Assembly: GCA_017478245.1 (NCBI GenBank)
Contig: JAFVDW010000013.1
Coordinates: 1 to 36,669 of the forward strand
DNA: 36,669 nt
Direction of reading: 5' to 3'
Source: Lachnospiraceae bacterium
GTDB taxonomy: Bacteria > Bacillota > Clostridia > Lachnospirales > Lachnospiraceae
Of the stretch, positions 1 through 36,669 are shown piece after piece. The notes beneath the pieces are model-generated. The model was not told the DNA's origin and made no database searches. It saw only the letters and a list, made by a program, of their open reading frames with translations. The position numbers and the translations under genes were made by a program. The first letter of the stretch is position 1, and the number at the start of each line of letters is the position of its first letter.

Positions 1-89
1 CTGCCGCCATAATAATAGCCATTATAGATGTCGGCAAATCTCCGTGGGTCGCTGAAATACCCCACAAGTACATTATTCTTTTTCCCCAT
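1..89 (-). CDS. Rpn-type nuclease/putative transposase, N-terminal fragment
   Basis: The gene runs off the left edge, so only about 29 residues are visible. They begin MGKKNNVLVGYFSDPRRFAD and continue into IYNGYYYGG. The ATG at 89 is set by GGAGG six bases upstream. The short start followed by a 'Y(F/L)S(D/N)..RFAD..NG' pattern resembles the N-terminus of Lachnospiraceae Rpn/PD-(D/E)XK nuclease-family 'transposases' (recombination-promoting nucleases). That is a family resemblance recalled by eye. No catalytic residues lie inside the window, so the function is a guess from the N-terminus only. Confidence 0.5.
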   Translation of the reverse strand, partial: MGKKNNVLVGYFSDPRRFADIYNGYYYGG

Positions 90-271
90 ACAATTCCTCC
101 TTTGCGCACTGGCGGAATCCTCTGGGTACAGGCTCCCGCCGTTTATCCTTTCATCTGAGTTACCTGGCGAAATGCCTGATTGACGAAAAAACGAATCATT
201 GAATACTTCAGATGTGATAATATTACCAGAAGATGTTCGAAATGTCAATATAAAATCTAAATTATTACATA

Positions 272-313
272 CAAAAATTTGGAGCAGTGAATTAGAAAAA
301 CTCACTACTCCAA
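272..313 (-). terminator. Rho-independent terminator after the thioesterase gene
   Basis: A 12-bp stem (279-290 with 302-313, one mismatch) encloses an 11-base A-rich loop. On the minus strand it is followed by a T-rich run (complement of 272-280). It lies 23 bases past the stop codon of the thioesterase gene and so probably ends that transcript. Confidence 0.75.
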
Positions 314-336
314 GTCAAAGATCAGCCTTTATAAAA

Positions 337-792
337 TTATTTAAAATCAAAGAACCTCGTCTCCAACTCCGGATAAATTCGATTCAACGAAATCGGAATT
401 CCGGACAGATTCATAAAGCAATGTGCGCTCTTGGCAGTCGCCTTCAATTCCTTTGTGTCCTTGTCAAATAGACTGTACTCCAAAACCATCTTCCTGCCGT
501 CATATTGCGTCACCTTCGTCTCAATGACCACCGTCTCGTCAAACCGGAACGCTCCCACATAATTGATGGACACTGACAAAAGCGGGCACATAATCTGCAA
601 GCCCTCCATCTGCTTGTAGCCCAGCCCCATCTGCTCCATAATGTCCATGCGGGCATCCTCCAACCACTTGATGTAATTGGTCTGATGGATCGTACCCATC
701 TGATCCGTCTCATAATACTTTGTGTGATGCTCGTAGGGCGCAAGCTCCACATCCTCGTACTGATTGTTCAATGCCACTTCATTTTTTTCCAT
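337..792 (-). CDS. Acyl-CoA thioesterase, YbgC/4HBT hotdog family
   Basis: A single hotdog domain of about 151 residues, the usual size for YbgC/FadM-like thioesterases, which hydrolyse acyl-CoA thioesters in the cytosol. The N-terminal block has YYETDQMGTIHQTNYIKWLE, the family signature with the catalytic-type Asp (ETDQMG), then His/Asn-Tyr and the helix ending in EDAR. The start is placed at 792 (MEKNEV) because GGAG lies nine bases upstream. A start at 825 would add 11 residues that lack a ribosome site. The gene appears monocistronic: a candidate promoter lies upstream and a terminator follows the stop. The substrate cannot be read from sequence; it is more likely a general acyl-CoA than 4-hydroxybenzoyl-CoA, since no aromatic-degradation genes are nearby. 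Confidence 0.85.
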   Translation of the reverse strand: MEKNEVALNNQYEDVELAPYEHHTKYYETDQMGTIHQTNYIKWLEDARMDIMEQMGLGYKQMEGLQIMCPLLSVSINYVGAFRFDETVVIETKVTQYDGRKMVLEYSLFDKDTKELKATAKSAHCFMNLSGIPISLNRIYPELETRFFDFK

Positions 793-899
793 TTTGCCAC
801 ACTCCTTTTTTGTTGCGTTTCTCACCGTTTATGCGCTTCGTTTTAGCTCTTGCTGTACCTTCGCCAGACCGACCATCGCTGTCTGCTCCTCTTATTCAT

Positions 900-927
900 A
901 GTGTAACACCTTCTTTCACAAAAGCAA
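900..927 (-). promoter_or_regulatory. Candidate sigma-A promoter for the thioesterase gene
   Basis: Minus-strand TTGCTT (922-927) and TACACT (900-905) are separated by 16 bases, about 110 bases before the thioesterase start. The boxes are only partly consensus. The rest of the roughly 295-bp divergent region (793-1087) shows no gene and no CIRCE-like operator for hsp20. Confidence 0.4.
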
Positions 928-1087
928 ATAGGAAAAAGGTTGCTGATTCTGACATCCCTTCGACCTGACAAATTTTTTTAAATACAGTTGCAGTGCGTTC
1001 ATTGTCACTCATTAGCGCCACCTCTCCCCCTCCGTCCCAATGCTCAAAAACACAGGTAGATGTGAATGAGAAAAGGAGGAATGACCT

Positions 1088-1510
1088 ATGTTGTTACCTA
1101 GTATTTTTGATGATCGTTTATTTGATGATTGGATGGACTTCCCCAGTCCCAGAGAATTTGACCATATCGACAGGAAGCTGTATGGAAAGCATGCAGCCCA
1201 TGTGATGAAGACGGATGTACAAGAGCACGAGGATCATTACAAGGTGGATATTGATTTGCCCGGTTTCAAGAAGGATGAACTCACCTTGCATCTGGAGAAC
1301 GGTTACCTGACCGTCAGCGTCGCCAAGGGTCTGGATATAGACAAGACAACTAAGAAAGGGAAAGTAATCCGTCAGGAGCGCTACGCCGGTTCTATGCAAC
1401 GAAGCTTCTATGTAGGAAAAGAAATTACCGAGGAGGATGTCAAAGCGAAATTTGAGAATGGCGTCTTGAGCCTGACCCTCCCCCAAAAAGGAACCCGTAA
1501 AGGCTCCTGA
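1088..1510 (+). CDS. hsp20: Small heat-shock protein Hsp20 (alpha-crystallin family)
   Basis: A 140-residue ATP-independent holdase chaperone that binds unfolding proteins in oligomers. Residues 1-40 are a variable N-terminal arm. The alpha-crystallin domain follows, with VMKTDVQEHEDHYKVDIDLP, PGFKKDEL and LENGYLTVS, and later the conserved block ERYAGSMQRSFYVGKEI and the FENGVLSLTLPQK strand. A C-terminal I-x-I-like tail is absent or short. Start: ATG at 1088 with AGGAGG eight bases upstream; an ATG seven bases earlier is in another frame and stops quickly. The gene stands alone, divergent from the thioesterase. No CIRCE or clear CtsR site was found, so its heat regulation is unresolved. Confidence 0.95.
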   Translation: MLLPSIFDDRLFDDWMDFPSPREFDHIDRKLYGKHAAHVMKTDVQEHEDHYKVDIDLPGFKKDELTLHLENGYLTVSVAKGLDIDKTTKKGKVIRQERYAGSMQRSFYVGKEITEEDVKAKFENGVLSLTLPQKGTRKGS

Positions 1511-1593
1511 GAGGAAGGCATCCTGATCGAAGGCTAACTGCAGATAGAAACAATTTGTCGCTTTCTGTGCAGTTATGTTGCATCGATTATTTT

Positions 1594-1634
1594 TAATAAA
1601 ATCTCATCGTGCCCAAACCGGTGAGATTTTATTA
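1594..1634. terminator. Bidirectional intrinsic terminator between convergent genes
   Basis: A 13-bp perfect inverted repeat (1594-1606 with 1622-1634) with an inner CG clamp. It carries A-rich and T-rich sides so that each strand reads a stem followed by U-rich sequence. It lies between hsp20 (plus) and the DUF2809 gene (minus), whose stop is 14 bases away. Confidence 0.8.
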
Positions 1635-1647
1635 TACAGCTCATTGT

Positions 1648-2010
1648 TCAACAGCTCTTATTTACTTCATAAATCGCCAGCAAAGCGCAACCCACTGCAT
1701 AACATATCATATCCTTTACATCGAACACACTGCCGATCAACACGCGAAAAAAAGTATTGTCCGCCAATCCCAACAGTTCTACGATACGCAGCTTTTGTAA
1801 CAGCTCCACACATACAGCAAGCACAAATATGTAAAGCGGCAAAAGCCTCACCCCATCCGGCAGCCAGATTCTAACAAAGGTATATAGTACCATCACCACA
1901 AGCACATCGCCAATGTAGGGTCTGATAAAGCCATCATGCACATATAATGCAATCAGCACCTCTATAATGAGCAAAAAACATGTGGCAGCCAGATAAAATA
2001 ATCGTCTCAT
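1648..2010 (-). CDS. DUF2809 family integral membrane protein
   Basis: A 120-residue hydrophobic protein with about four membrane helices (roughly residues 5-25, 32-50, 55-73 and 95-115). The segment HDGFIRPYIGDVLVVMVLYT, followed by VELLQ and a late DVKDM..Y..G motif, is the pattern I associate with DUF2809. The family is small and its function is unknown. Start at 2010 follows GGGAGG about eleven bases upstream. The gene is single, converges on hsp20 and shares the terminator with it. It has no functional link visible in this window. Confidence 0.75.
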   Translation of the reverse strand: MRRLFYLAATCFLLIIEVLIALYVHDGFIRPYIGDVLVVMVLYTFVRIWLPDGVRLLPLYIFVLAVCVELLQKLRIVELLGLADNTFFRVLIGSVFDVKDMICYAVGCALLAIYEVNKSC

Positions 2011-2191
2011 TAAGAAATGCCTCCCTGTGACAACTGCTTGACAGCATCTCGCGAATCAATTTGCATCTCATCTCTTGTCTACTCAATAGTATAATATCAA
2101 AGCAAGGATTTGACAATTATGCGTTGCACCCCTTCCATTTGTATGATAGGATTTGGGTATATATTTATTTCAATTTAAAGAGGGTGCAGGC

Positions 2192-3349
2192 ATGAAGTTC
2201 TTGATTTACCAATGGAAAGACTATCTACATAATGACTTATATGACATCTGCAAACACTATGGGATTGCTTATGATTTCTTTGAATGGAATTTTGAAAATA
2301 AAAATGTAGACGAAGCTTTTATGAATTGGTTTCCTACCAATGTTTCCCTGAAGGGCTACTCTGCCCTTGTGAGCATCAACTACTTTCCCCTTCTGGCGGA
2401 AGTGGCTCATGAAGCCGGTGTCAAATACATTGCCTGGTGCTACGACAACCCTCTGAATGTCAGACAAATAGAGGATACCCTTGGGTATCCTACAAATTAT
2501 GTATTTTTATTTGACAAAGTACAATATTCCAATTACAAAAACAAAGGCTTTGACACGGTTTACCACATGCCGCTCGGCGTAAACAGCCGTCGTCTGAGCC
2601 GCTTACAAATCACCGATGCAGACTATGAGAAATACCATGCGGAGGTGGCTTTTGTCGGCAATTTTTACCCATCCAAAATCCAGGAACTTCTGGCTTTGAT
2701 GACGGATTATACCAAAGGATACATCAGCGCTCTCATGGATATTCAGTCCAAAATATACGGCTATTATGTCATAGATGAACTGTTTACGGATGACCTCATG
2801 CAAGATATCCAGACACACATTCTCTCTCTTAACCCTGATACACAGCTTCGCGTGAGCAAAGAAGCTCTTTCCTTTGCATGTGCCAGTGAGATTACGCGCA
2901 AAGACCGCCTGATCCTTTTGAGCCTTTTAAGCAGCCGCTATCAGACCAAGCTTTATTCCTACGAACAGAATGACCTTTTGAAGAATGTGGAACACATGGG
3001 AAGTCTGGACTACACCCGTCAGATGCCCAAGGCTTTCCGTTGCGCCAAAATTAATCTCAATCCCAGCCTGCGCATCATTCAATCCGGCATACCCTTACGC
3101 GCCTTTGATATCATGGGCGCAGGCGGCTTTCTCCTCTCCAACTGGCAGAGCGAGCTTGCCGAGCTGTATGTGGACGGTGAGGACATGGTCATGTATAACA
3201 GCTACGAGGACGCAGTGGCAAAGGCGGATTTTTACTTAAAACACGAAGAACTTCGCCAGCAAATAACCGCCTCCGGCTGCGCCAAAACACTGCAGGAGCA
3301 TAGTCTGGATGCGGTGTTTGGGCGGATTTGCGAGGTGGCAGGGGTGTAG
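2192..3349 (+). CDS. CgeB-like glycosyltransferase (DUF3880 plus Glyco_trans_1_2)
   Basis: A 385-residue cytosolic transferase, predicted to use a nucleotide sugar. The N-terminal half carries SINYFPLLAEVAHEAGVKYI then W-YDNP, the pattern shared with the two other ~400-residue paralogues in this window. The C-terminal half has FDIMGAGGFLLSN and a YNSYEDAVAKADFYL block typical of Glyco_trans_1_2. An in-frame TTG at 2153 would add 13 residues, but ATG 2192 has GAGGG seven bases upstream and begins at the same point as its paralogues. Acceptor and sugar are unknown. CgeB itself is a Bacillus spore-coat protein, but no spore genes are near; the rest of this locus suggests surface or flagellar glycan. 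Confidence 0.8.
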   Translation: MKFLIYQWKDYLHNDLYDICKHYGIAYDFFEWNFENKNVDEAFMNWFPTNVSLKGYSALVSINYFPLLAEVAHEAGVKYIAWCYDNPLNVRQIEDTLGYPTNYVFLFDKVQYSNYKNKGFDTVYHMPLGVNSRRLSRLQITDADYEKYHAEVAFVGNFYPSKIQELLALMTDYTKGYISALMDIQSKIYGYYVIDELFTDDLMQDIQTHILSLNPDTQLRVSKEALSFACASEITRKDRLILLSLLSSRYQTKLYSYEQNDLLKNVEHMGSLDYTRQMPKAFRCAKINLNPSLRIIQSGIPLRAFDIMGAGGFLLSNWQSELAELYVDGEDMVMYNSYEDAVAKADFYLKHEELRQQITASGCAKTLQEHSLDAVFGRICEVAGV

Positions 3350-3382
3350 GGATACCCTAATTTTTTATACGTTTTTACAGCA

Positions 3383-3423
3383 AAACTCACAAATCTCTCC
3401 CCAGACTTGTGAGTTTGTTTTTA
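3383..3423 (+). terminator. Rho-independent terminator after the first CgeB-like gene
   Basis: A 10-bp perfect stem (3383-3392 with 3407-3416) is followed by a G and then T-rich sequence on the plus strand. It lies 33 bases past the stop codon and immediately before the convergent kinase-Nudix stop codon. Confidence 0.8.
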
Positions 3424-3426
3424 TCT

Positions 3427-4806
3427 TTAACTCTCTAATCGCATTGTTATTTGTCCATTAGGCATGTATTGTACTTTAAAACAATATTCCAGAATAATTC
3501 TGCTCCACTGCTCCAATTCCGGTTCCCGACATATTTCAGGAATAGCAAAAAATTTTCCGCTCTTACTCTTCCCTTTATTAAGTACAAGTTCATTGGAATC
3601 TAGCCGTAATTTTACTCCATCTTCATCTAATGAGACAACAAAACAGACTGCTAAATGCCTTTTACTGCGTTCGTTATCTGGAGTATATATAAAAAAGGGG
3701 TTTATATCGTTCAAAGCAATAGCAATACCAATTTCCTCTTTAATTTCCCTTTTTAATGCGCTCCTGCAAATGGATAGAAAATCCTGCGAAATGATTTCCG
3801 TAGAATCTTCGTATCTCGGATGTCCACCTACATAAAGCAATATTTTGTCGCGTTCAGGAGAGTCTGAGGATACGGCATTTTTGTTCTTTCTAATAGCTAA
3901 CACCTTACTTTTACTCTTGTCCGTAATAACAGCCACAGGAATAGGCTGTAGAAAATCGACATTCTCTTCCACCGCATCTCTTAAATCAAACTTGATCGGC
4001 GGCAAGACATTTGCCAACTCACTATATTCAAATGTTTTTTTGGATATCAAATGATTAATTAAAACCTGATCCGTTTCAAAATAACCTATTCGCTCCATTA
4101 AAAGCCCTTTCAGCGTTTCCAATGTTATTGTTGTAACTTCTTTACCCACTTCGTCTTGATTTTTTTGTGATGTTTCAATTTTAAAGATTTTATGAAAGAA
4201 ATCACTTTTATTTTGTATTGTATGCTCTATTGCCTCTAAATATTCACTGAGAACCTTTTTATTCATAATACTTCCCGGCTTATTTGTGAGCAAAGTAGCA
4301 TATTCTCGCTCAATGGATACATCTGGAGAAGCACAAAACGCAAAGACAATATCAATACACTTTACCAATTCATCCATCAACAAAAACTGCTCTGCTACTT
4401 TTTGCTGTTCTTCTTCCATTTTTTTATTATATACCAACCAATGAAACCAGCAAAGTGCATCAAATATTCCTCTGTCTAGAATCAGTACATCTACTTGATT
4501 TTTCTTGTCCTCCAAAGTTCCAATGAGTCCTCCCAGCGTCATACAAGCTGTCCACAGATTAAACATTGGGCTTTGTTTATCACTGACAGGACAAATGCTT
4601 GCTCTTTCCTGCACAATTTTAACAGAAAAGCCATTTCGCTTCAAAAATAATTCCAAAGAATTTATGCAGGACGTTTTACCCGCTTTGGGCGAACCACTGA
4701 ACTCAATTACAATAGGACGTTTTTGACGGTGTTCCCCCTTAAGAACCAACACTTCCTCTGCAAGCTTTTGCAATTCCAAAATAACTTTTGTTCTTTCGTC
4801 AATCAT
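3427..4806 (-). CDS. P-loop nucleoside/nucleotide kinase-like domain fused to a Nudix domain
   Basis: A 459-residue two-domain protein. Residues 30-210 form a thymidylate-kinase/deoxynucleoside-kinase-like P-loop domain: Walker A GSPKAGKTS (38-46), a DRG motif at 111-113 after a hydrophobic strand, and a Lys/Arg-rich lid-like region. Residues 285-459 resemble a Nudix hydrolase: VGGHPRYED (326-334) and the core REIKEEIGI (353-361), matching REUXEEXGU. The usual G-x5-E spacing before it is stretched, and strands with KRHLAVCFVV follow. The predicted chemistry is phosphoryl transfer or hydrolysis on a nucleotide; the substrate is unknown. Start ATG 4806 has GGAG seven bases upstream and overlaps the preceding gene by 8 bp, implying translational coupling. 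Coding sequence is visibly more AT-rich than the neighbouring glycosyltransferases, which suggests transfer. Confidence 0.75.
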   Translation of the reverse strand: MIDERTKVILELQKLAEEVLVLKGEHRQKRPIVIEFSGSPKAGKTSCINSLELFLKRNGFSVKIVQERASICPVSDKQSPMFNLWTACMTLGGLIGTLEDKKNQVDVLILDRGIFDALCWFHWLVYNKKMEEEQQKVAEQFLLMDELVKCIDIVFAFCASPDVSIEREYATLLTNKPGSIMNKKVLSEYLEAIEHTIQNKSDFFHKIFKIETSQKNQDEVGKEVTTITLETLKGLLMERIGYFETDQVLINHLISKKTFEYSELANVLPPIKFDLRDAVEENVDFLQPIPVAVITDKSKSKVLAIRKNKNAVSSDSPERDKILLYVGGHPRYEDSTEIISQDFLSICRSALKREIKEEIGIAIALNDINPFFIYTPDNERSKRHLAVCFVVSLDEDGVKLRLDSNELVLNKGKSKSGKFFAIPEICREPELEQWSRIILEYCFKVQYMPNGQITMRLES

Positions 4807-5341
4807 CATTTTTCTCCTCAATAATGTTCCTCATTATGCTCGAAACTTTTTCTTCACTTGCCTTTTCAAATTTATCTACTACACTCCCCACCGAAAAGCC
4901 CAAAAAGCCAGAAACAACCACACACAAATATACAAACTTTTCATTTAATATGTAATCCAGATTTCCCGCAACAACAAACAATCCAGAAAGTAATGCAAAA
5001 ACCATAACAACAGAAAATGCAAACGCAAAAAAGGGTCTGAATACGAAATACGCCACATTTCCAATACATTTTATAGCATCATTACAACTTATAATCCGGT
5101 CTGTCAGGCATGCCTTATATAGTCTTTTTATATACTGAACACTACATAGCATCCCACTTACTGCTAATGACGCCACAAAAGACATCTTTAGTATCTGTAT
5201 CTGACTTACACTCTTCATTAATGCGACTGCAATATAAATGGTCACTATCCCGCCACCTATAAGCAGGAAAAAATAATAAATAAACAAAACTATAACTGTC
5301 TTTTTTGATAAATAATATATTAATCTATCACTTTTCCTCAT
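4799..5341 (-). CDS. Small integral membrane protein with four predicted helices
   Basis: A 180-residue protein I do not recognise. Hydrophobic segments lie near residues 16-40, 51-68, 98-124 and 136-152. Short basic N-terminal and inter-helix loops are present, with an acidic and charged C-terminal tail (KFEKASEEK...IIEEKNDD) that should be cytosolic. It is the middle gene of a three-gene operon: the DUF2971 stop is 21 bases upstream, and its own last 8 bases overlap the start of the kinase-Nudix gene. Such a small multi-span protein next to nucleotide-acting enzymes could be an effector or a membrane tether. That is inference from context only; no catalytic motif is visible. Confidence 0.7.
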   Translation of the reverse strand: MRKSDRLIYYLSKKTVIVLFIYYFFLLIGGGIVTIYIAVALMKSVSQIQILKMSFVASLAVSGMLCSVQYIKRLYKACLTDRIISCNDAIKCIGNVAYFVFRPFFAFAFSVVMVFALLSGLFVVAGNLDYILNEKFVYLCVVVSGFLGFSVGSVVDKFEKASEEKVSSIMRNIIEEKNDD

Positions 5342-5362
5342 ATCTACCTTTTACCCTCCCCC

Positions 5363-6469
5363 TCACCACCGAATATTATGCTTCGAATACTTCACCTCCA
5401 CCTCCGCGCTAAGCCCCTGCCCGACCAGAAACCGCTTCACCGTATCCACATACGCTTCATTGTCGATGGGCAGGTTCCTTGTGACCGGTGAGATTGTCAC
5501 ACTCTTCAGTGCGTCCCGCAGCAGCCCATCACTTTGAAACGTGATATACGGATGCAGAAAACAACTGGGCGCCATGTTTTTTATGGCATACTCCTCATCC
5601 TTTTCCTTATCGGGCTCAATATTATGCTCAAAATACACGATTCGGTATTCGTCCTCATACTGATAGGTATCACTTTTAATGAGCGCGGATAACACGAGCA
5701 TATATAAGGACAAATCATGTTTCCAAAAAAGGTCATCATTAAGCTGCGCGGTATTTTGAAACACTCTTCGGAAAACCTCGTGGGAGTCCGTATCTTCATC
5801 TATCTCCCCACATTTCAACAAATGACTGAGACTATAGATATATCCCTTTATGTATGTCTTTAAAAAATTACCCAGATTCGACGTAGCATATAGCTGATCT
5901 GTCTGATAATAAGATTTTTCTTTTATATACGAACGGTGCTCCTCAAAAATATTTTCCGAATCCCTGCTCATCAATACAAAGTCAGAAAAATTAGGCACTT
6001 TGATATCCTCAACTCCCTGACCTATATTTGCATAAATCACAGATGCCTTTGTTAAAAACTCCCTCTCAGAGCCCAAAGTGCTTCTCAGGGAATCCACCAG
6101 CCCATCCACCAAGATTTCCACTTCCATTCCGCCTTGCCCATAATAGTTCCACATATTCATCGTATCGTCCTGCTTTGTAAAGGACATGACATATACATTG
6201 ATGCTTTTTTGCACATATTCAATATACCGTACCAAATCGCACCCCTTCTCGGAATATAAGGTACGGACTTCTTCACTATCGTTTTGCACACTTGAAATTA
6301 CATCAGAAAGAAACTCCTGATGCGTCTTTAAATATTTCCCGATAATCTCCACAAACAAATGACAATCATACGGGTCATTCAGAAATTCAGACTTGGTCAT
6401 TCTAATCGCTTTGTTTCTAACAATTCCCTCAAAACCATACACACTGGTATAATGATATAAGCTGGTCAT
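5363..6469 (-). CDS. DUF2971 family protein
   Basis: A 368-residue soluble protein and the first gene of the operon. The pattern fits DUF2971: N-terminal YHYTSVYGFEGIVRNKAIRM, then SEFLNDPYDC (28-36), a central SFTKQDD...MWNYYG block (96-111) and an EDEYRIVYF strand (272-280). The family is unassigned biochemically. The H-Y-T start, a W/Y-rich core and a late Glu-Tyr-Arg are reminiscent of ADP-ribosyltransferase-like folds, but that is an inference a structure model must test. The start at 6469 follows AAAGGGG six bases upstream. The leader contains a MITE-like palindrome, and a candidate promoter lies beyond it. DUF2971 genes are often found in variable genome regions. Confidence 0.75.
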   Translation of the reverse strand: MTSLYHYTSVYGFEGIVRNKAIRMTKSEFLNDPYDCHLFVEIIGKYLKTHQEFLSDVISSVQNDSEEVRTLYSEKGCDLVRYIEYVQKSINVYVMSFTKQDDTMNMWNYYGQGGMEVEILVDGLVDSLRSTLGSEREFLTKASVIYANIGQGVEDIKVPNFSDFVLMSRDSENIFEEHRSYIKEKSYYQTDQLYATSNLGNFLKTYIKGYIYSLSHLLKCGEIDEDTDSHEVFRRVFQNTAQLNDDLFWKHDLSLYMLVLSALIKSDTYQYEDEYRIVYFEHNIEPDKEKDEEYAIKNMAPSCFLHPYITFQSDGLLRDALKSVTISPVTRNLPIDNEAYVDTVKRFLVGQGLSAEVEVKYSKHNIRW

Positions 6470-6522
6470 AGTTTTCCCCTTTCACCTGTGAATATCATTT
6501 ATGCTCACTGTCACTATTTTTC

Positions 6523-6697
6523 GTAACAGTTCAGCCATGCAGAAATCGATGATGTTCTTCTGTGGATGCTTGCACACTAAGGAAGAACATCATTGATTTC
6601 TATAGGGCGAACGCCCTACCATGAAATAAATCCAGCCTCGTAGAGGCGGCTCATGCGAAGCAGGAGCAGATTTATGAATGAACGGCTGAACTGTCAC
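6523..6697. mobile_element. 175-bp MITE-like palindromic element with terminal repeats and target duplication
   Basis: Terminal inverted repeats GTAACAGTTCAGCC (6523-6536) and GGCTGAACTGTCAC (6684-6697) match at 13 of 14 positions. Identical TATTTTTC copies flank it directly (6515-6522 and 6698-6705), as expected for an 8-bp target duplication. The flanking repeat is 13 bp if GTCAC is counted. Inside are a 20-bp stem with one mismatch (6541-6560 with 6582-6601) and a perfect hairpin TAGGGCG/CGCCCTA (6603-6618). There is no coding capacity. It sits between the candidate promoter and the start of the DUF2971 operon, so it is transcribed in that leader. Confidence 0.7.
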
Positions 6698-6721
6698 TAT
6701 TTTTCTTATTCAATTATGATT

Positions 6722-6749
6722 ATTTTACCATAAAATTGTTCGCCGTGAA
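6722..6749 (-). promoter_or_regulatory. Candidate promoter for the DUF2971 operon
   Basis: On the minus strand, TTCACG (6744-6749) and an extended -10, TGG plus TAAAAT (6722-6727), are spaced by 16 bases. The element at 6523-6697 separates this promoter from the DUF2971 start codon. The rest of 6470-6959 holds only that element and the divergent promoter for the next gene. Confidence 0.45.
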
Positions 6750-6892
6750 CATTTCCTGCCGATTTGTCGCATTTTGCTACATGAACGTTATTTTTTCGAC
6801 ATTTTGTATTCTATTTATCACCTATAATATACCATTTTGAACTATCAGCACTGATTGCAATAGTGTTCATCATCAATCGTCATAATGATACA

Positions 6893-6922
6893 TTGCCCTC
6901 CATTGCCTCATTAGTGTATAAT
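6893..6922 (+). promoter_or_regulatory. Candidate sigma-A promoter for the second CgeB-like gene
   Basis: A perfect TATAAT (6917-6922) is preceded at 18 bases by TTGCCC (6893-6898), 38 bases before the start codon at 6960. Confidence 0.5.
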
Positions 6923-6959
6923 GAATACATCATTCAACGCCAAAAAAGGAGCACACCCT

Positions 6960-8132
6960 ATGAACATTATTTTCTATCGTTATGGCAGCATTTGTGAACC
7001 GGATATGATCGCTCATTTTCGTGGGCTCAACGTGGACGTGTATGAGCTTCAAGAAGAAATGCACAATAAACAGCTCCGCGCATCTGAGCGCGTGTCACTT
7101 GTCAGCCGGGCAGTCGAAAACACGAAACCGGTCTTTGTGTGCAGCATCAACTTTTTCCCCGCTGTGGCAGATGTGTGTCAAATATATGGTATCCCCTATG
7201 TGTGTTGGACAGTAGACAGCCCTGTTTTAGAGCTTTTCTCCCGTTCTATTTTGCATAAAACCAATCGCATTTTTCTATTTGACCGGGCGCAATATGAAAC
7301 CTTTCATCCGTACAATCCGGACTGTATCTATCACCTGCCTCTGGCAGCCTATACAGAGCGTTTCGACCGCGTCATAGAGACAATTACTCCAAAGGAGTCC
7401 GCTGATTTTGCAGGGGACATTACGTTTGTAGGCTCCCTATACTCCGAAAAAAATCCTCTGCAAAAAGCAGAGGATATGCCTGACTATCTGCGCGGCTTTA
7501 TCGATGCCACAATCGACAGCTCTCTCAAGGTATATGGCTATAATTTTATGGAGGATGTGCTATCAGATTCTATGGTGGCTGCCTTAAAGAAATGTATTCC
7601 CGACTACTATCAGCCTGCAGAGGCAATCTGTGATACCGACCGCTATGTGGCGGCTCACTATTACATTGGCGCCCAGGCAGCGGTCGCCGAGCGCGTCCGT
7701 ACACTGAATGCACTGGCACAGCATTTTCAAGTAGAACTGTACACACGCAGTGATACCTCTCCTCTTGTGGGGGTGAATGTACACGGTGGTGTGGCGACCC
7801 TGACGGAAATGCCCAAAATCTTCCACCTAAGCAAGATTAATCTCAATATGACAATCAAGCCCATCCAGACCGGTCTGCCCCTGCGCATTTTTGACATCAT
7901 GGGCTGCGGTGGCTTTCTGATGACCAATTATCAGGCTGAACTGACAGAGCACTTTGAAATCGGTACAGATTTGGAGGCTTATAGCAGTTTGGACGAATTA
8001 CTTGAGAAGTGCGCATTTTATTTGTCCCATGAGGAACTGCGAAAGCAGATTGCGCTCAATGGATATCACAAGGTCAAGGAACAGCACACTTATACCAACC
8101 GAATCCTGTCCATGCTGCGGGTGATGTCCTGA
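6960..8132 (+). CDS. CgeB-like glycosyltransferase (second copy)
   Basis: A 390-residue paralogue of the transferase at 2192. Shared marks are CSINFFPAVADVC with YVCWTVDSP in the N-terminal half, DITFVGSLYSEKNPL, and a YGYNFMEDVLSD motif. The C-terminal Glyco_trans_1_2 block is RIFDIMGCGGFLMTNYQAEL. Start ATG 6960 (MNIIFYRYGS) has AGGAG eight bases upstream; an in-frame ATG at 6921 overlaps the -10 box and is unlikely. The gene ends 13 bases from the stop of the convergent third copy, with no terminator between them. Substrate and acceptor are unknown; placement beside the large glycan operon suggests the same pathway. Confidence 0.8.
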   Translation: MNIIFYRYGSICEPDMIAHFRGLNVDVYELQEEMHNKQLRASERVSLVSRAVENTKPVFVCSINFFPAVADVCQIYGIPYVCWTVDSPVLELFSRSILHKTNRIFLFDRAQYETFHPYNPDCIYHLPLAAYTERFDRVIETITPKESADFAGDITFVGSLYSEKNPLQKAEDMPDYLRGFIDATIDSSLKVYGYNFMEDVLSDSMVAALKKCIPDYYQPAEAICDTDRYVAAHYYIGAQAAVAERVRTLNALAQHFQVELYTRSDTSPLVGVNVHGGVATLTEMPKIFHLSKINLNMTIKPIQTGLPLRIFDIMGCGGFLMTNYQAELTEHFEIGTDLEAYSSLDELLEKCAFYLSHEELRKQIALNGYHKVKEQHTYTNRILSMLRVMS

Positions 8133-8145
8133 CAATCGCCCGCGC

Positions 8146-9357
8146 TTACTCCTGGCTCAACACCTCAAGTATGTGCCTTGCGCGATGCAGATAGGTATGC
8201 TCCGCGCGCACACGCTCTCGTCCCTGTCTTGCAATATGTTCCCGCTGGGCATCATGGTTCAGATAATACGTCACCTTTTCCTGAAGATCCTCATAATCAT
8301 TGTAAAAAACAAATTCCCGTTCCGGCTCGAAGCATTCAGGAAAATCCGCCTGATAATTGCTTAAGAGAAACCCACCGCACCCTATTATATCAAATGCGCG
8401 CAGTGGAATGCCTGTCAGAATACTGCGCAGCGTGATATTCAGATTAATCTTACTATTGGCGTACACCAAGGGAGCCTCCCTGTGGTAATCCACATTTTTA
8501 TGCCTGTTTACCCCCTCTAGCTCCGTGGTGCTGGTGGTATACAAATGTACCGAATGATTTGCCGCCAAAAGCTGCAACACCTCTTTGCGCTCCTCCACCG
8601 TCACCTTCCGATTGACAAAATAATTGGCAAATACCCACTCAGCCGTCTCCAGTCCATCTCCTTGCGCATATACAGGGCAAACCTTTTGTATTGCCGCCAT
8701 TCTATCAGGGTTATCTGTCAGCACCTCTTCCACAAAATTATATCCATAGACCTTCTTCTGCGCCTGAATCAATCCATCCACATATCCTTTTTCTGTTTCT
8801 CCCAGCTTATCCAAATATCCCAACAGATTGCCGGAGATTTCATCATAGAGAGAGCCCACAAAGGTAATCTCACCTCCATACGACATTCCTGCCATATGCT
8901 CGTTCTCCGTCGCCGAGCCGGTCTTTGCCCTGCCAAGCACCCCCTCATAGCAGTCCATAGGCGCAGCCATAGGCAGATAAAAGCTGCGAATCCCCTTCCG
9001 CTCCAAATCCATACATACACCCCTGTCAAATACAAATAGATAATTTGTATCATAAAGCGCAGTCTGTGAATACAGTTGAATAAAGGGGCTGTCATAAGTC
9101 CAGGATACATAAGGACACCCGCATGCCTTGCACGCCATTGCCACAATGGGAAAGTAATTAAAGGAGAAAACAAACTCATAGGCTTTTGCCAAAATAGCGT
9201 AGACTATTTTTTCTGTGTATTCAGAATCTCTCCTGGTATCCACTGCTTTATGGTCAAGATAAAATCCCTCCACCTCATAGCCCAACCGCTCAAAGGCTTC
9301 CTTTATGAATGCGTTCCCAAAGCTCTTCCACTCAATCAATAAAATGCTGCGTGCCAT
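8146..9357 (-). CDS. CgeB-like glycosyltransferase (third copy), last gene of the glycan operon
   Basis: A 403-residue member of the same family. The N-terminal half has FSFNYFPIVAMACKACGCPY then WTYDSPFIQLYSQT. The middle has GEITFVGSLYDE and YGYNFVEEVLTD. The C-terminal half has RAFDIIGCGGFLLSNYQADF and FYNDYEDLQEKVTYYL. The start at 9357 follows AAAGGGATG-type spacing, 12 bases after the TupA-like stop codon, so it is cotranscribed with the operon running from 16750. It lies tail-to-tail with the second copy, which suggests local duplication and inversion. It is predicted to be cytosolic with a GT-B fold. The sugar cannot be named. Confidence 0.82.
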   Translation of the reverse strand: MARSILLIEWKSFGNAFIKEAFERLGYEVEGFYLDHKAVDTRRDSEYTEKIVYAILAKAYEFVFSFNYFPIVAMACKACGCPYVSWTYDSPFIQLYSQTALYDTNYLFVFDRGVCMDLERKGIRSFYLPMAAPMDCYEGVLGRAKTGSATENEHMAGMSYGGEITFVGSLYDEISGNLLGYLDKLGETEKGYVDGLIQAQKKVYGYNFVEEVLTDNPDRMAAIQKVCPVYAQGDGLETAEWVFANYFVNRKVTVEERKEVLQLLAANHSVHLYTTSTTELEGVNRHKNVDYHREAPLVYANSKINLNITLRSILTGIPLRAFDIIGCGGFLLSNYQADFPECFEPEREFVFYNDYEDLQEKVTYYLNHDAQREHIARQGRERVRAEHTYLHRARHILEVLSQE

Positions 9358-9369
9358 TTTCTCATCCCT

Positions 9370-10962
9370 TTACTCAAACATCCATTTTCCCATTTCCACA
9401 TTAAAGCTTTCCGGCGTCACCTTTTCAATCCCGCTGCCATGTGTAAAGGTCATTTCTCCAAAATAGATACGATTCTCCACAATGTAAAAATCAACTCGCA
9501 CATGCCGGAAATCTTTTCCCAGAATTTCCGCAAGACGGAGCAATTCCTCCAAACATGCCGGCTTCTTAATCTTCACATCCCATGCTGTCGGGAATCCGAT
9601 TCCATAGGGCAGAAGCTCCCACTCTCTGGAGTATAGATTCCTTCTGTGCTGTGTAAAACGCCCCACATCCACCTGAATAAATTTTGCCTCTCCATGGAAT
9701 ACAAATACTTTGTAATCCTCCAGTTCATCCCGTCCCTTAGGTTCCAGTCTGTGCTCCGCCAGGATGCACGGTTTAATGTCCTTATACTGAAGCTCGAATC
9801 CATTCACAAAGGCATAATTCATATGGAGCCAGTTCTCAAACATTTCTCTGGCAGAGGGAATATCTAATTCTCTCTTGTCGTTTACAATCAGATTCGTTCC
9901 ACTGCCGTGATTACATTTTAGGACAAACTGATTGGGTAGCTTCTCAAAAGGTATTTCATCAAAATGATTCCATACACCATACATAGGAATCAGATATTGC
10001 TCTCCGATTGTTTCCTTTATCCAGTCCCTCACCAAATATTTGTCTGCCAGCCTGGTCTTCATGGGATCGCGTTCATAAAGCTTAGTCCATTGGATTCCCT
10101 CATTCCACCCCACTGGATGCTCCCAATCCATAGGTTTTCCCATACTCTGCTCAAACCAAAAGGTCAGTTCATTTTGATATGCCTTTTCATCCAATGCCAC
10201 GAAAAATTCGTAAGTGCGGGCATCGTAAACATTCAGCTCTACGATATTGGTCACACCACACTGCCGTAAATACTCTATATCATCCTGTCTTATGGGGTCT
10301 GTAGCACATACGATGACTGCGTCCTCTTCCGATATGGCAATCTGCTGTATTCCCCAAACCGGCTTGTCCAATAGATACCCCTCATCGCCCTCTCCGAGGA
10401 AGCCGGTTATCAGCTCGCCCTTTCCGTCATTTAAAAGGTACATATAGGTTAATATGGATTCCTGCTCCGCCTCCCACAGATATACCTTGGAAAAGCCTCT
10501 GAGTTGTTCTTCCAACCCTTCGTCCCGAAATCTGGAGAATGCAATTTTCCGGAAAGTTCCCACAAATCTCTGAAACTTCGGCTTGTCCATAAACCCATTG
10601 GATGAATGCTCCTCCAACATGATTTGCTGCATTTTCTCTATCATCCGCACACGGAATTCTTCCAACAAGCGAAGATTTCGGGAGGTATTATCTTCCCTGC
10701 GCTCCATGCTCTCCGCAATCTTTATCAACACGTCGCTGTAGCGTAAGATGAGCTCCGGCAGAGCCGTATCGGCATAAACAGACTGTAATATTTCATATAC
10801 CTCCACCACTATTCCCTGCGCTGCAAGCAGTCTTTCCAATTTCACTTCATCAGGTTCAGACGCCTTTACGATTTCCTCTATACTCTTGCCAAGCTCATTG
10901 AACCGCTTCATTATCTGAAGCTGTTCGTAACGGGCAGCCTCTCTCGTCTCCATCTCACTCAT
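9370..10962 (-). CDS. TupA-like ATP-grasp ligase with a long N-terminal extension
   Basis: A 530-residue protein. The C-terminal ~280 residues fit the TupA-like ATP-grasp family: KLPNQFVLKCNHGSGTNLIV (lysine and glycine-rich ATP loop), DYKVFVFHGEAKFIQVDVGR, HVRVDFYIVENRIYFGEMTF (metal-binding D and E) and FTHGSG. TupA makes the polyglutamate part of a cell-wall teichuronopeptide in alkaliphilic Bacillus, so an ATP-dependent amide-bond or acyl ligation on a glycan is plausible here. The N-terminal ~245 residues, largely helical then alpha/beta (TDPIRQDDIEYL...GVTNIVELNV), are not recognised. The start at 10962 has GGAGGA upstream. The gene lies between the Maf-like pair and a glycosyltransferase, 42 bases after the former. 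Confidence 0.8.
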   Translation of the reverse strand: MSEMETREAARYEQLQIMKRFNELGKSIEEIVKASEPDEVKLERLLAAQGIVVEVYEILQSVYADTALPELILRYSDVLIKIAESMERREDNTSRNLRLLEEFRVRMIEKMQQIMLEEHSSNGFMDKPKFQRFVGTFRKIAFSRFRDEGLEEQLRGFSKVYLWEAEQESILTYMYLLNDGKGELITGFLGEGDEGYLLDKPVWGIQQIAISEEDAVIVCATDPIRQDDIEYLRQCGVTNIVELNVYDARTYEFFVALDEKAYQNELTFWFEQSMGKPMDWEHPVGWNEGIQWTKLYERDPMKTRLADKYLVRDWIKETIGEQYLIPMYGVWNHFDEIPFEKLPNQFVLKCNHGSGTNLIVNDKRELDIPSAREMFENWLHMNYAFVNGFELQYKDIKPCILAEHRLEPKGRDELEDYKVFVFHGEAKFIQVDVGRFTQHRRNLYSREWELLPYGIGFPTAWDVKIKKPACLEELLRLAEILGKDFRHVRVDFYIVENRIYFGEMTFTHGSGIEKVTPESFNVEMGKWMFE

Positions 10963-11004
10963 AAGTCGTCTCTCCTCCTCAGTAGACAGCCTTCCATATC
11001 AACC

Positions 11005-12540
11005 TTACATCTTATTTCCTTCCAAGGTTCCTTTGATCTGCGCCCCCACATCAGACATGTTTATATAGGTGATGTCCGGGGTCTGGGCTATGCGATACTC
11101 TATCCATTGCCTGTACAGCGAAAAGGTATCATTGGTATATACCCTTTTCCCATGCACACCGGGAACCTCCACTAGTCCCGACAGCTCTACCTTCCTCTGC
11201 TCATTGGTTCCGGAAGCATGACTCAATCCTCCGGGATACGCCAAATCCACACCCACAAGATATATCTTCCCGGCGCCAAACCGAATGGCAAACTCCATCG
11301 CCATGGCGGTTACAGTTCCGCCGCTCTCCCAGATTTCATACCCATTTTCTTTCGCATAATTTTCCACCACTGCATCATGTCCCATACAAACAGTATAAAT
11401 CGAACCGGGATAGGTTCGCGCCACCTTCCAATATGCCAACAGATTGAGCAGTAACGGAATCTCTTGTATTCCATCCTCCACCCCTTCCACTTGTCCATAC
11501 ACTGTTTCATAGGGGTCCATAACCGCCACATAGTCCGGTCGAATGCCCTCTTTCATCAGACGCTTGAATATGGTACCCACTGCGATCAGCGTCTTTTTCC
11601 CCTGCCACTCTCGCAGCCTGTCTATCATGTGATCCACCGAAGGTCCTCCGGCAATCACCACCATCTCCGGCTTCAACTTCTCCCTATAGCCACTGCTTAA
11701 GCGGCTGATATCCGGCAGCTTCTGCTCCTTGTTTCGGTAAAAATTGAATTCTAATTCCGCCTTCCCCTCCCAACGGGAACCAAGCTGTATATACTGCTGC
11801 TGCAACCGCATCTTCTCCGAGTCTTCCTTAAGTATCTGTAATGAAGGCAAATGTATGAACACCCCCACTCCCGGTCGCTCCTTTAGAAATTCCTCCACCG
11901 AAACAGGCGTGACAATCTCCAACCCCTCCCTCGGAATCCATGACAGGACACCGAAATCTAAGGCATACTGTACCACCGCAGGCTCCGGCTCATATAGCCT
12001 GATTGGAATTGCGCCCTTGGAAATCAGAAAGAGCTGGTAAACATGATATCCCAATCCACAACCCCATATCATATATGCGCTTTTCTCCGCATCATATTGT
12101 TTCTGCAGAATCTGAATCGCCTCATCCATGGGATCCCGATTGCTGTGAAGATAACGCTCCTCCCTGGTATGCTTAAGCGTCAGGAAACCACTCTCTGTAG
12201 ATTCGATTACATACGCTTCATCCAACTCCTGTTCAATCATAGCCCAGGACTGCATCCACCTCTCCATAATGGGAATTGCCGTACTCTCCAACATATCCGC
12301 CAACAGTATTGTATCCCGCTGAATATGAGGTATCTGCAAAAGCTGAGACTTCAAGCTTTCTGCCTCCCCATAGCCATCCTTTAGACACGCCTCACAAAGC
12401 TTCTGCACATCCCCTATGATATCTCGCAGACACTTTATCCCATGCAGGTCATCCTGTACACGCAAATACGCTGCGACACGGCGTAACTTGCTGATTGTAT
12501 TCGCATAAAAATATATTTCCTCAATAAATTCCTCTGCCAT
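11005..12540 (-). CDS. Maf-like flagellin-glycosylation protein, DUF115/MptE-like (copy 2)
   Basis: A 511-residue protein of the motility accessory factor type. The N-terminal helical region ends in LHSNRDPMDEA. A Rossmann-like segment has WGCGLGYHVYQLFL, and the DUF115 core begins PEMVVIAGGPSVDHMIDRL. A late block reads YLVGVDLAYPGGLSHASGT. Maf proteins in Campylobacter, Aeromonas and Geobacillus are required for adding sugars, usually nonulosonic acids, to flagellin. That role is transferred here from the family. The start at 12540 lies 16 bases after the stop of copy 1, with AGGAG upstream, so the pair is cotranscribed. No pse or leg biosynthesis genes are in the window, so the donor sugar is unknown. 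Confidence 0.85.
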   Translation of the reverse strand: MAEEFIEEIYFYANTISKLRRVAAYLRVQDDLHGIKCLRDIIGDVQKLCEACLKDGYGEAESLKSQLLQIPHIQRDTILLADMLESTAIPIMERWMQSWAMIEQELDEAYVIESTESGFLTLKHTREERYLHSNRDPMDEAIQILQKQYDAEKSAYMIWGCGLGYHVYQLFLISKGAIPIRLYEPEPAVVQYALDFGVLSWIPREGLEIVTPVSVEEFLKERPGVGVFIHLPSLQILKEDSEKMRLQQQYIQLGSRWEGKAELEFNFYRNKEQKLPDISRLSSGYREKLKPEMVVIAGGPSVDHMIDRLREWQGKKTLIAVGTIFKRLMKEGIRPDYVAVMDPYETVYGQVEGVEDGIQEIPLLLNLLAYWKVARTYPGSIYTVCMGHDAVVENYAKENGYEIWESGGTVTAMAMEFAIRFGAGKIYLVGVDLAYPGGLSHASGTNEQRKVELSGLVEVPGVHGKRVYTNDTFSLYRQWIEYRIAQTPDITYINMSDVGAQIKGTLEGNKM

Positions 12541-12556
12541 AGACCTCTGCTCTCCT

Positions 12557-14068
12557 TTATATATACGGTATCGTTCCTTCTATCATAGCGCCCATGGAAG
12601 AGAGATTATATACCTTCACCGATTGGTACTCTTGCAGCTTGCGCTCAATCCATTTTCTGTAACCCACAAATAATGTATCTGCCGGGACTTTTCCTCCTGT
12701 CACAGAGTCGACCATTTCCATCCCCGTGATATCCTGCTTTTTCCTGTCCATAGTTCCTGTGGCGTGAGAAATACCATCCGGATATGCCAAATCCACTCCC
12801 ACCAGATAAATTGACTTCACACCAAATCTAAGCAAAATATCCAACGCCAACGTTGTCACTGAGCCGCCGGTCTCATACAATTCACGCCCCTCCCGCCTGG
12901 CAGCTTCCTCCGCCAGACGATACTCCTTCTGGTACGCAATGTATTTCTTTCCGGCATATTTATATGCAAACTCCCAATACGCTGTAGAATCCACAATCAT
13001 CGGAACCGTACACTCCTCCACACCGGCTATCTGCCCAATGGTACGCTTCTGCGAATCCATCACTACCGTATAATCAGGCTCTATCCCCAGCTCCAGGAGC
13101 TTCTTAAGAACTGTTGTTGCTACCACAATATATTTTTTTTCAAGAGACTGTCCCATATCTCTTTTTGCATCTCGCAGGAAATCAATCTGCCAATCCAGTG
13201 AGGGACCTCCCCCCACCAACACCACCTCGGCACCTTGAAATGCCCCTCTTATATCATCCACATTGCCGGAGCAATATGCTATGTTGCTACGAAAATTAAT
13301 GGCTAGCTCCTGTTCGTACTGAACCGTTCCGTTCCAGGATGTAAAAAATGAATGTATTGCTTTCCTTAATCCATCATTTTCAATGGACTTGATAGACGGA
13401 AAATGTAGAAAAATTCCTGTCTGCTTCTGCATTAAGCATTCAGCAAACTGCCTGCCCGACGCATCTGTTACAAAATGCAGTCTTTCTGCGGGAATACCAT
13501 CCAGGATTCCCACCTGTTTTGCAATTTCAAAAATTTCGCTCTGTTCATCAAACACCGTAAGGTCAATGGCACCTCTTGCTGCTTCGTATAATTGCCGCAC
13601 ATGATAGCCTAAACCGCAGCCCCACACTGCATAGCGCTCACATTCCGGTTTATACACTCTCTGCACAAGCACTCTCGCTTCTTCCATGGGATTGCAGTTG
13701 GAATGCAAATAAAGCTTTGAGACACAGTTGCGAACCGTCATCAGTCCAGAGGATGTAGCTTCCAGACAATACTTTCCCATCACTTCCATATTGCCCAGCA
13801 CCAGATAATTCTTCAATACCGGAAGGAATCCTTCCTCCAGCAAATCCGCCAGAAGAACCATGTCATCCCCTTCCAGTGCCTCCAAAAGCTGTTGAAGCAC
13901 CTGTCGAAGAATGGATGACGTATCCTGCAGATCCTGGGTCAAGACTTCCATCTGCTCCAGTCTGCCCAGCATGCTTCGGAAGCGCAAGCTACCCTCATGA
14001 TAATTTTGTATCCGCAGATAGTAGATGATTTCTGCTATCTGGACAATCATATTGCTCATTTCATTCAT
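12557..14068 (-). CDS. Maf-like flagellin-glycosylation protein, DUF115/MptE-like (copy 1)
   Basis: A 503-residue tandem paralogue of the downstream gene. The same landmarks occur in order: LHSNCNPMEEA (121-131), WGCGLGYH (149-156), VVLVGGGPSLDWQIDFL (with GGGPSLD at 286-292) and YLVGVDLAYPDGISHATGT near the C-terminus. DUF115 relates to archaeal 6-hydroxymethylpterin pyrophosphokinase MptE; in motile bacteria the domain is found in flagellin glycosyltransferases. GGAG lies seven bases before the ATG at 14068. Two diverged copies side by side suggest different acceptor sites or different sugars, as with the multi-maf loci of Campylobacter (inference). Confidence 0.85.
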   Translation of the reverse strand: MNEMSNMIVQIAEIIYYLRIQNYHEGSLRFRSMLGRLEQMEVLTQDLQDTSSILRQVLQQLLEALEGDDMVLLADLLEEGFLPVLKNYLVLGNMEVMGKYCLEATSSGLMTVRNCVSKLYLHSNCNPMEEARVLVQRVYKPECERYAVWGCGLGYHVRQLYEAARGAIDLTVFDEQSEIFEIAKQVGILDGIPAERLHFVTDASGRQFAECLMQKQTGIFLHFPSIKSIENDGLRKAIHSFFTSWNGTVQYEQELAINFRSNIAYCSGNVDDIRGAFQGAEVVLVGGGPSLDWQIDFLRDAKRDMGQSLEKKYIVVATTVLKKLLELGIEPDYTVVMDSQKRTIGQIAGVEECTVPMIVDSTAYWEFAYKYAGKKYIAYQKEYRLAEEAARREGRELYETGGSVTTLALDILLRFGVKSIYLVGVDLAYPDGISHATGTMDRKKQDITGMEMVDSVTGGKVPADTLFVGYRKWIERKLQEYQSVKVYNLSSMGAMIEGTIPYI

Positions 14069-14086
14069 GTATATTCTCCGAGAAAT

Positions 14087-14893
14087 TCAACTCATACTTA
14101 AGAATTGAATCAACATTTTCTTGACCATATCCAACACATTTAGATTGGATGCCCTCTGAAACATGTCATTCACCGCAGCGTCAAAGAACCCACATGCCAA
14201 CAACTGCTCCTTATAAGTGGTAATCATTCTGCATCTGCTCTCAAAATATGCAGCCACCTGAGAGGTCACACTGACATTGGAATAATAGACATCCATCAGC
14301 ACTTCATCCACAAATCCTATCTGATATTCCCTTGCAAAACGTATTACAAATTCCCAGTCCTCCAGACTTCTCATACTACTGTCAAATCCACCCACCTTCA
14401 AAAAGCTTTCCCGTTTCATCACCATCGTAGGTGCCCCGATGGAATTGCGCAGGATCAGCCACGAAAAGATATCCCCTTCCATGGGGCCTTCCATATGCTC
14501 AGCGGGAACAATGTACTCAAATTGATACTTGTGCATCATATAAGAACAGTAAACCATTTCAAACTCCGGATGAAGCCTCCAATAATCCATCTGCTTTTCC
14601 AGCTTGTCCGGTCTCCACGCATCATCACTATCCTGAAACGCAATGATATCGCTGGTTGCGCACTCCGCACCTGTATTTCTCGCGATTGATACACCGCCAT
14701 TCTGTGGCAGTGCCACATATCGCACCCTTTCGTCCGCAATCCCTTCTACAACCTGACGCGTATGATCCTGTGAGCCATCATCTACAATGATAAGTTCCAG
14801 ATTAGAATAGGTTTGCTCCAACACACTGTTGACAGAAATCATCAGCTTGTCTGCCCGATTGTAAGTCGGAATAATTACACTCACTTTTTTCAT
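14087..14893 (-). CDS. GT2-family (GT-A fold) glycosyltransferase
   Basis: A 268-residue transferase with a complete GT2 signature: VSVIIPTYNRADKLMISVNS at the N-terminus, IIVDDGS (nucleotide-binding DD at 38-39), GVSIARNTG, FQDSDDAW (metal-binding DSDD at 88-91) and SLEDWEF (catalytic-base-type ED at 178-179). No membrane anchor is visible, so it is probably cytosolic or peripheral. The start codon overlaps the methyltransferase stop by one base (TAATG), a translational-coupling arrangement. It is a middle gene of the glycan operon and probably extends a sugar chain. The specificity is not readable. Confidence 0.92.
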   Translation of the reverse strand: MKKVSVIIPTYNRADKLMISVNSVLEQTYSNLELIIVDDGSQDHTRQVVEGIADERVRYVALPQNGGVSIARNTGAECATSDIIAFQDSDDAWRPDKLEKQMDYWRLHPEFEMVYCSYMMHKYQFEYIVPAEHMEGPMEGDIFSWLILRNSIGAPTMVMKRESFLKVGGFDSSMRSLEDWEFVIRFAREYQIGFVDEVLMDVYYSNVSVTSQVAAYFESRCRMITTYKEQLLACGFFDAAVNDMFQRASNLNVLDMVKKMLIQFLSMS

Positions 14894-15741
14894 TATACCT
14901 TCTCTCTATGCCTCAAATAGAACTGTGCATGGTCGCCGTAACCTTTTTCGTTCGCCATTTTACTGGTGTCTGAAAGCTCGCGTATTGTTTGCTTGTCAAA
15001 ATATCGTTCTACAATATCCATTGTCTGTTCCCAGAAGGGCACTCCTTTGGAATACAGAAAACTGCGTATAATCTGACCATAATCCGAATCATATTCCACC
15101 CCTACAATCTGTAATCCATGCGCCATTGCCAGATATTCCATTGCCTGTCTGGAATAGATACAGATATGTCTCGGGGCGTCTAGCTGATACCAATCTGCTC
15201 CAAACTCATCAAAAGCAATATTGGGATATACGGGTACCGCAATGTTGAGTGTCCCCTGGTCTGAAAGCAGGCGTTTCGCACTTTCCATCACTTCGTTTGG
15301 ATCAGTAACATGTTCAAAGGAGTCCTTCATGAAAATAAAATCATATTGCCCTTCCATTTCATGAATACTCTTTTTAAATATTTTAATTCCGTTGGAATAT
15401 TCTATTTCCTGTGGGACGAACGGATCACAACCGGTAAGATTTCGCATACCAATCTGATATAATTTCATGAGAAATGCCCCAGAGCCGCACCCCACATCCA
15501 GAACAGGTCTTTCATCAGATGTTTTCGGCTCTTCCTGCGCATGTTCCTCTACCGTCTGATAGCTGTAATAATTCCTGCCATAATAGTCTCCCAGATTATC
15601 CGGAATCTCCACGATTTGCATGCAATGGCACTTCTCACACTCAAAATAATGGAAGCGCTCTCTCGTACCATACATCATTTCCCTGGCTTCTAATGGTTCA
15701 CATTCTGTCTTTTCACCGCACACTCTGCATGTATATTCCAT
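14893..15741 (-). CDS. Class I SAM-dependent methyltransferase with N-terminal zinc-ribbon motif
   Basis: A 282-residue enzyme. The N-terminus has paired cysteines, C5-x2-C8 and C35-x2-C38-x-C40, typical of a small zinc ribbon found in sugar and nucleotide-sugar methyltransferases. The Rossmann core begins VLDVGCGSGAFLMKL (80-94) with the GxGxG-like SAM loop, then TGCDPF and a MKDSFEHVTDP motif. DAPRHICIYS marks the Methyltransf_23-type late region. In this operon it probably methylates a glycan sugar, since flagellar glycans often carry O-methyl groups; the acceptor is inferred from context. It lies 67 bases after the DUF616 stop and is coupled to the following GT2 gene. Confidence 0.85.
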   Translation of the reverse strand: MEYTCRVCGEKTECEPLEAREMMYGTRERFHYFECEKCHCMQIVEIPDNLGDYYGRNYYSYQTVEEHAQEEPKTSDERPVLDVGCGSGAFLMKLYQIGMRNLTGCDPFVPQEIEYSNGIKIFKKSIHEMEGQYDFIFMKDSFEHVTDPNEVMESAKRLLSDQGTLNIAVPVYPNIAFDEFGADWYQLDAPRHICIYSRQAMEYLAMAHGLQIVGVEYDSDYGQIIRSFLYSKGVPFWEQTMDIVERYFDKQTIRELSDTSKMANEKGYGDHAQFYLRHREKV

Positions 15742-15808
15742 ATACCCTCATCCTCTCCCAGCCAATCTATAACCGTCCTCTTTCTTCCGTTCCTTCAAAC
15801 CACCATTA

Positions 15809-16750
15809 TCAATTATGGGCATGCAGAACCACATAATCATTCATATAAATAAGCAGATTGGTGAAATCATAAAGGAAATCGCATTTCCAACAGGAATAGT
15901 TAAAGCTCAACTGATCGCGATAGCTGTGATTGATGATTTCATTCCACCAAGTCTCCATAACCTTGATAACTTCTTCGTTGTGAATCTCTCGAACCAGAAT
16001 CGCTGTTTCCACCATACCGTTATGTGCCGGGTAGCCCTCCTTCTGATATTTTTGCATCTGTGCCCGCATGGTGTCAAAACGATCTTTTTTTAATGCCTCA
16101 CAAAGCTTTTCCTCCTCGTACGCACAATCATTGGTAAAATTCGGAAAACACAATAAAGGGCGTTTGCCGCGATAACGCTGTATATATTCCTCAAAATCAC
16201 CCACCACTTCCAATTTTGCATCCACCCAAACTGAATAATCATAGTCTGCCAGAAGCGCATGTCCTAATATTTTAGCCTTTCTTGCAAGCCGCACGCTGTC
16301 CAGCCCTTCGGAATTCTCCAACAGACGAACCTCCCATGTACTCGATCTGACATTAGGATTGTCTGTAAATAAGATGTAGTCCAAATGGGGATTCTTATAT
16401 TGAATTTCCTTCACTGTATCGTAATTGCCCGTCATAGCAGAATACACCACACCCTTACCGGTAAATGGCACCTTTGAGGCATCATCAGACAAATACCCCC
16501 TTAACAATAGCTTCTCCCTGTTTAACTGATACGCATCCTGACATTGAAAGCCATACATCCGCTGCCTAAGCTGTGTGTACTTCTGCTCCAATTCCTGATC
16601 CTGCTGCCCAACCTTCACGGTAAGCTGCTTCACTGCTTCAACCAACATTTGATTCTGCTGCTTTAACCCCTCAATTTCATCTAAACAGATGGATACGATT
16701 TGTTGTAATTCTTCTACTCCCATTTTGTCGCTCATATCATATTTCCTCAT
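15809..16750 (-). CDS. DUF616 (TOD1/MUCI70-like) glycosyltransferase with N-terminal coiled coil
   Basis: A 313-residue protein and the first gene of the long glycan operon. Residues 10-64 form a heptad-rich coiled coil (EELQQIVSICLDEIEGLKQQ onward) that may make it oligomeric. Residues 98-300 match DUF616: GVVYSAMTGNYDTVKEIQ, YILFTDN (125-131), RLARKAKILGH and the DxD-like SVWVDAKLEV (163-172). HNGMVETAILVREI and CDFLYDF follow. DUF616 proteins are predicted glycosyltransferases known from plants and from bacterial capsule loci. The ATG at 16750 and one at 16735 both have an AGGA-type site, so the exact start is uncertain by five codons. Confidence 0.82.
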   Translation of the reverse strand: MRKYDMSDKMGVEELQQIVSICLDEIEGLKQQNQMLVEAVKQLTVKVGQQDQELEQKYTQLRQRMYGFQCQDAYQLNREKLLLRGYLSDDASKVPFTGKGVVYSAMTGNYDTVKEIQYKNPHLDYILFTDNPNVRSSTWEVRLLENSEGLDSVRLARKAKILGHALLADYDYSVWVDAKLEVVGDFEEYIQRYRGKRPLLCFPNFTNDCAYEEEKLCEALKKDRFDTMRAQMQKYQKEGYPAHNGMVETAILVREIHNEEVIKVMETWWNEIINHSYRDQLSFNYSCWKCDFLYDFTNLLIYMNDYVVLHAHN

Positions 16751-16826
16751 TTATCCTATAACATTTTTCATTGATATTACGGTATTCATTTCTCTTTACA
16801 TCTGCGCGCATACCTTCATTGTATTT

Positions 16827-16835
16827 AATATACCA
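16827..16835 (-). promoter_or_regulatory. Candidate extended -10 promoter of the glycan operon
   Basis: Minus-strand TGG plus TATATT, about 85 bases before the DUF616 start, in an AT-rich stretch. No good -35 box is seen, and no sigma-28 boxes of the kind found at the flagellar promoters. The remainder of 16751-17023 holds only the terminator described next. Confidence 0.3.
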
Positions 16836-16949
16836 TATAAACTAAGGTTTCTCTATATATTTTCTTATATTCTTACCATTCCTTAGACGGAAATACTTTG
16901 TTTCTATGCCTTCAATAGGGAATCTATTGTAATATTTCCCATATACTAC

Positions 16950-16980
16950 GAAAGAGCCCACATAAAATGTAGGCTCTTCC
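16950..16980 (-). terminator. Hairpin terminator after the first secreted-protein operon
   Basis: Inverted repeat 16950-16962 with 16968-16980 (one G-U pair) forms a stem of about 13 bp with a five-base loop. The minus-strand T run after it is short (CTCTTTCG), so termination may be partial. It lies 43 bases past the stop codon at 17024. Confidence 0.6.
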
Positions 16981-17023
16981 TTCACAATAAATCACTTTTT
17001 AATTAGGCTATAAAACCTCTTAA

Positions 17024-17785
17024 CTAGTTAACTGTATTAGCTACTGCATAGAATGAGAACTTCAAGGAAACGTCAATTTTATTATTTGCAGACCAAGGAG
17101 TTGCAGGATTATTCACAGCTTCACCATTAATCTTAATATAGCCGCTTCCAGGATGGGTTGCATCAGTTGCCTTATCGATGGTCATGATACCAGTCATCTT
17201 TGCAGCAGTCTTCTCTGCTGTACCGGGAACCAACATAGTCTTTGCATTGTACTTTGCAGCTGCTTCAGTTGCATCCTTACCGGTTGCCAGATACAGGAAT
17301 ACAGAGTTGGTGGTGTCAGTCTTTGCCAGAGCTGCGGTTGCAAGCTTTGTAGTCTTCAACTTAGCATCCACACCATCATCCAGTGTAACATAGAAAGATT
17401 CTACATTCACCTGAACAGGCACCTTACTTGCATTCTGAATCTCCATAGCCTTGGAAATCACTGAATCTGTAGATGTTACTGCAGGTGTCTCCGGATTTTC
17501 ATCAGTACCTGAACCCACAACTGCTGCTGAAACCTCATACTCTGTACGATAAGGATTCAGAATGATTTTGCTAGGTGTTGCAGGAAGTGTAATCTTCAAA
17601 ACAGGCTGCTCAACCTGAGAGGACATCTCCAGTGCATTCTCCATTGTTACAGAAGATCCGGCACTCGTATTACCTGCCAAACCTGCTTGCTCAGCATCGT
17701 AATCTGCATAGTCTGCAAAAGCAGTCATGCTCATTCCCATAACCATCGTCATTGCCAAACCAAATGCAAAAATTTTCTTCTTCAT
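17024..17785 (-). CDS. Secreted beta-rich protein 1, partner of the upstream membrane protein
   Basis: A 253-residue exported protein of an unnamed family. A Sec signal peptide ends at TAFA|DYADYD (residue 24), with the core LAMTMVMGMSM. The mature part has alternating beta-strand patterns, the motif PSKIILNPYR (shared with the paralogue as PDIILNPYR), IQNASKVPVQVNVESF, and a C-terminal strand ending KFSFYAVANTVN. No LPXTG, membrane anchor, cell-wall repeat or enzyme motif is seen. Start ATG 17785 has GGAG eight bases upstream. It follows the membrane-protein gene by 45 bases and is presumably made from the same sigma-28-type promoter. It could be a surface fibre, adhesin or matrix subunit; this is a structural guess. 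Confidence 0.75.
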   Translation of the reverse strand: MKKKIFAFGLAMTMVMGMSMTAFADYADYDAEQAGLAGNTSAGSSVTMENALEMSSQVEQPVLKITLPATPSKIILNPYRTEYEVSAAVVGSGTDENPETPAVTSTDSVISKAMEIQNASKVPVQVNVESFYVTLDDGVDAKLKTTKLATAALAKTDTTNSVFLYLATGKDATEAAAKYNAKTMLVPGTAEKTAAKMTGIMTIDKATDATHPGSGYIKINGEAVNNPATPWSANNKIDVSLKFSFYAVANTVN

Positions 17786-17830
17786 ATTATTATCTCCTTC
17801 CATGTTAAAAATAATATTCAGTTATCACAG

Positions 17831-18370
17831 CTAATTCACAACCAACTGAAGTCCTACGTTCACCCTGGCATGTTCAACCTCGTGATTGTCTTCTACCTGC
17901 ACATAAGTGATTGTCCCTATATGCGTTCCAGGCTGTAGTTCTTTATTAATTGTAAATGATTCGATACGTCCTCCCAAGGGAATCAACCCGGAGCGATAAA
18001 GTTCTTCTCGAGTCTCATCCTCATACAGGATAAAGAACATATCGTAGCTGTTCTCTACGGCATTTGCTATATAGCAGTAAAATGTTTTTCCATCTGTGCT
18101 TATAGCTTCTGTCCGCATCTCCAAAGTCATCTGACCCTCTTCCGCCTTCATTTCATCAACAAGTGCCTGAAGAGTATCCTCGTCAGCCAGTATCACGCTG
18201 GTATCATATCCGAGTGTGGGGGAATCGTCCTCCGTGGTCATCCCATCCTGCCGTCCGCCTTGCGATAAGATAACATATACCGCCACTCCTACCGCAATCA
18301 GTAAGAGGATAATTACCACAATCAATACGATCAAGACTTTATTGTTCTTATTCTGTTTTTCGTTTTCCAT
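17831..18370 (-). CDS. Single-span membrane protein with extracellular beta domain (copy 1)
   Basis: A 179-residue protein. A short basic cytosolic N-terminus (MENEKQNKNNK) is followed by one membrane helix (about 12-37), a disordered linker, and a ~120-residue outer domain. The landmarks are NSYDMFFILYEDETREELYR, SGLIPLGGRIESFTINKEL and EHARVNVGLQLVV, a beta-sandwich-like pattern. The paralogue at 19453 has the same length and the same landmarks. The start is set to 18370, with AGAGGTG upstream, because it aligns with the paralogue; a longer form from 18460 would read through the conserved leader motif. The protein probably anchors or assembles the secreted protein encoded next (inference). 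Confidence 0.75.
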   Translation of the reverse strand: MENEKQNKNNKVLIVLIVVIILLLIAVGVAVYVILSQGGRQDGMTTEDDSPTLGYDTSVILADEDTLQALVDEMKAEEGQMTLEMRTEAISTDGKTFYCYIANAVENSYDMFFILYEDETREELYRSGLIPLGGRIESFTINKELQPGTHIGTITYVQVEDNHEVEHARVNVGLQLVVN

Positions 18371-18387
18371 GAAACAACACCTCTGTG

Positions 18388-18414
18388 GCGCCCGCCTTAC
18401 AGAGCACCATAAGG
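18388..18414 (-). repeat. 27-bp leader motif, copy 1
   Basis: A 27-base sequence that is identical to the copy at 20009-20035, each lying just upstream of a membrane-protein gene (17 bases here). In the RNA sense it holds CCTTA and TAAGG arms around a 10-base loop, then a GGCGGGCGC tail. The flanks differ, so the identity is local. Confidence 0.7.
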
Positions 18415-18561
18415 TCAGGTTTACTTTCACATCACTTGATTCTTTGCCTAATCCGCACATATCAGGCTCTCAGCAGTGTCATATGTATCACGCTCCCATT
18501 GTGCGTTCTGGGTTAATGCCACATATGGAGTAAACACTTTCGTGTCTCACCTACAATAACT

Positions 18562-18589
18562 ATATCGGCTTGCGCCTATTATTACTTTA
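18562..18589 (-). promoter_or_regulatory. Sigma-28 (SigD)-type promoter for the copy-1 pair
   Basis: Minus-strand TAAA (18586-18589), 16 bases, then GCCGATAT (18562-18569). The flagellin promoter has the same boxes with 15 bases, and the 13 bases GTACTAAAGTAAT around the -35 are shared by both. A leader of about 185 nt runs to the start at 18370. The region 18371-18702, without a gene, holds this leader, promoter and the upstream terminator. Confidence 0.7.
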
Positions 18590-18643
18590 GTACCATTTTC
18601 CAAAAAATGCAATATATTTTTGGAATTTTTGTTAATTTTTTTC

Positions 18644-18679
18644 AAAAAAGGACTCCTCTCACGAGAAGCCCTCTTTTTT
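18644..18679 (-). terminator. Rho-independent terminator of the flagellin-pair operon
   Basis: A stem of 10 bp with two G-U pairs and a four-base loop (GTGA), flanked by A6 and followed on the minus strand by T6. It lies just past the stop codon at 18703 and before the sigma-28 promoter of the next operon. Confidence 0.85.
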
Positions 18680-18702
18680 GTTGTCAGCAATTCAATCAAT
18701 GA

Positions 18703-19398
18703 TTACTTAACAGCGTTAGCCTTTACATCAAACTTATAAGTGAATGTAACATCAAACTTATCAGCTGCAGCCCATGCAGTCTCAGGAGCAGATGTAAGAG
18801 CACCTGCCAACTTGAATACTACAGAACTGGGGGTTACATCACCAGTCTTGCTGGTAGTAGGCAGCGCAACTGTTGTAGCGTTCTCCCATGCATCAGCGCC
18901 ATTGGTAACTACCTTCATCAAAGCAGATTTAGCATCATAAGTGCCCTTCAATGCCTTCTCAGTTGCAGCGGTCTCCAGGAAAATGAAAGCCATCTTCTCT
19001 GTCTCTGCTGCTGCGATAGCTTCCTCGGATACCTCAAGACCAGATGCAGTTACTGCAAAGTTCTGAACAGAGATACTGAGGGGTGTAGTACCAAAGTTGT
19101 AAATATACATCGGGGAGGTAACAAGTGCTGCATTGGATGTAGTGCCTGCATCCTCATCAACTACAACTGCCTCACGATAAGGGTTAAGGATGATATCAGG
19201 AACCTTTGTAGGTACAGAAACCTTAATTGCAGGCATTGCCATCTTGTTAGTACCGGCAGTCAGTGCCTGTGTTGCAGTTCCCAGATTATCTGTTGTAGAG
19301 ATAGTAGGCTCATCAGGTACTTCCTCTGCAAATGCAGTAAGTCCCATACCCATAACCATTGTCATTGCCAAACCTAAAGCTAAAATTCTCTTTTTCAT
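18703..19398 (-). CDS. Secreted beta-rich protein 2, paralogue of the 17024 product
   Basis: A 231-residue exported protein. A Sec signal peptide ends at TAFA|EEVPDEP (residue 24); its core LAMTMVMGMGL is almost that of the paralogue. The mature part repeats the family layout: IKVSVPTKVPDIILNPYREA, YIYNFGTTPLSISVQNFAVT, MAFIFLE...YDAKSALMKV and a final strand ending KFDVKANAVK. No sortase signal or anchor is present. ATG 19398 has GGAG nine bases upstream, and the 20 bases before it nearly match those of the paralogue. It is the last gene of a likely flagellin operon, 54 bases after its membrane partner. Its function is unknown; it may be a filament- or wall-associated structural subunit. Confidence 0.75.
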   Translation of the reverse strand: MKKRILALGLAMTMVMGMGLTAFAEEVPDEPTISTTDNLGTATQALTAGTNKMAMPAIKVSVPTKVPDIILNPYREAVVVDEDAGTTSNAALVTSPMYIYNFGTTPLSISVQNFAVTASGLEVSEEAIAAAETEKMAFIFLETAATEKALKGTYDAKSALMKVVTNGADAWENATTVALPTTSKTGDVTPSSVVFKLAGALTSAPETAWAAADKFDVTFTYKFDVKANAVK

Positions 19399-19452
19399 AT
19401 TATTCTTCTCCTTCCATGTTGAAAAATAGTATACTCCCCAAAACCTACAAAC

Positions 19453-19992
19453 TTATTGAACAATCAGATCTACAGCCACATTTACACGCGCATGCTCTGT
19501 GGCATGGTCGTCCTCCATCTGTACAAAAGTAACCGTACATGCATGTGAGCCTTTTGAAAACTGTTTGTTGACAGTGAGTGTCTCAATGCGCGCCCCTGTG
19601 GGTATAAGACCGGAACGATACAACTCATCCTGCGTCTCATTTTCATACAATACGATGTACATATCATAACTATTTTCCACTGCATTGGCTAGATTGCAGA
19701 CAAATGTCTCGCCATCTTCGCTGTATGCTTCGGTAGCCATTTCTAGCACCATTTGACCTTCCTTGGCCTTTGCAAACATTTCATCCACCATCGATTGTAG
19801 CGTCTCAGGGTCCGCCATCACCGCACTACCTTCATAACCAAGCACCGCCGGCTGTTCGCCCTGCGGTGTTTCTTCTTTTCCTCCCAGCATTTTAACGAGG
19901 AAAAATATCCCACCTGCCAGTAGCAAAAGAAGGATTAATAAGAGTAAAACAATGATGACACGTCTTTCTTTATTCTGTTTTTTTTCTTCCAT
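19453..19992 (-). CDS. Single-span membrane protein with extracellular beta domain (copy 2)
   Basis: A 179-residue paralogue of the 17831 product. A basic cytosolic tail (MEEKKQNKERR) is followed by a Leu-rich membrane helix (about 12-36), a linker, and the outer domain with VLGYEGSAVMADPETLQSMV, NSYDMYIVLYENETQDELYR, SGLIPTGARIETLTVNKQF and EHARVNVAVDLIV. ATG 19992 is preferred over a GTG three codons earlier because it aligns with the paralogue and has GGTAGGTG upstream. It lies 104 bases after the flagellin stop with no other promoter seen, so some flagellin transcripts probably read into it. The outer-domain pattern recurs in unnamed Clostridia membrane proteins. Confidence 0.75.
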   Translation of the reverse strand: MEEKKQNKERRVIIVLLLLILLLLLAGGIFFLVKMLGGKEETPQGEQPAVLGYEGSAVMADPETLQSMVDEMFAKAKEGQMVLEMATEAYSEDGETFVCNLANAVENSYDMYIVLYENETQDELYRSGLIPTGARIETLTVNKQFSKGSHACTVTFVQMEDDHATEHARVNVAVDLIVQ

Positions 19993-20008
19993 GATACACA
20001 CCTACCTA

Positions 20009-20035
20009 GCGCCCGCCTTACAGAGCACCATAAGG
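20009..20035 (-). repeat. 27-bp leader motif, copy 2
   Basis: Identical to 18388-18414, 16 bases before the copy-2 membrane-protein start. Here the outer arms extend to a perfect GCCTTA/TAAGGC stem. Its position in the flagellin to copy-2 intergenic RNA makes it a candidate translation or processing element. Confidence 0.7.
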
Positions 20036-20056
20036 CAAGTATCATTTTAACAACAC

Positions 20057-20084
20057 CCAGGGCACCTTAGGAAAGGTACCCCGG
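20057..20084 (-). terminator. Leaky hairpin after flagellin
   Basis: A 12-bp stem (20057-20068 with 20073-20084, two G-U pairs) and four-base loop, 12 bases past the flagellin stop. The following minus-strand sequence GGTGTTGTTAAAATG is a poor U tract. It may be a weak terminator or an mRNA 3' stabiliser that lets a fraction of transcription continue into the membrane/secreted pair. Confidence 0.6.
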
Positions 20085-20096
20085 AACACTATGCAA

Positions 20097-20918
20097 TTAG
20101 CCTAACAGGGAAAGTACGCCCTGGTTGGACTGGTTAGCCTGAGCCAACATAGACTGACCTGCCTGAGACAGAATGTTGTTGTTAGAGTATCTAACCATCT
20201 CAGTTGCCATATCTGTATCACGGATAGTAGATTCAGCACTGGTCGTATTCTCAACAACGTTGTTCAGGTTGTTTACAGTGTGCTCAAGTCTGTTCTGAAC
20301 AGCACCGATGTCAGATCTCTGTCTGGATACGTTCTGAATAGCTGCCTTGGTAGCTGCGTTCAGAGCTGCAGAGTTCTCAGCGGTAGTTGCATCACCGGTT
20401 GCACCGATGGTTGCACAATCCATTGCACCGATGGTCAATGTGATGTGCTGACCGGACTCTGCACCAACCTGGAGTTCGAAAGTACCGTTGCCATCTCCAC
20501 CAGTTCCATCAAGCAGGTTCTGCTCGTTGAATGTGGTAGTAGAAGCTACACGATCGATCTCGGACATAAGCTGCTGTACCTCAGAGTTGATGTAATCTCT
20601 ATCATCAGACTTCAAAGTTCCGTTCTCACCTTTAACTGCCAGCTCATTGATTCTCTGAAGCATGTCATGAACTTCGTTCAGAGCACCTTCAGCGGTCTGT
20701 GCCATGGAGATACCATCCTGAGCATTCTTGGTTGCCTGGGTAAGACCTCTTACCTGGCGTCTCATCTTCTCACTGATGGAAAGGCCTGCTGCGTCATCAG
20801 CCGCACGGTTGATCTGATAACCAGAAGATAACTTCTCTGTGGACTTAGCCTGAGTTGCTGTGGTCAATCCTAACATTCTGTTAGAGTTCATTGCTGTTAA
20901 ATTGTGTTGTACTACCAT
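20097..20918 (-). CDS. fliC: Flagellin, short form
   Basis: The 273-residue subunit of the flagellar filament. The conserved N-terminal D0/D1 helices (MVVQHNLTAMNSNRMLGLTT, KSTEKLSSGYQINRAADDAA, LSISEKMRRQVRGLTQATKN) and C-terminal helices (IRDTDMATEMVRYSNNNILS, QAGQSMLAQANQSNQGVLSL) are complete. The central part (about 140-195) is short and Ser/Thr/Ala-rich, so the D2/D3 outer domains are essentially missing. That central patch would be the exposed surface and the natural place for O-glycans. AGGAGG precedes ATG 20918. It is driven by a sigma-28 promoter through a long leader and exported via the flagellar type III path with FliS. It contains one Cys, unusual for flagellin. Confidence 0.97.
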   Translation of the reverse strand: MVVQHNLTAMNSNRMLGLTTATQAKSTEKLSSGYQINRAADDAAGLSISEKMRRQVRGLTQATKNAQDGISMAQTAEGALNEVHDMLQRINELAVKGENGTLKSDDRDYINSEVQQLMSEIDRVASTTTFNEQNLLDGTGGDGNGTFELQVGAESGQHITLTIGAMDCATIGATGDATTAENSAALNAATKAAIQNVSRQRSDIGAVQNRLEHTVNNLNNVVENTTSAESTIRDTDMATEMVRYSNNNILSQAGQSMLAQANQSNQGVLSLLG

Positions 20919-21110
20919 AATATTTTCCTCCTTGAATTAGATGCCGCTTCCCTGCGACCTATTATTTGTGTTATGTCTTCCGACTGATTCGCACCTATCA
21001 GTCTTCTGACAAGTTCCCCATGGCTCTCGTCCGACTGTGCGTATCAGCTTCGAGCCATGCCGCATAGTAAGCGTTGATTGCTTCCCAATCATTTGCTTTA
21101 CTTGTTAAGT
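20919..21110 (-). promoter_or_regulatory. Structured flagellin leader with GGA hairpins (CsrA/FliW-type candidate)
   Basis: About 185 nt of 5' UTR between the sigma-28 promoter and flagellin. In the RNA sense it holds TGATTG-GGAAG-CAATCA (21073-21089 region), with GGA in a five-base loop, a CATGGCTC/GAGCCATG stem, and a GTC-GGAA-GAC hairpin, plus the ribosome site AAGGAGGA. GGA in hairpin loops is the CsrA recognition feature, and CsrA represses flagellin in Bacillus. That this leader is a CsrA target is inferred, since csrA and fliW are not in the window. Confidence 0.4.
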
Positions 21111-21137
21111 ATATCGGCGTGTTTTTTAATTACTTTA
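21111..21137 (-). promoter_or_regulatory. Sigma-28 (SigD) promoter of flagellin
   Basis: Minus-strand TAAA (21134-21137), exactly 15 bases, then GCCGATAT (21111-21118), a near-perfect match to the TAAA-N15-GCCGATAA consensus. It lies about 190 bases before the flagellin start. Confidence 0.9.
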
Positions 21138-21201
21138 GTACTAATAATAATTTTTTTGAAAAAATTTTACATTTTTTCCGATATCATCTTCAAAATCTTC
21201 C

Positions 21202-21678
21202 TTACTGCTTGCTATCCATATACTGCGGCGGCAGATAATCCCGGTTGCTCACCCTCTTATAATAGTTGTAGGCGGCAGTAGAGGTCTTTCGATTCTGCTG
21301 TAGCCCTTTCCTTTCTTTAGAGAAATAATTCTCTATCAACTGTTTATTACGGGCTTCCTGTGTCTGTACCGCAACGCTCAATTCCATCACCTTTGAAATC
21401 TTCTGCTGTAATTCACGAATCTGCACTGCATAAAGTTGGCGATTACCGTTCAACTGCTCTGCCAGCTTTCCATACAGAGACTCAAACCCATCATCTAACT
21501 TCGTAAGCTCATCTATCAGCTTCCCTTTCTCCTCTACCGCTGCATCAAAAGCAGCCATATCCACCTTGTCCGCCAGAAATATCTTTTCCTGGCGGACATT
21601 ATAATCTTGAATAGCATGTAATACTTCCATCTTCTTATCCAGACTTTCGGATAAGATATTCAACTGGCTTTCCATCAT
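21202..21678 (-). CDS. FlgN/FliT-like flagellar export chaperone
   Basis: A 158-residue helical protein. It begins MMESQLNILSESLDKKMEVL, contains two long amphipathic helices with a central KLIDELTKLDDGFESLYGKL and ends with a Tyr-rich basic tail (YNYYKRVSNRDYLPPQYMDS). Size, helical pattern and position directly after FliS fit the FlgN/FliT-type chaperones that deliver hook-associated proteins to the flagellar export gate. Sequence identity in this family is always low, so the call rests on context. The ATG overlaps the fliS stop by four bases (ATGA), giving translational coupling. It is the last gene of the flaG-fliD-fliS transcript. The 20919-21201 region between it and flagellin holds only the flagellin leader and promoter. 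Confidence 0.65.
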   Translation of the reverse strand: MMESQLNILSESLDKKMEVLHAIQDYNVRQEKIFLADKVDMAAFDAAVEEKGKLIDELTKLDDGFESLYGKLAEQLNGNRQLYAVQIRELQQKISKVMELSVAVQTQEARNKQLIENYFSKERKGLQQNRKTSTAAYNYYKRVSNRDYLPPQYMDSKQ

Positions 21679-22061
21679 GCACTTCCCTTTCCTTTGCTAG
21701 CATTCATAACCTCTTTCCAAGTGTCACGCACCGAGCGGAGATGTCCATTAACCTCCTCCAATATCTCGGCATCCTTCTTGATGTTGGCTTGAAGCAATCG
21801 CTGTGACAAATAGGAATAAATATTCTCGAAATCTTGCGCCACCGGATACTTCATATCCAATGTTCCTCTTAGATAATCAATAATATTTTGCACCTTGACA
21901 ATATTGTTGTGAGCTTGCTGAATATTTTTCTTCTCAATCTCCATAATGGCAATATTACAAAATTTAATTGCGCCATCATAGAGCATTAGCGTAAGCTCCG
22001 CCGGTGAAGCCGTCATGATCTTGCTGTTATTGTACTGTGCATATGCATTAGGTAATGCCAT
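21675..22061 (-). CDS. fliS: Flagellin export chaperone FliS
   Basis: A 128-residue helical chaperone that binds the C-terminal helix of newly made flagellin and stops it polymerising in the cytosol. The family signature is clear: NAYAQYNNSKIMTASPAELT, LMLYDGAIKFCNIAIMEIE, KNIQQAHNNIVKVQNIIDYL, RGTLDMKYPVAQDFENIYSY. Start ATG 22061, not the longer in-frame start at 22094, because GGAGG lies five bases upstream and the fliD stop ends one base before it; the ribosome site sits inside the last fliD codons. Coupled upstream to fliD and downstream to the chaperone-like gene. Confidence 0.95.
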   Translation of the reverse strand: MALPNAYAQYNNSKIMTASPAELTLMLYDGAIKFCNIAIMEIEKKNIQQAHNNIVKVQNIIDYLRGTLDMKYPVAQDFENIYSYLSQRLLQANIKKDAEILEEVNGHLRSVRDTWKEVMNASKGKGSA

Positions 22062-22062
22062 T

Positions 22063-24195
22063 TCAACCTCCTCCGAGTAACGCGCTGACCGCATTCATAT
22101 TACTCTGCATCTTCGCCATGGCTGTCTCCATGGCACTGAATTTTTTATACCATCTATCCTCGTAATCATTCAACTGCTCCTCCATGTCTGCTATCTTGGA
22201 GGTATAGTTATCATAATCCGATTTCATCTTCTTATCGTCATAGAAGCTGCCGAAGCTGCGCTGACCATCCACAGATCTGGACATATCAAACATTTTACCG
22301 TACAGATTCTGTGACAGTTGTGTAAAGAAGGAAATAACCGCATCCGGATCACTGGCAATCATACTCTTCAGCTTATCAGCATTGCCCGATGTGGATGAAT
22401 CATCCGGATCACCGTCAATATGATAAGCATTCTTCTCGTTTTCCGCAGCCGTAAAGTAACTTGCCACATTGATACCGAAGTCAAAGAGAAACATTTTCTT
22501 ACCATTCACTTCAAATCCGGAGGACATTGCCTCTTTCAAAGCAGAGCTGACACTGGACAGATTCTCATCTCTGCGGAGTATGCCATCCTTGATCTTCTTC
22601 TCCCACTCCTCCACTTCTGCATCGGACATGGCGCTCTTCTCATCATTGGTCAAAGGATCATAGCCCTTTGTGGACTCGGCATTGTAAAGCTTATCCATTT
22701 CATTGATGATTTCATTGTACTCCTTGATGAAATTCTTCACCATATCATAGATGCCATCCGTATCCTGTTCCGTGGTGACAGTAACCGTTTCTCCGGGTGC
22801 TGTCTCACTCAAAGCAGTGAAGGTCAGTCCGTTGATTTCAAACGTGTTGGTGCTGTTGGTGAACAGCGCACCATTTAAGTAGATTTCCGCATCCTGGCCG
22901 GATACCTTGGTGGCGCTCAGTCCATCATTGGCAACTGCTGCGTCGGGATCATATGTACTCATTACCTCTGCCGCATACTTGGCTTTGTTGTAATAGCTTT
23001 CTTCCACTTCTTGTGTAAGCTTATCTGTAGCCTGGGCATTGTAGACCGTCTCTCCATCTTCCTCAGTCTCATCTACGGTAATGTACTGCGCCACATCCTC
23101 CAACTGCTGTTCGTACTTTTGAATCGCCTTCTCTTGATTCTCTAAGGTAGTGGCATCCGTTTTCCTGGTGTTTAACTCAGCAAGATCCTTCCTCATATCG
23201 GCAAGGGTCGTCTGCGCATCCTTCAGTTCATCTCCGCTAAGCCCCTTCATAGACTCTTGGAAAGCCTTGATTTCCTCATTCTTGTCTTTGATCTGCTCCG
23301 TATAGCTTTCGGCGCTGTCCAAGCCATTATCATACTTATCACTGATTTCCTGCAGCTTTTTCTGTGCAGCCTCAAGACCGGATTTTGCAGATTTGTATTG
23401 CTTCAGATAGCTGTCTGTTCTGTCCGAAACCGTCTTATCTACATAAGAAGACAGATTCTGCATGGTCTGTTCATCACTACTACCGTCATACAGTGCCGCA
23501 AAGGTGCTATATTCCTTCAGTGCAGCCTTGTCGGAATGCAGATCCACCTGCAACCCCAATGCAGCGAGCGCACGCTGACCGTTAGCATCCTTCGCCGTAA
23601 TACTGAAATCGTTCTTTGCGCCGGACTCTTTCGCACTGATAAAAAATCTCTGCTGTTTCGCATCAAAGCTTGCATTTAAGCCTGCGTCCTTCAACTGATT
23701 CAAAAAATCGGATATTGTGGTGTTCTCTGTCACATTCAGATCGATGGTCTTATCCCCTGCCTTGATACTGAGACTACCGCTAAACTCCTCACCTTCGCCC
23801 AGGCCCATCACCTCAGAAATCTTATCTGTAGCAACATGCTCCGACTCTTCTCCTATCTTACCGCCTGTCAGATAGCCGGTCTTTGCCAGCTTATCAATAG
23901 ACAGGGACTGTACGCCATTCACCGCGCCATCGCCGGTAATGACGCTGACTGCGCTACTGTTAGATACTTTGGTCGTCTTCTTGCTATACGACGAAGAAAA
24001 ACGCATATTGCCAACTATCTTGGACTGCAGATTCTGAAGCTTGGTATTCAGCCCTTTCCATGCCTCCTGCTTCCAATCCAACTTCGTCTGCGCTTTTTTC
24101 TTCGTATCTACTTTGGTCTTTCTGGCTTCCACCAACTGCTGAATAATACTGTCTGTATCCATACCGGACATTAATCCGGACAATCGCATAGGCAT
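22063..24195 (-). CDS. fliD: Flagellar filament cap protein FliD (HAP2)
   Basis: A 710-residue capping protein that sits at the filament tip and folds incoming flagellin. The N-terminal FliD_N domain is clear (MRLSGLMSGMDTDSIIQQLV, TKLDWKQEAWKGLNTKLQNL), and so is the C-terminal FliD_C helix pair (DYDNYTSKIADMEEQLNDYE, ending VSALLGGG). At 710 residues it is longer than the ~470 of enterobacteria. The extra length includes a Lys/Glu-rich coiled coil at about 258-375 inserted between the N-terminal half and the D2-like region (ITVDETEEDGETVYNAQATD). AGGAGG precedes ATG 24195. Cotranscribed with flaG and fliS. Confidence 0.95.
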   Translation of the reverse strand: MPMRLSGLMSGMDTDSIIQQLVEARKTKVDTKKKAQTKLDWKQEAWKGLNTKLQNLQSKIVGNMRFSSSYSKKTTKVSNSSAVSVITGDGAVNGVQSLSIDKLAKTGYLTGGKIGEESEHVATDKISEVMGLGEGEEFSGSLSIKAGDKTIDLNVTENTTISDFLNQLKDAGLNASFDAKQQRFFISAKESGAKNDFSITAKDANGQRALAALGLQVDLHSDKAALKEYSTFAALYDGSSDEQTMQNLSSYVDKTVSDRTDSYLKQYKSAKSGLEAAQKKLQEISDKYDNGLDSAESYTEQIKDKNEEIKAFQESMKGLSGDELKDAQTTLADMRKDLAELNTRKTDATTLENQEKAIQKYEQQLEDVAQYITVDETEEDGETVYNAQATDKLTQEVEESYYNKAKYAAEVMSTYDPDAAVANDGLSATKVSGQDAEIYLNGALFTNSTNTFEINGLTFTALSETAPGETVTVTTEQDTDGIYDMVKNFIKEYNEIINEMDKLYNAESTKGYDPLTNDEKSAMSDAEVEEWEKKIKDGILRRDENLSSVSSALKEAMSSGFEVNGKKMFLFDFGINVASYFTAAENEKNAYHIDGDPDDSSTSGNADKLKSMIASDPDAVISFFTQLSQNLYGKMFDMSRSVDGQRSFGSFYDDKKMKSDYDNYTSKIADMEEQLNDYEDRWYKKFSAMETAMAKMQSNMNAVSALLGGG

Positions 24196-24223
24196 AATCC
24201 TTCCTCCTCTCCCGTTCTAAACG

Positions 24224-24652
24224 TTATCGCTTTTCATCCACAAGAATTCCAGCCATCTCCCACACCTTCGCAATCATATCCAAGGTCTTTTCAGGCGGAA
24301 GTTCTTTGATGACTTCCTTCGTTTTCTTATCCACAATCTTAATCGTCACACGATTCGTTCCATCGTGAATACCAAAGATCGCTTCGGAGTTGGTCGCCTT
24401 ATTTTTGTTAAAGCTCTCTACCGCCTTGCGAATCTGCTCGCTTGAGGCTGTCTGCCCCTGTTCTTCATTCTGATCTGTGGCATTCCCTTGCCCCTTGTTC
24501 TGCGTGTTCTCCACCACTTTTGTGGTTGTGTCCACAATATCCGCAGCCTGTACATTCACGTTCTGGTCCGTCTTAACAGGTACCGGTGCCTTCACCGGAT
24601 TAGCAATCTGCGATTGTAGACTCATTGCATTGTTAATAGCTTCAATAGCCAT
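24224..24652 (-). CDS. flaG: FlaG family flagellar protein
   Basis: A 142-residue protein. The C-terminal half is the FlaG domain: TNRVTIKIVDKKTKEVIKEL then PPEKTLDMIAKVWEMAGILV and DEKR. The N-terminal half is a Gln/Asn/Thr-rich low-complexity linker. FlaG acts late in filament formation, and in several bacteria its loss changes filament length; the biochemical role is not settled. Start ATG 24652 has GGAGG eight bases upstream, preferred over the in-frame start at 24667. First gene of the flaG-fliD-fliS-chaperone operon, 28 bases before fliD, with a sigma-28 promoter directly upstream. Confidence 0.92.
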   Translation of the reverse strand: MAIEAINNAMSLQSQIANPVKAPVPVKTDQNVNVQAADIVDTTTKVVENTQNKGQGNATDQNEEQGQTASSEQIRKAVESFNKNKATNSEAIFGIHDGTNRVTIKIVDKKTKEVIKELPPEKTLDMIAKVWEMAGILVDEKR

Positions 24653-24702
24653 ACCAGTCACCTCCATGTGAAATGTGATAAATTATGAGTTTTCTAATCT
24701 TT

Positions 24703-24729
24703 TTATCGGATTATTCTAAAATAAGTTTA
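24703..24729 (-). promoter_or_regulatory. Sigma-28 promoter of the flaG-fliD-fliS operon
   Basis: Minus-strand TAAA (24726-24729), exactly 15 bases, then TCCGATAA (24703-24710), matching the SigD consensus. The -35 box overlaps the stop codon of the upstream 598-residue glycosyltransferase gene. Confidence 0.88.
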
Positions 24730-26523
24730 GAGGGAACTTGCATTTTTTATCAATTCTATCAGTTGTGAGGCACGAACCTCCCATGTATGCTCCCGCATTG
24801 CAATATCATAGGCGCTTCGCGCTATCTCTTCTCTCCTTTGTTCGTCACCCAACAGCATCCTTATCATCTGCGGAATCCGCCCCACATCCGTCAACGAAAA
24901 GAGCATAATGTCTTCTCCATCTTTAAAATGTTCTTTGAGATATGTGGTTTCATCTGAAAGGCAGACTGCTCCGCAAAGCATACTATTGGCAATCCGTTCC
25001 GTCATCCCATCCTTATGCCAGGTCATAATGTTAAGGCTGACCTTTGCGCACGTCAAAAGCTCCAGTGCCTCCTTGGGTGTGACCTGCGGGTGTATTTTGA
25101 GTCTTTCTCTCCCCTGACCCTCATACTGTTCCCAGGAAGTGCCGAATACATCCAGTTCTATGCCTGCAGAAAGTATAGTTTCTATCACTTTATTGCGATA
25201 GAAGCCGATGACTTCCCTATATACATCCGTGTATGCCCAAATACAACTGAGCCATCTGTCGGGTGCTTCATCCGCATGTGCAACCCACGCTTCGCCCTGT
25301 CCTATCAAAAATTCTCTCAATCCCTCCTCGAATTCCAGCCATGAGTGCTCTATCATGAATTGAAAATACCCTTCCTTGACAGAATCCTTCCAATCCTTTT
25401 GCACATAAGGTCTATAACTGCCTACGAAAACCACATCATACTCTCTGTCCTCTCCCGCCATTGCCTGCGCAGTAGTCTCCCCTGCAAGTGGAAAATGCAG
25501 TGCATGTCTTATCTGATAATATTTTCTCAAATAACGTGCATAATTCCCATCCTGGCACAGCAGATAATAGGAGTCATTCAGATTCCAAAATAAATCATCA
25601 AAAAACATTGGATTGTCTGTCCAGAATTGACACTTGGGCACATGCTGTTTTTTAAAAAAGTCATTTTCCAATATGGGAGCCTGAAATCCCACATAAGCCT
25701 TTATCATGCGATTCTCAATGTCTTCTATGGAGCTGTAACTGCCATATCTGTTATTGGTCGTGATAACAGCCTGTCCCTTCTTTACCAAGGCATCTGCCAG
25801 CTTATTTGCAAAATTCTCCAAAACACCATAACAGGTCTGGTCACCGGAGATGATAAAGAACGGTGCCGTATTCTGCGCAATTTGTTCATACACTCCCTGA
25901 TCACCAAGCATTCTGTCCAAGCTTGTGCGAAATTGCTGCGTCCTGCCCAACCTTTCCATGTAGTCGTTGACGGAAGTGAGATACTTCTCCAACGTAGCTT
26001 CCTTGCGCAAATAGAGCATATGCTCCCTGATCAGATAGGCTAATTCCTCCGCGCGATTGTCCGCTTGCTCTCCGTACAAAGCAGCATGCTCCCCTGTGTC
26101 ATCGTTCTCTTCCTCCGCGTCGCCGGCACTTTCCCCCGTGTCGTCCGCACATTCGACACAGTATACCTGCATACCGCGCTGAATGCATCTACAGACAAAC
26201 TCATAATTGCCTCCGGGCAGATATTCATTGAAGGAGCCTGTCCCGGAAAGCATTGCTTTGTGCAGGTACAACGCATACACCTGCATCGAAAAACTATCCA
26301 ACACATCCTGCAAGCTGCCGATTTCCTGTGGGACACCACTCCCGAATACCACCAGATCATATTCCTGCAAAAGGGGATACTCGTCCAACACTGCCGTCAC
26401 TTCCGCCGCGTTCGTGATTGTTTTGTCTGCAAATACAAACACATCCTCCCCATCCTGTGCCATTATGCTGTTTTTTAAGCCTGCATCATGAAATTCTTCT
26501 CTTGAGAGATTATATAACCCCAT
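24727..26523 (-). CDS. Large CgeB-like glycosyltransferase with N-terminal extension
   Basis: A 598-residue protein. The C-terminal ~370 residues are the CgeB-like GT: CQFWTDNPMFFDDLFWNLND, YDVVFVGSYRPYVQKDW, IELDVFGTSWEQY, KVSLNIMTWHKDGMTERIAN and LCGAVCLSDETTYLKEHFKD, ending in the SAYDIAMREHTWEVRASQLI helix. The first ~220 residues include a Rossmann-like strand (DLVVFGSGVPQEIGSLQDVL) and an acidic low-complexity loop (about 128-155). Context suggests flagellin modification: the gene lies between a UDP-sugar dehydrogenase and flaG, and its stop codon is inside the sigma-28 promoter. The start at 26523 has AAAGGG upstream. Sugar and acceptor unknown. Confidence 0.8.
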   Translation of the reverse strand: MGLYNLSREEFHDAGLKNSIMAQDGEDVFVFADKTITNAAEVTAVLDEYPLLQEYDLVVFGSGVPQEIGSLQDVLDSFSMQVYALYLHKAMLSGTGSFNEYLPGGNYEFVCRCIQRGMQVYCVECADDTGESAGDAEEENDDTGEHAALYGEQADNRAEELAYLIREHMLYLRKEATLEKYLTSVNDYMERLGRTQQFRTSLDRMLGDQGVYEQIAQNTAPFFIISGDQTCYGVLENFANKLADALVKKGQAVITTNNRYGSYSSIEDIENRMIKAYVGFQAPILENDFFKKQHVPKCQFWTDNPMFFDDLFWNLNDSYYLLCQDGNYARYLRKYYQIRHALHFPLAGETTAQAMAGEDREYDVVFVGSYRPYVQKDWKDSVKEGYFQFMIEHSWLEFEEGLREFLIGQGEAWVAHADEAPDRWLSCIWAYTDVYREVIGFYRNKVIETILSAGIELDVFGTSWEQYEGQGRERLKIHPQVTPKEALELLTCAKVSLNIMTWHKDGMTERIANSMLCGAVCLSDETTYLKEHFKDGEDIMLFSLTDVGRIPQMIRMLLGDEQRREEIARSAYDIAMREHTWEVRASQLIELIKNASSL

Positions 26524-26558
26524 TTTTAAACCCTTTCTATTCCCCTATACTCAAATGA

Positions 26559-26770
26559 TAGCGAAACTCCCTTCAAATGTTGCTATGATTGTGCATGATG
26601 TACATTTCCATACGCAGACCCTAGCGAGCCGTCGGCACTTAGGTGGCGTACTACGGCACTGTAAGTGCTAGGCACCTTATGTGCCGCTACGGAGAAGTCG
26701 GAGCGAAAGCGCGTCTGCTATGGAATTGTACGATTGCGCAATTTCCTGAACAATGATAGGAGTTTCACTA
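26559..26770. mobile_element. ~210-bp palindromic element flanked by 15-bp direct repeats
   Basis: Ends TAGCGAAACTCC (26559-26570) and GGAGTTTCACTA (26759-26770) are inverted repeats with one mismatch. Inner arms 26600-26619 and 26713-26731 also pair. A perfect 15-base direct repeat, CTATTCCCCTATACT, lies outside at 26537-26551 and 26775-26789, seven and four bases from the ends. No open frame is present. It fills the gap between ugd and the 598-residue glycosyltransferase; the second direct repeat touches the ugd stop codon. Confidence 0.65.
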
Positions 26771-26788
26771 ACGCCTATTCCCCTATAC

Positions 26789-28030
26789 TTAGTCCCGCCA
26801 AAAGAGATCTCTGGTATAGACCTTATCCTTTACATCATCAAGGCAGGCATCATAGCGGTTTACGATGATCGCATCGCTCATGCGCTTAAACTCCTCCAAA
26901 TCTCCGATCACCCTGCTGCCAAAAAAGGTGCTTCCGCTCTCAAGGGATGGCTCATAAATCACTACTGTAGCCCCTTTTGCCTTAATTCTCTTCATGACTC
27001 CCTGAACAGAGCTCTGTCTGAAATTATCAGAGTTGGTTTTCATGGTCAAACGGAAAACACCGATCACCACCTCCCGCTCCATACCGCTGTCGAAACGATT
27101 ATCATCCCGATAGCCATAATACCCCGCCTTCTGAAGCACTCTGTCCGCGATAAAATCCTTTCTGGTTCGATTGCTCTCCACGATCGCCTCAATCAGATTC
27201 TCCGGTACATCCTGATAATTGGCAAGTAGCTGTTTCGTATCCTTCGGCAGACAATAACCGCCATAGCCGAAGGACGGATTATTATAGTGTGTACCAATTC
27301 TGGGGTCTAAGCATACACCATTGATAATGTCCCGGGTACTAAGCCCCTTTATCTCCGCATAGGTATCCAATTCGTTAAAAAAAGAAACCCGAAGCGCAAG
27401 ATAAGTGTTAGCAAACAGCTTCACGGCTTCCGCCTCCGTACTCCCCATAAAAAGCGTGTCAATCTCTTCCTTGAATGCCCCCTCTTTCAATAGGTTTGCA
27501 AAAAGCGCTGCCTTCTCCCTCGTCTCCTCATCACATCCGACAATGATTCTGCTCGGATACAAATTGTCATAGAGGGCTTTACTTTCTCGCAAAAACTCCG
27601 GGCTGAAAATAATATTTCCGATATGGTATTTTTCGCGCACAGACTCCGTGTACCCCACCGGAACCGTGGATTTGATAACCAACATAGCACGCGGATTCAC
27701 GGACAATGCCAGTTCTATTACCGCTTCCACCGCGGAAATATCAAAATGCTGTGTGACAGAATCATAGTTCGTAGGTGTGGCGATAATGATATAGTCTGCC
27801 TGCTTATACGCCCATTCTGCATCCAGGGTGGCAGTCAGCTTCAAAGGTGTACCTGCAAAAAATTTCTCGATATACTCGTCATGAATCGGGCTGATTCTTT
27901 TATTGATCTTCTCTACCTTTTCGGGCACAATATCCACAGCGTAGACCCTATGATGCTGCGCAAGCAGTGCAGCCAAAGACAATCCTACATAACCGGTTCC
28001 CGCCACTGCAATCGTCCACTCTTTCTCCAT
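26789..28030 (-). CDS. ugd: UDP-glucose 6-dehydrogenase-type nucleotide-sugar dehydrogenase
   Basis: A 413-residue enzyme of the short Ugd class, oxidising UDP-glucose to UDP-glucuronate with two NAD+. Landmarks: the NAD loop [13 protein letters not shown] (8-20), [21 protein letters not shown], a catalytic-site Lys in [10 protein letters not shown] (K204), and the active-site Cys in [14 protein letters not shown] (C260). The start is taken at ATG 28030; an in-frame GTG three codons earlier also exists. The ribosome site (GGGTGG/GGAG) is close to the ATG. It could supply UDP-GlcA to the neighbouring glycosyltransferases. A related UDP-HexNAc or UDP-Gal dehydrogenase cannot be excluded from sequence. 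Confidence 0.88.
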
Positions 28031-28088
28031 GCACTCCACCCACCCTTCATAATCTTCATTATTTTTCTTAAAAAGCTTCTTATAGCGT

Positions 28089-28134
28089 AAAAAGGAAGTC
28101 CTGAACCCGCTATTAACGTTCTTCAGGACCTTCC
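28089..28134 (-). terminator. Rho-independent terminator after the coiled-coil gene
   Basis: A GGAAG(G)TCCTGAA / TTCAGGACTTCC stem with a one-base bulge (arms 28122-28134 and 28094-28105) is followed on the minus strand by T5 (28089-28093). It begins 7 bases past the stop at 28142 and separates this gene from ugd. Confidence 0.85.
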
Positions 28135-28141
28135 CCAGAGG

Positions 28142-28591
28142 TTAGCTCGGCATCGGTATCAGATGATTCAGCTTCAGAATCTCTACAACCGTATCCATAC
28201 CATCTTGCAGCTTCGCAAACTTTCTGTCCGTATTCAGTTCAAACATCCGCAACTCACATTGCACCTCGGTCAGTTGCTCAGACATTTTGTTCTGCCGCAC
28301 TGTCATGGCATCCATTCTGTCCTCCAGCTTCGTAAGACGATTATCCATCTTGTCGAATCTGTGATCCATCTCGTCAAATCTGCGATCCATTCCATCAAGC
28401 CGGATATCTATCCCATCAAGCCGGCTTTCTACCTTGTCCAAACGATTGTCTACCTTGTCCAAACGATTGTCTAAATTATCCAGACGATTGTCTACCTTAT
28501 CCAAACGTCCATCTACCTTGTCCAGCCTCCCGTTAATCTGTCCTAACTCATCCAGAATCTTCTGAAACAATTCATTGTAATTCTCATTCAT
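28142..28591 (-). CDS. Heptad-repeat coiled-coil protein
   Basis: A 149-residue protein with no recognised enzyme domain. Residues ~18-95 are about eleven near-perfect heptads of the form (N/S/G)RLDKVD, so it should form a long parallel coiled coil or oligomer. The last ~50 residues (MSEQLTEVQCELRMFELNTD to the end) are also helical. It lacks a signal peptide and membrane segment. Start ATG 28591 with AAAGGG upstream replaces the longer in-frame start at 28645. A good sigma-A promoter lies at 28747-28775 and a terminator follows, so it is monocistronic. DNA repeats of 21 bp inside the gene may change its length by slippage. Function unknown. Confidence 0.7.
   Translation of the reverse strand: MNENYNELFQKILDELGQINGRLDKVDGRLDKVDNRLDNLDNRLDKVDNRLDKVESRLDGIDIRLDGMDRRFDEMDHRFDKMDNRLTKLEDRMDAMTVRQNKMSEQLTEVQCELRMFELNTDRKFAKLQDGMDTVVEILKLNHLIPMPS
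28428..28511. repeat. 21-bp tandem repeat inside the coiled-coil gene
   Basis: Four near-identical 21-base units start at 28428, 28449, 28470 and 28491, each encoding one heptad of type LDKVDNR. Degenerate units extend to about 28365 and 28525. Loss or gain of one unit keeps the reading frame. Confidence 0.7.
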
Positions 28592-28746
28592 GGCAATCCC
28601 TTTCCCTTTCCAAATATCTGTAAATTTATGCGTGGCGCCTCTCATAGAACCAGTCTAACACATGCAGGGAAATATGTCTATATTTTTTCGCAAAATATAT
28701 AAACGAAATATCGTTAATATTGTAGCCATCACTTTTCTGTATGAAA

Positions 28747-28775
28747 ATCTTACACCTTTTACCCTGACTTGTCAA
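28747..28775 (-). promoter_or_regulatory. Sigma-A promoter of the coiled-coil gene
   Basis: Minus-strand TTGACA (28770-28775), 17 bases, then TAAGAT (28747-28752). The 5' UTR would be about 150 nt. Confidence 0.7.
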
Positions 28776-28802
28776 AAAAAACTTAAATTTTTGTGAACTC
28801 CG

Positions 28803-28831
28803 TTGACATTCCACCGGTAAACCTTTATATT
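28803..28831 (+). promoter_or_regulatory. Sigma-A promoter of the 28873 gene
   Basis: A consensus TTGACA (28803-28808), 17 bases, then TATATT (28826-28831), about 40 bases before the start codon. It is divergent from the coiled-coil promoter. Confidence 0.8.
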
Positions 28832-28872
28832 ACAATGGAAATAATCAAGATAAGGAAAGGCAGGTATACCTC

Positions 28873-29619
28873 ATGCCGGTTATGGATGAATTTCAAGAAG
28901 AACGAGAAGCCTTAAAACAAGCTTCCATTTGGGAAAAAATAAAATATTTCGTGTATTATTATAAATGGCACACCGTTGCGGCAATCGCTGTTCTGATTAT
29001 CGGCTTCACATGGATTCGCGACGTTGTCACCAGCAAAGATGCCGCTTTCTATGCCGCTATCGTCAACGGTGCCGCACTGAACAATGCAGAAGAATTTAAT
29101 TTGGCTTTCACCGCTTATTCCGGTATTGACAACCAAAAATACGATGTGATTTTTGATACCTCCATGCAGCTTGTCAGCGGTAGCGGCGACCAGATGAGCG
29201 TAGCCTCCTCTCAGAAGCTGGTTGCATACTCTTCTATTGGAGAATTGGATATTTTGTGCGCGAATCAATCTCTGTTCACTGATTATGCCAACAGCACCTT
29301 TTTCTATGATCTGCGAGAGATTTTGACACCGGAGCAGATGGAGCAGTGCAAGCCCTATCTCTACTATGTAGACCGCCCTGTAGTGGAAGCGATGGAAGAA
29401 GCCGAACCCACCTTTGACAATCCCACTCCCATCGAGGTTCCGGATCCCTCTAAGCCTGAACTGATGGAAGACCCCATCCCCGTAGGCTTATTCGCCAATG
29501 ACTTAAAGACGCTCACGGACTACTATTATCTCGGTCCGGAGGATGCCGCACTGGGCATCCCCATAAACACCAAAAACCTTGATAATGCAATAAAATTCCT
29601 TACATTTATCACACGATAA
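28873..29619 (+). CDS. Membrane-anchored extracellular protein of unknown function
   Basis: A 248-residue protein. The N-terminal cytosolic stretch ends with WEKIKYFVYYYKWHTVAAIA, a 'YYKxH' start followed by one membrane helix (about 32-50), which is a common layout in unnamed Lachnospiraceae membrane proteins. The outer part has DILCANQSLFTDYANSTFFY, an ILTPEQMEQCKPYLYYVDRP segment, and a Pro/Glu-rich linker (about 180-205). It resembles a tethered solute-binding-like fold, but no family is recognised. ATG 28873 has AGGAAAGGCAGG upstream; an ATG three codons later is also possible. Monocistronic, with its own strong promoter; it converges on gatB with a three-base gap and no terminator between. 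Confidence 0.65.
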   Translation: MPVMDEFQEEREALKQASIWEKIKYFVYYYKWHTVAAIAVLIIGFTWIRDVVTSKDAAFYAAIVNGAALNNAEEFNLAFTAYSGIDNQKYDVIFDTSMQLVSGSGDQMSVASSQKLVAYSSIGELDILCANQSLFTDYANSTFFYDLREILTPEQMEQCKPYLYYVDRPVVEAMEEAEPTFDNPTPIEVPDPSKPELMEDPIPVGLFANDLKTLTDYYYLGPEDAALGIPINTKNLDNAIKFLTFITR

Positions 29620-29622
29620 CCA

Positions 29623-31053
29623 CTATAGCAATTCTTTCAAAAGCTGATTTACGCTTGCAGGATCTGCTTTGCCTTTCATCGCTTTCATGGTCTGCCCCAC
29701 CAGAAAACCGATTGCTTTCTCTTTGCCGCCGCGATAATCTGCCACAGACTGGGGATTCGCGGCGATCACTTCCTCGACGGTCTTGCGCAAAGCATTCCCA
29801 TCGCCTACCATCTTCAACCCCTTGTCCTCCACATAACCTTCGGGATCCACATCGCGATCGAACATTTCTTCAAATACTTCCTTTGCCACCGTGGTATTGA
29901 TAACCTTCCGTTCGGTAAGGTCAATCAGCTTCGCAAAATGAGCCGGCGTAAAACGGATATCCTCAGGATCCATCTCTCGTTCCTTCAACAGACGCAGTGT
30001 CTCTCCCATCAGCCAGTTAGACACCTTCTTAGGCTGATGGCACAATTCCACCGTTGCCTCAAAAAGATCCGCCATATGCTTGGAGCCGGTGATAATCCGG
30101 GTATCATAATCAGGAATGTCAAATTCCCTGCGATAACGCTCCATCTTTTCCTCCCTAAATTCCGGCTGCCCTGCCCTGACACGCTCTATGAACGCATCAT
30201 CCAACTGAATAGGTACTAAGTCCGGATCCGGAAAATAACGATAATCCTGTGCATCCTCCTTGGAGCGCATAGCATAAGAAACTTCCCTTGCGTCATCCCA
30301 CCTGCGGGTCTCCTGAACCACACTCTCTCCCCGCTCCAAAAGCTCTATCTGCCGTTCCCGCTCTCCTGTGATGGCGCGTGTGATGGCGCGGAAAGAATTC
30401 AGGTTCTTCATCTCTGTACGCGTACCAAGCTCTGTACTACCCACTTCCCGCACAGACAAATTCACATCCGCACGCATGGAACCCTCGTTCAGCTTACAAT
30501 CCGAGGCGCCAAGATATTGAATCGTCATACGCAGCTTTTCCAGATAGGCAATCACCTCCTGGGCATTTCGCATATCCGGTTCTGATACAATCTCAATCAG
30601 AGGAACACCCGAACGGTTATAATCCACAAGGCTTACATCCTCCCACTCATCGTGGATCAGCTTGCCCGCATCCTCCTCCATATGTATCTCATGGATGCCG
30701 ATGGATTTCACACCGCCCTCCGTCTCAATATCCACATGTCCATTCCGACAAATAGGCAGATATAACTGACTAATCTGGTAGTTCTGGGGGTTATCCGGAT
30801 AAAAATAATTCTTACGATCAAATTTACAGTATCTGGTAATACTGCAATTCGTTGCAAGCCCCACCGCCACCGCATATTCCAACACCTGCCCATTCAGCAC
30901 GGGAAGCGTCCCCGGCATTCCGGTACACACCGGACAGGTGTGGGTATTGGGTGCCCCGCCGAATGCAGTAGAACAGCCACAGAAAATCTTGGTCTTCGTC
31001 GCAAGCTCTACATGCACCTCTAGACCAATCACTGTCTCATATTGTTTTTCCAT
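29623..31053 (-). CDS. gatB: Asp/Glu-tRNA amidotransferase subunit B
   Basis: A 476-residue subunit that phosphorylates the Asp or Glu carried on tRNA and passes it for amidation. Classic features: ETVIGLEVHVELATKTKIFC at the N-terminus, the Cys pairs CGCS and CPVC for a structural zinc, DRKNYFYPDNPQNYQISQLY, HMEEDAGKLIH, DYNRSGVPLIEIVSEPDM, and a C-terminal tRNA-binding tail domain ending SVNQLLKELL. Full length for the family (~475). GGAG lies nine bases before ATG 31053. Last gene of aspS-gatC-gatA-gatB. No glnS or asnS is in the window, so whether it serves Asn, Gln or both is inferred from the T-box and AspRS type. Confidence 0.97.
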   Translation of the reverse strand: MEKQYETVIGLEVHVELATKTKIFCGCSTAFGGAPNTHTCPVCTGMPGTLPVLNGQVLEYAVAVGLATNCSITRYCKFDRKNYFYPDNPQNYQISQLYLPICRNGHVDIETEGGVKSIGIHEIHMEEDAGKLIHDEWEDVSLVDYNRSGVPLIEIVSEPDMRNAQEVIAYLEKLRMTIQYLGASDCKLNEGSMRADVNLSVREVGSTELGTRTEMKNLNSFRAITRAITGERERQIELLERGESVVQETRRWDDAREVSYAMRSKEDAQDYRYFPDPDLVPIQLDDAFIERVRAGQPEFREEKMERYRREFDIPDYDTRIITGSKHMADLFEATVELCHQPKKVSNWLMGETLRLLKEREMDPEDIRFTPAHFAKLIDLTERKVINTTVAKEVFEEMFDRDVDPEGYVEDKGLKMVGDGNALRKTVEEVIAANPQSVADYRGGKEKAIGFLVGQTMKAMKGKADPASVNQLLKELL

Positions 31054-31095
31054 TTTCTTCCACTCCTCTCAAAATCCGGGCAAGCTGCCAACTAA

Positions 31096-32592
31096 CTATA
31101 CAGAAAGTCCAAAAGGACCTCGCTTCTTCTCATAAGTGTACGCACACTGAATTAATTTTTTCTCCTGAAAACAATCTCCCAACAGTTGTAATCCGATCGG
31201 CAGACCTCTACCGTCTTTTCCACAGGGCAGACTGATACCCGGCAGCCCTGCAAGATTCGCTGATATGGTGTAAATATCTCCCAGATACATCTTGAGAGGA
31301 TCCGCCAGACTCTCACCCAACCCAGGCGCCGTTGTAGGTGCCACCGGTCCCAGAATCACATCATAGCGGGCAAAGGCGGCATCAAATGCCTGCTTTATCA
31401 ATGCCTTCACACGCAAAGCCTTCAAATAATAAGCATCATAATAACCCGAACTGAGCACAAAGGAGCCTAGCATAATACGTCGTTTTACCTCAGCGCCAAA
31501 GCCCTCGGAGCGAGTTTTTTTATACATGTCATGAAGCCCATTGAAATCGGCTGTACGATATCCGTATTTAATACCGTCAAAACGCTCCAGGTTGGAGCTT
31601 GCCTCTGCTGCTGCGATGGTATAATAGGTGGGAATCGCATATTCCACCAGACTTAGATCAAATTCCTCTACAACAGCTCCCGCCTGCTCTAATACCTTTG
31701 CCGCCGCAAGCACTGCGCTCTTCACCTCCGTATCCAGCCCCTCCCCAAAATAATCTCTGGGAATACCGATGCGAAGTCCTTTCACATCCTCCACCAAAGC
31801 AGAAGTAAAATCCACATCCTCCCGTTTCATGGAGGTGGAATCCTTGGCATCATGTGCCGCAATGATTTCCAACACGGTAGCACAGTCTGTCACATCCTTC
31901 GCCAAAGGACCAATCTGATCCAGCGATGAGCCATAAGCAACCAGTCCATACCGGGACACCGTTCCGTAGGTGGGCTTCATTCCCACCACTCCACAATAGG
32001 CTGCCGGCTGCCTGATAGAACCACCAGTATCAGAGCCCAAGGCAAAAAAGCACTCCTCTGCCGCCACCGCTGCTGCTGAACCGCCGGAGGAACCGCCCGG
32101 CACATGCGCCGTATTCCAGGGATTCTTCGTCACTCCAAAGGCAGATGTCTCCGTGGTGGAGCCCATAGCAAACTCATCCATATTGGTCTTACCTACGATG
32201 ACCGCTCCGGCTTCCTCCAATCTTGACACAGCCTCCGCCGAAAAGGTAGGGACGAAATTCTCCAGTATCCTGGAGGAGCAGGTGGTGCGCATTCCCTCCG
32301 TACACAGATTATCCTTAATCGCCACCGGCACGCCCGCCAAAGATCCTTGTAGTTCACCTGCTTCTATTCTCTTCTGTATCTGCGCCGCTTTTTGCAGGGC
32401 GGTATCTTTATCTATCGTCACATAAGCATGAATTTCTGCCTCTTTGCGCTCAATCTGTTTAAACACTGCCTCCATCGCTTCCACCGCAGTCACTTTTCCC
32501 TCATGAATGGCTTTTCCCAGCTCTACCGCCGTATAAGCCAGAATTTCCCTGGCAACGCCGCCAGTTATTTCTTTATCTGTCAACTTACTCAT
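31096..32592 (-). CDS. gatA: Asp/Glu-tRNA amidotransferase subunit A (amidase)
   Basis: A 498-residue glutamine amidase that releases ammonia for GatB. The Ser-cisSer-Lys triad is visible: K93 in VAIKDN, S168 in PGGSSGGS, and nucleophile S192 in DTGGSIRQPA. TNMDEFAMGSTTETSAFGVT and FVLSSGYYDAYYLKA are further signatures. The annotated ATG at 32592 follows GGAG with no spacer; a TTG three codons on (32583) has nine bases and is an equally good start. Cotranscribed with gatC and gatB (42-base gap). Confidence 0.96.
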   Translation of the reverse strand: MSKLTDKEITGGVAREILAYTAVELGKAIHEGKVTAVEAMEAVFKQIERKEAEIHAYVTIDKDTALQKAAQIQKRIEAGELQGSLAGVPVAIKDNLCTEGMRTTCSSRILENFVPTFSAEAVSRLEEAGAVIVGKTNMDEFAMGSTTETSAFGVTKNPWNTAHVPGGSSGGSAAAVAAEECFFALGSDTGGSIRQPAAYCGVVGMKPTYGTVSRYGLVAYGSSLDQIGPLAKDVTDCATVLEIIAAHDAKDSTSMKREDVDFTSALVEDVKGLRIGIPRDYFGEGLDTEVKSAVLAAAKVLEQAGAVVEEFDLSLVEYAIPTYYTIAAAEASSNLERFDGIKYGYRTADFNGLHDMYKKTRSEGFGAEVKRRIMLGSFVLSSGYYDAYYLKALRVKALIKQAFDAAFARYDVILGPVAPTTAPGLGESLADPLKMYLGDIYTISANLAGLPGISLPCGKDGRGLPIGLQLLGDCFQEKKLIQCAYTYEKKRGPFGLSV

Positions 32593-32630
32593 CTCCTTTT
32601 TGCATCTTTTCCGTCAAGCAGTCTCCTTTA

Positions 32631-32927
32631 TCACCCTTCGAAGGTTTTGGGCACCACAAACATACCATCCTTCTCCTGGGGCGCATTTGCCAACATCTGC
32701 TCTCTCATGTCGCCGCTTGTCACCACATCCTCCCGAAATACATTCTGTACCGGGAATACATGTGACATAGGCTCGATATCCGTAGTGTCCAATTCACCCA
32801 GTTTGTCGATATAATCCAACATGCTGCCCATATCCTTTTTCGCCTGCTCGCGCTCCTCTTCAGAAAGCTCCAGCTTCGCCAATATCCCCACATACTCTAT
32901 TGTCTCATCATCTATCACATGCGCCAT
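32631..32927 (-). CDS. gatC: Asp/Glu-tRNA amidotransferase subunit C
   Basis: A 98-residue scaffold that wraps around the GatA-GatB interface. The family pattern is clear: [40 protein letters not shown] and [17 protein letters not shown], ending in PKTFEG. GGAG lies ten bases before ATG 32927. It follows aspS by 19 bases and precedes gatA by 38. Confidence 0.95.
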
Positions 32928-32946
32928 ATCTATATTTCTCCTTTTC

Positions 32947-34683
32947 TTAAGCTCTCACCTTGATGTGAACCTCCCGAAGCTGCTGCTCCGTCACATCCCC
33001 CGGTGCACCACACATAAGATCCTGAGCAGAGCCACTCATGGGAAAAGCGATTACCTCACGAATATTCTCTTCGCCCCTGAGCAGCATCAGCATTCTATCC
33101 ACGCCGGGCGCCATACCTGCGTGAGGCGGAGCTCCAAACTGAAATGCCTGATAAAGTGCGCCAAACTTAGCCTTCAGCGTCTCCTTATCATAGCCCGCAA
33201 TTTCAAATGCCTTCTCCATAATCTCACAGTCATGGTTACGCACTGCTCCCGAAGAGAGCTCCACGCCATTTACTACAATATCATACTGATACGCCAAAAT
33301 GTCAAGAGGCTCCTGACTCTGCAATGCCTCCATTCCTCCCTGCGGCATGGAAAAGGGATTGTGAGTAAACCCAATCTGCTTCGTTTCCGGGTCTAACTCA
33401 TACATGGGAAAATCATTCACATAACAGAAGCGATAGGCATTTTTCTCCACCAGATCCAGTCTGTTGCCCAACTCTGTGCGAAGCTGCCCGGCATAGTAGT
33501 TTGCCCGCGCCTCTCTGTCTGCAATGAAAAAAATCGTATCTCCCGCTTCCAGTCCTGCAAGCCCACGCAGCTCTCCCTTCAACTCCTGTGGGATAAATTT
33601 ATCGATAGGTCCCTTGTAGGACAAATCCTCATCCACTTCCAGATAGCCTAATCCCCCCATCCCCATGCCGGTGGCAAAGGATAACAGCTTCTCATGAAAG
33701 CCCTTGGACATATCCGCATGCACCTTGATAGCCCGCACTGTTTTCCCGATAAAGGGCTTGAAGGTACACTTCTGAAAAAAGTCAGTCACATCCATGATGC
33801 GTAGGGGATTGCGCAAATCCGGCTTGTCAGTGCCGAACTCCAACATCGCCTGCTTGTAGCTGATGACCGGGTAGGGCGCCTGCGTCACCTCATACCCTTC
33901 GGGCGCAAACCTTTCAAAGGTGGCAGAAAGCACCTCCTCTCCCACCCTGAACACATCTTCCTGGGTGGCAAAGCTCATCTCGAAATCCAACTGATAGAAC
34001 TCTCCCGGCGACCTGTCCGCTCTGGCATCCTCGTCCCGGAAGCAGGGTGCAATCTGAAAATATTTATCAAAACCCGCCACCATCAAAAGCTGCTTATACT
34101 GTTGGGGTGCCTGAGGCAGTGCATAAAATTTTCCTTTATATTTTCTGGAAGGAACAATATAATCTCTCGCGCCCTCCGGCGAGGATGCACAGAGAATCGG
34201 TGTCTGAATCTCCACAAAACCCAGTTCCGTCATCTTCTGACGCAAATAAGCGATTACCTGGGAGCGAAACAGAATTGTCTCCTTTACCTTGCGGTTGCGC
34301 AAATCCAGATAGCGGTATTTCAGACGTACATCCTCCCTTGTCTCCTTAGATGCCTGAATCTCAAAAGGAAGCTGCTTGTATACCTTCCCCAACACGTCAA
34401 TAACATGTGCCTCCAGCTCCACGGTACCGGTGGGAATCTTGGGATTGTAAGTCTCCTCGTCACGTTTCTCCAGCACACCCTCAATAGACAGGCACATCTC
34501 CTTGGTAATGCCACTTAACAGTTCGGTTTTGCGGATAACCACTTGCAGTACACCATACATATCCCGCAGATCAATAAAGGATACCCCGCCATGGTCACGA
34601 ATATTCTCCACCCATCCTGCCACCCGAAGGGTCTGACCGATCTGACTTTCACTGATTCCATCAATTTTTAGATCTCTATACAT
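32947..34683 (-). CDS. aspS: Aspartyl-tRNA synthetase, likely non-discriminating
   Basis: A 578-residue bacterial-type class IIb synthetase with an N-terminal OB-fold anticodon domain ([20 protein letters not shown]), motif 2 [10 protein letters not shown] (215-224), a GAD insertion, and motif 3 [15 protein letters not shown] followed by IAFPM. The RDHGG segment puts His at residue 31. By my recollection His here marks non-discriminating AspRS that also charge tRNA-Asn, whereas E. coli has RDLGS. Coupling to gatCAB fits that: Asp-tRNA-Asn would be amidated. GGAGG lies six bases before ATG 34683. Expression is controlled by the T-box upstream. Asn specificity is inference until asnS is searched genome-wide. 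Confidence 0.95.
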
Positions 34684-34788
34684 CTGTTGCCTCCTGTTCC
34701 GGCGCCAATCCTATATTCCGAATCTTAATCTGCGCCACAAAATTAATTTTTGAGGGTTCCGGGACTTATGGCATTTCTCGTTCACACA

Positions 34789-34824
34789 AAAAGTCCCGGA
34801 ACACAGTAACTGCATTCCGGGACG
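34789..34824 (-). terminator. T-box attenuation terminator
   Basis: A perfect GTCCCGGAA/TTCCGGGAC 9-bp stem (34794-34802 with 34816-34824), extended by CAG/CTG pairs, is followed on the minus strand by T5. It lies 13 bases after the T-box sequence and is the off state of the riboswitch. Confidence 0.9.
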
Positions 34825-35084
34825 GATAATTCATACCCGCGGTACCACCCGCATTGACAGACTTCCTTAAAAGTCTGCCCTCTCATGACACTTAACGCGT
34901 GCAACGTGTTATCCTAGCCTATTTGTTCTCGTGCCCGGTCTTTCCATGCCTACTGCAAATACACAAACTGGTTCAGATAACAAGCTCCAGAGTGTTCCCT
35001 TCACCGCTTCCCACAAACAACGCTCTCAGTCGGTGGCGTTGTATTCCTGTCGTTCTCCCCGGCAAGAGTCTCCTTCATAGCTTT
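34825..35084 (-). promoter_or_regulatory. T-box riboswitch controlling aspS-gatCAB
   Basis: The minus strand contains the T-box antiterminator sequence GGGTGGTACCGCGGG (34837-34851), which binds the tRNA acceptor end. The upstream Stem I closes with AAGCT (35080-35084) and AGCTT (34983-34987) and has a CACC/GGTG inner stem. The candidate specifier on the 3' side reads GGGAACA: GAA (34996-34998) and AAC (34995-34997) overlap, followed by a purine. That points to tRNA-Asn, possibly with tRNA-Glu, rather than to Asp (GAC). Uncharged tRNA would stabilise the antiterminator and allow expression. Confidence 0.88.
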
Positions 35085-35136
35085 TTGACATATACTCTTC
35101 TATGGTAACAATTCAGTTACCTTTTATGAAATTATG

Positions 35137-35268
35137 AAAAAGAATGCCGCTTGCGGCATTCTCGCGCCGAGCGCGGTTGCATTTGTGCAACATTTACGTT
35201 ACGCGCGAGTGCGCATCCATAGCGGAGCGCTTTTTGTGTAATAGGAATTGCAGAGCAATTTCCTATTA
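35137..35268. repeat. Cluster of palindromes in the aspS leader
   Basis: Nested inverted repeats: AGAATGCCGC/GCGGCATTCT with a two-base loop and minus-strand T5 (35137-35163), CTCGCGC/GCGCGAG enclosing GTTGCA/TGCAAC, and TAATAGGAATTGC/GCAATTTCCTATTA (35239-35268). No gene is present. With the T-box and its leader, this fills the gene-free stretch 34684-35418. Probably a REP- or MITE-like insertion. Confidence 0.6.
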
Positions 35269-35270
35269 CA

Positions 35271-35316
35271 TAAAAAACAGAATACTCCCTTGGTCACTCG
35301 CCATTGAGTATTCTGT
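35271..35316 (-). terminator. Intrinsic terminator, probably of the patatin gene
   Basis: An 11-bp perfect stem ACAGAATACTC/GAGTATTCTGT (35277-35287 with 35306-35316) followed on the minus strand by T6. It lies about 100 bases past the patatin-like stop codon and only about 10 bases after the -10 box at 35327. Confidence 0.75.
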
Positions 35317-35326
35317 CATCTCGTTT

Positions 35327-35355
35327 ATCATATGCGATTTGCCTTAAAAAGTCAA
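35327..35355 (-). promoter_or_regulatory. Sigma-A promoter-like sequence upstream of the T-box
   Basis: Minus-strand TTGACT (35350-35355), 17 bases, then TATGAT (35327-35332). Strong boxes, but an intrinsic terminator follows almost at once, so either the promoter is attenuated or the aspS operon starts further downstream. Confidence 0.6.
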
Positions 35356-35418
35356 GAATTTTTTTTAAATAATTTACAATAATTAATTTACAAAAGCAAT
35401 TTACAAAAGCTGACACCC

Positions 35419-36273
35419 TTACTTTTCCAAAAACTGCAACAGCTCCTGATAGCGTTCCTTGGCAATCTCGTAGCCGTGGTTGTAATACTCCATCAGCTTA
35501 TCCACATTGCTCTCCTTATTCTTCAGCTTGAGCTTCGTGGGGCGGAACACAAAAGCGCGCCCTTCCTCCTCCAACCTGGCAATGGTTTCAATGGCTTCAT
35601 TGTAACGTTTGCCTCTGCCACTGATGAGCTGTATGAAATTAGGATATTTGCGATAAAGTAAATTGGTGAGTCTCAGGTCAAAGGGCTTGTCTTTCTTACG
35701 ATAGGAAGCTTCTCTGGTGAATACAACGATTACCTTTTTCCACCCCTCCTCCAATGCTTTGACTATCGGAATCGCATCCGCCATGCCTCCATCCAACATC
35801 GGTTTTCCATCTATCTCTGTAATCTTCGCAATCAACGGCAGGGAATTGGCTGCCTGACAGATCTTGAAGAACTCCTCTTCACTCCTGAAATCCTCAAAAT
35901 AAACTGCCTCGCCCTTTTCACAATCCACCGTACTGGTGATGAAACGCTTGCCACTGTTTTGAAATGTTTCAAAATCAAAGGGAACCTCCTTTGGTACCTG
36001 CTGAAACAAAAAATCCATATCAAACAGAGCACCGGTCTTCAACCATGTACCGATTCCCACATATCTATATCTCCGCAGGGGCTCCACGATGGCTTCCAGA
36101 CAGCGTCCTTTTTGCCCGGAAACATAATTCATCCCGGCATAAGCACCTGCAGATATCGCCAACACATTGGGAATCTGTATCCCCTTCTCCAGGAAAAAAT
36201 CCAGTATTCCTGCGGAAAATACACTTCTCAAGGCTCCACCTTCCAGTATCAGACCACAACTGTTATCTACCAT
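35419..36273 (-). CDS. Patatin-like phospholipase
   Basis: A 284-residue serine acyl hydrolase of the YjjU type. The oxyanion loop LILEGGALRSVFSAGILD, the nucleophile Ser in LAISAGAYAG (A-x-S-x-G instead of G-x-S-x-G) and the catalytic Asp in MLDGGMADAIPI form the Ser-Asp dyad. It acts on phospholipids or lysophospholipids, probably at the inner membrane face, since no signal peptide is seen. The ATG at 36273 (MVDNSCG) is chosen over a TTG seven codons earlier; GGAAAGG lies upstream. It follows addA by 139 bases and has its own promoter. Substrate unknown. Confidence 0.9.
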   Translation of the reverse strand: MVDNSCGLILEGGALRSVFSAGILDFFLEKGIQIPNVLAISAGAYAGMNYVSGQKGRCLEAIVEPLRRYRYVGIGTWLKTGALFDMDFLFQQVPKEVPFDFETFQNSGKRFITSTVDCEKGEAVYFEDFRSEEEFFKICQAANSLPLIAKITEIDGKPMLDGGMADAIPIVKALEEGWKKVIVVFTREASYRKKDKPFDLRLTNLLYRKYPNFIQLISGRGKRYNEAIETIARLEEEGRAFVFRPTKLKLKNKESNVDKLMEYYNHGYEIAKERYQELLQFLEK

Positions 36274-36349
36274 AGTCGCTACGCCTTTCCTCAAGCGCGT
36301 CTTTGCGCATCACAATCACACTACTTTAACATGCTATAAACTCTTCTTA

Positions 36350-36377
36350 TTATACAAAAATCTTGTTTCAAAAGCAA
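36350..36377 (-). promoter_or_regulatory. Sigma-A promoter of the patatin-like gene
   Basis: Minus-strand TTGCTT (36372-36377), 16 bases, then a perfect TATAAT (36350-36355), about 75 bases before the start codon. Confidence 0.6.
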
Positions 36378-36412
36378 TCCTCCATCCAATCAGATTGCAT
36401 ACGCAAAATCCT

Positions 36413-36669
36413 TTATCTGCCGTCCACCCCTTCTCTTTCCAAATAAAAAGAATAAAGCACCTTTTCCTTCACCGGCATTCCCATCAGATTCCGCAGCGCT
36501 TCCTCATAGTATTGTAACTGTACCCGATAACGATTCCAGAGTCCTTCCATGGAGTCAATCACATCTGTCTTGTAATCCAACAGCACGATCTCCCCATTTT
36601 CCACGAAGAACACATCGATAATCCCCTGTATCAGAACCGTCTCCTCCGCAGGGAATTCCTCCCCCAGTC
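36413..36669 (-). CDS. addA: ATP-dependent helicase/nuclease subunit A (AddA), C-terminal end
   Basis: The gene enters from the right edge; about 85 C-terminal residues are visible and the start is outside. They form the end of the AddA nuclease domain: a GIIDVFFVENGEIVLLDYKT strand with the catalytic D-x-K of DYKTD, then RYRVQLQYYEEALRNLMG and PVKEKVLYSFYLE. AddAB processes double-strand ends for RecA repair, the Gram-positive counterpart of RecBCD. A short internal GTG-start frame at 36613 is only a piece of this gene. The partner addB is not in the window and is presumably upstream. Confidence 0.88.
   Translation of the reverse strand, partial: LGEEFPAEETVLIQGIIDVFFVENGEIVLLDYKTDVIDSMEGLWNRYRVQLQYYEEALRNLMGMPVKEKVLYSFYLEREGVDGR

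Follow-up and report, generated by a model that had tools for sequence, protein, structure and literature searches.

What do two tandem pairs of genes, each encoding a membrane protein and a secreted protein, do downstream of a flagellin gene? We addressed this question in a stretch of 36,669 nt, hereafter the window, from contig JAFVDW010000013.1 of a Lachnospiraceae bacterium (GCA_017478245.1), in which the pairs were examined within 17024..20001. An earlier note on this DNA interpreted them as a surface structure made with the flagellar filament. After analyzing the locus and its relatives, we consider it probable, with considerable room for doubt, that the pairs form a two-component surface-protein module that is made with the flagellum and has been duplicated here. 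The secreted protein would be an abundant Sec-exported subunit, which its membrane partner holds, folds or nucleates.

Results

Composition of the locus

On the minus strand, the flagellin gene is followed by the two tandem pairs of a membrane-protein gene and a secreted-protein gene, both of which lie where the earlier note had placed them (Table 1). Upstream neighbours of this flagellin are genes that we take, by eye, to be flgN, fliS, fliD and flaG. The membrane partners carry an N-terminal membrane helix; their reported equal length holds when both are read from ATG starts, and they are 57% identical. The secreted partners have Sec-type signal peptides that are near-identical to each other; they are paralogous and have a common motif, as had been stated, with an overall identity of 33%. 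Neither of them has a C-terminal LPXTG-like signal when read by eye, in agreement with the earlier note, and a sortase-anchored surface protein was rejected on this ground. Neither Pfam nor NCBIfam gave a family above cut-off for the pair proteins of the window or for ten relatives, and a sequence search of the solved structures in the PDB returned nothing convincing (best E 0.67 and 0.23). Elsewhere in the window, a 167-aa open frame at 28142-28645 consists largely of a repeated DKVDNRLD-like pattern.

Table 1. Features of the flagellin locus in the window and recombinase segments in related loci
Stretch	Feature	Coordinates	Strand	Basis or remark
Window	Flagellin gene, 273 aa	20097..20918	-	Flagellin_N match at the same coordinates
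Window	Membrane partner 1, 179 aa, charged N-terminus, one helix, outer domain	19453..19992	-	
Window	Secreted partner 1, 231 aa, signal peptide, IILNPYR	18703..19398	-	
Window	Membrane partner 2, 179 aa	17831..18370	-	
Window	Secreted partner 2, 253 aa, signal peptide, IILNPYR	17024..17785	-	
Window	Putative flagellin promoter, SigD-type, TAAA-N15-GCCGATAT	21111..21137	-	Motif match
Window	Putative pair 2 promoter, SigD-type, TAAA-N16-GCCGATAT, resembles flagellin promoter	18562..18589	-	Motif match
Window	Strong hairpin in the flagellin/pair 1 gap, terminator-like or mRNA-stabilising	20056..20085	-	Folding and terminator scan
Window	27-nt leader element, copy 1	20009..20035	-	
Window	27-nt leader element, copy 2	18388..18414	-	
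L034	Inverted-site segment	6021-6806		
L072	Inverted-site segment	971-1724		
L073	Inverted-site segment	1008-1761		
L075	Inverted-site segment	3737-4489		
L035	Inverted-site segment	10041-10805		
L144, L148, L151, L152, L156, L157, L160	Further csrA-adjacent recombinases with inverted sites			Flagellin follows where the contig continues

Conserved pairing and distribution in the family

A profile of the two window membrane proteins matched 39 of 299 genomes of the family at E 0.001. Several weak matches were short stretches in long frames, and counts were therefore restricted to the 20 genomes below E 1e-6. A first pattern scan of the genome contigs, whose patterns lay partly on the N-terminus, found no loci, and a second found five, two of them on the contigs of L034 and L035. 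The pairing itself, which the earlier note had proposed to check, is conserved: downstream of 56 of 68 membrane-family genes, within 300 nt and on the same strand, is a gene whose start resembles a signal peptide, compared with 123 of 640 other genes, as judged by a home-made signal-peptide test that accepts membrane helices as well.

A Flagellin_N match was obtained for 156 of the 299 genomes; flagellin is present in 16 of the 20 genomes with the membrane family versus 140 of the 279 others (p 0.011). The four genomes without it (G033, G172, G179 and G295) all carry another membrane type, which adjoins a sortase gene in L043 and L045. A tree of 54 membrane proteins, limited to frames of 140-280 aa and drawn without the matches in L061, L062, L065, L066, L071 and L092, joined the window proteins and a DPQG type in one wider clade of 28 rows (support 99/94). 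This clade covers 15 of the 20 genomes, and flagellin is found in all 15 versus 141 of the remaining 284 (p 5e-5, for species that are not independent). The earlier note held that homologous pairs living mostly in non-motile genomes would speak against its proposal; because the wider clade is confined to flagellin-bearing genomes of the sample, this objection falls away for that clade. Within the window's genus, a membrane-family match is present in 9 of 61 genomes. Six of the further genus genomes with a match were checked, and flagellin is present in every one, both those with clade members (G308, G345, G317) and those with another type (G326, G311, G313), so that flagellin does not separate the types within the genus.

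By hhalign, the outer domains of four groups of membrane proteins match one another at 92-99%. Among the secreted partners, the window type is joined to the DPQG type (94.9%) and to an IDP-motif type (95.7%), less firmly to two further types (83% and 76%) and not to three others (0.1 to 6.6%), in sets chosen by eye and with pairwise values that carry no database correction. A third secreted gene, with a related domain around the IDP motif, follows the pair in L075 (7278-7982). Other arrangements were seen as well. The window's own genome has a third, distant membrane-family gene (L091, 7265-7810, contig C7) with no secreted gene directly downstream. L043 (6801-13449) and L045 (795-18724) contain related membrane genes and small secreted genes together with sortase and very long surface-like frames, and the membrane/secreted cluster of L043 also includes a gene for a cyclophilin-type protein. 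Genome G149 (L061-L066) holds many membrane and secreted copies in separate clusters, several of which adjoin frames of ~1,800 to 2,400 aa.

Linkage to flagellin

The closest relatives form one clade of seven membrane proteins from six genomes (support 99/99). Linkage to flagellin, which the earlier note had also named as a check, is evident here: six of the seven genes lie directly after flagellin, and the seventh belongs to pair 2 of the window. Two genomic settings are represented in this clade, that of the window and that of L034, L035, L072, L073 and L075, where the gene order is a divergent recombinase, csrA, flagellin, membrane partner and secreted partner. (L034 and L074 share one contig, as do L035 and L076.) Additionally, in G022 (L056), which is from the window's genus, a DPQG-type pair is located between flgN and flagellin homologues. 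Since both the closest clade and the G022 pair adjoin flagellin, this adjacency exists in at least two separate lineages. In G308, about 7 to 8 kb separate flagellin from a DPQG-type pair downstream of it. Among the DPQG-type loci fetched, a flagellin homologue was found in L056 only, and flagellin is missing from the stretches fetched around most members of the wider family.

Promoters, leaders and the origin of pair 2

Only two sites in the window, against 0.01 expected, match the SigD consensus. One precedes flagellin and the other precedes pair 2, where the earlier note had noticed the TAAA-N16 motif, and these motifs suggest that both the window flagellin and pair 2 may depend on SigD. 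Pair 1 had been described as having no promoter of its own, and our scan found no sigma-70-like minus-strand site from flagellin to pair 1. The gap between them folds strongly (z -5.5 for 19990-20096), and its hairpin was listed in a regional scan that found 4 terminator-like sites versus 3.0 expected. Because this hairpin is terminator-like, pair 1 would need read-through. When the flagellin/membrane gap was compared among the window, L034, L072 and L075, the hairpins of the three relatives also beat nearly all shuffles (z -5.4, -5.9 and -3.3, respectively); in L035, this gap is only about 10 nt.

The leaders of the two pairs contain an identical 27-nt element. A search of 61 genomes of the genus that allowed up to three mismatches placed it nowhere else, and it is absent from the other related loci compared. 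Rfam gave no match in the window at the gathering score and none in 18371-18620 at E 5. We rejected the element as a wider regulatory RNA because it is confined to the two window leaders, and it is more simply read as a leader kept after duplication. The leader of pair 2 is colinear with the flagellin promoter, the flagellin leader and the pair 1 leader, in that order. When it was compared with the flagellin-pair 1 unit, the promoter piece was matched as well in none of 500 shuffles, and the same was true of the 27-nt element; the match to part of the flagellin leader is weaker, being equalled in 4 of 500 shuffles. The pair 2 leader was also tested for the decayed remains of a flagellin reading frame, which was rejected, as the common part is the flagellin leader. 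In the simplest reading, pair 2 would be a tandem copy of the whole flagellin-pair 1 unit from which the flagellin gene was then lost, leaving pair 2 with a copy of the flagellin promoter.

Codon bias

When codon usage is scored against flagellin, the secreted genes take ranks 2 and 3 among 33 window genes, and the membrane genes ranks 30 and 18. The ribosomal L2 gene was not found in the window genome, and 14 ribosomal genes of G022 were therefore used as an independent reference. Among 61 genes from four stretches, flagellin then ranks 1, secreted partners 1 and 2 rank 2 and 3, and membrane partners 1 and 2 rank 51 and 48. In the window, this bias is what an abundant exported subunit would be expected to show; the relatives are mixed. 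The secreted gene, flagellin and the membrane gene rank 1, 2 and 3 of 18 genes in G268. In G157 (31 genes), a DPQG secreted gene ranks 1, flagellin 3 and the flagellin-linked secreted gene 13, and in G022 (26 genes), flagellin ranks 2 and the secreted gene 13.

A recombinase segment in related loci

In L072, Pfam identifies the 192-aa gene beside csrA as a tyrosine recombinase and its neighbours as CsrA and flagellin. The recombinase genes of L034, L072, L073, L075 and L035, of which the last has a frame cut short, each lie between two palindromic sites with short asymmetric cores that are mutually inverted. Recombinases of this kind (E 1e-20) are present in 30 of the 299 family genomes, and the window genome yielded none at the same threshold. 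Of the 30 pieces fetched around these genes, 10 show recombinase, csrA and flagellin in this order. An inverted repeat with a score of 18 or more was detected for 14 of 34 recombinase genes, a count that left out L035, and none of 57 control genes exceeded a score of 12; many of the 20 recombinase genes without such a repeat are more distant or near contig ends. An outward SigD-like site at the segment end away from csrA was found in 10 of 15 segments, with a pattern that was loosened after seeing examples and that has no control.

Among the 14, the 11 csrA-adjacent loci are all divergent, with the promoter pointing away from csrA, and each species is represented by one assembly. Since all 11 are in one orientation, inversion stays a sequence prediction. 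Assemblies may break at inverting sites; contigs G143:C16, G208:C65, G001:C90 and G274:C7 end ~170 nt or less from the recombinase gene, an observation that has no control. Overall, the five related loci may carry a Hin-like flagellar phase switch that employs a tyrosine recombinase and acts on the csrA-flagellin-pair operon. Among the literature matches listed (titles and starts of abstracts), there was no description of the pair or of a csrA-flagellin invertible segment in Lachnospiraceae, and the words recombinase and integrase do not occur in the main text of PMC3720852.

Discussion

We provide a putative mechanism for the paired proteins. The secreted partner would be exported by Sec and accumulate at the cell surface. 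The membrane partner would be a single-pass protein, whose charged N-terminus and single helix would place its domain outside, where this domain would hold, fold, nucleate or assemble the secreted partner. The pair would be produced together with the flagellum. The pairing, the duplication, the flagellin linkage, the restriction of the clade to flagellin genomes of the sample and the flagellin-like codon bias of the window secreted genes are computed observations; SigD control, surface location, a holding or assembly role and polymer formation are inferred. However, the codon bias is mixed in the relatives, with a high-ranking membrane gene in G268 and rank 13 for the flagellin-linked secreted gene of G157 and for the secreted gene of G022; many of the family's genes are found apart from flagellin; and the secreted proteins of some other groups do not resemble the window type by profile. 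The interpretation of the earlier note is supported in part, through the pairing, the SigD-type motif and the flagellin linkage, and the codon bias of the window suits an abundant exported subunit; contact of the product with the filament would go beyond this support.

Such contact would be expected if the secreted protein, acting as a sheath or an accessory filament protein, coated or decorated the filament after delivery near the flagellar base by the membrane partner. We regard this as rather unlikely. The operon with flagellin in six genomes and two genomic settings, the flagellin-like codon bias of the window secreted genes and the confinement of the wider clade to flagellin-bearing genomes of the sample would all suit a sheath, but the signal is of the Sec type and not for export through the flagellum, and related membrane domains occur in sortase loci and in genomes that gave no flagellin match. 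Considering the Sec signal, the membrane helix, the lack of flagellin in the stretches fetched around most family members and the one type that lies beside sortase in flagellin-negative genomes, we rate a distinct cell-surface structure that is produced alongside flagella as no less likely than a sheath.

Slightly less credible again is an ordinary surface or matrix pair with no functional tie to the flagellum, whose position next to flagellin would reflect shared SigD timing or chance. It would account for an outer domain that the membrane proteins have in common with non-flagellar loci (hhalign, see above) and for the wider-clade loci, most of them, that have no flagellin in the stretches fetched. 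It sits poorly with a closest clade that adjoins flagellin in two different settings, with a second adjacency in another lineage and with flagellin in every wider-clade genome of the sample. We also considered the membrane partner as a FliL-like flagellar motor protein, with the secreted protein as its substrate or cap, since NCBIfam gave weak matches to models of FliL (best E 1.2e-5) and a weak sequence match came from the PDB (E 0.23). However, the FliL matches span only the charged N-terminus and the helix (~residues 3-42), at 25 bits versus a cut-off of 187, and no FliL domain beyond the membrane helix was detected in the NCBIfam search, which makes this explanation highly improbable. The flagellum-coupled two-component module is the reading that we retain.

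Known two-component surface systems offer partial parallels to this module. The matrix fibres of TasA and camelysin (Peptidase_M73, PF12389) combine an abundant secreted subunit with an accessory partner and have a jelly-roll fold with strand exchange. The window pair is similar in its abundant-looking secreted subunit and accessory partner; membership by sequence profile was rejected, with no Pfam match and an hhalign value of 0.5% to five fetched M73-family proteins. In the WxL protein/WxLIP (DUF916-DUF3324) clusters of Bacillota, a small secreted protein is encoded beside a partner with a membrane helix and an outer domain (PMC10599100). The window has this layout, but its membrane proteins carry the helix at the N-terminus, compared with the C-terminus in WxLIP, and its pair is linked to flagellin. 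WxL membership of the secreted protein was rejected (no PF13731 match; hhalign 0.1% to three fetched WxL proteins), as was WxLIP membership of the membrane partner (no DUF916 or DUF3324 Pfam match; helix N-terminal).

In Salmonella, FljA silences the other flagellin. We speculate, tentatively and with more doubt than confidence, that gut Lachnospiraceae make a two-component fibre or coat, with no described relatives, that is coupled to the flagellum and reaches flagellin-like abundance. In some species, a tyrosine-recombinase switch might phase-vary it jointly with an alternative flagellin and its own CsrA and would then swap filament and coat in one step, CsrA perhaps silencing other flagellins as FljA does. 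The five related loci resemble Hin-fljBA of Salmonella (PMC9368917) in that a recombinase lies inside an inverted-site segment before a flagellin operon; unlike Hin, their enzyme is a tyrosine and not a serine recombinase. In this respect, they are closer to RecV of Clostridioides difficile, whose flagellar switch is a 154-bp element before flgB (PMC5386303). In contrast to the RecV switch, the predicted segment of the relatives includes a recombinase gene of its own, with a SigD-like promoter ahead of csrA, flagellin and the pair.

Work on the flagellins of gut bacteria treats them as immune antigens, and antibody responses to them are the subject of one paper (PMC11285207). If our reading is true, an exported protein that is expressed like flagellin and made with flagellin would be a further surface antigen, and a self-encoded switch over flagellin, CsrA and the pair, if it exists, would predict mixed populations.
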